The translations under genes and the position numbers were made by a program. Shown here in pieces: positions 1-61,203 of a stretch of 61,203 bases of DNA. The stretch spans positions 1-61,203 of the forward strand of contig JADFPE010000004.1 of the NCBI GenBank assembly GCA_022562495.1. The letters are read 5' to 3'. Origin of the DNA: Acidobacteriota bacterium (lineage in GTDB: Bacteria > Acidobacteriota > Vicinamibacteria > Vicinamibacterales > UBA8438). A model generated the notes under the pieces. That model did not search any database and was not told the origin of the DNA. It saw only the letters and a list, made by a program, of their open reading frames with translations. The number at the start of each line of letters is the position of its first letter. Position 1 is the stretch's first letter.

Positions 1-1
1 G

Positions 2-907
2 GTGCCCGGGTTTCGCATGCGCGCCCCGACACGGGTGGGACTGTGGCGGGCGGCGAACAACATGCCGGGCGGCTGGTTGCGCTGGCTGTTCGAGCAATAT
101 GAGCTGGGCCACGTCGAGATCTCGTCGCTCGACTTCGCCGGTGACCTGTCGGAGACGTACGACGTCATCGTGTTGCCTGCCGGCACGACCCGTACTCGGA
201 TCGTGTCCGGTCTCGATCCGGAGCAGCACGACGAGCGCTGGCGGTGGGCCTACGGTGTCGGCGACGAGGGATGGCGGCAGCTGGCACGGTGGGTGCGGGA
301 GGGCGGCACGCTCGTGGCGCTCGGCAGCGCAGTGAGCACGGCGCGCGAGCTGCTGGACCTGCCGATCGAGCCGGTGCTGCCGCAGCGCCGTGGCCGCGCA
401 TCGCCCCCGCCAGAGGGCAGCCCGCGCGACGCCGACGAGACCGCAGCACTACGCGAGACCTTCCAGAGCCCCGCGCAACTGCTGGTTGCGCTGCGTGACC
501 GGGTCGTCGAGCCGACGTCGCTCTTCTACTGTCCGGGCTCGCTGCTGAAGCAGGAGTTCAACCCGACTCACCCGGTCGCTTTCGGTATGCCGGAGCGCTG
601 GCCGGTGTTCTTCCGCTTCGACCAGGCCTACCGGCTGACACCGAGCTTCGAGATCACCGCCGAGACCGTGTCGCGGTACCCGGACGAGGCGGACCTGGTG
701 GCCAGCGGCTGGTTGCTGGGCGACGAGCTGCTGAGGAACCAGGCCAATGTGGTCGCGTTCCAGGTCGGCAAGGGCTCGGTCGTGACCCTGGGTAGCCAGA
801 TTGCGTTTCGCTCCCAGACCCGGGGCACCTTCAAGCTGCTGTTCAACGCCATCTTCCAGGGCCCGGCCGAGACCCTCAGCGCCGTGGAGCTGGCTCGCCT
901 GGACTAG
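2..907 (+). CDS. C-terminal part of a secreted M14-family zinc carboxypeptidase-like protein (5' end outside window)
   Basis: The frame is open from the first bases, so the gene very probably begins upstream; the GTG at position 2 is not taken as a real start. What is visible is about 300 residues of a GATase-like C-terminal domain: a Trp-rich opening (GLWRAANNMPGGWLRWLFE), a strand ending VIVLPAGTT, and a glycine-rich segment WVREGGTLVALGSA. The end (GSQIAFRSQTRGTFKLLFNA) resembles the C-terminal part of large secreted M14 peptidases common in Acidobacteria. The zinc-binding catalytic domain would lie upstream and is not seen, so the peptidase call rests on family resemblance. The stop is TAG at 905-907. 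The downstream MutS-like gene is on the same strand 111 bases later, with a repeat-derived hairpin between them. Confidence 0.6.
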   Translation: MPGFRMRAPTRVGLWRAANNMPGGWLRWLFEQYELGHVEISSLDFAGDLSETYDVIVLPAGTTRTRIVSGLDPEQHDERWRWAYGVGDEGWRQLARWVREGGTLVALGSAVSTARELLDLPIEPVLPQRRGRASPPPEGSPRDADETAALRETFQSPAQLLVALRDRVVEPTSLFYCPGSLLKQEFNPTHPVAFGMPERWPVFFRFDQAYRLTPSFEITAETVSRYPDEADLVASGWLLGDELLRNQANVVAFQVGKGSVVTLGSQIAFRSQTRGTFKLLFNAIFQGPAETLSAVELARLD

Positions 908-924
908 GACGGACACTCACAAAA

Positions 925-1000
925 GTCAGGAGGCGGGAGGCAGGTGGTAGCGGCCTGTCCCGCCGAAACCTTGGCGAAGGCGGAACGCCTTCGCCGGTGT
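925..1000. repeat. Polypurine tract plus GGCGAAGGC palindrome (dispersed repeat families)
   Basis: A purine-rich stretch (GTCAGGAGGCGGGAGGCAGG, about 925-945) is the reverse complement of the CTCCTG-type tracts seen in many other gaps. It is followed by a perfect hairpin: GGCGAAGGC at 973-981, a 5-base loop, and GCCTTCGCC at 987-995. The same core recurs at about 34.5, 36.5 and 49.1 kb. It lies just upstream of the MutS-like start. Confidence 0.7.
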
Positions 1001-1018
1001 TTTCTGGGTTCCACGACG

Positions 1019-2830
1019 ATGCCACGCGGGTCCACCCCCCACACCATCTACCAACGTCTGCTGGACGAGCGACGCCGTGAGGAGACGGCGCTCACGCGGC
1101 GCGCCGATCAGGTGAGCACGGCGCGGCTGGTCACCTTCGCTGTCGGCGCGGCGCTCGCCTGGGGTGCCATATTCGTTGGCAGGATGTCCAGCTGGTGGCT
1201 GATCCTGCCGGTGGGTGTGTTCATCGGGCTGGTCGTGCTGCACGACCGGGTGCTGCTCACCCGCGACCGGGTCACCCGCGCGGTGACGTGGTACGAGCAT
1301 GGGATCGCGCGGCTCGAGGACCGCTGGACCGGGATCGGCGCCCGGGGAGACCGGTTCGCCGACGGGGACCACCTCTTCGCCCAGGATCTGGACCTGTTCG
1401 GCGAGGGCTCGCTGTTCCAGCTGCTGAGCACGGCGCAGACACGAGCGGGCGAAGACACCCTCGCGAGCTGGCTCCGGGAGCCTGCCGACCGCGCCGACGT
1501 CACGAGACGGCAGGAGGCCGTGCGCGACCTTCGACCGCGGCTGGCGCTGCGCGAGCGCCTGGCTACCGCCGGCGCCGAGGTGCGCGCCGCCGTGCACCCG
1601 ACCGCGCTGCGCGACTGGGCGACCGCCCCGCCCGTGCTGCGCGGTGTCTGGCCGCGGGTCGTGGCGCTCGCGCTCAGCGGACTGACCGTGGCGGCGATCA
1701 TCGCGTGGGGCACCGGCACGACCGCCCCGCTGCCGATGCTGCTCGCGCTCACCGCCAGCGCGATCTTCGAACGTGGATTCCACCGGCGCACCGAGCGTGT
1801 CACGCACGGCGCCGCCGAACCGGGACGCGAGCTGACGGTCCTTGGGGGTGTCTGCCGCGTGCTTCGAGAGGACACCTACACGTCCGCACGGTTGTCGGCG
1901 CTGCGCGACGCGCTCACGACCCATGACGGCGAGGTGTCGCAGGTCGCGCGCAGACTGCAGCACCTGGTCGAGCTGCACGACTGGCAACACAACCTCATCT
2001 TCAGGCCGTTCGCCTGGCTTATGTTCTGGGAGCTGCATTGCGCCTTCGCGGTCGAGTCCTGGCGGGCGCGATACGGCGCATCGGTGCCGGACTGGCTCCG
2101 GTCCGTCGGCGAATTCGAGGCGCTGTCGGCGCTTGGCACGTACGCCTACGAGCACCCGGCCGATGTGTATCCGGAGCTGGTCGACGTCGACGGACCACCG
2201 GTCTACGAGGCCGAAGCGCTGGCGCATCCATTGATTCCGACGGCGGTGAGTGTCGCCAACGACGTGACCCTGGGCGCCGACCCGCAGGTGCTGATCGTCA
2301 GCGGCTCGAACATGTCGGGCAAGACCACCCTGCTGCGGAGCGTCGGCGTCAGTACGGTCATGGCGCTGATGGGCGGCCCAGTACGGGCCCGTCGTCTGCG
2401 ACTGTCTCCGGTCGCGGTCGGCGCCACGCTGCGGATCGAGGAATCGCTGCAGGCGGGACGGTCCCGGTTCTACGCCGAGGTGCTCCGTCTGGGACAGATC
2501 GTCGAGATGGCGCGCGCCGGGCCAATGCTGTTCCTGCTCGACGAGCTGTTCCACGGCACCAACTCCCACGACCGCGCCGAGGGCGCACGCGGTCTGCTCC
2601 GGTCGCTGCTCTCACTCGGGGCGGTCGGGCTGGTGACGACGCACGACCTCGCGCTGGCCGAGACCGCGGCCCGGATGGCGCCGGCGGCGCTGAACGTCCA
2701 CTTCGACGACACGCTGGTCGAGGGTGAGATGCGGTTCGACTACCGGGTGAAACCGGGGCCAGTCACCCGGAGCAACGCATTGGCGATCATGCGCGCCGTC
2801 GGCCTGGACATCGAGCCGAAGGAGAGCTGA
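1019..2830 (+). CDS. Membrane-anchored MutS-family ATPase
   Basis: A 603-residue protein with a MutS-type C-terminal ATPase: Walker A SGSNMSGKTTLLRS near residue 430, a MutS-type segment (LRIEESLQAGRSRFYAEV), Walker B MLFLLDELFHGTNS near 503, and the switch histidine in LVTTHDLALAE. Ahead of it lie two hydrophobic regions (about residues 35-75 and 205-245) and a MutS lever/clamp-like helical region, but no MutS mismatch-binding domain I and no C-terminal Smr domain. This matches a class of MutS-like proteins with transmembrane segments that is distinct from MutS and MutS2; their function is not established, so a role in classical mismatch repair should not be assumed. I chose ATG 1019, because the longer frame from 944 would translate the repeat hairpin at 973-995. 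Confidence 0.8.
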   Translation: MPRGSTPHTIYQRLLDERRREETALTRRADQVSTARLVTFAVGAALAWGAIFVGRMSSWWLILPVGVFIGLVVLHDRVLLTRDRVTRAVTWYEHGIARLEDRWTGIGARGDRFADGDHLFAQDLDLFGEGSLFQLLSTAQTRAGEDTLASWLREPADRADVTRRQEAVRDLRPRLALRERLATAGAEVRAAVHPTALRDWATAPPVLRGVWPRVVALALSGLTVAAIIAWGTGTTAPLPMLLALTASAIFERGFHRRTERVTHGAAEPGRELTVLGGVCRVLREDTYTSARLSALRDALTTHDGEVSQVARRLQHLVELHDWQHNLIFRPFAWLMFWELHCAFAVESWRARYGASVPDWLRSVGEFEALSALGTYAYEHPADVYPELVDVDGPPVYEAEALAHPLIPTAVSVANDVTLGADPQVLIVSGSNMSGKTTLLRSVGVSTVMALMGGPVRARRLRLSPVAVGATLRIEESLQAGRSRFYAEVLRLGQIVEMARAGPMLFLLDELFHGTNSHDRAEGARGLLRSLLSLGAVGLVTTHDLALAETAARMAPAALNVHFDDTLVEGEMRFDYRVKPGPVTRSNALAIMRAVGLDIEPKES

Positions 2831-2831
2831 C

Positions 2832-2907
2832 CCTTCGACAGCGGCACGGCGGGCTTTGCTCAGGGCAGGCCTTCGACGACGGCACGGTGGGATTCGCTCA
2901 GGGCCGG
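2832..2907. repeat. Two tandem 38-bp repeat units
   Basis: Two imperfect copies begin with CCTTCGAC at 2832 and 2870. Each runs through a GGCACGG core to GCTCAGGGC. They lie immediately 3' of the MutS-like gene. The type recalls the CTTCGAC...GCTCAGGGC interspersed repeats seen in many GC-rich genomes. Confidence 0.7.
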
Positions 2908-3074
2908 CGTGGGCCGGCGTTATACTCCGACCTGGAGACTGGTGCCCGTGGCCCTCAACCTAGCAGCCCTCTGCCCCCAGGGGGAGGGGAGACACTGGAG
3001 CGCCTGAAGTCCGACGTCTGCAGCCTGAAGCCCCAGAGCAGACGAGGTTGCTTGCCACCTGCCAGCCAAGAACG

Positions 3075-4007
3075 ATGCGAGACACTCACGGCGTTCGCCA
3101 GGGTTGGATCGGCTGCGCGGCGACGCTGCTGGCGGTGGCGGGCGTCACCCTCCACGCGGCGGCGCTCCCGGCGCAGGAACCGGCGACCGTCGACGACGTG
3201 ATCGCCCGGGCGGCCGCGTATGTCGAGTCCTTCGTCGAGCAGCTCTCGACCGTCGTGATGGAGGAGGACTACCGGCAGACCTACTTCGCGGATCGTCGCG
3301 CCAACGCGGCGCATACCCGGCTCGTCTCGGAGTTTCTGCTCGTGCGGCTGCTGGGGGTCGGCGAGTGGGTGGCCTTCCGCGACGTCTTCGAGGTCAACGG
3401 CCGGCAGATCCGGGACCGTCAGGACCGGCTGGCCACGCTCTTTCTCGGCGACACGACCACGGTCCTCGCCCAGGCACAACGCATTGCGCAGGAAAGCTCC
3501 CGATACAACCTGGGGACGACCGTGCGCACCTTCAACGTCCCCACCTACGCGCTGTTCTTTCTGCACCCCTCCAACACGAGCCGGTTTCGCTTCGAAAAGG
3601 CAGATGAGGGCTGCGCCGACGAGGACACCGCGTGGGACATTCGCTTCGAGGAAATCGAGTACCCGACGCTGACCCATGGCTTCGAGAACATCAGCCTGCC
3701 CACCCGCGGCCGCTTCTGTCTCGACCCGGTGTCCGGTCGGGTCATCGAGACGGAGTTCGAGCTCCATCATCCGTCGGCCGCCGGTGGACGACTGGCCACC
3801 GACGTGAAGGTCAGGGTCAGGTTTGCCCTCGAGCCCAGGTTGAACCTGTGGGTCCCGGTCGAGATGCGCGAGACGTACTCGGAGCGCGGCGGTGGAAGAA
3901 CCAACAGCACGGCCAAGTACCGGAACTACCGGCAGTTCAGTGTGACGGTGATCGAGAACAGTGACGCCGGGACCGACCCGCCGGCCGAGCCTGATAGGCC
4001 GGATTGA
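3075..4007 (+). CDS. Secreted protein of unknown function
   Basis: A 310-residue protein with a clear signal peptide (MRDTHGVRQGWIGCAATLLA..., cleavage probably after LPAQ). The mature part starts with a helical segment, DVIARAAAYVESFVEQLSTV, then MEEDYRQTY. This layout is frequent in uncharacterised exported acidobacterial proteins with a beta-rich C-terminus; here VKVRVRFALEPRLNLWVPVE is the last strand-like stretch. I recognise no catalytic motif. ATG 3075 is preferred over the upstream ATG 3048 because the signal peptide begins there. The next intact genes run on the other strand, so this looks monocistronic. Confidence 0.65.
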   Translation: MRDTHGVRQGWIGCAATLLAVAGVTLHAAALPAQEPATVDDVIARAAAYVESFVEQLSTVVMEEDYRQTYFADRRANAAHTRLVSEFLLVRLLGVGEWVAFRDVFEVNGRQIRDRQDRLATLFLGDTTTVLAQAQRIAQESSRYNLGTTVRTFNVPTYALFFLHPSNTSRFRFEKADEGCADEDTAWDIRFEEIEYPTLTHGFENISLPTRGRFCLDPVSGRVIETEFELHHPSAAGGRLATDVKVRVRFALEPRLNLWVPVEMRETYSERGGGRTNSTAKYRNYRQFSVTVIENSDAGTDPPAEPDRPD

Positions 4008-4174
4008 CCATCACCGCACATCACGAACGGGAGAGACCGCCCCGTCGTCGTCCGGGGTGGGCCGAGTCAGGCGACTCAGGCCAGGCGATCGTGCGATCCG
4101 AGTCGTTCGTTACCGCCAGTTGCGTGCGCCGGGATACGCGCCCGGCACGTCGATCCGCCCAGAGAACGACGGCC

Positions 4175-4400
4175 GGCGGCGAGGGCTACCCGTATCGCGG
4201 CCAGACGGTCTTCGAATCGCTGTTCGGTGGCGAAGAGGTGGTCGTCATCATGGAACGGGACGATGACGTCCCCCTGGTCCAGTACGACTTCCTGCTGCTT
4301 GCAACGTCGCAGACCTCGACGCTGCAAACGGAATTGGCCGCGGCGGGTCAGCGAGGGTTCGAGCTCGCGGGTCTCACCGTCGGATCGACGGCGTTCGGGG
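4175..4400 (+). pseudogene. Relic of a repeat-type secreted protein (GQTVF / LLATSQTSTLQ repeats)
   Basis: In an open frame on the plus strand the translation shows YPYRGQTVFESLFGGEEVVV, then YDFLLLATSQTSTLQ, then GFELAGLTVGSTAFGG. This alternation of an LLAT...TST(L/M)Q segment with a GF..GQTV...FGG.EVV segment is what I know from acidobacterial secreted proteins built of such repeats. Upstream of about 4175 the frame loses any resemblance, and directly after TAFGG it turns into a CopG-like sequence. Both ends therefore appear missing and no start codon is credible. Confidence 0.5.
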
Positions 4401-4430
4401 GTGACATCGAACCGTCCGAGGCAGAGGAGG

Positions 4431-4680
4431 TGTTCGCCCTGGGTCCGCTCGTCCGACGGACCAAGCGGGGTGTCCTCGGCGAACTCGAAGAGCGGCCCGT
4501 CGAGTTCAGCTTGACGGAAGACTTGCGAGAACAGATTCTGAGCGGCGGCAGATCCCGTCGCCTACAGAACATCTCGATCAAGCTTGATCCGGTGCACATT
4601 CAGGCCATGCGCAAGATTGCGGTCATGAAGTCGACGCCGTATCAGACACGCATCCGACAGTGGCTGGCCGAGCGGATCGA
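4431..4680 (+). pseudogene. Truncated CopG/ribbon-helix-helix antitoxin-like gene
   Basis: The translation includes a linker, ERPVEFSLTEDLREQILSGG, followed by a ribbon-helix-helix-like strand and helices: NISIKLDPVHIQAMRKIA and STPYQTRIRQWLAERI. Antitoxins of this kind normally stop a few residues after the last motif. Here the frame instead runs on without a stop into sequence that is antisense to an M1-type peptidase gene. A GTG at 4431 is a possible start. No partner toxin is adjacent. I read it as an antitoxin gene that lost its 3' end at the breakpoint near 4680. Confidence 0.5.
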
Positions 4681-5278
4681 TCACGATCACTGCGGGCGCA
4701 TACTGGTCTCCGTCGACCGACGCCAGGAACACGCCGTCGGAGCGGTCCGGGCGATTCAGCAGGTCGCTCACGATTCGGAGATGAAGATTAATTTGGATCC
4801 GCTCTCGTTGCAGCTCCAGGTAGTCCTCGTACACCTCGGTGGCGCGCGCGTCGGGAGCCCCCGCGACCACCGGCGCGTGCGCCAGCATCTCCTCACCCGT
4901 CTGGTCGGTAAACAAGAGCAGCAGACGATCGAACCGATCCGTCAGTGTCTCGAGCCGCTCGTCGCCCGTCACCAACCGCAGATGACGCCGCTCCGCGTCG
5001 GTCGCCGGCTCGAGTCGGTACTCCCCTTCGCCCAGAAACACGGCACCGAACGTCTCGCCGTCGAACGGCGCCAGCAGGTGCAGGACCCCCGAGCGAAGGT
5101 CGATTCGATAGGCGTCTCGCACCAGCGTCAACCCGTTGACCGGGATGGTGCGTCCGTCCGGACGGGCGGCGCGGACCGCGTCGTACTCCGGCACCGTCTG
5201 GGCGCTCACTGGCACCGCAACCAGCGTCAGACTACAAACGGCAACCAGGCCGCACGGGAATCTTGTAGTGATGTGCAC
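4680..5278 (-). pseudogene. 5' fragment of a secreted M1-type aminopeptidase-like gene
   Basis: Reading leftwards from GTG 5278, the product has a signal peptide (MHITTRFPCGLVAVCSLTLV...SAQ). It is followed by an N-terminal domain typical of secreted acidobacterial M1-like peptidases (GAVFLGEGEYRLEPATDAER, LTDRFDRLLLLFTD, APAVIVIDPLG). Resemblance ends at about residue 200. The remaining open frame down to 4562 is simply antisense to the CopG relic, so the zinc-binding HEXXH domain is missing. The break coincides with the end of the CopG relic within about 15 bases, so one event truncated both genes. Confidence 0.55.
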
Positions 5279-5332
5279 ACCTCACCCCCATCCCGTCTAT
5301 TCTATGCCCAGCGCAGATGTGCCCCGCGGCGG

Positions 5333-6697
5333 TCAACCGGCGGTGGCCGTGTCGACCGCCGTCTCGAAGATCTCGACCGCCTGGTCGATCTGCCCGCGGC
5401 TGATGACGAGCGGCGGACTGAACCGGATGGCGCTCTCGCCGCAGCCGAGCAGCAGCACACCGCGGTGGAACGCCTGCTCGATCACCGTGTTGCGCACCGC
5501 CGGGTCCGGCCGGCGAGTCTCGCGATCGGTCACGAAGTCGACAGCGGTCATCAGACCGAGCCCGCGGAGATCGCCGATCGCCGGCCGGCGCTCCATCACG
5601 GTCCGCAGCCGGGTCTGCAGGTGCGCGCCCATCTCGGCCGCGTGTGTCACCAGACCGCCGTCGAGCAGGTCGAGCGTCGCCAGCGCCGCGGCACAGCTGA
5701 CCGGATTCCCGCCGAAGGTGGACGCGTGAGCGCCTGGGTCCCAGTGCATCAGCTCGGCCCGCGCCACGAGCGCGCCGAGCGGCAGCCCCGACGCGATCCC
5801 CTTGGCCACGGTGATCATGTCCGGCTCGACCCCGGCGTGCTCGACCGCGAACATCTTCCCGGTCCGCCCCATGCCGCTCTGCACCTCGTCGCACACCAGC
5901 AGGATGCCGTGCGTGTCGCAGATGCGCCGCAGCCCCTGCAGGAAGCTTGGTGGCGCCACCACGTAGCCGCCTTCCCCCTGCACCGGCTCGACGAAGATGG
6001 CGGCCACCTCTGTGGGCGACACCCCGCGTTGCAGCAGGACCTCCTCGATCTGCTCGAGCGAGCGCCCGCAACAGTCAGCGCCCGCGGGGACCTGGTCGCG
6101 CCGGTCACAGCGATAGCAGTACGGGTACTCGACGTGGGTCACCTCCGGCACCAGCGGCAGGAACCCGCGTCGCTGGACCGGTTTGCTCGCCGTCAGTGAC
6201 AGGGCGCCCAGCGTGCGCCCGTGGAACGCGCCGTAGAAGGCGATGACGTGCGGCCGGCCGGTGTGATGCCGCGCGAGTTTGAATGCCGCCTCGATCGCCT
6301 CGGCGCCCGAGTTGCCGAACGCGACACGACACGGCCCAGACATCGGGGCGATCGCCGCGAGGCGCTCGGCCACCGCCACCTCTTCTTCGTAGTAGAAGTC
6401 GGTGCCCGACATGTGCAGATACCGGTCGACCTGCCGGTGGATCGCCTCCACGACATGCGGGTGCCGGTGCCCGGTCGAGCAGACGGCGATGCCGGCGTTC
6501 AGGTCGAGGAACCGGTTGCCGTCAGGATCGTCGACCACCACGCCGAGCCCCCGGTCGATGACGAACGGGTAGTCCCGGGTGTAGGACGGACTGAGCACCG
6601 CATGGTCCCGCTCGATGATCGCCGCGGCCCGCGGTCCGGGCAGCGCGGTCACGATCCGCGGCGCGTCAGGTTGGTCGGGAATGAGCTGGAACGGCAT
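5333..6697 (-). CDS. Class III PLP-dependent aminotransferase (acetylornithine / 4-aminobutyrate type)
   Basis: 454 residues, full length for the family. PLP features are present: the GNSGAEAIEAAFKLAR loop that holds the cofactor phosphate, AFYGAFHGRTLGALS, the acidic EVQSGMGRTG motif with the Asp that pairs with the pyridine nitrogen, and the Schiff-base Lys299 in TVAKGIASGLPLGA. A cysteine cluster at about residues 194-210 (YCYRCDRR...DCCGRS) is typical of a prokaryotic subgroup annotated as acetyl ornithine aminotransferase family proteins that act on GABA-like or ornithine-like substrates. The exact substrate cannot be told. The start ATG 6697 fits the family. The gene stands alone, with repeat-rich DNA upstream. 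Confidence 0.85.
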   Translation of the reverse strand: MPFQLIPDQPDAPRIVTALPGPRAAAIIERDHAVLSPSYTRDYPFVIDRGLGVVVDDPDGNRFLDLNAGIAVCSTGHRHPHVVEAIHRQVDRYLHMSGTDFYYEEEVAVAERLAAIAPMSGPCRVAFGNSGAEAIEAAFKLARHHTGRPHVIAFYGAFHGRTLGALSLTASKPVQRRGFLPLVPEVTHVEYPYCYRCDRRDQVPAGADCCGRSLEQIEEVLLQRGVSPTEVAAIFVEPVQGEGGYVVAPPSFLQGLRRICDTHGILLVCDEVQSGMGRTGKMFAVEHAGVEPDMITVAKGIASGLPLGALVARAELMHWDPGAHASTFGGNPVSCAAALATLDLLDGGLVTHAAEMGAHLQTRLRTVMERRPAIGDLRGLGLMTAVDFVTDRETRRPDPAVRNTVIEQAFHRGVLLLGCGESAIRFSPPLVISRGQIDQAVEIFETAVDTATAG

Positions 6698-7013
6698 GTC
6701 GGCTGTGCACCCGCCTCCCTGAACAGAAGTCAGAAGTCAGAAGGTAGAAGTCAGAATGAAAGCTGTGGTGAAGTTCAGAACGCCAGTGAACCCTCCGGCG
6801 TTCTCCTGTCTCCCGTCTCCTGCCTCCTCACGAGCTTTCCGTGTCCCTCTGCGCCTTCTTCAACGCCGCTTCATTCATCGCTCCATTGTCACCTGCCCAG
6901 CCGGGATCCGTGCCGGCATTTCTGAATGCGCCGCTCCGGTTCCTGCTGACATCCGCCTGCTTGTGTCCCCATCCCTCTGTCGTACGATGACCGGACACGC
7001 TCGGAGGACACCC
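6698..7013. other. Repeat-rich intergenic region
   Basis: This 316-base gap holds a polypurine tract (about 6722-6760, built of AGAAGTC units) and, facing it, a polypyrimidine tract (about 6803-6833, CTCCTGTCTCC type), separated by a CCCTCCGGCG-type linker. The pair recurs singly elsewhere in the window. I see no convincing gene or structural RNA here. Confidence 0.5.
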
Positions 7014-7240
7014 ATGCCAGTCTCAGCATCCCGGATCGCGCCCGGGCGGTCCCGGCAGCCGCATGTCTGGCTGGGGGCCGCGTTCGTCGGCGGCGCCCGC
7101 GTCATCACCCAGCTCCCGGCGACCGCGCGGGGCGGACGGCCGCTCGTGCTGCAAGACTACGACCGCATCGAGCGCGTGGGAGACGGCGCACTGTCACCCG
7201 ACCGCCAGTTCCTCATGTTCCGGCGGCAGGCCGGGCTGAC
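7014..7240 (+). pseudogene. N-terminal relic of a secreted S9-family peptidase
   Basis: ATG 7014 opens a frame with a signal-like N-terminus and then RPLVLQDYDRIERVGDGALS followed by PDRQFL. This is the standard opening of secreted S9 (prolyl oligopeptidase-like) proteins, in which a short leader is followed by a D-Y-x-R-I-x-x-V-G-x-x-x-L-S-P-D motif. After about residue 75 the frame becomes Arg/Ala-rich with no resemblance to a propeller or hydrolase, so only the first part of the gene remains. It ends close to the 3' end of the DUF2182 gene. The 7241-7415 stretch shows nothing else I can name. Confidence 0.45.
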
Positions 7241-7415
7241 TCTGGTCATCGAGGCGAGGGAGGCGGGGAGCATCCCGGCGGGCGCGGCGCGCCGGCGGGG
7301 GAAGGCCACGCAGTCGGAGGCGAAGCGAGCGGCACCCGCACTCGTCGGTCGCCGGGCACCGAACAGCGGGTCCGACCCTGAGGGATCAGGGAGGCGCCGA
7401 ACTGCGCGACCTGAA

Positions 7416-8201
7416 TCACACGGCCGATATCAGGACCACGACACCGGCGACCAGCAGCACTGCCCCGCCAAGCCGGCCAACCAGCTCGCCACGGGGCAGG
7501 ACCTTCTCCGCGAGCACGAAGAGGCTGATGCCGGCGACCCAGAGCAGGTTCATCACCCCGGCGACGAACAACAACGCCATCAGGATCCAGCAGCAGCCGA
7601 CGCAGTACAGGCCGTGCTCGAGCCCCATGCGCATCGCGCCGGCCCGACCCTCACGCCAGTGTCCCATGATGAACCCCAGCGGCGACCGGCAGTGGATCAG
7701 ACAGGCCTGCTTGAGCGGAGTGAACTGAAAGATCCCCGCAGTCAGCAGCAGCAGACCGCCCAGCAGCGGGCTGACGCTGACCATGCCGGGTGAGAGCAGC
7801 GCCGCCGCGTGCAGCCCCCATTGGGCGACGGTGGCGACGGCGCTGAACGCCGTCCAGACCAGCAGATACCCGGTCAGAAAGAGACCGGTCGGCACCAGCG
7901 GGTCATCACGCTCGCGACGCTTCCGGTTTGCGGCCGCCATCATCAGAATGAGCGGCGAGGCCGACGGCACCATCATCGCCACCATCATGACGGCCCACAT
8001 GACGAACAGCAGCGCGAGGTCGACCACCCCCCACGTCTGCATCCGTGGCATGGCCATGTCGGCGCTCATGTCGATGCCGGACATGCTGCGAGCCAGATAC
8101 AGCAGGTAGACCCAGCCGAGCACCGCCACCCCGACGAGGCCGGCGGTGACGATCGCCCGGTCTCGTCGCAGGACGGTCTCGAGGGTGGTTACCGGCTCCA
8201 C
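7416..8201 (-). CDS. DUF2182-family integral membrane protein
   Basis: About 261 residues from GTG 8201, with six hydrophobic segments and the family's Met/His/Cys-rich features: MWAVMMVAMMVPSASPLILM, the loop LKQACLIHCRSPLGF, and GLEHGLYCVGCCWILMALLF near the C-terminus. DUF2182 proteins are predicted metal-binding membrane proteins, probably handling copper or another soft metal, but the function is not proven. The frame is open much further upstream, so the start is uncertain. I limit it because the frame upstream overlaps the DUF1326 gene and no ATG precedes the first membrane segment. It lies 55 bases downstream of the DUF1326 gene in the same direction, a pairing seen in many bacteria. 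Confidence 0.75.
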   Translation of the reverse strand: MEPVTTLETVLRRDRAIVTAGLVGVAVLGWVYLLYLARSMSGIDMSADMAMPRMQTWGVVDLALLFVMWAVMMVAMMVPSASPLILMMAAANRKRRERDDPLVPTGLFLTGYLLVWTAFSAVATVAQWGLHAAALLSPGMVSVSPLLGGLLLLTAGIFQFTPLKQACLIHCRSPLGFIMGHWREGRAGAMRMGLEHGLYCVGCCWILMALLFVAGVMNLLWVAGISLFVLAEKVLPRGELVGRLGGAVLLVAGVVVLISAV

Positions 8202-8256
8202 CTGGGTGAACCCGATCGATCCGGGGCCGGACGACCCGGGCGCGGCGAACGCGCGC

Positions 8257-8871
8257 TCAGGCGTTGGACCAGTCGAAGTCGTAGAGGATCCAGTTGGAGT
8301 TCTCCGAGGCGACCGAAACGCCGGCGGCCGAGACACTGAACGTGCCCACGCCGCACTGGCCTCTGGTCCAGATGAAGCCCGTGGGCAGATGCACCTCCGC
8401 GAGGTGCTCCTTGCCGGTGACCGGGTTCGTGAAGGTGTCACCGCGACCTTCGCCGATCCCGTCGATACGGAAGGTGCTCTTCGGACCACTGCCCTCGATG
8501 GTGATCCGCGCCTTCTCCAGTCCGACCACCTCGAACGTCGGCCCCAGCAGCTCCCATGGCATCCCGCCGAGCTGACCGGTGAAGATCTGGCCGAGCACCC
8601 CGGCCTGTGCGTCCGTCGTCGACGGGTCGACCACGAAGGCGCACTTGCCCCCGCCCTCATGAATCGCCTTGGGCCAGTCGATGATGGCGGCGCACGTCAC
8701 CCCGGACAGATCGACGTCGCCACAGGAACCGCTGTCGATCTTAAACCCGACGAGGGCACGACAGCTGCCGTCTTTCGAGTTGGGAAATCCGCCGAAGTTG
8801 CAGCCGCAGCCGAAGTCGCAGTTGCAATATTCATAACCCTGGCCCTGCATGGCCCACCGTGTCGCTGTCAT
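8257..8871 (-). CDS. DUF1326-family cysteine-rich protein
   Basis: 204 residues beginning MTATRWAMQGQGYEYCNCD. The cysteine cluster CNCDFGCGCNFGG near the N-terminus, the CRAL motif, and the late CGVGTFSV and NSNWILYDFDWS motifs identify DUF1326. No signal peptide is evident. Family members are small and almost always encoded next to a DUF2182 membrane protein, as here, which suggests a two-component metal-handling unit. The longer open frame to 9468 would run through unrelated upstream sequence, so ATG 8871 is taken as the start. Confidence 0.8.
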   Translation of the reverse strand: MTATRWAMQGQGYEYCNCDFGCGCNFGGFPNSKDGSCRALVGFKIDSGSCGDVDLSGVTCAAIIDWPKAIHEGGGKCAFVVDPSTTDAQAGVLGQIFTGQLGGMPWELLGPTFEVVGLEKARITIEGSGPKSTFRIDGIGEGRGDTFTNPVTGKEHLAEVHLPTGFIWTRGQCGVGTFSVSAAGVSVASENSNWILYDFDWSNA

Positions 8872-9063
8872 CTGGACTCTCCTGAAACGTATCTCCCCGG
8901 TCCGCGACCGTGTCGCGGCCCTCCACACCGGACGTGATGCTAGCACCAAAACGCATGTCACCGTCAGCCCACTGTCGCCCTCGGGCCGAGGCCACGAACC
9001 GCGTCGGCCGGCCCGTTGCTCGTCTGCTAGGATGGAGACCTTTCGGACAAGAACCGGATGAAT

Positions 9064-9068
9064 GGAGG
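9064..9068 (+). promoter_or_regulatory. Ribosome binding site deciding the cupin start
   Basis: GGAGG at 9064-9068 lies seven bases before ATG 9076. The earlier ATG at 9058 overlaps it, so translation is expected at 9076, where a signal peptide begins. Confidence 0.6.
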
Positions 9069-9075
9069 ATGGAAA

Positions 9076-9522
9076 ATGGTAGGCGTGACAAGTCTGATGC
9101 TCGTGCTCTCGATGGCGGCGGCCCAGGCGGTTCCTCCGGGCACCTACGCCAGCGGCGACGACCTCGAGAAGGCGCTGAAGGACCAGCCGGCGGCGCCGAG
9201 GGTCGTCGCCCGTATCGAGAGCACCGACCTGACGCGGGTGAACCTGATTCACCGCACCGTGCCGCAGAACGCCATCGTGCACGCCACCGGATGGGAGGTG
9301 CATCATATCGTCGATGGCAGCGGGACGATCGTGACCGGCGGTACGCTGGTCCGGTCGGTCGACGGCAGCGGCGCAAGGGTGGCCACGATCGCGGAGGGCG
9401 AGAGCCGCACGGTCAGCAGAGGCGACGTGATCGTGATCCCCGCCGGCACACCGCACTGGTACTCCCACATAGCCGGCTCGGTGACGTATCTGGAGATCCG
9501 GTACGATCCCGGAACCAACTAG
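9076..9522 (+). CDS. Secreted single-domain cupin
   Basis: 148 residues with a signal peptide (MVGVTSLMLVLSMAAAQA). Both cupin motifs are recognisable: motif 1 around GWEVHHIVDGSGTIVTGG, with metal-type histidines, and motif 2 around GDVIVIPAGTPHWYSHI. It is probably a small beta-barrel metal-binding protein in the periplasm; the ligand is unknown. A similar secreted-protein gene follows after about 108 bases on the same strand. Confidence 0.8.
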   Translation: MVGVTSLMLVLSMAAAQAVPPGTYASGDDLEKALKDQPAAPRVVARIESTDLTRVNLIHRTVPQNAIVHATGWEVHHIVDGSGTIVTGGTLVRSVDGSGARVATIAEGESRTVSRGDVIVIPAGTPHWYSHIAGSVTYLEIRYDPGTN

Positions 9523-9534
9523 GGAACCTCTATC

Positions 9535-9562
9535 GTGGTCGCGGCGTCTTACGCGCTATAAT
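9535..9562 (+). promoter_or_regulatory. Possible promoter upstream of the 9631 gene
   Basis: A perfect TATAAT occurs at 9557-9562, about 70 bases before the start codon. The -35 region (GTGGTC at 9535-9540, spacing 16) is weak, so this is only a candidate. Confidence 0.3.
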
Positions 9563-9630
9563 TTGGGGTCACCCAACCGGTACAGGTCCGGCCGCACCTT
9601 TCCGCGGCTGTTCGAGATGGAGGTCACTCA

Positions 9631-10188
9631 ATGAAACGCACCGTTCTCATCGTCCTCGCCTTCGGCGCGCTGGCGTTCTCGTCGAGCGTGTACGCACAAA
9701 CAAACGCGGAGCTCATCGAGTGGGCGCTGGCCGCAGCGCCGCGGCGGGCCCAGGAAGGCGCGACCGTCGTCAAGTGGGCCGCCGACCACACCTACACGAC
9801 GATCAAGGAAGGCACCAACGAGATCGTCTGCTACAACCGTGCGGATGAACGCGACCGGCAGCCGTTCGCGGTGCAGTGCACCAACAAAATGAACCTCGAC
9901 AGGGTCGCGCAGAACCGGCGGTTTCATGCGGAGAGTACCGACGCTGAGGGAGAGCGCGCGCTGGTGGCCGCCGCCGACGCGAACAGCACCCGCGTGAAGG
10001 CCGAGTTCGGCTCTGTGTGGCGCTCAATGAATGGTGCCGACCAGGCAAGTGCTCGAGTACACGCGACCATCGCCATGCCAGGGGCGACCACGGCGTCCAC
10101 TGGCTTCCCTGAGAATCGCGACCATGGTGGCGCATATCTCATGGCGGCGGGCACGAGCGAGGCCCACCTCATGACACCGGGGCAGTAG
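9631..10188 (+). CDS. Secreted protein of unknown function
   Basis: 185 residues, with a signal peptide (MKRTVLIVLAFGALAFSSSV, cleavage after VYAQ). The mature part begins with a helix (ELIEWALAAAPRRAQEGATV) followed by a strand-rich part containing KEGTNEIVCYNR. A GGAGG lies about nine bases before the ATG. I do not recognise a family. The ATVV.W......T.. lead followed by a C-bearing strand resembles small exported proteins often annotated as hypothetical in Acidobacteria. Confidence 0.65.
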   Translation: MKRTVLIVLAFGALAFSSSVYAQTNAELIEWALAAAPRRAQEGATVVKWAADHTYTTIKEGTNEIVCYNRADERDRQPFAVQCTNKMNLDRVAQNRRFHAESTDAEGERALVAAADANSTRVKAEFGSVWRSMNGADQASARVHATIAMPGATTASTGFPENRDHGGAYLMAAGTSEAHLMTPGQ

Positions 10189-10225
10189 AGCGCTCAACAG
10201 AGGCGGACGTACGAAGACGCCCCGG

Positions 10226-10249
10226 GGGGCAAGGCCGACGCCTTGCCCC
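10226..10249. terminator. GC-rich hairpin between convergent genes
   Basis: GGGGCAAGGC (10226-10235), loop CGAC, and GCCTTGCCCC (10240-10249) form a perfect 10-bp stem between the convergent 9631 and HugZ-like genes. There is no clear T-run, so intrinsic termination is only probable. It could also be a repeat-type palindrome. Confidence 0.45.
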
Positions 10250-10287
10250 GCAGGCGTGAAGGCCTGCGCCACATCGGCAACCCAGGC

Positions 10288-11097
10288 TCAGCCGAGCTTG
10301 GTGCGGGCGTCCTTCAACATCGCGACGAGGGCGGCCCGGACCTCCTCTGGCGTGCCGACCTGGTCGGCGAACGCCAGACGGACCGGTCGGGGTCCCTCGG
10401 CAGTCACGGCCGACATCTCGAAGCCGTACCGGTCGACGCCGGTCATGCTGGCGGCGGTGATGTCGGTCGCCTTCGAGAACGCCTTGCAGTAGAGCACCAT
10501 GCCGTCGGCGTGGTCGGCGTTCATGTGGGCGATGATGCCGGCAGCCGATGCGGCAAGCGGGTCCGGTTCGGCGGTGTGCCACTCGGCCGCCTCTACCCAG
10601 GACATCCGCCCGTACCCGCCGATGTACCGGATCGACTCCACCTCCAGCCGCCAGAACGCGAAGTCACGGAAATCGGCGTAGTAGGCGGCGTTCGGGTGCG
10701 TGGCCAGGAACGCCACGCGCGCGCTGCCCCCGTCGCCGTCAACCTGTCGGCAGGGTCCGAGCAGCGTGACACGGCCGTTCGCGAGTGGGTCCTCAGAGCC
10801 GCTTTCGGCCACCAGCAGCGACGCCCGTGGGTCGCGCTGCAGGTTCCGGGTGTGCTCGGCCAGCGTACTGACGAGAAAGACCGGGTTGCCGTCGTCGAAG
10901 GCGACCGTCACGAACGAGCCGTAGGGATAGCCTTCCGGCTCAGCCGCCACCGTGCACAGGGTGCCGGTCGTCATCTGCCCCACGAGGGTTCGCGCCCGCT
11001 CGGCATGCGTGGGCGTCGGCACGTTCACGTCGTACAGCGGTTCCGGCGCGTCGCCGGACGGCCGGGCATGGGCGTCGTTGGTCTTGTCTGTCGTCAT
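10288..11097 (-). CDS. HugZ-like FMN-binding split-barrel protein with DUF2470 domain
   Basis: 269 residues. The N-terminal part is a pyridoxamine-phosphate-oxidase-type split barrel (GYPYGSFVTVAFDDGNPVFL, LVSTLAEHTRNLQRDPRASL, ARVAFLATHP). The C-terminal part is a DUF2470 domain, IIAHMNADHADGMVLYCKA, whose histidines bind haem iron in HugZ-type proteins. A role in haem breakdown or a related flavin/haem reaction is plausible but unproven. ATG 11097 is chosen; the longer frame would overlap the upstream holin-like gene. The two genes are nearly contiguous (stop at 11100, start at 11097) and probably co-transcribed. Confidence 0.75.
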   Translation of the reverse strand: MTTDKTNDAHARPSGDAPEPLYDVNVPTPTHAERARTLVGQMTTGTLCTVAAEPEGYPYGSFVTVAFDDGNPVFLVSTLAEHTRNLQRDPRASLLVAESGSEDPLANGRVTLLGPCRQVDGDGGSARVAFLATHPNAAYYADFRDFAFWRLEVESIRYIGGYGRMSWVEAAEWHTAEPDPLAASAAGIIAHMNADHADGMVLYCKAFSKATDITAASMTGVDRYGFEMSAVTAEGPRPVRLAFADQVGTPEEVRAALVAMLKDARTKLG

Positions 11098-11099
11098 GG

Positions 11100-11453
11100 T
11101 CACAGCAGCACATTCAAGAGCACGCTCATTACGAACCTCCCTATCGTGAGCAACACCGCCATGATCAGGGTCGTCTTCATCGAATCGATCTCGAAGTCGT
11201 CGATGAGCTTGTCGGTCAGCCACAACATCAAGGCGTTGATGAGCAACCCTAACAGGCCGAGGCTAAGAAACATCGGGATGAACAGGATCCACCCGATCAG
11301 CGTGCCCAGAAAGAAACTGAACAGGCCGTAGACCAGCGCCACAATCACCGCGGTGCCGTACGATTTCAGGCGCACGCCAGGCAACGCTGACGCCAGCAGG
11401 AGGAGGAGCCCTCCGGTCACGAGCACATCGATGATGGGTCTCAGCAGCATCAT
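11100..11453 (-). CDS. Phage holin family (4-TM) membrane protein
   Basis: 117 residues with four hydrophobic helices (IIDVLVTGGLLLLLASALPG, AVIVALVYGLFSFFLG, IGWILFIPMFLSLGLL, MAVLLTIGRFVMSVLLNVLL). The central segment, LGLLINALMLWLTDKLIDDF, is characteristic of the mycobacterial 4-TMS phage holin family. Chromosomal members are widespread and are generally not lysis genes; their role is unknown. Confidence 0.75.
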   Translation of the reverse strand: MMLLRPIIDVLVTGGLLLLLASALPGVRLKSYGTAVIVALVYGLFSFFLGTLIGWILFIPMFLSLGLLGLLINALMLWLTDKLIDDFEIDSMKTTLIMAVLLTIGRFVMSVLLNVLL

Positions 11454-11521
11454 GTCGCTAGCATATCAGCCACGGGCCACGAGTTGGCCGCGGCGGGACG
11501 CTCGGCATGACGTGGCGGCGC

Positions 11522-13134
11522 CTAGCCACCGGGCACCGACTGCGGTCGCTCGCCGGGGCTCGGCTGCCCGGTGTGCACCGTCTCGCGCAGCGGGATCTCG
11601 TCGAGAAACCAGGACAGCGCGAAACCGGCCAGCAGCAGTGGAATCGCCCACAGGAACACGCTATGGATCGAGAGTGAGAGCGCCTCGATGATCCCGTTCC
11701 TGATCTCCGGCGGCAACAGGCGAATCTGCGCGGGACTGCTGAGGAGCTGGCTCGCGCGGCCACCTGCCTCGGCCAGCGCGGCGGCCGGCACCAGCCGGGG
11801 CAGCTCCTCTGCCATCCGCGTGTTCAGGATCGCGCCGAAGACCGCCACCCCGAACAACCCGCCCATCGACCGGAAGAAGGTGGCGGCCGCGGTGGCGACA
11901 CCCAGATCGGCGTAGGCCACCGCGTTCTGGACGGCGAGCACCAGCACCTGCATCACCATCCCGATCCCGAGCCCGAGCACCAGCATGCAGAACGAGCTTT
12001 CGAGCCGCGTGGTGTCGGGGCCCATCAAACTGAGCAGGAACATCCCGGCGGCGGCGACCGCCATGCCGGTCACCGGCCACACCTTGTAGCGACCCGTCCG
12101 GCTGATGATCCGACCCGAGGTGATCGAGGCGGTCATCAGCCCGCCCATCAGAGGCAGCATCAACAGCCCGGAGTTGGTCGCCGAGGCGCCGGTCACGATC
12201 TGGAGGAACAGCGGCAGGAAGATGATGCCGCCGAACATGCCACACCCGATCAGGAACCCGAGCCCCGCGGTCACCGAGAAGATCCGGTTGCCGAAGAGCC
12301 GGAGCGGGAGCGTCGGCTCAGGAACGCGGGACTCCCAGGCGACGAATGCCAGGGTCAGGACCACGCCCGCGAGCCCCAGGCCGATGATGACCAGTGAGCC
12401 CCAGGGATACTCGGTCCCCCCCCAGACCAACCCCAGAACCAGACAGCTCACGGCCGTGACCAGCAGCACCGCACCCTCGACATCGATCCGGTGCGCCCGT
12501 CGCATGAGGGGCGGCTTGAGCACGCTCGACGTCACGACAAGTGCCATCGCGCCGACCGGCAGGTTGATGAGAAAGACCCACCGCCACGAGACGTGGTCGA
12601 CAATGAAGCCCCCGAGCAGCGGCCCGACGACGCTGGCGAACGCGAAGACGGAGCCGAGATACCCGGTATAGCGCCCGCGCTCGCGCGGCGCAACGACGTC
12701 GCCGACCACGGCAAAGGTCATCGCCATCAACCCGCCGGCACCGGCGCCCTGGATCCCGCGGCACAGGACGAGCTGCACCATCGTCTGGGCGAGCCCGGCC
12801 AGCAGGGAACCGGCCAGGAAGATGAGGATCGCGGTCTGGAACACCGCCTTGCGGCCGTAGAGGTCGCTGATCTTCCCGTAGAGCGGCGTGCTGACCGTTG
12901 AGGTGAGCAGGTAGGCGGTGACGACCCACGAATAGTGCTCGAGCCCGCCGAGCTCACCCACGATCGTGGGCAACGCGGTGGCGACGATGGTCTGGTCGAG
13001 CGCGGCGAGGAGCAACCCCGTCATCAGACCGCTGAAGACGATGAGGATCTGCCGGTGGGTCAGCGGCGCCGGCGCCGTGGGGACGCCGGCCGCCGCTGCG
13101 CCAGATGGGGCAGTGACGTCCCCGACGGTGTCAC

Positions 13135-13138
<4 letters not shown>
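11522..13138 (-). CDS. DHA2-type (14-TM) major facilitator drug exporter
   Basis: 538 residues with about fourteen hydrophobic helices. The DHA2 family motifs are clear: [19 protein letters not shown] in TM1, [20 protein letters not shown] (motif A), [20 protein letters not shown] (motif B), and [20 protein letters not shown]. It probably exports drugs or metabolites with protons. The GTG start at 13138 overlaps the TGA stop of the fumarase gene in a GTGA tetramer, indicating translational coupling. An efflux pump coupled to a fumarase is unusual; a dicarboxylate or organic-acid role is a speculation. Confidence 0.85.
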
Positions 13139-14781
<1,643 letters not shown>

Positions 14782-14789
14782 GACCGACC

Positions 14790-16211
14790 TCATCCCTTGG
14801 CGACGTTCACCGTCTGGATCTCGGTGAAGCCGAGCAGCCCCCAGGGACCGTTCTCGACCCCGATGCCGGACCACTTGGCGCCGCCGAATGGCGCGTGCGG
14901 CACCACGTTCAGGTGCTGATTGACCCACGCCGTACCGCACTCGAGCTGGCGTGCCACCGCTTCCGCCCTGGCGGTGTCGCTCGACCAGACCGACCCGCTC
15001 AGCCCGAAGTGGGTGGCGTTGGCGCGCGCGATCGCGTCGTCGACCTCTTTGTAGGGCACCACCGGCAACACCGGCCCGAACTGCTCCTCGTCGACGAGGC
15101 GTGCGCCGTCGGTAAGATCAGCGACGATGGTCGGCGCGTAGAAATAACCGCGGTCGCCAATACGCTGTCCCCCGGTCACCATGCGGGCGCCGGAGTGTCT
15201 GGCATCCTCGACCAGCTCCTGCACCCGCTCGAACTGAGGCTGGTTGTTGATCGGACCGAGCTGGCTGTCCTCGTCGAGCCCGTTCCCCACCTTCACACCA
15301 CGGGCCATCTCGGCCAGGTGCGCGACCATCGACTCGTAGAGCGACTCCGGCACGTAGACCCGCTTGATCGCGCTGCAGACCTGCCCGCAATTCTCGAACG
15401 CGCCCCAGAACAGCCGCTTGGCGGTCCGCGCCACGTCGACGTCCGGCAGCACAATCGCCGGGTCGTTGCCACCGAGCTCGAGCGTGACCCGCTTCAGGTC
15501 TGGCGCCGCGGCCGCGGCGACCAGCTTGCCGGTGGCGACCGACCCGGTGAACGAGATCTTGCGGACCGTCGGGTGCGACGTCATCCAGCCCCCGAGCGCG
15601 TCGCCGCCCGACACGACGTTGAGTACGCCCGACGGCAGCACGTCCCGGAGGATCTCGCCCAGCCGTAGGGTCGCCAGCGGCGTGAACGGCGACGGCTTCA
15701 ACACGATCGTGTTGCCGGCCAGCAGCGCCGGGGCGATCTTCCAGACCGCCAGCGACACCGGATAGTTCCAGGGGGTGATGGCCGCCACGACGCCGAACGG
15801 CCGGCGGCGCACCTCGACCCGCACCCGATCGTTGTCGAGCGCGACCTCCACCGGGATCTCGAGCCTGGCCGTGTAGGTGAACCACTTGGCGGCCCCGGCG
15901 ATCTCCGCCGCCGCCTTGGCCAGCGGCTTGCCCTGTTCCTGGGTGAGCACCCGCGCCAGCTCATCGGCGTGGGCCGTGATCGCGTCGGCACACGCAGGGA
16001 GCAACGCCCGGCGGGCCGCCTCGTCCAGGCGCCAGGTCCGAAAGGCGGTCGCCGCCGCCTGCATCGCCGCGTCGAGCTGCTCGCGGGTGCACTCGGGGGC
16101 CTCATCGAAGATGTCGCCGGTGGCGGGATTGATCACGCCGAACGTCGACTGGGCCACTGCCGGGGCGCCGTCGATCGTCATGGCATGCGACGCGGTCTCG
16201 GTCGTGGTCAT
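14790..16211 (-). CDS. NAD(P)-dependent aldehyde dehydrogenase
   Basis: 473 residues of the aldehyde dehydrogenase superfamily. Catalytic Cys279 lies in GQVCSAIKR, the general base Glu245 in LELGGNDPA, and nucleotide-binding motifs in PWNYP and FTGSVATGK. It resembles succinate-semialdehyde or other medium aldehyde dehydrogenases (Cys followed by SAIKRVYV), but the substrate cannot be fixed. A GAGGAA ribosome site precedes ATG 16211. The stop overlaps or nearly abuts the fumarase start, so the two form an operon. A semialdehyde oxidised to succinate and on through fumarase would fit the grouping, as inference. Confidence 0.85.
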
Positions 16212-16294
16212 GGGGTTCCTCAGGAATATGTAACAAAGACAGCCTCTCAGTATAATCGAGAAGATTCCGGGCGGCTCCCGACCCTTCTGCGGGT

Positions 16295-16380
16295 TCTAGC
16301 AGGCTGTGGAACAACGCCAGCCAGGGCGCGCGGCAATGCGGGCCCCGCGGGTGCGGCGTGGGGTTCGGGGCGCAGCCCCG
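16295..16380. repeat. Partial CTAG-ended repeat in a divergent promoter region
   Basis: Sequence starting CTAGCAGGCTGTGGAACAAC lies between the divergent aldehyde dehydrogenase and M48 genes. It begins like other CTAG-bounded elements of the window but lacks a matching right end. It is followed by a GC-rich stretch. I take it as a truncated copy of a second, related family. Confidence 0.4.
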
Positions 16381-16392
16381 TCTGGGTACTCG

Positions 16393-17646
16393 ATGAACAT
16401 CTACGCGTGGATCGTGCTGGTGGCGTTGCTCGGAGAGCTCGCGCTCTCGGTCGTGACGAGCCTGTTGAACATCCAGGCGATGAGCCCGACCGTGCCGGAC
16501 GAGTTCCGTCCGGCCTACGACGACGAGACCTACGCACGCTCGCAGGCGTATACCCGGACGCGCACGCGGTTCGGTCTGCTGCACGACGCCGTCAGCCTGG
16601 CCGCGCTGCTCCTGTTCTGGCAACTGGGTGGGTTCGGCTGGCTCGACCGGCTGTGCCGTGGGGCCGGGCTGGGACCGGTATCGACCGGACTGCTGTTCAT
16701 CGGGGCGCTCGTGGTCGGCTCGACCGCGCTCGGTCTGCCGTTCCGGATCTACTCCACCTTCGTCATCGAGGAGCGGTTCGGGTTCAACCGCACGACCCGG
16801 CGCACGTTCGTCCTCGATCGCCTCAAGGGGCTCGCCCTGGGGGCGGTACTCGGCGGCGCGTTGCTGGCCGCGGTGCTGTTCTTCTTCGACTGGGCGGGAC
16901 CGCTGGCCTGGCTCTGGTGCTGGGGCGCCGTCACCCTCTTCATGTTGACCGCCCAGTTCGTGGCACCCACCTGGATCATGCCGCTCTTCAACACCTTCAG
17001 CCCGCTCGACAGCGGCGAGCTGAAGGACGCGCTGCTCGACTACGCGCGGTCGACGCAGTTCCCGCTCGACGGCATCACCGTGATCGACGGGTCACGACGG
17101 TCGGCGAAAGCCAATGCGTTCTTCACCGGCTTCGGCAGCCACAAGCGGATTGCGCTGTTTGACACACTGGTCGAGAAGCAGACGACCCCCGAGCTGGTCG
17201 CCATCGTGGCGCACGAGGTGGGGCACTACAAGCGCCGGCACATCCTGAAGGGCCTGGCGCTCAGTCTCGCCCACACCGGTGTGTTGTTCTGGCTGCTGTC
17301 GCTGTTTCTCGATCGACAGGGACTGTTCGACGCCTTTGCCGTAGGGGAGCCGTCGGTGCATGCCGGGCTGGTGTTCTTCGGGCTGCTGTTCACACCTATC
17401 GAGCTGGTCCTGTCGGTTCTGGTCAATTCCTTCTCGCGCAAGTACGAGTTCGAGGCGGACGCGTTCGCCGCCGACACAACCGGTAGCGCGGAACCGCTCA
17501 TCACAGCGCTGAAGAAGCTGTCGACCGACAGCCTGTCGAACCTCACGCCCCACCCGCTACAGGTCTTCTTGCACCATTCGCACCCGCCGGTGTTGCACCG
17601 GATCACAGCCTTGAGGGCGTTGACAGGGGGGGAGGAACCGGCCTGA
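16393..17646 (+). CDS. M48 family zinc metalloprotease, CAAX prenyl protease 1 (Ste24) type
   Basis: 417 residues with several membrane helices and the zinc motif HEVGHYKRRH near residue 274, with the downstream ligand Glu in YEFEADAFAADT. The N-terminal membrane domain and the segments GFNRTTRRTFVLDRLKG and FFTGFGSHKRIALFDTLVEK are diagnostic of Ste24/CAAX-type M48 enzymes rather than HtpX. In bacteria these probably act in membrane protein quality control. ATG 16393 starts directly with the first membrane helix. Confidence 0.9.
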   Translation: MNIYAWIVLVALLGELALSVVTSLLNIQAMSPTVPDEFRPAYDDETYARSQAYTRTRTRFGLLHDAVSLAALLLFWQLGGFGWLDRLCRGAGLGPVSTGLLFIGALVVGSTALGLPFRIYSTFVIEERFGFNRTTRRTFVLDRLKGLALGAVLGGALLAAVLFFFDWAGPLAWLWCWGAVTLFMLTAQFVAPTWIMPLFNTFSPLDSGELKDALLDYARSTQFPLDGITVIDGSRRSAKANAFFTGFGSHKRIALFDTLVEKQTTPELVAIVAHEVGHYKRRHILKGLALSLAHTGVLFWLLSLFLDRQGLFDAFAVGEPSVHAGLVFFGLLFTPIELVLSVLVNSFSRKYEFEADAFAADTTGSAEPLITALKKLSTDSLSNLTPHPLQVFLHHSHPPVLHRITALRALTGGEEPA

Positions 17647-17845
17647 AGGCGGTAAACAATTACGGATGAACCCAGCCATCAATCGCACCGTCTCGGAGTT
17701 CGTGAGACGTCAACGGGTCCGGGAGTCCGGTCGGTTGCTGCGTGAGGACGCGTTCGCTACCCGCTAACCAACGCGCAGCTCGAGAAGCTGGACCACGGAC
17801 GCCCATGGTCCTGGTCTCGCTGCACCATCCCAACATTGGCTCGGC

Positions 17846-19294
17846 TCACCGCTCCGCCAGCTTTTTCTCCAGCTCCGCGACCTCCCGATCCCGCCGATGG
17901 TAGCCTATCACGTCAATCATCGTTTTGCCCCGAACCAGCACGTTGAGGGCTTTGTCGCGCTCGCCTTCCTCCAACCACAGCCGGGTAGACTCCAGGTACG
18001 CATCGGCTTGATGAAGCTTCATTGGTCCCGCCCCAGCAATCTCTAGTACTTTCTCGACGTCGGTCCACGCGTCAGGTAACTTCCCCTGTACCCGACGTAA
18101 CGCCGCATGGGCCAACAGACCAAGGAGAAGATGATCTTCCTGTTTGGCCTTGAACAGGTCGGCTACAGCAGTGTCAATGTGGTTCATGGCCTCAGACAGA
18201 TCACCCGTGTCCTTTTCTTGCAGAGCCTCAAGCAGGATGGCGCGGCCGAGCGAGAGGTGGTCGAGCGCGATGTCCCGGATCCGACCTTCCTTGATATTCC
18301 ATTCCAGCGTCTGAATGGCCCGCTGTTTCACCTCTTGGTATTTCCCTTGGTCGAGCAAAAAATCACAGTATAGAAAGCCTGCCAGCACCGCGAATAGAAG
18401 CGGACGCGCAGGATCCCATTCCTCTTGAATTCGCTCAGCCTTGCGAAAGACTGCTGCTGCCTCTTCGGTTCGTCCCACTTTGTGTAATGCCTCGCCAAGG
18501 AACGCTCGATTATACGAGTGTTGAGGACCCCAGGGTCCAGAGCGATCATCGCTACGTTCGGCAAGTTCGACGCCCTTCTGAGCGTACTTGAGGGCCTCGG
18601 CAAGTTCCCCGAGCTGGAGGTAGATGGTGCTGCAGTTCGCGGCAGAGTTGGCCGCGGCTATCCAATCTTCTGCATCTTGACGAACTTCCACCGCCCTTGT
18701 CATCGGCCGGATTCCCTCCGTGATCCGGCCCAGCGCACGGAGGTCCCATCCCGCCTCATTCAGGACATAGCCCTGGCTCTTCGGAACAAGTCCCGCCACG
18801 GGTTGGTCCCAAGGTTGGTCGGAGAGCGTGAGGTCAAAAAAACAGGACACAGCCGCCAGGTCGTCGCCAATAGCCCCGATCGTGAACTGACTGTAGGCTT
18901 CGGGTCCTCTATGCATCCGGCGACGGTACACGTCATCGAGGACCTCCTGGTGTCGGCCGGCATGACATCCGTGCGCGACGACTTGGGACAGCGCCGTCAT
19001 CCCTCGTAGATCCTCAGGCAGATCGGTCGTTTCTTCTCTCAGGTACTCGTACAGTCTGCGGTGTCCTTCGCGCCACGCCTCGGGAAACTTTTCCTGAACC
19101 TGATCGCTGAAATACTCGCGCACCAACGGATGGACATCGCACCTATCCGGATCGCGCACCTGGGCCTTATCGATCAGACGCGCCTTTCGTAAGCGCCCCA
19201 GCACGCGCCGCCATTGGTCGGTCGACTCCAGCTCCACCAGCGTCTTGGTCAAGTGGGCAATGGATGGAGGCTTCCGGAGGACGTCCAATAATTT
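17846..19294 (-). pseudogene. C-terminal (TPR) half of a SEFIR-STAND-TPR protein, separated by an IS
   Basis: 479 residues continuing exactly where the upstream half stops (DVLRKPPSIAHLTKTLVELE). First comes the end of the STAND winged-helix region (LRKARLIDKAQ...CDVHPLVREYF). After that follow tetratricopeptide-like helical repeats (AANSAANCSTIYLQLGELAE, ALKYAQKGVELAERSDD, HKVGRTEEAAAVFRKAE, LFAVLAGFLYCDFLLDQGKY), ending in a basic/acidic helix VAELEKKLAER. In an intact protein this would be the sensor arm that recognises a trigger and controls oligomerisation. An internal ATG could express a fragment, but without SEFIR and ATPase domains. Codons are less GC-biased than in neighbouring genes, suggesting acquisition by transfer. 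Confidence 0.85.
19286..19294. repeat. Left target-site duplication of the IS
   Basis: CAATAATTT is found directly outside the left inverted repeat, and again, identical, at 21286-21294 outside the right one. Confidence 0.9.
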
Positions 19295-19351
19295 GAGTGT
19301 GGCTCTTCTTCGTCGACGGCCAGTGGGGCTCTGCGAAGGAAGACGCGAGAG

Positions 19352-20947
19352 TTACTTGACCCGTCGAAGACGTGGCGTGGAGGGGGGTGGGAGCAGATCT
19401 TTGACCGGAGTGACGGCCCCATCGGCGTACCGCTCGGCGTGGTTCCGCTGGTACTCGCGCGCTTCGTGGTAGTCCCAATACGCATCGAAGTCGCCGCTGG
19501 CTCGTAGCGCCCGGAGCTTCAGGACCGCTTCGGCGCCGACCAGGCGCCAGCGCGCGCCGGTCAACTCCATGCGGTCTCGAACCAAGTACCGGCACGCCCC
19601 TTCGATGACTCCGGTGGCGATGGGATAGCCCGCCGCGAGGTAGCGATCGTAGTGCAGGTACGGGGCGTATTTCACTAGGTAGTCGGCGCAGGTATCGACA
19701 CGCTTGCGTTCGCCGCTCGAGAAGCCGGCGATGGTCGCCGCGCGCCGCATCGCTCCGGCCACCTGACTGGCCTTACCCTCGAGAATGCTCCGCACGCGCG
19801 TCCAGGCCCAGCACTCCAGCTCGGGGCTCCCCTCTCGGTGGAACACGTGCGCGGCCTTCCAGACGTACTCGGCCACGTGGATGATGTCGATGACCACCGT
19901 GACCTCCACGTCGTGCATCGCGGTGATCTCTTCCACGAGGGCGAGCTGCGTCTCGGCGCCATCGACGAGCGCGATCCAGCGCGTGGCGTGCTCGGGGTCC
20001 TGGCGCTCCGCTTCCAGCGTCGCCTCCGCGATCACCTCCCACGGCTCCTTGTCGATGCTGGCCCAGACCCGTTTCGCCACGGGTCGAGCTCGCACGCCCC
20101 GGGGCGTGGCGCCCGGCTGTGGCGGCATCAAGCTCCGCAGGAACTCCTCGGGGCTCCGCACGAACGGCGCGACCGCGTACACGGCGGCGACGGTGGCCAT
20201 TCGCTTCGAGTGCTTCTTCTCTCCCTTCTTGAGGCGCTTGAACAGTCTTGAGAGCTTCTCTTTCTTCTGTCGGCGCCGCTCGGCCGCTTTGCGCGTCGCC
20301 GCGCGCAGATCGTCGCGATGCATCACGACGCCCTTGCCATCGAAGGTGAGCACGATCACCCCACCCGTGGGTGGCGGCTGTCCATCTTCCTCACGACGTG
20401 CCTCGTAGAACGCGTCGAAGTCCTGCGCCGCTCGAACCACCAGCGCTTCCGCCTGACGCTTGGGCACTTCCGCCCCGGTCGTGCGAGCCAGATCGAACAG
20501 TGTTTCGTCGAAGGAGCGCGAGGCCGCCGCCGCCGCGACCCGGCGGCGCACCTCGAGCGAGTAGCGCTCTGGCGGCAGGTTGAGCGCGGCATCAAGCGGA
20601 TGCAGGCTGTCGTGACCGGGGCTCGCGTATCCCACGCGCTCGACCTGCACCGTGCCGAAGATCGTCTCCAGGTGGCGGGCGTGCACGCGCCGCTCTGAGC
20701 GCGCGACGCCGTCGGCCCCCTCGACCGGTCCGGCGGCCTCACCCGGGCTGCGTTGCTCAAGGTGCCCTTGCAGGAGCTTGCGCATCAGCTCCTGGCCGCG
20801 TCGGTGCAACTCGCGCTCAAGATCGCTCTCGCTCATGTGCTGGGCGTCGCGCGACGAGAGGTACGCTTTGGCCTGCGCGAAGGCGGCCTCCGCCGCCGCA
20901 TACGGTGCGTCGACGGGCGGACAGTCCATGCAGGCGGCACGCATCAC
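19352..20947 (-). CDS. ISKra4-family DDE transposase
   Basis: 531 residues. The domain order matches ISKra4 transposases: a helical N-terminal part with RRGQELMRKLLQGHLEQR, a conserved strand region (RHLETIFGTVQVERVGYASP), then the catalytic core. The core has candidate acidic residues Asp203 (VLTFDGKGV), Asp329 (WIALVDGAE) and Glu449 (IATGVIEGACRYLV). The final part has the MELTGARWRLVGAEAVLKLR motif. Start is GTG 20947 or ATG 20944. The stop lies 57 bases inside the left end of the element. Nothing suggests damage, so it is probably active. Confidence 0.9.
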   Translation of the reverse strand: MMRAACMDCPPVDAPYAAAEAAFAQAKAYLSSRDAQHMSESDLERELHRRGQELMRKLLQGHLEQRSPGEAAGPVEGADGVARSERRVHARHLETIFGTVQVERVGYASPGHDSLHPLDAALNLPPERYSLEVRRRVAAAAASRSFDETLFDLARTTGAEVPKRQAEALVVRAAQDFDAFYEARREEDGQPPPTGGVIVLTFDGKGVVMHRDDLRAATRKAAERRRQKKEKLSRLFKRLKKGEKKHSKRMATVAAVYAVAPFVRSPEEFLRSLMPPQPGATPRGVRARPVAKRVWASIDKEPWEVIAEATLEAERQDPEHATRWIALVDGAETQLALVEEITAMHDVEVTVVIDIIHVAEYVWKAAHVFHREGSPELECWAWTRVRSILEGKASQVAGAMRRAATIAGFSSGERKRVDTCADYLVKYAPYLHYDRYLAAGYPIATGVIEGACRYLVRDRMELTGARWRLVGAEAVLKLRALRASGDFDAYWDYHEAREYQRNHAERYADGAVTPVKDLLPPPSTPRLRRVK

Positions 20948-21260
20948 TCAGCGCTCCCGCAACCGCCGCTGGGCATTCCGGTTCACCGGATAAATCAGGA
21001 TCATCGTGGCGCCTCAAGACCCTCAGTCGCCGCCACGCTCATCGCAGAGGCGTCTCCCGTCCCACGACACCGTACCAGAACGCCGCGCCAATGTCCAGGC
21101 CCGCCGCCCGCGGGAGGGGACGGACCGAGGCCCGCCGAGGCCGGGGGCATGAAGCCGTGATGGCTGCCTCAAAAAGAGGTGCCGGGGGCGCGTGTACCAG
21201 GAACATTGACCCGACGAGGAGTCGTCCGCGCGCTCAATTGCCTATAAAATAAGCCAAAAG
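20948..21260. other. Untranslated 5' part of the IS
   Basis: No credible gene is seen in this stretch between the transposase start and the right inverted repeat. It contains an AT-rich patch (TATAAAATAAGCC, about 21243-21255) near the right end that could serve as a promoter for leftward transposase transcription. Confidence 0.4.
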
Positions 21261-21285
21261 CCATCTACGAAGAAGAGCCGCACTC

Positions 21286-21294
21286 CAATAATTT
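21286..21294. repeat. Right target-site duplication of the IS
   Basis: CAATAATTT is identical to 19286-19294. Read on the minus strand it encodes Lys-Leu-Leu of the interrupted gene. Confidence 0.9.
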
Positions 21295-22770
21295 GCCCTC
21301 GGCAGGCCGGTCGAACAGACCGAGCAACCGCAAGACGGCTAACTCCGGCCCCTCCCCGAGCCATGTTTCGTACGAAGCCAGCATCTGCCAGGCGTGGCCG
21401 CCATGTTCCTTGTCCTCTTCCCGCAGCGGTATCTCGCCCCGGCGGCTCACGTCGCCACCGCAAACGTCACGCAGATACGTGCCCAGCAGATTCAGCGCCA
21501 GGCCATGTCCCCCGAACTCACGCGACGCATTCTCCAGCTCATCCTGCGAGCCCTGCACGCCCAGCGCGGCGAGTAACGCCGCGCCGGCGGTCGGCGACAG
21601 CTGTTCCAGCTCGATCACCAGCGCCGTGGTCCCGCTGAAAGGTTGCAGCTCCTTGATGGACAGCCGCGTGGTCAGAATGCACAGCCCCGGATTGTCGGCG
21701 GCCAAGGCGCGAACCAGGGTCGCCAACGCCGGGTCCTTCAGATCGCCCCCGCCGCTATCGCCGTGGCCTGGTGGATGTTGAAGCGGTTCGAGCCCGTCGA
21801 GGATCAGCAGTGACCGCTCCTCTTGCACCAGCGTGACCAGCCGCTTGGCTCTGTCCTTGGCGGTACCCGCCTTTGGATCGTCGTCGCCGAACTTTGTGAG
21901 CGCTTCGTGGATGAACAGGTCGGCAGAGGTGGCGGTTTCGCGGGTGCCCTGGTTCTGGAACGACCAGCCGAAGACCCGCTCGGTTCCTCGGTAGTGCTCT
22001 TTCCCCATCGCCCCGAGCCAGCGCCTTACAAGCGCCGACTTGCCCACTCCACCCCACGCGATCAGGCTCACCACATTCGTACCGGCGTCGGCCCACGCGT
22101 CGTCCAGACGTTCAAGTTCTTGATCTCGGCCGAACAGAAACTCGCCGGTGTCAGGCAGTTGGGAGTACCAGACGCAGCGGGTTGGGGAGGACCCGCTGCG
22201 TGCCGGTGTAGCGATGTCGTTCGACATCGATGATCCCACAGCGCCAAAGCTCAACGGCGCTCCCTGACGACGGGTCTTCGGTGACCTCATCCTGACGGGT
22301 CCCGGCTCGATGCCGCCGGCACCGTCCAGGAAATCGCGCAGGGCGGAGTAACCCTCTTTGACCCTAAACAGGTAGTGCGTGTCTCCCCGGAGCGGTTCGG
22401 GGATGAAGTCTGCGTGGGCCGCGTCGCAGAGAAGAGGCACAAACTTGGAGGTGCGACTGCGACTGTCGTAAATCAGCTGGGTGATCAGCGCGCCTTCCCA
22501 ATTGACGCCTTTTCCCAGGTTCTGCTCCTCATGCCCGCGGAACCTGCGGTAGTAGGTTTCGGTGCAGACAACCAGCACAAACGCGGCTCTGTCGAGCTGA
22601 TCGAGCATCCAGCGCGGCCAGCCTTCAGTGGGGGTTCCGTTGACATATTGGTCAATCTGCGCATCGAACCCATCCTGACGGAGCCGCTCTGAGAGACTCA
22701 ACACGAGATCACGGTGTTCAGCCGAATCATGGCTGTAGCTGATGAAAACAGGTGTGGGTTCCCGTGACAT
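21286..22770 (-). pseudogene. N-terminal (SEFIR + STAND ATPase) half of a SEFIR-STAND-TPR protein
   Basis: 495 residues from ATG 22770 to the IS. Residues 7-135 form a SEFIR domain, the TIR-like fold: VFISYSHDSAEHRDLVLSLS, GWPRWMLDQLDRAAFVLVVC and WEGALITQLIYD. After a linker comes a STAND NTPase with Walker A GGVGKSA (240-246), Walker B LLILDGLE (321-328), and the sensor arginine region LCILTTRLSIKELQ. The following winged-helix segment ends at EGKLL, where the insertion lies. In-frame read-through into the IS adds ECGSSS and a stop, so a truncated SEFIR-ATPase could still be made. Bacterial SEFIR and STAND proteins are known immune receptors; an anti-phage role is inferred. ATG 22779 is an alternative start. 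Confidence 0.88.
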
Positions 22771-22785
22771 CGGTTTCATACCCCG

Positions 22786-22958
22786 CGGTGAAAGCCCAGC
22801 TCCATGCGACCGGCGTTGCATCCCGGCTGCCTGCGTTGCTCCTTGGTCACATACTGCCGGTATCTTCCCTCGTCACGCCTTGCCGGGGCCCGGCGCGGCG
22901 TCGATCTCGACGACCCTCGGTGCCACGCTGGGCTTTCACCACGGGCTATTGCCACTAG
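22786..22958. repeat. CTAG-type inverted-repeat element, copy 1
   Basis: The left arm GCGGTGAAAGCCCAG and right arm GGGCTTTCACCACGGGCTA are inverted repeats. The interior (CTGCCTGCGTTG, then TACTGCCGGTAT, then CCTCGTCACGCCTTGCC) matches the copy at 49.2 kb. The right end finishes in CTAG (22955-22958), which contains the TAG stop of the PQQ-like gene. The left terminus is degraded and abuts the SEFIR gene start. Confidence 0.8.
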
Positions 22959-24196
22959 GGCCGTGGATGGCCGATGCGATACAGGTGATCGTGGGTGCGG
23001 ATGAACAGCGAGCCGTTGGCGACCGCCATCGAGGCGAGGATGACGCCGTCGAGCCGGTTGATCGCGAGCTCGCGATACTCGGTGCCGGGCGCGACGACGG
23101 TAGTCACCCCTTCCTCGCTCTGGAAGTAGATACGTCCGTCGGCGAACACCGGTGACGCGGAGAAGTTGCCACCCAGACGTTCCCGCCAGTGCGTCTCGCC
23201 GGTCCGGGCGTCGAGACAGGTCGCCACGCCCAGATCGCTGACGATGTAGAGCTCGTCCCCGACCAGCAGCGGTGACGACGTCAACGGCACGCCCCGCCGC
23301 AGCGTCCAGGCGGTGTGGGTGGCGGTCACGTCGCCGTGGCCGTCGGCAAGCACGGCGAGCAGTGACGGCACCTGGAACCCGGTCGCGACATAGACCATCC
23401 CGTGACCAAAGACCGGCGCCGGCACATTGGAGAAGCCGTCGCCGTAGGAGACCTCCCAGATCTCCTCCCCCGACTCCGGGTCGTACGCGGTGGCCCGAAA
23501 CGCGCCGATGCTGAAGAGCTGGTCACGGTCTCCGACCCGGATGACCAGGGGTGTCGAGTAGGCCTGCGAGATCGGCTGGCGACGCGGGGTGCGCCACCGC
23601 TCCTCGCCGGTCGCGGCATCGAGCGCCACGACAAAGGCGGTGTCGTAGCCGTCGACACTGAGGATCAGCCGGTCACGATACAGCACCGGCGACCCGCCGT
23701 TGCCGTGCTGGGTCACATACGGGAAACGGGTGATCCAGACGACCTCGCCGGCGGTGGTCAACGCAGCCGTGCCGTCGGCGCCGAAGTGAACATACACGCG
23801 GTCGCTCTCGACATCGATGACCGGCGTCGGCGACGCGAGACTGTTCTTGGGGTTCGGAGAGGCAGTCTGGTCGATCCTGATCACCTCGGTGTCGAGCAGC
23901 TCCCGGCCGGTCTCGACATCATACGCGAGGAGCCGCAACGAGCCGGCGCCGTCGTCGGTGGCAGTCGTCAGCCAGATACGCCCATCCGCCACCACCGGTG
24001 ACGACCAGCCGCGACCCGGGACCTGGGTTTTCCAGACGACGTTGGTCGATTCGCTCCACTCGAGCGGCAGCCCGCGTTCGGACGAGTGCCCCTGCCCGGT
24101 CGGGCCACGAAACGCCGGCCAGTCCTGAGCGTGCACCGCCAGACCGGTCAGCGTCACCACCGCAAGCACGACCGCCAGTCGTTGCATTGATGTCAT
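22955..24196 (-). CDS. Secreted PQQ-like beta-propeller protein
   Basis: 413 residues with a signal peptide (MTSMQRLAVVLAVVTLTGLA, cleavage after VHAQ). It has repeated propeller blades typical of PQQ-binding-like proteins (DWPAFRGPTGQGHS at the start; blade motifs GRIWLTTATDDG, DRLILSVDGYDT, GDELYIVSDLG and DGRIYFQSEEG, each followed by a D..TG...W turn). Such proteins with the opening DWP.FRGP are common in Acidobacteria and Planctomycetes. They lack recognised PQQ ligands, so enzyme activity is uncertain. ATG 24196 is chosen over 24187 because of an AAAGG upstream. The stop codon is part of the CTAG terminus of the adjacent repeat. Confidence 0.8.
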   Translation of the reverse strand: MTSMQRLAVVLAVVTLTGLAVHAQDWPAFRGPTGQGHSSERGLPLEWSESTNVVWKTQVPGRGWSSPVVADGRIWLTTATDDGAGSLRLLAYDVETGRELLDTEVIRIDQTASPNPKNSLASPTPVIDVESDRVYVHFGADGTAALTTAGEVVWITRFPYVTQHGNGGSPVLYRDRLILSVDGYDTAFVVALDAATGEERWRTPRRQPISQAYSTPLVIRVGDRDQLFSIGAFRATAYDPESGEEIWEVSYGDGFSNVPAPVFGHGMVYVATGFQVPSLLAVLADGHGDVTATHTAWTLRRGVPLTSSPLLVGDELYIVSDLGVATCLDARTGETHWRERLGGNFSASPVFADGRIYFQSEEGVTTVVAPGTEYRELAINRLDGVILASMAVANGSLFIRTHDHLYRIGHPRP

Positions 24197-24279
24197 TCTA
24201 ATCGAACCTTTCCTGGCGTCCTGCGTTCTTCTACTACAGAGGGAAGACGGTGGCAGACCACCGGGTCCACGCACGGTAG

Positions 24280-24858
24280 ATGGCAGCTGATGTCGCGGCA
24301 CTCGTCGAACGGTGTCGCCAGGGAGACGACCTGGCGTGGGAGCGGCTCGTCCGGAGCTGCCAGGGACGGGTCTACGCGCTGGCGTATCACTACCTCGGCG
24401 GCGTCGAGCAGGCCCGCGATCTGACACAAGAGGTGTTCGTGCGTGTCTATCAGCAGCTCGGGACCTACAAGGGTGACGGATTCATGGCGTGGCTGCTGCG
24501 CATCACCCGCAATCTGTGCATCGACCAGATGCGCCGTCAGCGGGCCCGTCCCCCGGCCGAGGACCTGGTGGCCGAGGACAACGAGTGGGCACTGCCGGAC
24601 ACGGCGCCGGATCCGGAGCAGTCGTGGCTGCGGGACGGCAAGAAACGGTTGGTCTACGACGCGCTCCGGCGCCTGAATGGACCGAGCCGGGAAATGATTC
24701 TGCTCAAGGAGATCCAGGGGCTCCAGCTCAAGGAGATCGCCGAGATGCTGGGGGTGCCGATCGGCACGGTCAAGTCGCGTTCGAACCGCGCCCGCGTCGA
24801 GCTCGCACGGCAGGTGATCGCGATCGACCCGTCCTATGCCAACCAGGCGGAATCGTAG
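24280..24858 (+). CDS. ECF-type RNA polymerase sigma factor
   Basis: 192 residues with sigma region 2 (YALAYHYLGGVEQARDLTQE, VFVRVYQQLGTYKGDG, WLLRITRNLCIDQMRR) and region 4 (LLKEIQGLQLKEIAEMLGVP, IGTVKSRSNRARVEL). It directs transcription of its own regulon. It is followed after 10 bases by an anti-sigma gene with zinc-finger motifs, the standard arrangement. It is divergent from the PQQ-like gene, with an 83-bp shared promoter region. Confidence 0.9.
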   Translation: MAADVAALVERCRQGDDLAWERLVRSCQGRVYALAYHYLGGVEQARDLTQEVFVRVYQQLGTYKGDGFMAWLLRITRNLCIDQMRRQRARPPAEDLVAEDNEWALPDTAPDPEQSWLRDGKKRLVYDALRRLNGPSREMILLKEIQGLQLKEIAEMLGVPIGTVKSRSNRARVELARQVIAIDPSYANQAES

Positions 24859-24868
24859 GGATGACGTG

Positions 24869-25819
24869 ATGGAGTGCACGCAGTTCAGCGACCGGCTCGA
24901 GGCGTTGCTCGACGGCACGCTGCCGGCCGGGGAGCAGACACGGGCAGAGGCGCACGCCGCCGCGTGCCCCCGGTGCCGCGAGCTCTACACGCTGATGCGC
25001 GGGGAGCTCGAGCGCCCGGTCGAGACACCCGGGGGTCTGACCGAGTCGATTCTGGCGCGCACCAGCGGACGAGCCTGCCCACGCGCCCAGACGCTGCTGG
25101 GCGACCATGTCGACGGCACCCTCGGAGGGCTGGACCGCGAGCTGGTCGACGCCCATCTGCAGCGGTGTGACGAGTGTGCCGCACTTGCGCGCGTGCTCAA
25201 CCGTCTCGGCGAGGATTTGCCGGTGTTCGCCGAGCTGCGCCCCGATGCGGCGCTCGTCGACGACGTGCTGGCCCGGACTGTGCGCCCGGCCCGGTGGTCA
25301 GCCGTGTGGAACCGGATGCAGGATACGGCCCGCCAATGCTTCGCGCGGCCCCGGATTGCCTGGGAGGCCGGCTACGTGACGGCGATGGTCGTCTGGCTGG
25401 TGTTCGGCGCCTCGTGGTCGCCGCTGCGGGCAGCGCCGGTGCAGGCGCTGGCCCTCATGCAGCAGCGCGCGATCGACACGCGGGCGGCGGGCGCCAGCGC
25501 GATGACGGCGGTCAACCGACGCGTCGCCGCAGTGCGCCAGCGGACCATCGAGGTGACGGTGATCGGGGCCGACCGCGTCACCAGCGGGTTCTTCGCCGGT
25601 CTCTCCGACCGATATCGACACGCCGCCGAGCTGGCGCCCGATCTGGACCGGCACTGGCGGCAGTTCGCGGCGGCGGTGCTGGACCGCGACCTCTTCAGCG
25701 GCGTCGACGCACTGCGTTCACTGAGCCGGGATGCCGGAGCCATGTTGAACCGGCTGCTGTTCTCCCCGGTGACGACACCGGATTCCGGGTCAGTACCCGA
25801 GCAAAGGAGCACACCATGA
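24869..25819 (+). CDS. Membrane anti-sigma factor with two zf-HC2 zinc fingers
   Basis: 316 residues. Two anti-sigma zinc motifs of the HxxxCxxC type occur in tandem: AHAAACPRC near residue 30 and AHLQRCDEC near 96. After these is one membrane segment (YVTAMVVWLVFGASW, about 170-186) and an amphipathic, probably periplasmic, C-terminal region. It presumably holds the upstream sigma factor inactive at the membrane. Two fingers in one protein is less common than one. ATG 24869 is chosen. The stop overlaps the start of the next gene (ATGA, 25816-25819), indicating coupled translation. Confidence 0.85.
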   Translation: MECTQFSDRLEALLDGTLPAGEQTRAEAHAAACPRCRELYTLMRGELERPVETPGGLTESILARTSGRACPRAQTLLGDHVDGTLGGLDRELVDAHLQRCDECAALARVLNRLGEDLPVFAELRPDAALVDDVLARTVRPARWSAVWNRMQDTARQCFARPRIAWEAGYVTAMVVWLVFGASWSPLRAAPVQALALMQQRAIDTRAAGASAMTAVNRRVAAVRQRTIEVTVIGADRVTSGFFAGLSDRYRHAAELAPDLDRHWRQFAAAVLDRDLFSGVDALRSLSRDAGAMLNRLLFSPVTTPDSGSVPEQRSTP

Positions 25820-26505
25820 ACGGTTCCCAGGAACATCCCGACGTCCCGATGCAACCGCAGACACCACCCGCGGCACCCCCTCCTCCGCCGACGCAGGCCG
25901 CGCCGCCGCTGCCAGTCGCGAGCCCCGCGGTTTCCGGCGCCGCTGCCGGCCGGGTGCAGGGGCTGCAACACAAGACCCCCTTCATCGCGTGTGCGTTGTC
26001 GCTCATGCCCGGTGTCGGCCAGATCTACGTCGGGTACTACAAGCTCGGCTTCATCCACAACATCGTGTTCGCCTCCACAATCATGCTCCTCACGACCCGC
26101 CTCCCCGACCCGATGTATCCTCTGCTGGGCATCTTCCTGGCCTTTTTCTTCATCTACAACGTCGTCGACGCGGGCCGGCGGGCCATCTATTACAACCTCG
26201 CCCTCGACGGTGTGGAGGGTATCGAGCTGCCCAGCATGAATCTCTCGGTACCGAGCTTCGGCGGCTCGTTCGCCGGCGGTCTGACGCTGATGGGGGTCGG
26301 GGTCGTCCTCTTGTCGAACACCAGGTTCGGTGTCTCCCTCGACTGGATCGAGGAGTGGTGGCCCGCGGCCCCGATCCTGCTCGGCGCCTACCTGCTGGGG
26401 AAGGCGATCCAGGACCGCAGGAGCGGAGCGCCGTCCGCGGCGGGCACGGCCGACGGGGGGCCGCCTACCGACAGCCACGATTTCGACTCCTCCTCCCTCG
26501 TCTGA
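25816..26505 (+). CDS. Pro-rich membrane protein with DUF5668/LiaF-like helices
   Basis: 229 residues. A proline/alanine-rich cytosolic N-terminus (about 1-45) is followed by TM2-like LSLMPGVGQIYVGYYKLGF and a second helix (LLGIFLAFFFIYNVVDAGRR). At the C-terminus a glycine-rich hydrophobic pair (FAGGLTLMGVGVVLLSNTRF and WPAAPILLGAYLLGKAI) resembles the LiaF transmembrane / DUF5668 domain. AAAGGAG precedes the ATG by about eight bases. Translational coupling to the anti-sigma gene suggests it belongs to the same membrane-stress sensing unit. Confidence 0.8.
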   Translation: MNGSQEHPDVPMQPQTPPAAPPPPPTQAAPPLPVASPAVSGAAAGRVQGLQHKTPFIACALSLMPGVGQIYVGYYKLGFIHNIVFASTIMLLTTRLPDPMYPLLGIFLAFFFIYNVVDAGRRAIYYNLALDGVEGIELPSMNLSVPSFGGSFAGGLTLMGVGVVLLSNTRFGVSLDWIEEWWPAAPILLGAYLLGKAIQDRRSGAPSAAGTADGGPPTDSHDFDSSSLV

Positions 26506-26532
26506 CCGGCGGCCCTGCGGGTCGCGGCACAT

Positions 26533-26552
26533 GACGTACACTGTTGTACGTC
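26533..26552. promoter_or_regulatory. Palindrome, possible operator, upstream of the HupE-like gene
   Basis: GACGTACA, then CTGT, then TGTACGTC form a perfect dyad of 8-bp arms, 27 bases after the stop of the preceding gene. It is AT-richer than its surroundings and has no T-run, so it looks more like a repressor site than a terminator. Confidence 0.4.
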
Positions 26553-26678
26553 GTGTCTGCCACTAGACTTCTTGAACAACGTGTATCGTGACAATTGAGT
26601 CAAGTTTTGATCCTGTTTTTTTCGCTCTCACCACGACGGCCTCCGTTCAAGGAGTCTAGGCCCCCGCGTAGCCGGGAT

Positions 26679-27434
26679 GTGAGAAAAGCTCGGCTAGCGA
26701 GGCGGAGCCGACCGGGTCGGGACGGTCTGAGGCGGAGCCTCGCTAGACGGTGTCTGCTCGTCCTCGCCCTGGCCGGGGTCGCGGTCATGCTCACCGGGGC
26801 ACCTGCCCACGCCCATCCGATGGACGGCAGCAACGCCGGGTTCGTCCAGTCGGTCGACGGACCGGCGCCTGGGCCGTTCCTGTATCTGGGCGCGAAACAC
26901 ATGGTCACCGGCTACGACCATCTGCTCTTTCTGGTCGGGGTCATCTTCTTCCTCTACCGGTTGAAGGACGTCGTCCTCTACGTCAGCCTGTTCACGCTGG
27001 GACACAGCCTGACGTTGCTGGCTGGCGTGCTCGGCGGTGTCAGCGTGAACGCCTACGTCATCGACGCCATCATCGGGCTGTCGGTCGTCTACAAGGGGTT
27101 CGAGAACATCAACGGCTTCGAGCGGGTGTTCAAGGTCAGACCCAACACGAAGGTCGCGGTCCTGCTGTTCGGGCTGTTCCACGGGCTCGGGCTGGCGACC
27201 AAGCTGCAGGAGTTCATGGTGTCGGAGAACGGGATGGTGACCAACATCCTGAGTTTCAACGTCGGGGTCGAGATTGGCCAGCTTCTCGCGCTGACGGGGG
27301 TTGTCGCGCTGCTGACCGTCTGGCGCACACGCCCCAGCTTCCTCTCATACGCTTTCGGAGCGAATGCCGCACTGATGGTCGGTGGCTTCCTCCTCGCCGG
27401 CGTCCAGATGGTCGGGTTCGTGCTGTTCTCCTGA
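26679..27434 (+). CDS. HupE/UreJ-family membrane protein
   Basis: About 251 residues. The core has the HupE/UreJ_2 features: H in APAHAHPMDG after a signal-like helix, FLYLGAKHMVTGYDHLLFLV, SLFTLGHSLTLLAGVLGGV, GLFHGLGLATKLQEFM and NILSFNVGVEIGQLLAL, with histidines inside helices. Related proteins are thought to carry nickel, cobalt or other metal ions. The start is uncertain: the frame is open from TTG 26595. I give GTG 26679, but the segment 26690-26745 is a repeat, so translation might begin later. The next gene starts only three bases after the stop, so they form one unit. Confidence 0.7.
   Translation: MRKARLARRSRPGRDGLRRSLARRCLLVLALAGVAVMLTGAPAHAHPMDGSNAGFVQSVDGPAPGPFLYLGAKHMVTGYDHLLFLVGVIFFLYRLKDVVLYVSLFTLGHSLTLLAGVLGGVSVNAYVIDAIIGLSVVYKGFENINGFERVFKVRPNTKVAVLLFGLFHGLGLATKLQEFMVSENGMVTNILSFNVGVEIGQLLALTGVVALLTVWRTRPSFLSYAFGANAALMVGGFLLAGVQMVGFVLFS
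26690..26745. repeat. Short CTAG-bounded inverted repeat
   Basis: GGCTAGCGAGGCGGAGCC and, facing it, GGCGGAGCCTCGCTAG share 10-bp perfect arms (CTAGCGAGGC / GCCTCGCTAG). The sequence would be translated as the basic N-terminus of the HupE-like protein if that starts upstream. Confidence 0.55.
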
Positions 27435-27437
27435 CAC

Positions 27438-28016
27438 ATGTCCGAGCTGCCCACGCTCCCCTCCCGCCGGAAGGTGCTCGTCGCGACCGGCGTCGCGCTG
27501 CTGACCGCCGCGGCGCTCCTGTTCGGCGCGATCCTGCCGGCCGAGTACGGGATCGACCCACTGGGCACCGGCAGACTGCTCGGGCTGCTCGCGCTGGGAC
27601 AGGCCCAGCCGTTCGCCACCGAGACCGGCGAGTATCGGGTCGACCGTGCCGAGCTCAAGCTATACCCGGCCGAGTGGGTGGAGTACTTCTACCGTCTCGA
27701 CGAGGGCAGCAGCATGGTGTTCACCTGGGACGCGACCGGCCCGGTGACCTACAACTTCCACGCCTCACCCGACGGCGCGCCGGCCGGCTACGCCGAAAGC
27801 TTCGACGCGCAGGAGAAAGCCCAGGGACACGGCACCTATACGGCACCGTTCTCCGGCATCCACGGGTGGTACTGGGAGAACGTCGGCACCGAGGAGATCA
27901 CGCTCACCCTGACGACGGCCGGGTTCTACACCAGCGTCGAGGAGGGACGCGCCCGCGTCGCCGGGTACAAGGACCTCACCGACATCCGCGGCAACAAGGT
28001 ACCGAGTGTCCCGTAG
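27438..28016 (+). CDS. Membrane-anchored periplasmic protein paired with HupE
   Basis: 192 residues: one N-terminal membrane helix (KVLVATGVALLTAAALLFGA) and a beta-rich periplasmic domain (VEYFYRLDEGSSMVFTWDAT, YNFHASPDGAP, FSGIHGWYWENVGTEEITLT, TTAGFYT). I know this type only as a conserved transmembrane anchor protein that is often adjacent to HupE-like genes; the domain has conserved His and Trp residues that could bind metal. Function is unknown. It starts three bases after the HupE-like stop. Confidence 0.7.
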   Translation: MSELPTLPSRRKVLVATGVALLTAAALLFGAILPAEYGIDPLGTGRLLGLLALGQAQPFATETGEYRVDRAELKLYPAEWVEYFYRLDEGSSMVFTWDATGPVTYNFHASPDGAPAGYAESFDAQEKAQGHGTYTAPFSGIHGWYWENVGTEEITLTLTTAGFYTSVEEGRARVAGYKDLTDIRGNKVPSVP

Positions 28017-28167
28017 CGCGCAGGCTGCCGTACTCGTCAGGCTGCTCTGTCTTCAGATTTCTGGCATCGGACTGCAGACGCTCGCTTGGTGAACGGACAG
28101 CACCAGGCAGGTTGCCCTTTCGTCATAGCTGTAGACCAACGACCCACCTTCTGGGGGCGCTCTCCCT

Positions 28168-30630
28168 ATGGACACGCTGCTGCAGGACCTGAAATACGCG
28201 ATCCGCTCACTCCGCCGCAGCCCCGGCTTCACGCTGGCCGCCGTGGCCGCCCTGACGATGGGGATCGGCGCCACCACCGCCATCTTCTCGATCGTCAACA
28301 CGGTGCTGCTGACACCGGCGCCGTTTCCCGAACCGGACCGGATCGTGCTGTTCCAGCTCGCCTCTCCGCAGGGCACGAACCCGGCCGGGTCCCCGGCGAA
28401 ATTCGCTCACTGGGCCCGGCAGACCGATGTAGTCCAGGATGTCGCCGCTTTCAGGAACGGTCTCGTCAACTACACCGGTGGCGACCTGCCCGAACAGCTC
28501 CGGTGGGCGCAGGTGTCGGTCGACTATTTCCGGCTCTTCGGCACGCCGATCGTCCAGGGACGCGTCTTCGCGCCTGAAGAAGATCTGCCCAATGGGCAGC
28601 AGGTGGCGCTCATCAGCGAGCAACTGTGGGAACGGCGTTTCGACCGGGACCCCTCGGTCGTGGGCCGCACTGTCTCGTTGAGCGGCGAACCCTACGTCGT
28701 GGTCGGTGTGGTGGGTGACAGCTTCAACTTCCGGGATTTCGGTCCGGCCCCCGACGTCTGGACGCCGTTTCAGCTGGACCCGAACACGGACTCCCAGGGC
28801 CACTTCTTCCGGGTGGCGGGACGGTTGAAGCCAGGGGTCGCGCTCGCCCAAGCGCAGACCGCCCTGGAGCACTCCACCGAGGCGTATCGGCAGCGATTCC
28901 CAGACGTCCTCGGCGAGGACGGTCTGTTCGGCGTCGTGCCGGTCCGGGACATGCTGGTCCGCAACGTGCGCTCGTTGCTGTGGGTGCTGATGGGCGCAGT
29001 CGGCATCGTGCTGCTGATCGCGTGCTCCAACGTCGCCAACCTGCTGCTCGTGCGTGCCACCGGCCGGAAACAGGAGATCGCCATCCGGACCGCCATCGGC
29101 GCCGGACGGGGACGCATCATCCGGCAGCTCTTGACCGAGAGCGTCCTGCCCTCAGTGGCGGGTGGCGCGCTGGGGCTCGCGCTCGGCGTCACCGGTATCC
29201 GGGCGCTGTTGTCGGTGAACACGGCCGGGTTGCCCCGGATCGGTACCGACGGTGCCCTGGTCGGCGTCGACTGGCGTGTGCTGGTCTTCGCGTTTGTCGT
29301 CTCCTTCGGCACCGGTGTGCTGTTCGGGCTGATCCCCGCGCTGCAAGGCTCGCGCGCCGACCTGAGTGGCACGCTCAAGGAGAGCGGCGGCCGGACCGGG
29401 ACCGGGTTCCGTCAGAACAAGACCCGCGCCGTGCTGGTGGTCAGCGAGGTCGCACTGGCGCTGATCCTGCTGGTGGGCTCGGCGCTGCTGATCCGCAGCT
29501 CGCTGGCGCTGAACGCGGTGGATCCCGGCTTTGACGCCACCAACGTGCTGACGATGAGGATGTCGCTGACCGGACCCCGCTTCGCGACCGCCGCGGGGGT
29601 CGAGCAGCTGCTCCGTGAGGGGCTCGACCGCGTCCGCGCGCTGCCGGGTGTCGAGCACGCCGCCGCCACCTGCTGTGTGCCGTTGCAAGGTGGGTTCGGT
29701 CTGCCGTTCGTCATCGCCGGGCGACCACTCGACGACGGACCGTTCCACGGTGGCGGCGGCTGGACGACGGTGTCGGACGGGTTCTTCGAGGTGTTCCGGA
29801 TCCCGACGCGCCGCGGTCGAGTCTTCACCGAGCGTGACGGCAGCGGGGCACCACCGGTCGTTGTGATCAACGAGACGATGGCTAGCCAGTTCTGGCCCGA
29901 CGGCGACCCGCTGGCCGACCGGATCACGATCGGCCGCGGCCTCATGCCGGCATTCGCCGACGAGCCGGAGCGGCAGATCATTGGCGTCGTGGCCGACATC
30001 CGCGACGGCGGACTCAACACCGACCCGTCCCCCCGGATGTACGTGCCGCAAGCGCAGCTGGCGGACGCCGCGAATGCGATGAACCTCGAGCTGGCGCCGA
30101 TGGGCTGGATCGTCCGGACGCAGACGAGCCCGCAGGCGCTCAGCTCCGCGATACAGGAGGAGCTGCAGCTGGCGAGCGGCCTGCCAGTGTCGGATGTGAG
30201 GACCATGGACGAGGTGGTGTCACGATCCACCTCTCGACAGCGTTTCAACATGTTGCTGATGACAGTGTTCGGTGCGGCGGCGCTGCTGCTGGCGGCGATC
30301 GGGATCTACGGCCTGATGGCGTATTCGGTCGAGCAGCGCACACAGGAGATCGGCATCCGCCTGGCGCTGGGCGCCGAGACCGGTCAGATCTGGACGATGG
30401 TGGTGCTGCAGGGGATGCGGCTGGTCATGGCCGGGGTCGTCATCGGCCTCGCATCCGCCTCGGGGCTGACACGGTTCATCGCGAGCTTCCTTTTCGAGGT
30501 CGAGGCGTGGGACCCGGCGGCGTTCATCACGGTCCCGGTGGTGCTCACCGCCGTGGCGATGGTGGCGGTGATGGTGCCGGCGCATCGCGCCAGCCGGGTC
30601 GACCCGATGGCGGCACTCCGCAACGAATAG
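28168..30630 (+). CDS. ABC transporter permease of the duplicated orphan (ADOP) type
   Basis: 820 residues with two MacB/FtsX modules. It opens with the family signature LLQDLKYAIRSLRRSPGFT and GIGATTAIFSIVNTVLL. It has a MacB-like periplasmic domain in each half, and FtsX helices (SLLWVLMGAVGIVLLIACSN, NLLLVRATGRKQEIAIR, and at the C-terminus LMTVFGAAALLLAAIGIYGL, EQRTQEIGIRLALGA). It ends HRASRVDPMAALRNE. These permeases are abundant in Acidobacteria and are encoded without an adjacent ATPase, as here. Substrate unknown. Confidence 0.9.
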   Translation: MDTLLQDLKYAIRSLRRSPGFTLAAVAALTMGIGATTAIFSIVNTVLLTPAPFPEPDRIVLFQLASPQGTNPAGSPAKFAHWARQTDVVQDVAAFRNGLVNYTGGDLPEQLRWAQVSVDYFRLFGTPIVQGRVFAPEEDLPNGQQVALISEQLWERRFDRDPSVVGRTVSLSGEPYVVVGVVGDSFNFRDFGPAPDVWTPFQLDPNTDSQGHFFRVAGRLKPGVALAQAQTALEHSTEAYRQRFPDVLGEDGLFGVVPVRDMLVRNVRSLLWVLMGAVGIVLLIACSNVANLLLVRATGRKQEIAIRTAIGAGRGRIIRQLLTESVLPSVAGGALGLALGVTGIRALLSVNTAGLPRIGTDGALVGVDWRVLVFAFVVSFGTGVLFGLIPALQGSRADLSGTLKESGGRTGTGFRQNKTRAVLVVSEVALALILLVGSALLIRSSLALNAVDPGFDATNVLTMRMSLTGPRFATAAGVEQLLREGLDRVRALPGVEHAAATCCVPLQGGFGLPFVIAGRPLDDGPFHGGGGWTTVSDGFFEVFRIPTRRGRVFTERDGSGAPPVVVINETMASQFWPDGDPLADRITIGRGLMPAFADEPERQIIGVVADIRDGGLNTDPSPRMYVPQAQLADAANAMNLELAPMGWIVRTQTSPQALSSAIQEELQLASGLPVSDVRTMDEVVSRSTSRQRFNMLLMTVFGAAALLLAAIGIYGLMAYSVEQRTQEIGIRLALGAETGQIWTMVVLQGMRLVMAGVVIGLASASGLTRFIASFLFEVEAWDPAAFITVPVVLTAVAMVAVMVPAHRASRVDPMAALRNE

Positions 30631-30636
30631 CGGGCC

Positions 30637-30698
30637 GGTGCGCCACCGCACCGTTCCAGGTCGACAGCCGGACGTCTGACGCCTCACGCCCAGTGAGG
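30637..30698. terminator. Hairpins between convergent genes
   Basis: Two small stems occur in the 80-base gap: GGTGCG/CGCACC (30637-30652) and CCTCAC/GTGAGG (30682-30698). Without T-runs, termination is only possible. Confidence 0.3.
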
Positions 30699-30710
30699 TG
30701 CGCCGCGCCG

Positions 30711-32372
30711 CTACATGCCGGCCCGCTGCTGCTCGCGGATCGCGCGGAACTCACTGGTCGCGCTCCACTCCGGCCACTCGTCGGTGGCGGCCAGCCGCGC
30801 GCCCATGTGATACAGGAAGGTCAGATCGTCGAGCGCGCCGGACAGATCCCAGTCCGGTTTCACCTCGTCCGAGACCGCGTGGTAGTCGTTGGCGGTGTAC
30901 TCTTCCCGCTTCTCGATCCCGTAGCCGGGCGGCTTGTCCAGGTAGTCGACCCCAGGGTCGGCATAGAAGGCGGGAATTCCCGCTCTGGCAAACGAGAAAT
31001 GGTCCGACCGGTAGTAGAACCCCTTCTCCGGTTCCGGGTCCGGGTTGAGCACGCGCCCGAGCCGGTCGGCGATCTCGCCGGCCACGTCATCGAGCTGAGA
31101 CTGCCCCATGCCGACGACCGTCAGATCGGCGGTGCGACCCCACTGGTTCAGCACATCCATGTTCAATGCCGCCACGGTCTGCGCCGCGGGGTAGAGCGGG
31201 TGCTCGCCGTAGTAGCGTGAGCCGAGCAGCCCCTGTTCCTCGGCGGTCACGGCCAGGAAGAGCACTGACCGACGCGGGGGCTCCCCCTCGGTGAAGGCGC
31301 GCGCCAGCTCGATCAGCCCGGCGGTGCCGGTCGCGTTGTCGGCGGCGCCGTTGTAGATCTGGTCACCGGTCAAACTCTCGTCCTTGCCGAGGTGGTCCCA
31401 GTGCGCCATGTAGATGACCACCTCATCCGGGGCGCCGACACCCGGCAGCCTCGCCACGACGTTCTGCGAATCGATCGTGCGCAGGGTGTTGCGTACCTGC
31501 GTGCGCCCGGTCACACCCAGCGCCACCGGCTGAAAATCGGCGTGCGCCGCCTTGGCCTTCTCGGTCTCGAAGTCGAGCCCGGCCATCTCGAACAGCGACG
31601 CCGCGGCGTCCCGCTGAATCCAGCCCTCGATTGCCGCGCGCCCCATGTTGCGGTCGTCCGACACCAGGTCGAACGACTCGCCATACGGGCTGCTCCCCAC
31701 CACCTCCCAGGGATAGCCGGCGGGACCGGGCTCGTGAATCACGAGCGACCCGGCTGCACCCTTCTCGGCCGCGATCTCGTGCTTGTAGGTCCAGCGCCCG
31801 TAGTAGGTCATCGCCGGCCCGCCGAACAGGTCCTCGCTCGGTGGGTCGTTGACGAGAAAAAGCAGGATCTTGCCGGTGACGTCCACGTCCTTGAAGTCGT
31901 TCCAGTCGTACTCGGGCGCCACCGCGCCATACCCGACGAACACGAACTCGGCGTCCACGTCGACCCGCTCCACGACCCGCTTCGTGTAGGCCACGTAATC
32001 GGCCCCCGGCTCGAGCGTCCGGATGTCGTCTCCGCGGCTCACGGTCAGCGTGTCGCCGGCGGCCGGGGTGATGCCGACCAGCGGCACGTTCTGTACCCAG
32101 GTGCCGTCCGGGTTCCCCGGCGCGAGCCCGAGCGCGCTGAACTGCTCTCTCAGATAGTCGATGGTGCGGGTCTCGCCATCCGACCCCGGCGCGCGCCCCT
32201 CGAATTCGTCCGACGCCAGCCGCTCGATCTCCGCCAGCAGCGTGTCGGCACTGATCCCGGCCGCGACGGCCGGCGCGGCGTCGATGTGCGGGACATCGGC
32301 CGGGGCGTCCGGGGCGCCCTGACAGCCGACGAGCGCGAGCACACCGCACACCATGACGAACTTATGCACCAT
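30711..32372 (-). CDS. M28-family zinc peptidase lipoprotein
   Basis: 553 residues with a lipobox (VCGVLALVGC). A PA-type insert domain occupies about residues 120-250. The M28 metal ligands follow: His in IYMAHWDHLG, bridging Asp in GAADNATGTAG, the catalytic Glu and ligand Glu in AVTAEEQGLLGS, Asp in LNMDVLNQ, and His in YRSDHFSFARAGIPAF. It probably digests peptides in the periplasm. The start (32372) lies four bases downstream of the S9 peptidase stop, so both are one operon. Confidence 0.9.
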   Translation of the reverse strand: MVHKFVMVCGVLALVGCQGAPDAPADVPHIDAAPAVAAGISADTLLAEIERLASDEFEGRAPGSDGETRTIDYLREQFSALGLAPGNPDGTWVQNVPLVGITPAAGDTLTVSRGDDIRTLEPGADYVAYTKRVVERVDVDAEFVFVGYGAVAPEYDWNDFKDVDVTGKILLFLVNDPPSEDLFGGPAMTYYGRWTYKHEIAAEKGAAGSLVIHEPGPAGYPWEVVGSSPYGESFDLVSDDRNMGRAAIEGWIQRDAAASLFEMAGLDFETEKAKAAHADFQPVALGVTGRTQVRNTLRTIDSQNVVARLPGVGAPDEVVIYMAHWDHLGKDESLTGDQIYNGAADNATGTAGLIELARAFTEGEPPRRSVLFLAVTAEEQGLLGSRYYGEHPLYPAAQTVAALNMDVLNQWGRTADLTVVGMGQSQLDDVAGEIADRLGRVLNPDPEPEKGFYYRSDHFSFARAGIPAFYADPGVDYLDKPPGYGIEKREEYTANDYHAVSDEVKPDWDLSGALDDLTFLYHMGARLAATDEWPEWSATSEFRAIREQQRAGM

Positions 32373-32376
32373 GACC

Positions 32377-34443
32377 TCACCCCACCTGCCAGAGCAAGAA
32401 GCTGACCGTGTCGACCATCTCCTCGATCTGCTGGGACACCGGTTGGCCGCCGGAGTGCCCGGCGTCGGTGTGATACCGGAGCAGGATCGGCGTCGCGTCG
32501 CCATGCGTCGCCTGCATCAGCGCCGCCATCTTCCGCGCATGCAGCGGCGCGACGCGGGTGTCGCCGTCACCCGTGATATAGAGCGTCGCCGGATACCGCG
32601 CCGTCTCGTCGACGTTGTGATACGGCGAGTAGGCGAGCATGTAGGCGAGCTGCTCCGGGTCCTCGCTCGACCCGTACTCGGGCACCCAGAAGCCCGCCAC
32701 CAGGAACTGGTGATACCGCACCATATCCAGCAACGGGTAGGTGCACACGACGGCCCCGAACAGATCGGGCCGCTGGTTCGAGACGACGCCCACGAGGAGC
32801 CCGCCGTTGCTGCCGCCGCGGATCGCGAGATGCTCGGGGCTCGTATAGCCTTCGGCGATCAGGTGCTCTGCGGCTGCGATGAAGTCGTCGAACACATGCT
32901 GCTTGCGCTCGAGCATCCCGTCGCGATGCCACTCCTCGCCGAACTCGCCGCCGCCCCGCATGTTCGCCTCGGCGAACACGCCGCCGCTTTCCAGCCACAC
33001 GGCCGCCAGCGACGAGAACGCCGGTGTCCGGCTCAGGTTGAACCCACCATAGCCGGTCAGCAGCGTCGGGTTGGTGCCGTCGAGCACGACATCGGCGCGA
33101 TGGGTGATGAACATCGGCACCCGGGTGCCGTCCTTCGAAGCGAACCACGTCTGGGTCACCTCGTACCGGCCGGTGTCGATCGGCACCTCGACCTGCGCCC
33201 AGACGGTCCGCTCGCCGCTCTCGAGGTCGTAGCGGTAGATGGTGTTTGGTCGATGATAGGACTGGAAGGTGAAGAACGCCTCGTTGCTCGTCCAGCGCCC
33301 GGCACCGCCACCGACCGACCCGAGCGTCTCGAACGAGATGTCGCGCACGTACGTGCCCGATAGCTCGTAGATCGCCACATGCGGCTGGACATCCTGCAGA
33401 TACGACACCGCCAGCCGTCCGCCGAGCCCGCGCGCCTCCTGGATGACCACGTCGTCGCGCTCGGGGATGATCTCGCGCCAGTGGTCGACCGCGGGGTTGG
33501 CCAAATCCGCCACCATCACCCGTTTGTTCGGCGCGTCGAGGTTCGTCGTGATCACCAACTGGTCGCCGGCGAACTCGGCCCAGGACTCGGAGACCCCGTC
33601 CTTGATGACGGTGGTGAACGGCGCCGCCGTGGTCAGATCCTTCAGGTGGATCTCGGTCGGCCCGGACGAGCCCTCAATCACATGGACCAGCAGCCAGCGG
33701 CCGTCATCGGACAACAGCGAGACCGGAATATGATGCAGCAGGTAGCCGTCGCCGAAGAGCTGGATGTCGGCGCTCGCATCGGTTCCGAGCGCATGGAACA
33801 TCACCCGCGGGGTCACGTCTCCATACCGCTCGTAGTAGAACCCGGTCTTGTCCGGGGTCAGGTTGACCTGCCCATACCGCGCCGCCGGCAGCCTGTCGTC
33901 GAGGTCCGTGCCGGTGTCGACGTCGCGCAGGTGAATCGACACCTCGTCGACCCCACCGTCCCGCACCGCGTAGACCACGAGTCGGCCGTCGCGCGAGATG
34001 TCGAGGTAGCTGACGCTGGTGGTGTGGTCCGGGCTCATCGGATGCGGGTCGATCAGGACCCGGTCCTCGCCGTCGATCCCCTCCCGGACATACAGCACCG
34101 ACAGGTCCGCATCGGCGCGCCGCCGGCTGGAGAAATACCGTCCACCCCGCTCGTTCGGCAGACCGATGGCTTCGACCTTCAGCACGGAGGCCACCAGTGT
34201 CTCCAGCTCGTCGCGACGCGGGAGCGGCTGCAGCAGCGTGTCCGTGTAGGCGTTCTGCGTCTCGATCCAGGCACGGGTCTCCGGTGCCTCCTGGTCCTCG
34301 AGCCAGCGATACGGATCCCGGATCTCGACGCCATGTAGCGTCTCGACGACCTCGCGTCTCTCGGTCGGTGGCGGCGACACGGTCACTCCTGGTTTCTCGA
34401 CGGCACAGCCCGACAGCAGCCCGACCGCTGTCGCGATCCCCAC
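32377..34443 (-). CDS. S9A prolyl oligopeptidase-like lipoprotein
   Basis: About 688 residues. The seven-bladed propeller begins at RDPYRWLEDQEAPETRAWIE, a signature of prolyl oligopeptidases. The hydrolase domain carries the catalytic Ser in RGGSNGGLLVG, Asp in ITGDGDTRVAPLHA and His in YHTDAGHSGG. The N-terminus has a short lipobox-like segment (GIATAVGLLSGC). The frame is open to 34665, but that part encodes a dispersed repeat, so I choose GTG 34443, which begins the signal sequence. It is probably a periplasmic, lipid-anchored peptidase, co-transcribed with the M28 gene. Confidence 0.85.
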   Translation of the reverse strand: MGIATAVGLLSGCAVEKPGVTVSPPPTERREVVETLHGVEIRDPYRWLEDQEAPETRAWIETQNAYTDTLLQPLPRRDELETLVASVLKVEAIGLPNERGGRYFSSRRRADADLSVLYVREGIDGEDRVLIDPHPMSPDHTTSVSYLDISRDGRLVVYAVRDGGVDEVSIHLRDVDTGTDLDDRLPAARYGQVNLTPDKTGFYYERYGDVTPRVMFHALGTDASADIQLFGDGYLLHHIPVSLLSDDGRWLLVHVIEGSSGPTEIHLKDLTTAAPFTTVIKDGVSESWAEFAGDQLVITTNLDAPNKRVMVADLANPAVDHWREIIPERDDVVIQEARGLGGRLAVSYLQDVQPHVAIYELSGTYVRDISFETLGSVGGGAGRWTSNEAFFTFQSYHRPNTIYRYDLESGERTVWAQVEVPIDTGRYEVTQTWFASKDGTRVPMFITHRADVVLDGTNPTLLTGYGGFNLSRTPAFSSLAAVWLESGGVFAEANMRGGGEFGEEWHRDGMLERKQHVFDDFIAAAEHLIAEGYTSPEHLAIRGGSNGGLLVGVVSNQRPDLFGAVVCTYPLLDMVRYHQFLVAGFWVPEYGSSEDPEQLAYMLAYSPYHNVDETARYPATLYITGDGDTRVAPLHARKMAALMQATHGDATPILLRYHTDAGHSGGQPVSQQIEEMVDTVSFLLWQVG

Positions 34444-34495
34444 GCCGGCCAGCCGGCGTCTTATCCCGGAGTGCCCGTGGGTTGTCGCTGTGGCG

Positions 34496-34588
34496 CAGGC
34501 CTGTCCGCCTCCGTTCGCTGCCGCTCGAGGTATCAGCGAACTACGGCAAGATCTCGCCGTCGCCCTGGCGAAGGCGGACAGGCCTGCG
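34496..34588. repeat. Palindromic GGCGAAGGCGG-family repeat, ~90 bp
   Basis: The outer arms are AGGCCTGTCCGCCTCCG and GCGAAGGCGGACAGGCCT, forming an inverted repeat around an AACTACGGCAAGATCTCG core. It lies upstream of the S9 peptidase, and the frame remains open through it, so it can masquerade as an N-terminal extension. Confidence 0.65.
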
Positions 34589-34639
34589 AGGCAAGGCTGA
34601 AGCCGTGCCCCACGGATGTCACACACGTGCGCTCCGGGT

Positions 34640-34706
34640 CTGAAGAAAGTGGGCGAAGCCATCAACGTCCTCCTGTCTCCTGACTCCTGTCTCCTGCCTC
34701 CTCACC
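34640..34706. repeat. Polypyrimidine repeat overlapping the esterase 3' end
   Basis: After GGGCGAAGCC comes a run of CTCCTGTCTCCTGACTCCTG-type units to about 34703. Read on the minus strand it encodes the last residues of the esterase (EEAGDRSQETGGR) and its stop codon at 34662. Confidence 0.7.
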
Positions 34707-35375
34707 GAGCACCCGGGCAAGCCACCGGCCGATCTCCTGCACCTCCTCGGGACAGATCTGGTGCGCCATCGGGTACTCGTGCCACTCGACATGATAGCCG
34801 GCCGCGCGCAGCAGCTCGGCACTGCCGTGCCCGATCCGGTACGGCACGACGTCATCGTGCTGGCCGTGCGCCTGCAGGATCTCGACCCGATGGTTGACCT
34901 CGCTCGCCTCGGCCGACAGGGACTCGTGCAACGGAAGATACCCCGACAAGGCCAGGATGCCGGCCAGCGGCGCCGCGTGGCGCAGCCCGGTGAACAGCGC
35001 CATCGCCGCGCCTTGGGAAAAACCGGCCAGCACGATCCGTGACGACGGCACGCCGCGGTCGACCTCGCGTGCGATGAGATCTGCGATGGCCGTCGCGGAC
35101 CGGCGGATACCGGTCTCGTCCTGTCCACGCGCGTCGAGACTGACGATGTCGTACCAGGCGCGCGTCCGCATCCCCATGTTCAGCGTGACCGGAATGACCG
35201 GGGCATGCGGAAACACGTAGCGGATGGCCAGATCCGGTGAGACGCCGAGCTGCGGCGGCAACGAAGCGAAGTCGTGCCCGTCGGCGCCGAGCCCATGCAT
35301 CCAGATCACGGACGCGTGCGCCGGCCGATCCGGTTCCTGTTCAACGGTCTCGAGCAGTGGTGTCGTGGTCGTCAC
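34662..35375 (-). CDS. Carboxylesterase/phospholipase-type alpha/beta hydrolase
   Basis: 237 residues. The triad is clear: Ser120 in AGFSQGAAM, Asp174 or 175 in AHGQHDDVVPY, and His205 in PMAHQICPEE. The oxyanion region is VIWMHGLGADGHDF. This is the small carboxylesterase (Est/YpfH-like) family. The last about 14 residues (from GEEAGDRSQE) come from a dispersed polypyrimidine repeat and are not part of the fold. So a repeat has replaced the original stop region. Confidence 0.85.
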   Translation of the reverse strand: MTTTTPLLETVEQEPDRPAHASVIWMHGLGADGHDFASLPPQLGVSPDLAIRYVFPHAPVIPVTLNMGMRTRAWYDIVSLDARGQDETGIRRSATAIADLIAREVDRGVPSSRIVLAGFSQGAAMALFTGLRHAAPLAGILALSGYLPLHESLSAEASEVNHRVEILQAHGQHDDVVPYRIGHGSAELLRAAGYHVEWHEYPMAHQICPEEVQEIGRWLARVLGEEAGDRSQETGGR

Positions 35376-35458
35376 GGTAGGAAGCTGCGTCAGGCAACGG
35401 TGATCGTGGTCGGCGGCGGGAACGACACCCAGGCAACCGCGGTCGCCGCCCTCCAGCG

Positions 35459-35480
35459 TCTCCTGCCTCCTGACTCCTCC
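35459..35480. repeat. Polypyrimidine repeat next to DUF4159 gene end
   Basis: TCTCCTGCCTCCTGACTCCT, of the same family as at 34.7, 40.6, 44.9, 49.2 and 56.9 kb, lies directly beyond the stop of the DUF4159 gene at 35482. Confidence 0.65.
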
Positions 35481-35481
35481 G

Positions 35482-36327
35482 TCAATGCGTCATCGCGTGC
35501 AGGAGGACGTTGATCCCGACGGCGTAGGAGGTCACCGAGAAGCGATAGAAGAACTCGTAGTCCTCTCCTTCACGCTCCCACCCGTCGGCGATGTCGGTGT
35601 TGTGGGTCATCAGCACCATGAGCCGGCCGTGCTCGTCATAGATACCCCGCACATGGACCTCTTCGCTCAGAGCGCCACGCTCGGACGTGGTCGTCCCGCC
35701 CACACGCCGAAAGTGCTGGATCGACGGGACCTGGGGCACCTCCTCGACATCGAACATCCCATGGTGGATCGGGTCCGACATCGGGATGTCGACGATCGGG
35801 TACTGACCGGGCGGCAACACCTTGCCGATCTCACCCACCCACTGCTCCCACGCGAACGGTCCCCAGAAGTCGTCGACCCACAGGAACCCGCCCTTGCGCA
35901 AGTAGGCGCCCAGCCCGTCCCGCTCCTCTGGACTGAACCAGACGGTGCCGACATCCGACATGAACAGGAACGGATAGGTGAAGAGCTGCGGGTCCGTCAA
36001 CCGGACGACGATATGATCCGGCTTGTTGTTGCGGTCGAGCCCGACCGGCGTGCGGGTCAGCTCCGACAGCCTGATCGTGAAGTTGATGTCGGCGTCCGGA
36101 TAGTCGGTGTGCCACCCCTGGCCGCCCCGCTCACGATGCGTGCTCTGATAGAGCCCGCGCGTGAACGTGAAGAGACGATGGGTCGGCTCGCCGTCCGGGA
36201 ACCTGGGTGGCATACGTGACCACCCCCAGCGCTGCGCGGAGGCCGCCGTCGCACCGACAAGGAGCACCGCCACGAGCGCCCACCCGAGAATCCGCCTGAC
36301 CACATGCGCCCAGGTCTGTCGTGTCAC
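35482..36327 (-). CDS. DUF4159-family exported protein, paralog 1
   Basis: 281 residues with a signal peptide (ILGWALVAVLLVGATAASAQ). The family core is a GATase-like fold: FTFTRGLYQSTHRERGG, DYPDADINFTIRLSELT, LRKGGFLWVDDFWGPFAWEQ, and late LMVLMTHNTDIADGWE with a hydrophobic C-terminus ending in LLHAMTH. DUF4159 domains are common in MoxR/Bat-type clusters and probably bind a ligand or partner rather than catalyse. This copy lies downstream of the large DUF4175 gene, beyond a terminator-like hairpin. Confidence 0.8.
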   Translation of the reverse strand: MTRQTWAHVVRRILGWALVAVLLVGATAASAQRWGWSRMPPRFPDGEPTHRLFTFTRGLYQSTHRERGGQGWHTDYPDADINFTIRLSELTRTPVGLDRNNKPDHIVVRLTDPQLFTYPFLFMSDVGTVWFSPEERDGLGAYLRKGGFLWVDDFWGPFAWEQWVGEIGKVLPPGQYPIVDIPMSDPIHHGMFDVEEVPQVPSIQHFRRVGGTTTSERGALSEEVHVRGIYDEHGRLMVLMTHNTDIADGWEREGEDYEFFYRFSVTSYAVGINVLLHAMTH

Positions 36328-36345
36328 GCCGCCGGGGTCGCCTTC

Positions 36346-36379
36346 ATAAAGACAAACGCGGCGGGCACCCCGCCGCGTT
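36346..36379 (-). terminator. Rho-independent terminator-like hairpin (minus strand)
   Basis: AACGCGGCGGG / CCCGCCGCGTT form a perfect 11-bp stem with a 3-base loop at 36355-36379. On the minus strand it is followed by TTTGTCTTTAT. It would end transcription from the DUF4175 gene before the DUF4159 gene, implying a separate promoter or partial read-through. Confidence 0.65.
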
Positions 36380-36439
36380 CGTTCACCCGATACGTACGAG
36401 CCAAAACCCTCGAGTCAGACAGGGCGACGCCCTCCCGCT

Positions 36440-36507
36440 TTCTCCTGACTGCCCGCCTCCATTCGCGCCGCTGCTCGCCGTAGCCTTGGCGAAGGCGGCC
36501 TGACGTC
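36440..36507. repeat. Pyrimidine tract and GGCGAAGGCGG core
   Basis: TTTCTCCTGACTGCCCGCCTCC is followed, after GCTGCTCGCCG, by TAGCCTTGGCGAAGGCGGCC. It combines members of both dispersed families just downstream of the DUF4175 stop. Confidence 0.55.
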
Positions 36508-36527
36508 TGCCTACCCGAGCACTCGCT

Positions 36528-39500
36528 CTACTGCTGTTCCGCCAGCGCCTTGAAGTATTCCTCGATCAGATCGCGGAACCCGGAGGGCACCTCCTCGCTC
36601 CCGGCCAGGAACAGGTCGTCGCTGTCGCCGTCGACCTCGCGCCGCAGCCGATACTCGAACCGCTTCAGCCCTTCGAGCACGAAGGTCTGCAGCCGCGCGA
36701 TCTCCTCCACATCCTGATACACGCGAGGGTCGTCGAGCGCCTGCATCGCCTGGATGATCTCGCTGAGGTCGCCTATGTCGCCGAGGTTCTCGGCGCGCAG
36801 GAGCCGCTGCAACTCTTGCGCCTCCATCCCGCGCTCCCGGAACTCGCGCTGCCACTGCCGGATGTCCCGCGGGTCGAACACGCCGGGTCGGCGGTTGCCC
36901 GGGCCACCCCCACCGAACGGGCCGCCAAAGATGTCACCCCCGCGTCCATCCGCAAACTGACCGCCCTGCTGACCGCCACCCTGCTGGCCTTGCTGCCCCT
37001 GTTGCCCCTGCTGGCCCTCTTGGCCCTGCTGATTGGCCGCCTGCTCGCCGCCCTGCTGGATCCGCTGCTCGAGGGACTCGAGCGAGCGCATCAGGTCCCG
37101 GGTGCGATCCAGCGCCTGCTCGCGCCCCGTGCCGCGAGAATTGCCCACCGCCTCGGCGGCCTCGGCCAGCTGACGCTGGAGGTCGCCGATGTCGCCGCCG
37201 ATCACCTCCTCGAACTCGCGGGCATACTCCGGCGAACGGGCCCGAATGAGGCCACGCGAATACCGGATCTTCTCCTTGAGCTTGCTCTCGCGGATGCCGT
37301 TGGCCGCTTCCTGTACCGCGCGCGACGCGTCACGCTCGTCGCGACGGAATTCGGCCGCCGTCGAGTCGAGCCCCCGCTCGAGATCGGCCACCTGCGCCTC
37401 CATCCGGTCCTTCCGCTCTATCAACCGTCGGATGCGCTCGACCCGCTCCGGGTCCGTCAGGTCGCCCAACCCGACGACCTGGTCGGCGATGTCCGCCTCT
37501 TCCGCGGCCAGATCGGCCGCCCGCCGCTGCGCATCCTCGATGTCACGCGCCAGGCGGCCGCTCTGCTCGCTCTGCAGCTGACGTTGCACCTCACGCAGCT
37601 GGTCGAGCGCCGCGCCGGCCTCGGCGAAGCCCTGGTTGTCGGCGTTGGCGGCCGCCCGCAGCATCGCGTCGGCCACCGCCTGCAGACGCCGTGCCGCCTG
37701 CATCATATCGGGCGACCCAAGCTCCCGCGCCAGCCGCTCGAGCCGTCGCGCCGCCTCTTCGGCCTCTTCGGCCAGCGCGCGCTGCGCCGCGCCGCCGCCG
37801 GCCTGCGCGGTCTGCCCGCCACGGGCCCGGCGCCGCTGCCGCTCGGCCTCCTGCTCCTGCCGGCGCGCCAGCTCCTTGAGCCGCTCCATCAGCTCGTCGA
37901 TCTGGTTGTCGGAGGTCTGCTGCTGTCCGCGCTGTACTATCTCGTACTGGTTCTGGAGCTTGTCGAGCTCGAGCTCGAACAGGTCGGCCAGATCCTCGGC
38001 CGCGCTCTGTCCGCCGCCCCCGCCGCCGCCGCCGCCGCCCTGTTGGACGAGCACTTCGTCGTACGCCTCCTCGGCGCGTTGCAGCTGCTGCAGCGCTCGT
38101 TGTTCCGCCGGCAGCGCCGCATCGACGTCCTGCTCCTGCAAGGCACTCTCGGCCGCTGCCATCTCGGTCGCGGCACGCGGGAGCACCGCGAGAATCGACC
38201 GGAACGCCGGGTCGGCCGGCATCACCCGGCTGTTCATCCGGCGCAACAGCGTCTCGACCTGTTCACGCAGCCGGCCCTGCGCCAGTGTCAGGAACACGAG
38301 GTTGTCGCGATAGTCCTCGTCGCTGAAGGTGTCGCGGTCGCGGATGACGTTGAAGGTCGCCGAGACGATTTGCCGCTGCGCCTCGGACAGCGCCCGGGCA
38401 GCGCCGCCACCACCACCGCCCCCGCCGCCACCCTGTGACTGGGCGGCGCGGAAGTCACGACGGAACCTGCGGATCTGGATGAAGTAGAGGTCGCTCTTGA
38501 CGACCCGGTTGACGCCTGCCTGGTTGTCCCCGGCGCTGCCGTAGTAGGAGACGAAGTCGCCCGGCTCGAGCTCGAACTCCTCGAGGAAGAACGTGTGCCC
38601 CGCCGAGATCTCCTTCAACCCGCCCGTCTCCGAGTTGAACAGGTTGATGGTCGTCTCCGGCCCGCCGTTGACTGCGTAGGTCAGCGTGAGCGACCGGACG
38701 CCGAAGTCGTCGTCGGCCCGCGCCTCGAGGAACACCTCCTCGATGGCGCTTGCCGTGGTGTCGCGCCCCGGCTTGACGAACATGACCGACGGCGGCTGGT
38801 CGGTCAGCACATCGACGGTGTACCGTGGCGACGCGTTCACCAGCTCGCCACTCGGGCCTTCCAGCTCGATCTGGTAGAACCCGTCCTCCTCGACCGTGAA
38901 GCTGGCCGTGAACGCGCCGTCGTCACGACGGATCAGGTCGGTCGCGGTCGTCTCGTCGAACACCAGCCGGCCGGCCGGCGTGCGCATCGTCGGGAACACG
39001 CGCAACCGCACCTCGGTGCCGCGCAGGACCGCGATGTCGCCGCCGTCCTGAATCAGGCGTGGCTCGAGACCGGTGTAGGCGGGGAAGTGATACTCGAACT
39101 CGAGGTGGTCGACATACGGCAGGTCGATGACGTCGAGAGTGAACGTCTCCGACTGGACGCCGACCGACTCGACGAAGTAGGTCGTCTCTTCACGCACGTC
39201 GAAGAGAAGCGTCTCGAACGCGCCGGGGGCCGCCGCCGCCCCTTCCTGGGGAATCATCGGCACCCGCTCGAACGGCGCGCTCGGGCTCGTGCGCATGAAC
39301 AAGTTGACGTCGCTCGAGTCGAACCCGATCAGCTGCGCGGTGATGGTCGGGTCAGACCCCCGGGCGATCGTGTCGTCACCCGGCAACACGTTGATGTGAT
39401 ACGGGCTGGCCGCCGCGAGACTGCCGGTCGGGGCCAGCAGCGCGGACGCTCCGTCACGCAGATACGACGGTCCGAAGATGAACGCAAGGAGCGCCATGGC

Positions 39501-40004
39501 CGTCACGCCGACCAAGTAGCCGGACGAGCGCCGGATCTTTTCGCGCTCCACTGCCGCCCCCCAGTCGAGCTCGCGGCAATGCTCCACGGCGTCCTGGATA
39601 AGCCGGTGGACGAGCGCCGGTGAATAGTCGGGACTGTCGGTCCGCTCCCCCCGCTTGGTTTCCTCGAGCGCGCTCAGCACCGCAGCCTGCAGCGACGGGT
39701 CGTGCTCCTCGAGATAGAGCGCCACCCGCTCGTCCGGAATCGCGCGCGCGAGCGGCCGGACCAGGAACCAGTACACCAGCCCGCCCAGCGTCAGATAGGT
39801 CAGGACCCGGAAGGCGATGACCGACCCCGCGGAGAACTTGAAGAACTCGAGGCCATACGCGGAGATGAGGAACGCCGCGACACCGGCCGCCGCCACGACC
39901 GCGGTCCCCCGTAGCGCCACGCGCAGCCGCCAGCGGTTGCGCACGCGCCGGATCACGTCAAATAGGTCGTCGCGACTGCCCGATGACCAGGGGGTTCTCC
40001 GCAT
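36528..40004 (-). CDS. DUF4175-type giant membrane protein with long coiled-coil and Gly/Gln-rich tail
   Basis: 1158 residues from ATG 40004 (a TGAGG lies about eight bases upstream). Two or three membrane helices lie near the N-terminus (about 30-80 and 160-180). They are followed by beta-sandwich segments in the periplasm (FHFPAY-like DHLEFEYHFPAYTGLEP; DGFYQIELEGPSGE; EARADDDFGVRSLTLTYAVN). After these are two poly-Gly runs of about ten residues, long charged coiled coils (about 560-960) and a Gln/Gly-rich stretch around 1000 (QQGQEGQQGQQGQQ). The last about 100 residues form a conserved helical domain. Members occur beside MoxR/Bat genes; function is unknown, but a periplasmic scaffold is plausible. 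Confidence 0.8.
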   Translation of the reverse strand: MRRTPWSSGSRDDLFDVIRRVRNRWRLRVALRGTAVVAAAGVAAFLISAYGLEFFKFSAGSVIAFRVLTYLTLGGLVYWFLVRPLARAIPDERVALYLEEHDPSLQAAVLSALEETKRGERTDSPDYSPALVHRLIQDAVEHCRELDWGAAVEREKIRRSSGYLVGVTAMALLAFIFGPSYLRDGASALLAPTGSLAAASPYHINVLPGDDTIARGSDPTITAQLIGFDSSDVNLFMRTSPSAPFERVPMIPQEGAAAAPGAFETLLFDVREETTYFVESVGVQSETFTLDVIDLPYVDHLEFEYHFPAYTGLEPRLIQDGGDIAVLRGTEVRLRVFPTMRTPAGRLVFDETTATDLIRRDDGAFTASFTVEEDGFYQIELEGPSGELVNASPRYTVDVLTDQPPSVMFVKPGRDTTASAIEEVFLEARADDDFGVRSLTLTYAVNGGPETTINLFNSETGGLKEISAGHTFFLEEFELEPGDFVSYYGSAGDNQAGVNRVVKSDLYFIQIRRFRRDFRAAQSQGGGGGGGGGGAARALSEAQRQIVSATFNVIRDRDTFSDEDYRDNLVFLTLAQGRLREQVETLLRRMNSRVMPADPAFRSILAVLPRAATEMAAAESALQEQDVDAALPAEQRALQQLQRAEEAYDEVLVQQGGGGGGGGGGQSAAEDLADLFELELDKLQNQYEIVQRGQQQTSDNQIDELMERLKELARRQEQEAERQRRRARGGQTAQAGGGAAQRALAEEAEEAARRLERLARELGSPDMMQAARRLQAVADAMLRAAANADNQGFAEAGAALDQLREVQRQLQSEQSGRLARDIEDAQRRAADLAAEEADIADQVVGLGDLTDPERVERIRRLIERKDRMEAQVADLERGLDSTAAEFRRDERDASRAVQEAANGIRESKLKEKIRYSRGLIRARSPEYAREFEEVIGGDIGDLQRQLAEAAEAVGNSRGTGREQALDRTRDLMRSLESLEQRIQQGGEQAANQQGQEGQQGQQGQQGQQGGGQQGGQFADGRGGDIFGGPFGGGGPGNRRPGVFDPRDIRQWQREFRERGMEAQELQRLLRAENLGDIGDLSEIIQAMQALDDPRVYQDVEEIARLQTFVLEGLKRFEYRLRREVDGDSDDLFLAGSEEVPSGFRDLIEEYFKALAEQQ

Positions 40005-40101
40005 GGTTGGCCTCACTTTGGCTGGGATGATCCGATCTTATCCCATTCTTGCGCTGTCGGCTGCAGGCCTCGGCCCGCAGGCAGTGGTCAAGTTTGGGCT
40101 C

Positions 40102-40467
40102 TTAGTCGAAAACAGCGAACAGCGTCGCGCCCGTCACAAACGCGCCCACCAAGAACGCGCCTCCGATTTTCGCGATCCTGGCTCGACCGCTCAGCAAGCT
40201 GCGCCCCACGCACAGAAGCGCCACCGCAGGGGCGGCGTAGCACGCCAACACGAGCGGCAGGACCCAGAGGGGTGTATTCGACTGCCCGAGCCGGTCCCAA
40301 TCTCGCAAGACAGAGCGAGAGACCCAGACAGGCAGAACGCCGCATACCAGCGAGACAACGATGGCGAGCCAGCCATAGGCCCGGCGTTCTGCGACGCTGG
40401 TCCACCAGCGCCATGGCGCTACGGGTCCCAGTCGAGGTGCATCATTGGCAACGATTTTTTGTTCCAT
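40102..40467 (-). CDS. Small membrane protein of unknown function
   Basis: 121 residues with three hydrophobic helices (WLAIVVSLVCGVLPVWVSRS, WVLPLVLACYAAPAVALLCV, and IGGAFLVGAFVTGATLFAVF). I recognise no family. It lies between the BatA and DUF4175 genes in the same direction, and may therefore belong to the same membrane complex. Its codons are a little less GC-biased than its neighbours. Confidence 0.6.
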   Translation of the reverse strand: MEQKIVANDAPRLGPVAPWRWWTSVAERRAYGWLAIVVSLVCGVLPVWVSRSVLRDWDRLGQSNTPLWVLPLVLACYAAPAVALLCVGRSLLSGRARIAKIGGAFLVGAFVTGATLFAVFD

Positions 40468-40559
40468 GAGACTGTCCCGTCACGATCACGTATATCTGGC
40501 GTACTGCTCAAAGCATCCGAATCAGCCGCCGTCGCCTGACACTTGACCACTACCGGCCC

Positions 40560-40640
40560 GCAGGCTTCAGGACGGCTGAATTCCTGGAAGTCGGCGAAGC
40601 CCTCCGGCCCCTCCTGTCTCCTGTCTCCTGCCTCCTGCGT
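40560..40640. repeat. GAAGCCCTCCGGC + polypyrimidine repeat
   Basis: CAGGCTTCAGGACGGCTGAA, then GGCGAAGCCCTCCGGC, followed by CTCCTGTCTCCTGTCTCC, directly 3' of the BatA-type gene. The composite is nearly repeated at 44.8 and 56.8 kb. Confidence 0.7.
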
Positions 40641-42710
40641 TCACTCATCCGCGTCGAGCTCGGTCCGCGACAGCCGGTTCGAGACGACGGTCTCGCTGGC
40701 CAGGAACCCGAGCGCGCCGATCAGCAGATACCACCACAATGTCTGACGCCGCTCGAGGTCCGCCGGTTGGAGCTCGCGCTCCGTCGTCACCGACCGGTCG
40801 CCCGGGACACGCCCGGTGGCGGCGGCGACCAGCTCCTGCGGGTCGACACGTTCGAGATTCGACTCGGCCAGATCGACGTTGACCGCGACCACCACCGGTG
40901 CGCTGTCGGGGGCGTCGGTGTCGCGAATCTCATAGAACCCCTGTTCGGCCAGCTCGATGAACCCGGCCCGCCCGTCGCTGCCGACGGTCAGCCGGTCCTC
41001 GGACGGGTCACGCACCACGAGATTCCCGCCGACAAGGTCGAGGTCCGCCGCGCCGGGATACTGCGCCAGGTCGAGGACCTGCCCCGCCGTCAGATAGGGC
41101 GTGGGCGGGGTGTAGGCTGCCAGATACTCCACCACCTTCTGCACGAACGGCAGATAGATCCCCTTGCGTGCGAAGTCGTTCCAGAAAGTGTCGATCGTCG
41201 AGGTCCAGATCAAGACCCGGCCCTCGCCGACGAGATGCTCCGCCATCGCCGCCGCGCCGTTGTCGAACCGGGCAAGCACCGCCGTCTCGGGCCGCGTGTC
41301 GAGCGGCCGATACCGGTAGAATCGCGGCGCCGTCAGATCGCCGCTGCGCGGCGTGCTGAACACTTCGAACACCGGGTGACTGAAGTCGACGAACCCCAGG
41401 GCGCCGCCGCGACCGTCCCGATCGGCTGGCTCGTCGAACGTGCCGGGCAGCAGATCGAGGTCGTCCCCCGGCCAGCGAACCCGTTCGCCAAGCACGACCC
41501 AGAGTCCGCCGCCCGACTCGACGAACCGCGTGATCGCGGCGCCGATCTGGCCACTGGGCAGCCCGACGTCGTTCAGCACCACCACCCTGGCCGTCGCCAC
41601 GTCGGCGGCGGTCACCTGGTCCACCGAACGGACCGTGACGCTGAACGAGGGGCTCGTCCCGATCGCCAGCGCGCTGCGCAGATACAGATTCGCGTCGGCG
41701 GCACCCGCGCTGCCGACGACCAGCACCGGCACGACATCGCCCGGGGCCACCGTGAAGTGGAAGACGTTGTCGTGCGGCAACGCATCCGCCTCGGCACGCA
41801 CCGAGACCGGCATGGCCGTGTCTTCCAGGGTGAACGGCGCGAACGTCACGGTGGCCGAGCTGTTGGCCTCGACCGTCACCGGCAACGACTCGAGCTCCCG
41901 ACCGTTCAGCTCGAGCGACACCCGCAGGTTCTCGACCGTCTCGTTACCGCGGTTCGCCAGCCGCGCGGTGACGATGGCGCGCTCACGGCCCGAGAAGAAG
42001 TCGCGTTGCACCGAGGCCCCGGCGACGAGCATATTGGCCGTCTCGTCCTCGTCCGCCACCGATATCGCGGTCAGAACGGTCCCCGGGGGCAGCAACGTGT
42101 TCGCGGCGCTGTCGACACCGATCCGTTGAAAATCGGTGATCAGAAACGCCTCGAGCCGTGGCTGATCCGAGTCCTCGAAAATGCCCTGCGCGAGCTGCAA
42201 CGCCGGGCCGTATCGCGTGGTGCCGGCGCCAAGCTCCGTTTGGTCGATCGTCGCGAGCAGGCTGGCCCGGTTCCTCGTCGACCGCGCCCCCGACTGTGCG
42301 CCGCTGTCGAAGAAAATAATCGTGGCCTGGTCGTCGGGCGCCAGATCGCGCACCACGTCCCGGGCGGCATCACGCGCGCGCTCCCACCGGTTGCCGTAGC
42401 CCATGCTGTAGGACCGGTCGACCAGGATCACGACTTCTCGCGAGCCACCCGTCACCGCCACCAGCACGGCCGACCGGAAGAAGGGTCGCGCGAAGGCAGC
42501 GATGAGCAGTGCCAGGGCGGCGCACCGCAGCAGCAACAGGAGCCAGTGGCGGACCCGCTGCCGGCGCAGCGAATGAAACGGGATCTTGCGCACGAACATC
42601 AGCGAGGGGAACTCGATGACCTCGGTGCGCTGGCGCTGGATCATGTGGATCAGGATCGGCACGCCGAGTGCCACGAGCGCCGCGAAGAACAGCGGGGTCA
42701 GAAAGGACAT
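40641..42710 (-). CDS. BatA-domain / von Willebrand factor A membrane protein
   Basis: 689 residues. The N-terminal BatA domain (MSFLTPLFFAALVALGVPIL, IHMIQRQRTEVIEFPSLMFV) has two membrane helices. A VWA domain follows, with a MIDAS-like DRSYSMGYG, and GTTRYGPALQ downstream. After this come a GATase-like segment (VESGGGLWVVLGERVRWPG) and a C-terminal membrane helix. It lies 1 base overlapping with the DUF58 gene (TGATG), so is co-translated with MoxR/DUF58. Such proteins occur in aerotolerance (Bat) operons; a periplasmic stress or envelope role is inferred. Confidence 0.88.
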   Translation of the reverse strand: MSFLTPLFFAALVALGVPILIHMIQRQRTEVIEFPSLMFVRKIPFHSLRRQRVRHWLLLLLRCAALALLIAAFARPFFRSAVLVAVTGGSREVVILVDRSYSMGYGNRWERARDAARDVVRDLAPDDQATIIFFDSGAQSGARSTRNRASLLATIDQTELGAGTTRYGPALQLAQGIFEDSDQPRLEAFLITDFQRIGVDSAANTLLPPGTVLTAISVADEDETANMLVAGASVQRDFFSGRERAIVTARLANRGNETVENLRVSLELNGRELESLPVTVEANSSATVTFAPFTLEDTAMPVSVRAEADALPHDNVFHFTVAPGDVVPVLVVGSAGAADANLYLRSALAIGTSPSFSVTVRSVDQVTAADVATARVVVLNDVGLPSGQIGAAITRFVESGGGLWVVLGERVRWPGDDLDLLPGTFDEPADRDGRGGALGFVDFSHPVFEVFSTPRSGDLTAPRFYRYRPLDTRPETAVLARFDNGAAAMAEHLVGEGRVLIWTSTIDTFWNDFARKGIYLPFVQKVVEYLAAYTPPTPYLTAGQVLDLAQYPGAADLDLVGGNLVVRDPSEDRLTVGSDGRAGFIELAEQGFYEIRDTDAPDSAPVVVAVNVDLAESNLERVDPQELVAAATGRVPGDRSVTTERELQPADLERRQTLWWYLLIGALGFLASETVVSNRLSRTELDADE

Positions 42711-43624
42711 CAGCGCGCTTTCGTCAGCTTATGACGCATGGTCAGATACTTGAACAACGCGTGGTCCAGCGGCACCGAGGTATTCAGAAACGCGTAGTCG
42801 ATCCGGTTCTGGCTACAGAGCTCGGTGAGCGCCTGGATGTGGTCCTGCACCAGCTGCCGATACTGCTCACGGAGCTTGTCGGGCACCACCGGGATCTTCC
42901 GCCCGGTTTCGAGATCCTGAAAGCTGGTCGAGTCGTCGTACGGAAAATCGACCTCTGCGGGGTCGAGCACGTGAAACATGATCACGTCGCTCCCGGCGAA
43001 CCGCAGCGGTTTCACCGCATCGAGAATCTTCTCCGGCTCGTCGTAGAAGTCGGAGATGATCGCCAGGATGCTCCGCCGCTTGAAGAACTCGGTGGCCTTG
43101 TGGAGCGGCGGCCCCAGCGCCCCCGGACGCCCCGGGTCCATCTGGTCGAGCGTGTGCATCGTCACGTCGAAGTGCTTCGCCGACGGCGGCACGCGCTCGA
43201 CGATGTCGTCGTCGAAGGTCACGATCCCCACCCGGTCTCGCTGCTTGGTACTGATGTAGCAGAGACAGGCGGCGAGAAAGCGCCCGTAGTCGAGCTTGGT
43301 GACACCCCGGCTGCCGAAGCTCATCGACTTCGACACGTCGAAGAGCACCGAGAAATTCGTGTTGGTGTCCGCCTCGAACTGCTTGACGTAGAACCGGTCC
43401 GTCCGCGCGTACAGCCGCCAGTCGACGCGCCGAATGTCGTCGCCCGGCATGTAGGCGCGGTGCTCGGCGAAATCGATCGACACCCCGAGATAGGGCGCCT
43501 TGTGCAGCCCGGTGATGAACCCCTCGACGACCCACCGCGCGACCAGCTCCAGGTTGCCGATGCGAGCCAGTATCTGCGGGTCGATGAAACGCGCGCCGTG
43601 CGAGGGGGTCGCGACCGTGGTCAT
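42710..43624 (-). CDS. DUF58 protein of the MoxR cluster
   Basis: 304 residues. Family motifs are present: FITGLHKAPYLGVSIDFAEH, YMPGDDIRRVDWRLYARTDR (the DUF58 signature), a VWA-like LFDVSKSMSFGS, and FYDEPEKILDAVK. DUF58 proteins accompany MoxR ATPases and are thought to be adaptors. There is no membrane helix, so this copy is cytosolic. ATG 43624 is chosen. The stop overlaps the BatA start by one base. Confidence 0.9.
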   Translation of the reverse strand: MTTVATPSHGARFIDPQILARIGNLELVARWVVEGFITGLHKAPYLGVSIDFAEHRAYMPGDDIRRVDWRLYARTDRFYVKQFEADTNTNFSVLFDVSKSMSFGSRGVTKLDYGRFLAACLCYISTKQRDRVGIVTFDDDIVERVPPSAKHFDVTMHTLDQMDPGRPGALGPPLHKATEFFKRRSILAIISDFYDEPEKILDAVKPLRFAGSDVIMFHVLDPAEVDFPYDDSTSFQDLETGRKIPVVPDKLREQYRQLVQDHIQALTELCSQNRIDYAFLNTSVPLDHALFKYLTMRHKLTKAR

Positions 43625-43635
43625 GGCCTCGGTGG

Positions 43636-44673
<1,038 letters not shown>

Positions 44674-44799
44674 GGTTCCGCTCTCCTTACCGGTAGCCAG
44701 CGCCCTGCAGGGCCGCTGTCGTCTTCGTCTGTTCCAGGCCGGCCCCAGCGGGTCGGTCCGTCCGCGGGTCTGAAGACCCGCGGCTACCTATCATCTAGG

Positions 44800-44900
44800 T
44801 GTCAACGCATACAGTCGCGCACTGAACCTGAAGCTGGCGAAGCCCTCCGGCTTCATTCTGACTCCTGCCTCCTGACTTCTGACTCCTGTAGGGCGCACGT
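44800..44900. repeat. Composite repeat between MoxR and DUF4159-2
   Basis: CTGAAGCTGGCGAAGCCCTC and CGGCTTC are followed by CTGACTCCTGCCTCCTGACT, immediately before the stop of the DUF4159-2 gene. It is the same composite as at 40.6 and 56.8 kb. Confidence 0.65.
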
Positions 44901-45677
44901 CTAGTGTGTCAGCGCATACATGATGTAGTTCACGCCCAGCTTGTACGCCTCGTTCGTCAGATCGATCGTCAGCCAGCCCATGCCGTCGAACTCCCAGTAC
45001 TCGCCGATGTCGTTGTTGTAGTTCGCCACCGACAGCAACCGCCCGTTCGGGTCGTTGTCCTCGAACAAGCCGTAGAAGATCGGGATGGCTGGGGCGTACA
45101 TCGGTTCGAACTCCAACGAGTCGATGTCGAAGAACGAGTGATAGACCGGATGCGTGGCGTCGAGCTCGATCCAGCGGAGGTCCGGGAATACCTTCCGCAT
45201 CTGCGCTTCCAGATTGAACCAGTGCTCGTCGTGGAAGTCGTCGAAGATCAGAAATCCGCCCTTGCGCAGATAGTTGCGCAACCCGACCGTCTCCGCGTCC
45301 GACAGCGTCCAGTAGCCCGGCTCGGACATGTAGGCGAACGGGTGCATGAACAGATCCGGGTCGTCGAGCATCAGGATGGCACCACCGTCCCTCCCCATGT
45401 AGGGGTCGATGAGGGTGATGTCCTCGAGAATCCGCATCAGGTTCCGCTCGGCCGTCGGGTAGTCATGGGCCCAGGGCAGATCCGGCCGATACGCGAAGCC
45501 GCCCCCGACATACCCGAAGGCATACCGGATCCGCGCGAAGACGAACCGGCCGTCGTAGACCTCCGGCCCGGACACCGGGTCGGTGTCGGCGCGGCCCCCG
45601 ACCGCCGCCGCCGCGCCACTTGCCAGCAGCACCGCGACCGCCAGGGCCGACACGCGCCGTCTCACACCGCATGTCAT
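44901..45677 (-). CDS. DUF4159-family exported protein, paralog 2
   Basis: 258 residues, with a signal peptide (VSALAVAVLLASGAAAAVG). Family motifs: FVFARIRYAFGYVGGGFAYR, DYPTAERNLMRILEDITLID, LRKGGFLIFDDFHDEHWFN, THPVYHSFFDIDSLEF, and SVANYNNDIGEYWEF, ending in YIMYALTH. It differs strongly from the other two copies outside the core, so the three are not recent duplications. It starts seven bases after the caspase-like stop, so the two are co-transcribed. Confidence 0.85.
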   Translation of the reverse strand: MTCGVRRRVSALAVAVLLASGAAAAVGGRADTDPVSGPEVYDGRFVFARIRYAFGYVGGGFAYRPDLPWAHDYPTAERNLMRILEDITLIDPYMGRDGGAILMLDDPDLFMHPFAYMSEPGYWTLSDAETVGLRNYLRKGGFLIFDDFHDEHWFNLEAQMRKVFPDLRWIELDATHPVYHSFFDIDSLEFEPMYAPAIPIFYGLFEDNDPNGRLLSVANYNNDIGEYWEFDGMGWLTIDLTNEAYKLGVNYIMYALTH

Positions 45678-45683
45678 CGGGTC

Positions 45684-46715
45684 TCAGCGCGGCGGCTCGG
45701 CCGCCTCCCCTTCCTCCATCGCGCGGATCTCGCGGCTCTTGAGCGCCATCTCCACGAGCAGCGTTTCCATCTCGGCCTGGTACCGGGTCTCGTCCGTCCC
45801 GCCCCGGGTCGCCTGAAGCGCCTCGACCTGCTCCTGGATCTCGAGCCGCTCCTGATAGAGCGTGCGCAACGCCGGGTCGTCTGGCAGGCCGGCGATTCCG
45901 GTGCCGTCGCCGGCGCTGATGAACATGGTCCGCGCAAGCGCCCCATCGGTCGCCGTCACGAGTGGGTCCGGTTCCCGCGTCCCTTCCCCGTCGCCGTTGT
46001 CGTCGAGCAGCGCGTGCTCGGTCTGCAGCCGCCCGTCCGACTCGTAGACGCGCGCCACCTGCGCCACCGCATACTCGAACGCCTCGAGCACCGACACCCG
46101 TCCGTCCTTGTTCTGGTCGGAGTCCTCCTCGCCGTCGGCGAACGCTTCGACGAAGTAGCCGCCGAACACCGTCGCGTTCCACTGCCCGCCGCTGCGGGTC
46201 GCCGTCACCACCGTGCGGCCCTCGCCGGAGAGCACCTCGATGAACCCGCCGCTGGCGGTCGCCGTGTTCACGAACGCCACCTGCTGCGACCGCAACGGCT
46301 CGAGCAGCCGTGCGTAATCCTGGGCAGTCAGGTCACGCCCCGGCAGGTTGAAGCGGGACTCGCCGCTGCTGTAGGTGCCGTGGCCGATCAACAGCACGAG
46401 GACGTAATCGTTGGGGCGGGCTCGTTCGGCGATGGTGGCGAACGCCCGCTCGACGTTCTCCCGAGTCGAGCGATCATCGACCCGTGCCGGATCCACGTCG
46501 GTCTTCTCGGCCAGGTAGATCACGTTCTCGGCCGGCAGCTCGTAGCGGTCGGTCGCCGCATCGATGAGCGTCGTCGCCCACCGGTGGAACTCCTCCGCGT
46601 AGGCCGGGTCGCCGCTGAGCCCGGTGATGACCAGGATATGAGTCTGCTGCGCCACCACCGGGGCGGCCAGCAGCACCAGCAGAACAGCGAGCCACGGCAC
46701 GCCACGACGGCTCAT
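45684..46715 (-). CDS. Exported caspase/C13-fold protein, apparently lacking the catalytic cysteine
   Basis: 343 residues with a signal peptide (VPWLAVLLVLLAAPVVAQ). A caspase-like fold is suggested by LVITGLSGDPAYAEEFHRWA, VLVLLIGHGTYSSGES (His112) and AFVNTATASGGFIEVLSGEG. In C13/caspase-type enzymes the last motif would contain a Cys just before SG; here it reads T-A-T-A-S-G-G (residues 151-157). The protein is thus probably a pseudoenzyme or binding protein. The C-terminal third is helical and charged. The start overlaps the upstream VWA gene stop by four bases (ATGA). Confidence 0.75.
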   Translation of the reverse strand: MSRRGVPWLAVLLVLLAAPVVAQQTHILVITGLSGDPAYAEEFHRWATTLIDAATDRYELPAENVIYLAEKTDVDPARVDDRSTRENVERAFATIAERARPNDYVLVLLIGHGTYSSGESRFNLPGRDLTAQDYARLLEPLRSQQVAFVNTATASGGFIEVLSGEGRTVVTATRSGGQWNATVFGGYFVEAFADGEEDSDQNKDGRVSVLEAFEYAVAQVARVYESDGRLQTEHALLDDNGDGEGTREPDPLVTATDGALARTMFISAGDGTGIAGLPDDPALRTLYQERLEIQEQVEALQATRGGTDETRYQAEMETLLVEMALKSREIRAMEEGEAAEPPR

Positions 46716-48997
46716 GCCAGACCCCGCGCGCGCCGATACCCCCATTCGCCGAGCACCAGCACGAACAAGAGCAACAACAGCGCCGGCATGTCCCACAGAT
46801 CCCGCTCCTCGATCACCGTCACGCCGCCACCAACCGTCTGGATGTCGTCGACCAGCGAGTCCACCGTGTCGGTGGTGTAGAACCGGCCACCGGTTTCCTC
46901 GGCGACCCGCTCGAGCAGCGGCGCCCGCATCGTCGAGTCGTAGTATTCGGAGTCGCTCGGCGTGACCCGGAAGTAGGCGGTGTCGGTGCCCAGCAGCTCG
47001 CCGTCGGTCGTCGCCTCGATCCGCACCTCGTAGAGCCCCTCCTTGCGGGGCGTGAAGCTGGCGGCGTACTCGCCGTCCCGGTCGGCGGTCCAGTCCATCG
47101 GCACTTCGCTCAGCTCCCCGTCCGGGTCGGTGATCCAGGCCGACACCTGGCTGGTGTTGATCTCTTCGTAGCTGGCGTCGTTGACCTCGGCCTCGAGCGT
47201 CACCGTCTCGTCGAGCTCCACGCGGTCTTTGGGCACCTCCGCCACCACCTGGTCGGGTACGCCGTCGACCAGCCAGCGCAGCAACCGCCGCCACAGGATC
47301 TCGTGGGTCTGGTCGTCGACCGGAATGTCGGCGTGCATCTGCCACATCCAGGAGTCCTGGGCCAGGAAGGCGAGCGACTTGCCGGCGCCATAGCGCTGGA
47401 ACGCCAACACCACCAGCGACTCGTCGTCGCTCGTCAGCAACGTGGTCGCGCCCGGCTTCACCTCGCGGATGGCGTTCACCAGGGTGATCGCCGGCAGCTC
47501 GAGCCACCGCGCGCTCGAGGCCTCCTCGGTGTCGGCGATCTGGGTGGACGGATGGGTCGCGCCCGCTCGCGTCGGTCGCACGACGGTCTCGATGAAGAAA
47601 CTGGACTCGCCGTCGGCGGCGCTCTCGTCGAGCACCACCGGCAGCACGTCGGCCACCGGGGTCCCGGCGTAGCCGCCCTCGGCATACGTGCGATGACTGC
47701 CGAGCATGATGAGACCGCCGCCGCGCTCGCTGACGAAGTCGGAGATCATCCGCAGCTGGTCGGGGGTGAAGTAGTTCGCCTCGATGCCACCCAGGATGAT
47801 GGCGCGAAAGCGGAACAGCTCCTCGCGCGTGCGGGGGAACCCGCCCAGCAGGGCCTCGCCGTCTTCGTCGTCCTCGACCAACCGCATGAACTTGTTCTCG
47901 GCGGTCCGCTGCAACACGGCGAGCTGCAGATTCTGGTCGTCGGCCACCGCCCGTCGAATGAACTTCACCTCCCAGCGGGGCTCACCCTCGAAGTAGAGGA
48001 TCTTCTCGCGCGTGTCCTCCACGACGATCAGGACATGGCGCACGTTGTTCTGCGTGACCATTTCGTCCGGTTCCGGCGCAATCCGGAAGCTGAAGAGGCG
48101 TGGGCCGGCATCCGAGGCGCTGAACCGCACCCGCACGGTGGTCGGCTCGCCGTCGGCCGGCAAGATCACCTCCTGGTCGGCCACGATCCGTCCCTCGTCC
48201 TCCACCTGCAGGGTGACGGTCTTCCCACGATACCCGGTCTGCGCCACTACCACGTCGACCACCAGCGCGGCCCCCTTGAGCACCGACCGGGGCGTCTCGA
48301 CGCGGCTCAACTGGATGTCACGGGAGTACTCCTCGCGCCCGAGCCCGACGGTGAAGACCGGCACGCCGGCCGCCTGCAGCGGCAACAACGCGTCCCCCAG
48401 CGGGTCGTCGGCGTTGTCGGCCCCGTCGGTGACCACCACGAGCCCCGACAGCGGGACCCCGGCCAGCTCCTCGTGGGCGCGGGTGAGCGCCTGCCCCAGG
48501 TGCGTCTGGGTGCCGCTGTAGGTGAGGTCGCTCACCGCCTCGATCCGGTCGGTCGTGGACGAGAAGCTGAAGAACCGCAAGGCGAACTTGTCGGCGAGCG
48601 CGGCCAGCAACGGGCTCTCGGGGCCGCCGAACTGCTGGGTCACGAAGTCGGCGCGGGTCTCGCCGTCACGGTCGGCGATCTGCATGCTGCGCGAGTCGTC
48701 GATCAGCACGCCGAGGAAGTTCTGCTGCGGCACGACCAGCGACAGCACCAGCACCGGGCGGAACAGACACAGCAGCAAGAGGGCCAGAATCGTGAAGCGG
48801 ATGCCGGTCAGCACCGCGCGGTCGAGGGGACGGCTGTTGGCGCGGACACGCTGGTAGGTGCGGAAGGTGACGACCCCGACCACCACGATCGCCATGCCCG
48901 CCAGATACGTCGCGACCGTGGGCCGGAACGCGAGATCGCCTTCCTCGAAGACGAGCGGCCGGTACTTGAAGAGAAACTCGAACAGCGAATCGAACAT
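46712..48997 (-). CDS. VWA / glutamine-amidotransferase-like membrane protein
   Basis: 761 residues. Two N-terminal membrane helices (VATYLAGMAIVVVGVVTF; FTILALLLLCLFRPVLVL) are followed by a VWA domain with MIDAS-like LIDDSRSMQ and VVTDGADN. Then come Ig-like strands and a GATase1-like domain (FRAIILGGIEANYFTPDQ, FVSERGGGLIMLGSHRTYAE, WLVDG). A last helix (MPALLLLLFVLVLGEWGYRR) anchors the C-terminus. It is likely a periplasmic-facing partner of the MoxR/DUF58 pair. ATG 48997 is chosen; the few upstream codons lack a good ribosome site. Confidence 0.85.
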   Translation of the reverse strand: MFDSLFEFLFKYRPLVFEEGDLAFRPTVATYLAGMAIVVVGVVTFRTYQRVRANSRPLDRAVLTGIRFTILALLLLCLFRPVLVLSLVVPQQNFLGVLIDDSRSMQIADRDGETRADFVTQQFGGPESPLLAALADKFALRFFSFSSTTDRIEAVSDLTYSGTQTHLGQALTRAHEELAGVPLSGLVVVTDGADNADDPLGDALLPLQAAGVPVFTVGLGREEYSRDIQLSRVETPRSVLKGAALVVDVVVAQTGYRGKTVTLQVEDEGRIVADQEVILPADGEPTTVRVRFSASDAGPRLFSFRIAPEPDEMVTQNNVRHVLIVVEDTREKILYFEGEPRWEVKFIRRAVADDQNLQLAVLQRTAENKFMRLVEDDEDGEALLGGFPRTREELFRFRAIILGGIEANYFTPDQLRMISDFVSERGGGLIMLGSHRTYAEGGYAGTPVADVLPVVLDESAADGESSFFIETVVRPTRAGATHPSTQIADTEEASSARWLELPAITLVNAIREVKPGATTLLTSDDESLVVLAFQRYGAGKSLAFLAQDSWMWQMHADIPVDDQTHEILWRRLLRWLVDGVPDQVVAEVPKDRVELDETVTLEAEVNDASYEEINTSQVSAWITDPDGELSEVPMDWTADRDGEYAASFTPRKEGLYEVRIEATTDGELLGTDTAYFRVTPSDSEYYDSTMRAPLLERVAEETGGRFYTTDTVDSLVDDIQTVGGGVTVIEERDLWDMPALLLLLFVLVLGEWGYRRARGLA

Positions 48998-49210
48998 AGT
49001 GAAAGACACGACCGGGCCGACAGCGACGCGAGCCAACTGGCCAGCTCACGATCACCTCGGCCCGACTCCCGGATCCAAAGGGGGCTCACGGCCCCAGGGT
49101 CACAGTGGCTGATACAGTTGGCGACGCCCGTCCGCCTGCGCCAAGGCTTCGGCGGACCAGCCAGTTTCTCCTGCCTCCTACCCCCTGCCTCCCGCCTCCT
49201 TGGGCATGCT
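48998..49210. other. Gap with GGCGAAGGC-like and polypyrimidine repeats
   Basis: This part of the 375-base gap upstream of the VWA gene holds CGTCCGCCTGCGCCAAGGCT with TCGGCGGACC (49.13 kb), then CTCCTGCCTCCTACCCCCTG (about 49168-49202). I see no gene here. The promoter of the VWA gene should lie within it, but none stands out. Confidence 0.5.
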
Positions 49211-49376
49211 CTAGCAGCCCGTGGTGAAAGTCCCGCTGCATTCGGCCGGCGCTGCATCCGCCCTGCCTGCGTTGTTTCTCGGTCGAATACTGCCGGTATG
49301 CTCCCTCGTCTCGCCTTGCCAGACCGGCGCATCGCCACCCTCGGTGCGACGCGCGACTTTCACCACGGACTGCTAG
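49211..49376. repeat. CTAG-type inverted-repeat element, copy 2 (complete)
   Basis: It begins CTAGCAGCCCGTGGTGAAAG and ends with GACTTTCACCACGGACTGCTAG in inverted orientation, so the arms are about 22 bp with one mismatch. The core matches copies at 22.8 and 60.8 kb (CTGCCTGCGTTG, ATACTGCCGGTATG, CCTCGTCTCGCCTTGCC). It has no room for a transposase. The right CTAG (49373-49376) contains the TAG stop of the DUF4159-3 gene. Confidence 0.88.
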
Positions 49377-50233
49377 TGACTCATCGCGTAGACGATGATA
49401 TTGACGGTGATCTCGATCGCGTAGGTCGAGTATTTCAACGGGTAGTAGGGGTGCTCGGCCCACTCCCAGGCGTCACCGATGTCGGTGTTCCAGTTGATGA
49501 TGACCATCAACCGGCCGTCCTCATCGAAGATGCCGCGCACGTGCGGCACGACGCCGTCCCGCTCCCAGGTCCGTCCGCCCCGTTCGGCCCACTGCGCGTT
49601 GCCGAGGTTCGGGACCTGGATGATTTCCTCGATGTTATAGACGGTGTTGAAGACCGGATGGTCGAGAGACAACTCGACAATCTGATACTCGGGCAACACC
49701 CGCTTGATCTCAGCCTCGAAGTTCGCCCACTCCCAGGTACCCCAGAAGTCGTCGATCATCAGGAACCCGCCGGCCAGCAGATAGTCGCGGAGCCCCTTGA
49801 CCTCCGCCTCCGTCATGTACATGTGCCCGACCTCGAGCGCATAGAGAAACGGGAACCTACGCAGGTCGGGGTCGTCGAGCCGGACCGCGTTTTCCCGTTC
49901 GTAGGCGTCGAGGAGGTCGATCAGCCGGCCGATGATGGTCAGGAACTGCCGGTCGGCTTTCGGGTAGTCGGTCGCCCAGGAGCCCCAGCCCCGGCGGTAG
50001 CCGCCGCCGCTGTAAATGGCGCGGGTGAAGAAGAACTCGCGGGCGTCGGCGCTCGGGTTCTTGAGCGTCGGCCTGAAGTCCTCCCGGCGGAGGATCAGCT
50101 GGCGCGGGGCGGAGGTCTCGACCGTGATCCGCTGGGCCGGCGCCGCTCGCTCGGCCGCCCACAACGCTCCCCATCCGACGCCGAGGAGCGTCGTCGCGAT
50201 CACACCCGCGCGCACGAAAAACCGTGGCCGCAA
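49373..50233 (-). CDS. DUF4159-family exported protein, paralog 3
   Basis: 286 residues with a signal peptide (VRAGVIATTLLGVGWGALWA). Motifs: FFFTRAIYSGGGYRRGWGSW, ATDYPKADRQFLTIIGRLI, LLAGGFLMIDDFWGTWEWAN, DHPVFNTVYNIEEIIQVPN and LMVIINWNTDIGDAWEW, with the hydrophobic tail INIIVYAMSH-like. It closely shares the arrangement of paralog 1 (DDFWG, VRGI.DE.GRLM). The TAG stop codon is supplied by the terminal CTAG of the adjacent inverted-repeat element. Confidence 0.85.
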   Translation of the reverse strand: MRPRFFVRAGVIATTLLGVGWGALWAAERAAPAQRITVETSAPRQLILRREDFRPTLKNPSADAREFFFTRAIYSGGGYRRGWGSWATDYPKADRQFLTIIGRLIDLLDAYERENAVRLDDPDLRRFPFLYALEVGHMYMTEAEVKGLRDYLLAGGFLMIDDFWGTWEWANFEAEIKRVLPEYQIVELSLDHPVFNTVYNIEEIIQVPNLGNAQWAERGGRTWERDGVVPHVRGIFDEDGRLMVIINWNTDIGDAWEWAEHPYYPLKYSTYAIEITVNIIVYAMSH

Positions 50234-50397
50234 GCAACTGCTCCAGGGGAAATGGCCGGTCAGGAGCCGGTCGTGTCGGCGCGCCCCGCAAGGCGGGCAA
50301 GGTCAACTGGGCGCGCTCGTGGAAGCACGGCAACCCCTGACCCTGAGGGCAGCATAGCACAAGCCGAACGCCTGCAACGACCTGACGCACTCCCCCC

Positions 50398-50820
50398 TCA
50401 TCTGGGGGTCCCGGTCGTCTGAGGGTCGTCTTCGTGACAGCGCGAACCGGCCCGTATCGCCGCGATCAGACGCCACAGGTCGTCGTCGGGAAACTGTCCG
50501 CCGAAGCTCTGCATCCGGGTATTCGGCACCCCGTCACTGATGACCCGGAACAGGTCGGCGTCGGTGTCGCCATGCCACCACTCGCAGTCGAACAGATCGG
50601 GCGCATCGGTGCTCTCGCCCTCCTCGAGCGAGTGGCAGTAGCCGGCGCAGACCGACTCGAGCAGCTCCCGCCCCTCCTCGATCGCCGCCACGTCCCCCGC
50701 GAACCGGTTCTGGGCCGGCTGGCTGGCCCGCAAGAAGCTGCTCGCAGCGACGACGAGCAGCAGCACGAACAGTAGACATCTCCCAGGGCTGACATCGTAG
50801 CGTTTGAAGAACGTGTTCAT
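50398..50820 (-). CDS. Small c-type cytochrome-like protein with CX3CH motif
   Basis: 140 residues, with one N-terminal hydrophobic anchor (CLLFVLLLVVAASSFL). The haem motif reads Cys58-Ala-Gly-Tyr-Cys62-His63 (CX3CH) instead of CX2CH, and Met103 in NTRMQSFGG is the likely axial ligand. The downstream DLWRLIAAIRA motif is the usual last helix of cytochrome c. It lies 110 bases downstream of the PQQ dehydrogenase gene on the same strand, so it is a natural candidate electron acceptor. Confidence 0.7.
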   Translation of the reverse strand: MNTFFKRYDVSPGRCLLFVLLLVVAASSFLRASQPAQNRFAGDVAAIEEGRELLESVCAGYCHSLEEGESTDAPDLFDCEWWHGDTDADLFRVISDGVPNTRMQSFGGQFPDDDLWRLIAAIRAGSRCHEDDPQTTGTPR

Positions 50821-50929
50821 GACACGCGGAGATGTCTGCCCCTGCGTAGCGGGACTGTAAAAAACGCGTCTGCTGGCAAGGCTGCCCCGTCTTCGCATGT
50901 CGGTGTGACGCGCAGCTTCGGTAGCAGCC

Positions 50930-52681
50930 TCACGATTCCTCCAGCTTGAACACCAGCAAGGAGCTGCCGAGCGGCACCGACGGCGGGTTCCCGCTGGCCT
51001 GCTGGACCACTCCGCCGCCGCCCGAGCCGACCGCCAGATAGACCGTGCCGTCGAGCTCGTAGGCGATCGGATGGCTCCGGATGCCGGACCCGGTCTGGAC
51101 CCGCCACACCTCCTCGCCGGTCCGGGCATCGAAACCGAGGATCTCGCCGCTCGCGTTGCCGGTGATGACCAACCCGCCGGCGGTGCTCAGCACCCCCGCC
51201 ATCATCGGGTAGGGGTCGCGATACTGCCAGCGGATCTCCCCGGTTGCCAGGTCGATGGCGCTGAGGTGTCCGTAGGCGTTGCCGTCGTTCCGGTCCACCT
51301 GCACCGGCGACCCGCCGAAGAACGGGATACCGGGGCGGAAGACCGCGGGCCGCTTGCGAAACATCATGCAGCTCTCGATGACCGGCACGAATGCCAGCCC
51401 CAGATCCGGGTTGACCGCGCCGGCGTAGGCGGCGTTGTTGCCACCGGCCAGACCGGGGCACACCCGCACCTCGGGGTTCTCGGCCGGCATCATCGCCGGG
51501 TCGACCGTCGACCGGCCATCGGCGCCGACCGTGCCCCAGTTCACCTGGTCCGCATACTGCGTGGCCCGCAGGAATCGGCCGTCACGCCGGTCCAGGAGAT
51601 ACAGATAGCCGTTGCGGTTCGCCTGCGCCAGCGCCGGCACCTGCTGGCCATCGATCTCGACGTCAACGAGCCAGATCTCCGAGTTGCCGTCGTAGTCCCA
51701 GACATCGTGCTGCGTGAACTGGAAGTGCCACTTGCGCGCGCCGGTGGACGGGTCGACTGCGATGACCGAATCGCTGTAGAGGTTGTCCCCCAGGCGGTCG
51801 TCGCCGTTCCAGTCCGGGCTCGGGTTCCCGGTGGTCCAGAACAGGGTGTCGGTGTCGGGGTCGTAGCTCCCGGTCGACCACGTGGCCGCGCCACCGTGGA
51901 GATACGACTCGGCGGCCCAGGTCTCGACGCCCGGCTCTCCCGCCGCCGGCACGGTGTAGTGCCGCCAGCGCCGGTCGCCGGTCGCCACGTCGTAGCCATC
52001 GAAGTACCCACGCACCCCGTACTCGCCGCCCCCGACGCCGATTACTGCAATGTCGCCAACCACCAGCGGCGCCGAGGTGGCGCTGAAACCCTGGGTATAG
52101 TCATCGATCGTCGTCTCCCAGACGATCTCGCCGGTCTTGCGGTCGAGCGCGACCATCTTCGCGTCGAGCGTTGCCATCAGGACCACGTCGCCGGCGATCG
52201 CCACGCCCCGGTTGGCCGGGCCGCAGCAGATGCGCAGGTCGTCGGGCAGCGGATGGTCGTACCGCCAGTACAGCTCGCCGGTCTGTGCGTCGAGCGCCAG
52301 CAGCCGGTTGCGCGCCGACGTCAGATAGAGGATGCCGTCGTAGACGACCGGCGACGCCTCGAGCTGCCCTGGGACGCCGGTCTGTGCCATCCAGGCCAGT
52401 TTCAGGTCGCCGACCGAGGCCGGCGTGAGACGCTCGATCGGGCTGTGTCGCCAGCTGGCGTAGTTGCCGCCGTAGTGCAGCCACTCGGCGGGGTTGGTCG
52501 GCGCGTCCCGCAAGGCCTGATCGTCGACCGGGCCCTCGCCGCGCCCGATGTCGGCGTCAGTGGTCCAGTGGTTGCGGTTGCGCCGCTGCGCCTGGACCGA
52601 CCCGGCGGCGACGACCAGCAGCACGGCGACCGCCATCGCCGACGCAGGTGTCAGAAATCGTCGTAGAGGTCTCGTTGTCAT
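50930..52681 (-). CDS. PQQ-dependent alcohol dehydrogenase, likely lanthanide type
   Basis: 583 residues, signal peptide MTTRPLRRFLTPASAMAVAV with cleavage after VQAQ. It is the quinoprotein alcohol dehydrogenase eight-bladed propeller, with the vicinal disulfide Cys152-Cys153 (RICCGPANRG). The catalytic Asp329 is followed by a second Asp two residues on (HDVWDYDG), the feature that separates lanthanide-dependent XoxF/PedH-type enzymes from calcium-type ones (which have Ala). No cytochrome domain is fused. The mature enzyme would oxidise alcohols in the periplasm; substrate unknown. Confidence 0.88.
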   Translation of the reverse strand: MTTRPLRRFLTPASAMAVAVLLVVAAGSVQAQRRNRNHWTTDADIGRGEGPVDDQALRDAPTNPAEWLHYGGNYASWRHSPIERLTPASVGDLKLAWMAQTGVPGQLEASPVVYDGILYLTSARNRLLALDAQTGELYWRYDHPLPDDLRICCGPANRGVAIAGDVVLMATLDAKMVALDRKTGEIVWETTIDDYTQGFSATSAPLVVGDIAVIGVGGGEYGVRGYFDGYDVATGDRRWRHYTVPAAGEPGVETWAAESYLHGGAATWSTGSYDPDTDTLFWTTGNPSPDWNGDDRLGDNLYSDSVIAVDPSTGARKWHFQFTQHDVWDYDGNSEIWLVDVEIDGQQVPALAQANRNGYLYLLDRRDGRFLRATQYADQVNWGTVGADGRSTVDPAMMPAENPEVRVCPGLAGGNNAAYAGAVNPDLGLAFVPVIESCMMFRKRPAVFRPGIPFFGGSPVQVDRNDGNAYGHLSAIDLATGEIRWQYRDPYPMMAGVLSTAGGLVITGNASGEILGFDARTGEEVWRVQTGSGIRSHPIAYELDGTVYLAVGSGGGGVVQQASGNPPSVPLGSSLLVFKLEES

Positions 52682-52835
52682 TGGGAGGATCTTACTGCAG
52701 TGAAGGTCGGCGAAGGTCTGCGACCGCCGGTCGGCTTTGGGCTGTGGGCTCTAGGCTTTGGGCGCTCTGGCACCGTCGTTGTCCCACTCGTCGTGACCAG
52801 CGCCTCTCGCCAATCAGCACGCTCGGCGCCTGTCC

Positions 52836-53228
52836 TCACTCTGCCGACAGCACGCTCAGGCCGGCGGGCTCGAAGCGGCTGAAATCGGCGGCGTTGCAGG
52901 TGGCGATGGTCGCATCCGTTTCGACCGCGGTTGCCGCGATCATGCAGTCGACCAGAGACCCACGCCGACGCGCACACTGGTTGAAGAGCGCAGCGGCCGT
53001 TCGAGCGTACCGGGCAAGAAACGGCACCGGCTCGCCGACCAGCCGCACGGCGACATCGAGCGTCGACTCTTCGACCGTCCCGCAACAGAACTCCGCCCGG
53101 CAGATCGCGCTCATCGACAGCTCTTTCCCATCCCGGATCAACGCGCGCAGGCGCCGGTCCTCGAGCCGGCGAACCGTGTCGACATCGAGGGCGTAGGTCC
53201 CCCGAATGGTCATGGTTGCCATAAACAT
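52836..53228 (-). pseudogene. Chimeric relic: antitoxin start fused to a PIN-domain (VapC) toxin lacking its N-terminus
   Basis: The frame opens with MATMTIRGTYALDVDTVRRLE, typical of a ribbon-helix-helix antitoxin N-terminus. It then continues as DRRLRALIRDGKELSMSAIC and RAEFCCG, typical of VapC from about residue 20 on. The acidic residues Glu (CRAEF), Asp (GSLVDCMIAATA) and Asp (NAADFSRF) are present. The first catalytic Asp, which lies in the missing LLDTN part, is not. One deletion apparently fused the two genes in frame. The protein is unlikely to be an active nuclease. Confidence 0.6.
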
Positions 53229-53280
53229 TTATGGCACGGCCATAACACCCACTCGTTAATCGATGGGCGACGGGGTCGGC

Positions 53281-54456
53281 TCAGCGCTCCGGCGGCACCA
53301 GCCGCCCGTCGCGCACCCAGACGTCGTCGCCGACCGTCACGGTCGTGCCGGTGAAGAAGTTCCAGCGGACGTAGCCGCCGCCGACGTTGCCCCCCAGCTC
53401 CGAGTTGTCGCCCAGCGAGAGACGCACGACACCGGCGCCGTAGCCGTAGTAGGGAATCCAGGGGCTCCGCTCGGGGACCGCGAGCAGCGGGTTGAACCCG
53501 AGCGCGAACTCGCGGAACGCGCGGGCTTCCTCGGGCACGCCCGCCAGCTCCGCCTCGGCGGCCGCCTGCCCTGTCCTGGCAGTGACGCCGACCACGCGAC
53601 CGCGCTCGATCCGGATGGTCAGGCCATCGACGGGACGACCATCCCACTGGGAGAGGGGAAACACGATCGTGCCCTCGACGCTCTCTTCGATCGGGGCGAC
53701 CCGGATGGCGCCCGCCGGCAGCTCGATCTCCCGGTCGATCAGGATGACGCCACCCTCGGCGCGCGCCGCTGAGGCGTCGCCGTCCTGGAAGTTCACCGGC
53801 CGGTCTCCGATCCGGAACCGCAGGTCGGTGCCGAGGGGCGACGTCACCCGGATCTCCCGACCCCGCATCGCCGACGCGAACCGCCGCTGGGCCGCCGCGA
53901 GGGCCGCGTAGTCGGTCTCGAGCAACGCCCGCTGGTAGGTGGCGTCGATCACATGACGTGGCGGCAGCGGCTGACCCGGCAACGGGAAGGCGCTGCCGTT
54001 CTCGACCCAGTGGAAGTGCACGGTCCGGCCGTGCCCGGCTCGAAGCAGGTCCTGCAGCGCGGCATAGGCGGGATGCCCGGGTGTCGCGCCCGGCAGCATG
54101 ATCGCGACATCCACCTCGGCCAGCATCGACCGATAGGCCTCGCGCGAGGGCGCGGCGCCGGCCGTCAACACACCGGTGTCCCAGTGCTCGGGAAACGGTT
54201 CCTTCAACACGTCGATGACGCCGATGTCGACACCTCCCGCCCGCATCACGGCGTACCGCAGGTGGGGAATGAGGTCGTCGAACATCCCGGGGGCCGCGAC
54301 CAGCAACACGCGCTCGCCCGGCTCGAGCGCCAGCTGCGTGACGAGCCGGTCGGCCATCGCCGGCCAGTCGAGCGTCAGCTGGGGCTGCGCGGCGGCCAGC
54401 GTCGGGATGGCCAGCACGACGACGAGACCCGACACCGCGATCGCTTTGCGTGTCAT
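53281..54456 (-). CDS. Exported M29-like aminopeptidase
   Basis: 391 residues, with a signal peptide (MTRKAIAVSGLVVVLAIPTL, cleavage after AAAQ). Features resembling the leucyl aminopeptidase (aminopeptidase T) group are GERVLLVAAPGMFDDLIPHL, VTSPLGTDLRFRIGDRPVN, ELPAGAIRVAPIEESVEGTI and LGFNPLLAVPE. GGAGGAG lies about seven bases upstream of ATG 54456. Metal ligands are not all certain from the sequence alone, so catalysis is probable but not assured. The export of an M29-type protein is unusual. Confidence 0.7.
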   Translation of the reverse strand: MTRKAIAVSGLVVVLAIPTLAAAQPQLTLDWPAMADRLVTQLALEPGERVLLVAAPGMFDDLIPHLRYAVMRAGGVDIGVIDVLKEPFPEHWDTGVLTAGAAPSREAYRSMLAEVDVAIMLPGATPGHPAYAALQDLLRAGHGRTVHFHWVENGSAFPLPGQPLPPRHVIDATYQRALLETDYAALAAAQRRFASAMRGREIRVTSPLGTDLRFRIGDRPVNFQDGDASAARAEGGVILIDREIELPAGAIRVAPIEESVEGTIVFPLSQWDGRPVDGLTIRIERGRVVGVTARTGQAAAEAELAGVPEEARAFREFALGFNPLLAVPERSPWIPYYGYGAGVVRLSLGDNSELGGNVGGGYVRWNFFTGTTVTVGDDVWVRDGRLVPPER

Positions 54457-54496
54457 TGCCGCTCCTCCACACGTTAGTTGTTCGGAATTCGCATCA

Positions 54497-54557
54497 TAGC
54501 AGTCCATGGGGAAAGTCCCGCTGCGACCAACGCGGGCCTTGCACCACGGACGGCTAG
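54497..54557. repeat. CTAG-type inverted-repeat element, internally deleted copy
   Basis: TAGCAGTCCATGGGGAAAGT at the left and CTTGCACCACGGACGGCTAG at the right match the termini of the 165-bp family, but only about 20 bases remain between them. Confidence 0.7.
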
Positions 54558-54655
54558 CGACACCCCTCCTCAAACCACCCGACGATCATTGCCTCCGCGT
54601 CGCTACGCGGGGGTGTCCACGTGAGGGAATACCCGATCTTCTATGATGGGTCGAG

Positions 54656-56725
54656 ATGCCGTTCCGCGACCGACCCCCCATGAGACCTGGTCTCGAACGC
54701 CGGTGGCTGCTGGTCATGGTGCTCGTCGCGCTGTGGGGATCCGCAGCGACCGCGCAAGCGCAGGCCACCGGTCCCTTCACGATGCCGGCCGTCAAGACGG
54801 CCTCGCCGCCCACCATCGACGGTGTGATCGACGTCGACGAGTGGCGGGAGGCGGCGCGTGTGGCCGACTTCATCCAGTATGAGCCGAACCGTGGAGAACC
54901 GGCCGAGCTCGAGACGGAGGTCCTGGTGCTCTACGACGATGCGCAGCTCTATGTCGCCTTCCGGGCGTACGACCCGGAGCCGCTGCTGGCGCAGATGACA
55001 CAGCGCGATGCGCAGCTCTGGAACGACGACTCGGTGCAGATCTACATCGACACGTTCCATGATGGCCGCTCCGGCTACTTCTTCATGACCAACGTGCTGG
55101 GCACCCAGCTCGACGGGCGGCTGGCCGAAGACGGGACCAGCAACGACCAGACCTGGGACGCGCCATGGGTCTCGGCAACCCAACTGACCGACTTCGGGTA
55201 CACCGTCGAGATATCCATCCCGTTCAACGCGCTGCAATACGCCGCCGGCGACGACACGACCTGGGGCATCAACTTCGCGCGCAGCCGCCGCCGGACACTG
55301 GAACGCAGCTACTGGTCCGGACCGGTCGACCACTGGGGCCGGATGTCGCAGGCCGGCGATCTCGTCGGTCTGGACGTGCCGCCGCCGGCGCGGCGGCACC
55401 AGGTGATTCCGTATGCGCTGTCCGAAGCGCAGGAGGGCCGCGCGCCGGAGGCGTCGTTCGGGCTCGATGTCCGCTACGCCCTCACCCCGCAGACCTCGGC
55501 GTACGCCACGCTGAACCCCGACTTCGCGACGATCGAGGCGGACCAGGAAGAGATCAACCTGACGCGGTTCGAGCTGAACCTGACCGAGAAGCGGCAGTTC
55601 TTTCTCGAAGGGCAGGAGCTGTTCAACCAGCGGATCCAGACGTTCTACTCGCGCCGCATCGGCGACATCTCGGGCGGCGCCAAGATACTGGGCAAGCAAG
55701 GGGCGTGGAGCTTCGCAGCGCTGTCCACCCAGGGCGACCTGCCGGGCTCGGGCGACGGGACGAGCTACACGGTGGCACGGGTGCGCCGTGATGTGGCGTC
55801 ACGTTCGAACATCGGCTTCCTGCTGGCCGACCGCTCGCACGACGGTCGCCACCAGGGGTCGGCCGAGATCGACGCGAACCTCTTCTTCACCGAGACCTTC
55901 GGGTTCACCGGGCAGTTCGTCAAGAGCTACGGCGAGTACGGACGCGGCACTGTCGCGTTCTTCGTCCGGCCGTCCTACGACTCGGCCACCGGCCACGCGC
56001 ACGTGCGTTACACGCATCTGGGCGACCGGTTCGCTGACAACGTCAACGTCATCGGCTTCATTCGCGATGATGACCGTCGTGAGCTGGACGGCGCGGTCGA
56101 GAAGACGTTCTGGGTACGGAGCGGCGCCATCGAACGTGTGAACTACGTGTCCGAGAACAACATCTACTGGGGACAGACGGCGGTGCTGCGCAGTTGGGTC
56201 ACCGACCAGTCGGTGAGCGTCGACTGGCGCAATCGCTGGACGACGGGGTTCAGCCACATCGAGGAGTTCAAGCGGTTCGAGAAGGACTTCCGGAACCGGC
56301 AGACGGAGCTGGAGCTCGGCTACAACACGCGGTCCTACGAGTCGGTGCGGGGTGGCTTCGCGTTCGGCCGGAACTTCGACGCCGACTTCCAGCTCTGGAC
56401 CGCCGCCGCGACCTACACGGTGACCGAGAAGCTCTCGGCCGAGTACGAGCTGCAGCGGCTGGAGCTCGACCCGGACCCGGAGAACGAGAGCACCTGGATC
56501 CACGTCATCCGCGCCAACCAGTTCTTCACCCCGGACCTGTTTCTGCGTGTCTTCTTCCAGACCAATTCGACGATCGACCGGCGGAACGTGCAGGCGGTCT
56601 TCGTCTACCGGTATCTGCCGCCGTTCGGCACACTGCAGATCGCCTACCAGCGCGGGACGGCGGAGTTCGGTGCACGGTCGAACCAGGGGCACACGGTGTT
56701 TGTCAAGCTGACGACCGTCTTATGA
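54656..56725 (+). CDS. DUF5916 outer-membrane-type protein with N-terminal CBM9-like domain
   Basis: 689 residues with a signal peptide (LLVMVLVALWGSAATAQAQ). The CBM9-like domain (PTIDGVIDVDEWREAARVAD; YVAFRAYDPEPLLAQM; DDSVQIYIDTFHDGRSGYFF) covers about residues 45-220. The remainder has the DUF5916 features of a beta-barrel (NPDFATIEADQEEINLTRFE; LTEKRQFFLEGQELF; a C-terminal series of aromatic alternating strands ending VFVKLTTVL). The first ATG (54656) or ATG 54680 could serve as the start. Probably a surface-exposed protein that handles carbohydrate or polymer. Confidence 0.85.
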   Translation: MPFRDRPPMRPGLERRWLLVMVLVALWGSAATAQAQATGPFTMPAVKTASPPTIDGVIDVDEWREAARVADFIQYEPNRGEPAELETEVLVLYDDAQLYVAFRAYDPEPLLAQMTQRDAQLWNDDSVQIYIDTFHDGRSGYFFMTNVLGTQLDGRLAEDGTSNDQTWDAPWVSATQLTDFGYTVEISIPFNALQYAAGDDTTWGINFARSRRRTLERSYWSGPVDHWGRMSQAGDLVGLDVPPPARRHQVIPYALSEAQEGRAPEASFGLDVRYALTPQTSAYATLNPDFATIEADQEEINLTRFELNLTEKRQFFLEGQELFNQRIQTFYSRRIGDISGGAKILGKQGAWSFAALSTQGDLPGSGDGTSYTVARVRRDVASRSNIGFLLADRSHDGRHQGSAEIDANLFFTETFGFTGQFVKSYGEYGRGTVAFFVRPSYDSATGHAHVRYTHLGDRFADNVNVIGFIRDDDRRELDGAVEKTFWVRSGAIERVNYVSENNIYWGQTAVLRSWVTDQSVSVDWRNRWTTGFSHIEEFKRFEKDFRNRQTELELGYNTRSYESVRGGFAFGRNFDADFQLWTAAATYTVTEKLSAEYELQRLELDPDPENESTWIHVIRANQFFTPDLFLRVFFQTNSTIDRRNVQAVFVYRYLPPFGTLQIAYQRGTAEFGARSNQGHTVFVKLTTVL

Positions 56726-56811
56726 CGGGCACCCTGACGGTCGGGATTAGGCGGCAGGAGGAAGAAGCCAAACGGGAAGCTACACGGCACCGGGTCAGCG
56801 CGGGCGCGTCC

Positions 56812-56876
56812 TGGTGAAGCCGAAGTTGGCGAAGCGATCCGGCTCTCTCCTGACTTCTGCCTTCTGACTCCTCAGA
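56812..56876. repeat. Composite GAAGCGATCCGGC + polypyrimidine repeat
   Basis: GAAGCCGAAGTTGGCGAAGC then GATCCGGCTCTCTCCTGACT and TCTGCCTTCTGACTCC lie in the convergent gap between the DUF5916 and cyclotransferase genes. Confidence 0.65.
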
Positions 56877-56884
56877 GCATTCGC

Positions 56885-57787
56885 TCACTCGACGAAGCGG
56901 ACCTCGAACATCTTCGGCCACCATTTGCCGGTGATGTAGAAGGTCTCGGCGGTCGGGTCGTAGGCAATACCGTTCAGCACCTCGGCGCCGGTCCGGTCTG
57001 CGCCCTGCAGCAGGCCGGTCGCGTCGATGTAGTCGGTCACCCGGCCGGTCTCGGGATCGATGCGAACCAGGAAGTCCTCCTCCCAGACGTTGGCGTAGAC
57101 CACCCCGTCGACACACTCCAGCTCGTTCAACCGATGCAGCGGCTGCCCGCGCAGACGCACGCGTTGTTCGCCGATCTGCTCGAACGTGTCCGGGTCGCGG
57201 AACGTGAGCAGGTCGCTGCCGTCGCTCATCACGAGCCGGTCGCCGTCATAGCAGAGCCCCCACCCCTCGCCAGAATACCGGAAGGTCTCCCCCAACTCGA
57301 ACGAGTCGCGGTCATAGGTAAAGGCGCGCTCAGCCGTCCAGGTGAGCATGATGAGGCGACGGTCGACAAGCGCCAGTCCCTCGCCGAAGTACTGCTCGGG
57401 CACGTCGATACGCTGCTCCACCCGGCCGGTCTGCGGGTCGAGCCGCCGGAGGGTGGACGCCCCATAGCGCCCGGTGCTCTCGAACAACTGGTCGTTCCAC
57501 CAGACGAGCCCCTGGATATACGCATCCCGTTCATGCGTGAGCTCGCGCAGCACGTCGACCCGGAGCGTCCGCACCACCCCCTGCGACTCGGCCACCACCG
57601 CAGCCGACGCCGCGCGTGCAGGAGATGCCTGCGAGGCGGGGGCGGAGCGCAGCGTCCAGAGACCGACGAGGACGGCAACAGCGAGCACCGCCACGGCCCA
57701 GACGCGCGGCGACCGACCCAGAGTGCTCCGCGACGCAGGTGTTGCGGTCCGTTGCTTGGTGCCCTTGGTCCGTCGCCTGCGCCCCAC
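56885..57787 (-). CDS. Glutaminyl-peptide cyclotransferase (plant/bacterial propeller type)
   Basis: 300 residues with one N-terminal membrane helix (VWAVAVLAVAVLVGLWTLRS), followed by the five-bladed propeller of the QC family: AYIQGLVWWNDQLFESTGRY, YFGEGLALVDRRLIMLTWTA, GEGWGLCYDGDRLVMSDGSD, LNELECVDGVVYANVWEEDF and EVLNGIAYDPTAETFYITGK. It cyclises N-terminal Gln in exported proteins to pyroglutamate. GTG 57787 with a GGAAAG upstream is taken as the start; the frame is open further up. It is convergent with the DUF5916 gene. Confidence 0.85.
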   Translation of the reverse strand: MGRRRRTKGTKQRTATPASRSTLGRSPRVWAVAVLAVAVLVGLWTLRSAPASQASPARAASAAVVAESQGVVRTLRVDVLRELTHERDAYIQGLVWWNDQLFESTGRYGASTLRRLDPQTGRVEQRIDVPEQYFGEGLALVDRRLIMLTWTAERAFTYDRDSFELGETFRYSGEGWGLCYDGDRLVMSDGSDLLTFRDPDTFEQIGEQRVRLRGQPLHRLNELECVDGVVYANVWEEDFLVRIDPETGRVTDYIDATGLLQGADRTGAEVLNGIAYDPTAETFYITGKWWPKMFEVRFVE

Positions 57788-57871
57788 GGTCTTTCCAGCC
57801 TCTGACAGAGGAACCTCGATTATACGACGCCACCCTCCGCCTTCGCGTCGCTGTCGATCGACCTTCCGTCT

Positions 57872-57990
57872 CCTCCGACATGCCCGAGGCCAGGTAGTCG
57901 AGAACGTCGGAGACCGTGATGCGCAAGCCACAGATGCAAGGCAGGATACGGTGCGCGACCCGAGAATCAAGCCGGAAAAAGTCGATACCT
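57872..57990 (-). pseudogene. DUF433 relic
   Basis: On the minus strand the translation includes HRILPCICGLRITVSDVLDY then LASGMSEE. This is the core of a DUF433 protein, which is typically GGKPCIRGLRITVSDVLEYL-like. The start and the C-terminal part are missing and Gly-Gly is lost, so it is a fragment. DUF433 genes are often part of toxin-antitoxin-type pairs with a PIN-like protein; none survives here. Confidence 0.5.
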
Positions 57991-58037
57991 GGAGCCACCT
58001 GCGGCGCTTCTTTCTCGCCGAGACCGGACTTTCTCAA

Positions 58038-58076
58038 TTGACAGCGCGACATTACAATGGTATGCATGATGGTATG
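58038..58076 (+). promoter_or_regulatory. Possible VapBC promoter and operator
   Basis: TTGACA at 58038-58043 is followed after 17 bases by TATGCA (58061-58066). The octamer ATGGTATG occurs twice (58057-58064 and 58069-58076) with a 12-base period around the -10 region and the start codons. This is the expected position for autoregulation by a ribbon-helix-helix antitoxin. Candidate only. Confidence 0.4.
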
Positions 58077-58343
58077 TCTAAGATGACTCATCGCACGACC
58101 TTCGCTCTGGATCATGAGACCGCGACCCGACTGAGGCGGCTGGCGGCCGCCTGGCAGGTTTCGCAGGCCGAGGTTGTCAGGAGGTCCGTGGCCATCGCCG
58201 AAGAGAGCGTGGGCGGGAGTGACAACGCGGCATCGCTACTGCAGACTCTGCATACATCAGGGAAGGGCCTCGTGCGCGAAAAGGCTCAGGGCTATCTGGC
58301 CACGCTCCGGTCGGACCGCCAGGACTGGCGGAGGAACGGGTGA
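58074..58343 (+). CDS. VapB-type ribbon-helix-helix antitoxin
   Basis: 89 residues. A strand-helix-helix start (HRTTFALDHETATRLRRLAA, WQVSQAEVVRRSVAIAEES) typical of RHH repressor-antitoxins is followed by a longer tail that would bind the toxin. In-frame ATGs at 58062, 58074 and 58083 are all possible starts; I use 58074. The stop overlaps the toxin GTG (GTGA, 58340-58343), giving coupled translation. Confidence 0.75.
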   Translation: MSKMTHRTTFALDHETATRLRRLAAAWQVSQAEVVRRSVAIAEESVGGSDNAASLLQTLHTSGKGLVREKAQGYLATLRSDRQDWRRNG

Positions 58344-58711
58344 TCTGTCTCGACACGAATTATCTGATCATGGCGCTTGTGGCCGGCAGTCGCGAAGCCG
58401 AGCGATTGATCGACTGGGCGGAGTCCGGCAAGCGTCTGTATGTTCCGGCGATCGTGTGGTATGAATTCCTCTGTGGTCCGGTCGACGCACAACATGTGTC
58501 AACGATGCGGGCGGTCCTTCACGAAATCTTACCCTTCGATGACGCACAAGCTGAAGAGGCTGCACGGCTCTTCAACGCCACTGGCCGCCGGCGCACACTC
58601 CGGGTCGACGCCATGGTCGCCGCTGCCGCGACATCACGCGAATCGCCACTGGCCTCCCGCAACTCCGCCGACTTCGAAGTCTTCACGCCATTCGGGTTGC
58701 AGTTGACCTAA
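58340..58711 (+). CDS. vapC: VapC-type PIN-domain toxin
   Basis: 123 residues from GTG 58340. The four acidic residues of the PIN nuclease are all present: Asp in CLDTNYLI, Glu in WYEFLCG, Asp in RVDAMVAAAA and Asp in NSADFEVF. The family cleaves RNA (often tRNA) when freed from its antitoxin. Its neighbour antitoxin gene overlaps by four bases. It is related to the decayed PIN gene at 52.8 kb in type, but not a close copy. Confidence 0.85.
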   Translation: MICLDTNYLIMALVAGSREAERLIDWAESGKRLYVPAIVWYEFLCGPVDAQHVSTMRAVLHEILPFDDAQAEEAARLFNATGRRRTLRVDAMVAAAATSRESPLASRNSADFEVFTPFGLQLT

Positions 58712-59023
58712 CAAGAAGGTTCGGTGCTTGCGCCGTCCACTGTTGGTGGTGTGAGCGTATCCCCTTGCAAGGAATGCGGTTACGCCACATTCTGGACACA
58801 GCACAGGTCACAAGCGCTATATCGGCTGTAATTTAGTGCACCGTAACGTCTTAGCGTCACACGACCAACACTTAGTGGCGCAAGCACCAGGCTGGTCATG
58901 ATGTAGCACCTGGTGGCACATGAGGTGCCGGCCACGGCTCGGCTCGTGCACCCAGCTACCGGCCGAATGGCGGTCGCCCGACACGGGGCGGGCACTATAA
59001 TGAGCGGCGACCGGGAGACGACC
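58712..59023. other. Gap with a MITE-like inverted repeat and a candidate promoter
   Basis: This 312-base region contains an imperfect inverted repeat (58723-58888) and, further on, a perfect TATAAT at 58996-59001 about 23 bases upstream of the PhoD-like start. I see no convincing gene. Confidence 0.45.
58723..58888. repeat. MITE-like imperfect inverted repeat, 166 bp
   Basis: GGTGCTTGCGCC at 58723 is repeated in inverse at 58877-58888. After a mismatched stretch the arms continue TGTTGGT and GTGTGA on both sides. The interior is more AT-rich than flanking genes and has no gene. Confidence 0.6.
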
Positions 59024-60505
59024 ATGAAGCAAAGACTCATCCTGCTGACCATCTTCGGCGCCTTGCTCGCGGGGTGCGCGGCGGAACCCGAGCCCGAGCC
59101 GATCACCATCACCAACGGCCAGGGTGAGATCGCGGGCGAGGTGACCACCGACAGCGTGATCCTGCACTCGCGGCTGACCACCGAGGCGGTCATCGTCGAC
59201 GGCGACGTCCCGGGGGCCCCGGGCGTGGCGCGGTTCGAGCTGGCGAGCTCGGAGAGCTTCGCCGATGCCATGGAGTCGCCGTGGCTCGAGGCCACGGCCG
59301 AGCGGGACTTCATCGTCCAGACGAAAATGGACGGGCTGAGAGCGGGCACGCGCTACTACTATCGCCTTCGGTACGGCCCGGGCCAGGACAACACCCGTGT
59401 CGGTCCGACCCGATCGTTCAGCACCCTGCCCGGCGCCGATGGTGCGACGGAGGTGACCTTCGTCGTCGTCACCGGCATGAACTACGCCCGGTTCTACGGA
59501 GACGGTCCGCGCGCCGGCTCGCCCGAGGACAAGCTGCTGGGCTACCCGGCGCTCGAGACGATTCTCGACAAGCGACCGGCGTTCTTCGTCGCCACCGGCG
59601 ACAGCGTCTACTATGACGTGCCATTCGGACGGTTCGAGCGCACGCAAGCCTTCATGCGACAGAAGTGGCACGAACAGCTGGTGCAACCGCGAATGATCGA
59701 TCTGTTCGCCGCGGTACCCACCTACTGGGAGAAGGACGACCACGACTACCGCTACAACGATACCGACAACACGGTCGACACCGAGCCCGATCCCTCCCCC
59801 GCGCTGGGGGCCGCGACGTTCCTGGAGCAGGTGCCGGTGGTCGACCCGAACGATCCGAACCCGCTCACCTACCGCACACATCGCGTGTCACGGGATCTGC
59901 AGATCTGGCTCACCGAGGGGCGCGACTACCGCAGCCCCAATATGATGCCGCAGGGACCGGACAAGACGCTGTGGGGCGCCGAGCAGCTCGCCTGGCTGCA
60001 GCGGACGCTGCTCGAGAGCGACGCCACCTTCAAGATCCTGATCTCGCCGACCCCGATGATCGGTCCGGACGACGCCAACCAGGCAGGCCGGCAGGCCGCG
60101 GGCCACGACCCCTTGAAGCGGGACAACCACTCGAATCCACAAGGTTTTCAGTTCGAGCGGGACACCTTCTTCGACTGGCTGGAGGAACACGACTTTCTCA
60201 ACAACGACTTCTACATCATCACCGGCGACCGGCACTGGCAATACCACTCGATCCACCCGCGCGGCTTCGAGGAGTTCTCGACCGGTGCGCTGGTCGACGC
60301 CAACGCCCGGCTGGGCCGGTACCCGGGCGACCCAGACTCGAACGACCCGGACGCGCTGATCGAGCAGCCGTTCACGTCGCCCGAACCGACCGGGGGCTTT
60401 CTGGAGGTCACCGTGACCCCCGGAGACGAGCCGGTCGCCGCCTTCCGATGGTTCGATGAACACGGCACGCTGACCTACGAGACGATTCGCACCGCCGGCA
60501 CCTAG
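59024..60505 (+). CDS. PhoD-like metallophosphatase lipoprotein
   Basis: 493 residues starting MKQRLILLTIFGALLAGC, a lipoprotein signal with lipobox LAGC. A fibronectin-like N-terminal domain (about 25-140) precedes a PhoD-type metallophosphatase domain: VTFVVVTGMNY, ATGDSVYYD, YWEKDDHDYRYNDTD (Asp-Asp-His-Asp), and YIITGDRHWQY with the last histidines. In alkaline phosphatase D the first motif has Asp for metal binding; here it is less obvious, so substrate may differ. GGGAG precedes the ATG by eight bases. Confidence 0.8.
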   Translation: MKQRLILLTIFGALLAGCAAEPEPEPITITNGQGEIAGEVTTDSVILHSRLTTEAVIVDGDVPGAPGVARFELASSESFADAMESPWLEATAERDFIVQTKMDGLRAGTRYYYRLRYGPGQDNTRVGPTRSFSTLPGADGATEVTFVVVTGMNYARFYGDGPRAGSPEDKLLGYPALETILDKRPAFFVATGDSVYYDVPFGRFERTQAFMRQKWHEQLVQPRMIDLFAAVPTYWEKDDHDYRYNDTDNTVDTEPDPSPALGAATFLEQVPVVDPNDPNPLTYRTHRVSRDLQIWLTEGRDYRSPNMMPQGPDKTLWGAEQLAWLQRTLLESDATFKILISPTPMIGPDDANQAGRQAAGHDPLKRDNHSNPQGFQFERDTFFDWLEEHDFLNNDFYIITGDRHWQYHSIHPRGFEEFSTGALVDANARLGRYPGDPDSNDPDALIEQPFTSPEPTGGFLEVTVTPGDEPVAAFRWFDEHGTLTYETIRTAGT

Positions 60506-60540
60506 AATATCGTCTGGTCGTTAGGCGTCAGACTCTCCCA

Positions 60541-60768
60541 ATGATCCTGATACAGATCATCGACCTCTACTCACTGATCGTGTTTGTCGCGATTGTCATG
60601 TCGTGGATGCAGCTGTCGCCCTCGAACCCGATCGCGCGGTTCGTCCACGCGCTCACCGAACCGGTGCTGGGCCCGCTCCGCCGCGCCCTGCCCTCGATGG
60701 GCGGTCTCGACTTCTCGCCGATGGTCCTGCTGATCGGGCTGCAAATGCTCAAAGGCTGGCTGTTCTAG
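60541..60768 (+). CDS. YggT-family small membrane protein
   Basis: 75 residues with two hydrophobic helices (LYSLIVFVAIVMSWMQL and a C-terminal MVLLIGLQMLKGWLF). They are joined by the family motif NPIARFVHALTEPVLGPLRR. YggT proteins lie near cell-division or envelope genes; the exact role is unresolved. Its TAG stop (60766-60768) is part of the CTAG terminus of the next element. Confidence 0.85.
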   Translation: MILIQIIDLYSLIVFVAIVMSWMQLSPSNPIARFVHALTEPVLGPLRRALPSMGGLDFSPMVLLIGLQMLKGWLF

Positions 60769-60930
60769 CAGTCCGTGGTGAAAGTCCTGCGTGGCACCGA
60801 GACCGGTGCTGCGCCCGATTGGCAAGACGCGCCGAGGGAGCATACAGGCAGTATTCGACCGAGAAGCAACGCAGCCAGGCGGGATGCAGCGCCGGTCGAA
60901 TGCAGCTGGACTTTCACCACGGGCTGCTAG
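60765..60930. repeat. CTAG-type inverted-repeat element, copy 3 (complete, inverted)
   Basis: CTAGCAGTCCGTGGTGAAAG at the left and GACTTTCACCACGGGCTGCTAG at the right end. The core is in the opposite orientation to the 49.2 kb copy (CATACAGGCAGTATTC, GCAACGCAGCCAGGCGG). Length is 166 bp, the same as copy 2. The left CTAG contains the YggT stop. Confidence 0.88.
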
Positions 60931-61152
60931 ACCGGCTGGAAAGAACCGATAGCCGGCTTGGTGGCTTCAGGTTGCGGGCTGCGGGTGCGCGTCTGGAACG
61001 CAACCCTCACGACAGCCCTGAAGGGCCTTGCGACCACAGAAGCCCACAGATCACGGTGGCCCAGGGCCTTTACTCACGGCTGCCCGCCACAAGCCAGCAG
61101 CCCGTCCCTGCCGTCCCACCCCGATTCCGGTGATCGGCAATAATGGATCGCT
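60931..61152. other. Intergenic DNA without a recognised feature
   Basis: Between the repeat element and the last gene start I see short local palindromes only (for example around CCTGAAGGGCCTTGCG, 61016-61031) and no credible gene. Confidence 0.4.
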
Positions 61153-61203
61153 ATGGCAGATGCGCAGCCGGCACCCGCTGTTGAACCAAAGCCCGCACCG
61201 GAA
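61153..61203 (+). CDS. Start of an Ala/Pro-rich protein (cut by window end)
   Basis: ATG 61153 (or ATG 61143 in another frame) opens a frame MADAQPAPAVEPKPAPE that runs off the window. The Pro/Ala composition suggests a linker or a hydrophilic N-terminus. Nothing further can be said. Confidence 0.35.
   Translation, partial: MADAQPAPAVEPKPAPE

Follow-up and report, generated by a model that had tools for sequence, protein, structure and literature searches.

Bacterial genomes contain genes for large receptor-like proteins that join an effector, a nucleotide-binding switch and a sensor in one polypeptide. At the locus studied here, the coding sequence of such a protein is found as two open frames separated by an insertion sequence. 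The locus lies within a 61,203-nucleotide stretch of an Acidobacteriota draft assembly (GCA_022562495.1, contig JADFPE010000004.1, hereafter the window), and it raises the question of what the undivided gene encoded and whether anything functional is left of it. We consider the locus likely to be the pseudogene of a single-gene immune receptor similar to the NLRs of plants and animals (NLR-like), composed of a SEFIR effector, a STAND NTPase with its winged helix, and a TPR sensor. One ISKra4 insertion within the winged-helix coding sequence produced a 9-bp duplication and ended the upstream frame after six codons of the element. Inactivation by such an element is ordinary, routine pseudogenisation, and the gene is one more NLR-like bacterial protein. 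As a natural knockout of an NLR-like receptor in a bacterium, the locus is clean: the footprint of the element marks the event as recent, and relatives of the lineage lack the gene.

The Insertion and the Reading Frame of the Split Gene

The 5′ half of the split gene (21286-22770, minus strand) encodes the SEFIR domain, the STAND NTPase and the start of the winged helix in 492 residues, followed by Lys-Leu-Leu from one copy of the duplication; an in-frame upstream ATG at 22821 would add 17 residues (518-residue frame). The half ends in DRPAEG-KLL, after which the frame continues into the element as ECGSSS and stops. The 3′ half (17846-19285, minus strand; 479 residues) resumes with DVLRK (DVLRKPPSI...) directly after the other 9-bp copy and encodes the remaining winged helix, the MHD-like segment HPLVREYF, the TPR repeats and the stop codon. 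Rejoining the two halves with one copy of the duplication gives a frame of 492 + 3 + 479 = 974 residues, whereas the truncated product would comprise 492 + 3 + 6 = 501 residues.

The insertion sequence itself spans 1991 bp (19295-21285, minus strand) and was recognized by its transposase, inverted repeats, target duplication and relatives. The transposase frame (19352-20947, minus strand) is intact and encodes 531 residues, which match the NCBIfam ISKra4 model NF033572 with an E-value of 3e-103 and 346 bits against a curated cut-off of 205. The terminal inverted repeats, at 21260-21285 on the transposase-start side and at 19295-19320 on the transposase-end side, are imperfect (GAGTGTGGCTCTTCTTCGT / GAGTGCGGCTCTTCTTCGT), with 18 of the 19 outermost bases identical. 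Copies of the target-site duplication CAATAATTT are located at 19286-19294 and 21286-21294. A previous reading from the sequence only (the sequence-only reading) had proposed an ISKra4-like element flanked by a 9-bp duplication, and both proposals are borne out, the former by the model match and the latter additionally by 9-bp duplications around three related copies of the element (see below).

The SEFIR (TIR-like) effector domain was located at 22372-22752 (minus strand) by Pfam and by comparison with homologues; PF08357 matches the 5′ half with an E-value of 1.5e-13 and 51.7 bits, above the gathering score of 23, and residues W91-E92 are invariant across SEFIR-STAND homologues. The STAND NTPase core (21592-22137, minus strand) matches NACHT and AAA_16 at about 1e-6. 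For NACHT, the window protein scores 28.4 bits and just exceeds the cut-off of 26.7, whereas most homologues stay below it. We found all the features expected of a STAND NTPase, namely the Walker A motif (GGVGKSAL, 22030-22053), the Walker B motif (LLILDGLE), the sensor arginine (TTR) and a winged helix with an MHD-like histidine motif, and these motifs are kept in the homologues. The last of them, HPLVREYF (19109-19132), is a segment typical of the winged helix end and lies 3′ of the insertion. TPR_12 matches the 3′ half with an E-value of 2.5e-10, and the repeats extend over approximately 17921-18745. The proposed domain order of SEFIR, STAND ATPase, winged helix and TPR-like repeats thus agrees with the Pfam matches and the homologues, with the refinement that the insertion point falls inside the winged-helix domain and not at a domain boundary.

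Uninterrupted Homologues of the Split Gene

Each half served as a query of its own throughout, with one search per half in a phylum-wide sample of 396 genomes. All six places at which the top match of the C-terminal half was below 1e-40 reside in frames that also bear the STAND region of the N-terminal half (twice in G331 and once each in G296, G404, G301 and G083). In the single 1051-residue frame of L032, the N-terminal half aligns up to residue 574 and the C-terminal half from residue 579 (query residue 2); both halves also share one frame in L007, L008, L009, L011 and L012. A genome-collection scan, for which the query was a single N-terminal half protein, identified four more full-length SEFIR-STAND-TPR proteins, from Methylococcaceae (L103), Nevskia (L104), an uncultured proteobacterium (L105) and Nitrosomonas (L106). 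In these four proteins, the aligned halves are separated by exactly three residues (SCI, DCL, DCL and GCL, respectively) at the position of the KLL, which is the coding length of one 9-bp copy.

Altogether, ten loci carry both halves in one frame, and none of the homologues examined ends at the position of the element, two partial matches (L107 and L108) being uninformative. Neither of the observations that the sequence-only reading had named as refuting it was therefore made. Its arithmetic for a frame of 974 residues was right, and the uninterrupted ancestral frame is supported by the homologues. Chance is excluded as the origin of the arrangement because the homologues span both halves in register and three related copies of the element are flanked by perfect 9-bp duplications. 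Among plasmids, the C-terminal half found no matches, and the N-terminal half mostly SEFIR/TIR domains only.

Relatives bear different N-terminal effectors (SEFIR, TIR, DUF4062 and CHAT) on the same STAND-TPR core. The STAND region is 45–49% identical to that of proteins with TIR, DUF4062 or CHAT N-termini, and the SEFIR domain shares 62% identity with its counterpart in the homologue L007. Judging from these comparisons, the N-terminal domains are exchanged on a common switch-and-sensor core, and the layout of effector, STAND and repeat sensor with exchangeable effectors is that of NLR/Avs-type immune receptors. The locus points to a SEFIR-STAND-TPR group with exchangeable effectors, of which intact members are available in named lineages (Nevskia and Nitrosomonas).

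Structural Models of the Protein and Its Homologue

We used structure models of modest confidence (pLDDT 58 and 69). In the model of the intact homologue L104, the insertion point corresponds to residues 490-493, in helix two of the winged-helix domain; the truncated product would accordingly be missing the larger part of this domain as well as the entire sensor. The sequence-only reading had suggested that a truncated 501-residue protein may still be made; the length is right by arithmetic, and such a product is possible on paper.

Foldseek placed 6mfv (E 1.8e-10), a STAND-TPR protein of solved structure, at the top of the matches of the intact homologue; CED-4 and plant NRC2 came next, and Avs3 was also among the matches (8dgc, E 6e-5). 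The TPR part matches domain III of MalT with a Z-score of 21.4 and 5.0 Å over 338 residues, where the VIA-align rows cover mostly the TPR part and barely test the other domains. In the low-confidence model of the N-terminal half, the NTPase still matches Apaf-1, CED-4 and plant NLRs. The STAND-TPR proteins 6mfv, the best overall fold match, and MalT have the NTPase, winged helix and TPR sensor in common with the window protein. MalT ends C-terminally in a DNA-binding domain, whereas the window protein has an N-terminal SEFIR effector.

Comparison With Known Defence Systems

PADLOC detected the bSEFIR profile PDLC03957 over residues 15-158 of the 518-residue frame (E 1.7e-40). The match covers only positions 32-169 of the 412 in the profile, and a full-length match failed; PADLOC thus recognizes the SEFIR domain and not the whole protein. 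The Avs profiles of PADLOC matched neither of the two halves (E 0.1) nor the intact homologues (E 0.01). The window protein has the SEFIR domain in common with the anti-phage bSEFIR protein but carries it fused to STAND and TPR modules. With Avs/AVAST and bNACHT proteins, it shares the tripartite layout of an N-terminal effector, a central STAND NTPase and a C-terminal sensor; this design and the sensing of phages have been described (PMC12169576, PMC10907252). It differs from them in that its effector is a SEFIR domain and in that it gives no full-length PADLOC match to an Avs or bNACHT profile.

For defence by SEFIR, the listed mode of action is abortive infection through NAD+ depletion (PMC12322248). 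In the intact protein, the TPR arm would bind a trigger, probably a phage or invader product, upon which the ADP-bound NTPase would open and oligomerize. The clustered SEFIR domains would then act as a toxic enzyme, probably depleting NAD+ and stopping the infected cell. The insertion probably took away the sensor together with the regulatory HPLVREYF segment and left the receptor without function.

An anti-phage role of the intact protein is probable from its architecture. We base the immune role on this architecture and on what is established for SEFIR/TIR and STAND proteins (PMC12322248, PMC12169576, PMC10907252), not on the gene neighbourhood. The earlier proposal of an anti-phage or abortive-infection receptor is accordingly reasonable as far as the architecture goes but gained no direct or neighbourhood support, as PADLOC recognizes only the SEFIR domain and the neighbours are housekeeping genes.

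Genomic Context and Origin of the Gene

The split gene is located between two genes that are conserved neighbours in the bacterial family, a CAAX-protease/M48 peptidase gene (16306-17646, plus strand) and a PQQ/BamB-like β-propeller gene (22955-24250, minus strand). The interval between them (17646-22955 in the window; the same interval in L093-L098) varies across the family from 0.1 kb over 1 kb to more than 5 kb, with differing contents. The spacing is 119–121 bp in G012 and G009, about 1 kb in two other genomes, and 5.4–6.3 kb with unrelated genes in another two. By inspection of the sequences, the contents in relatives include methionine-biosynthesis-like genes, a monooxygenase-like gene and a small ORF. 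We considered the interval as a defence hotspot and rejected this idea, since the relatives hold either unrelated genes or nothing there. No defence gene was recognized among the ten neighbours in the window, and the homologues are likewise surrounded by housekeeping genes, e.g., purH-like, 5′-nucleotidase, moaA-like and AFG1-like genes.

The GC3 of the split gene (0.75 and 0.65) is lower than in three native nearby genes (0.84–0.91), and 27 other genomes of the same family lack the gene. Given both its low GC3 and this absence, it was most likely acquired horizontally as a single gene, landing between the two conserved housekeeping genes. A same-species empty site was not found: the gene is missing from all relatives compared, and the same-genus genome G003 is broken at contig ends at this place. 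The sequence-only reading had called the receptor recently silenced, perhaps because it was costly; the recency is consistent with a duplication free of mismatches, a transposase that is still intact and frames that have stayed open. The population may not carry the insertion throughout, given the fragmented state of the draft assembly (339 contigs, 89.7% complete).

Alternative Explanations for the Locus

The intact protein might instead have been a STAND-TPR signalling or regulatory switch, linked to, e.g., stress or development, in which the SEFIR domain served protein-protein contact rather than as a toxic enzyme and which was not dedicated to phage defence. This explanation draws on the lack of a defence-island context for the gene and its homologues, on the transcription activator MalT being among the nearest solved STAND-TPR fold matches, and on the defence profile being matched by the SEFIR domain and not by the whole protein. 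We regard it as unlikely, because the sporadic distribution, the foreign composition and the swapping of TIR, SEFIR, DUF4062 and CHAT on one core are typical of conflict systems (compare PMC7159879, PMC10907252).

The two other explanations concern the split itself. The locus could still function as a two-part system, in which a 501-residue SEFIR-NTPase made from the native start cooperates with a separately made TPR half that starts from the TTG in the duplication at 19288 or arises by read-through of the transposase stop. Both halves have indeed stayed open, that of the 3′ half without interruption up to the transposase stop, which is in its frame, and all genes are on one strand. The cut, however, divides the winged helix, and a domain interrupted in this way should not fold; none of the homologues examined is split at the insertion point, and a promoter scan, a weak test, found no sigma-70-like promoter in the region. 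Both this system and either manner of starting its TPR half appear very improbable to us. Even more far-fetched is the idea that the element belongs elsewhere and was joined to the gene in error during assembly, as might be suspected in a draft of 339 contigs. The element is single-copy in the assembly, and its target duplication is perfect and of the length seen for related elements; a misassembly would not produce a 9-bp duplication that restores the register with the homologues. The pseudogene of an NLR-like receptor remains our preferred explanation.

A Second Broken Family Member in the Same Assembly

Another contig of the assembly (C3, about 10053-10919; L146:5054-5920) contains the relic of a TIR-STAND-TPR gene, which is the only other family member we found in the assembly; neither the assembly nor the bacterial family yielded an intact one. 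The relic has an in-frame TAG inside the TIR domain, and the start of its STAND region, up to FGRRQELTLLDAAWDD, runs without a gap into the TPR region, of which the final ~90 residues are left; the P-loop and about 680 residues are missing. Its GC3 of 0.85 is host-like, which suggests an older acquisition. As both members in the assembly were broken by unrelated events, the lineage might be actively discarding NLR-like receptors, although we find this doubtful. If true, a fitness cost through autoimmunity, and not chance, could lie behind the loss of both receptors. A toxin-antitoxin pair of the Phd-PIN type is located just upstream of the relic.

Relatives of the Element and Its Lost Passenger Gene

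A genome of the same family (G019) contains several copies of a related element with 82% identity over 1.7 kb. Three of these copies, each 2784 bp long, have ends matching those of the window element and perfect 9-bp duplications (AAAGAACTT, TTTCGATTT and TTCTGGATT). The second ORF of the 2784-bp element encodes a DruA/DUF4338 protein (PF14236, 6e-47; L125:1995-3083, minus strand). Of this ORF, which is complete in the longer element, no more than the final ~18 codons are left in the window element (20948-21004, minus strand), which is therefore an internal-deletion derivative.

With the ISKra4-group insertion sequences (p-MULT 4, PMC3942029), the window element has in common the transposase family, the inverted repeats and the 9-bp duplications seen in related copies. 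Additional genes of unknown function have been reported for some members of the group, and several members insert upstream of promoters (PMC3942029), whereas the window element interrupts a coding sequence and no longer has its passenger gene.

The transposase and the TPR half share one reading frame, with the TAA stop codon of the transposase (19352-19354) as the sole stop between them; read-through of this codon would yield a transposase-TPR fusion. The G019 element also indicates that DruA-domain genes are able to travel on simple transposons, and annotation that labels every DruA as a defence gene could be misled.
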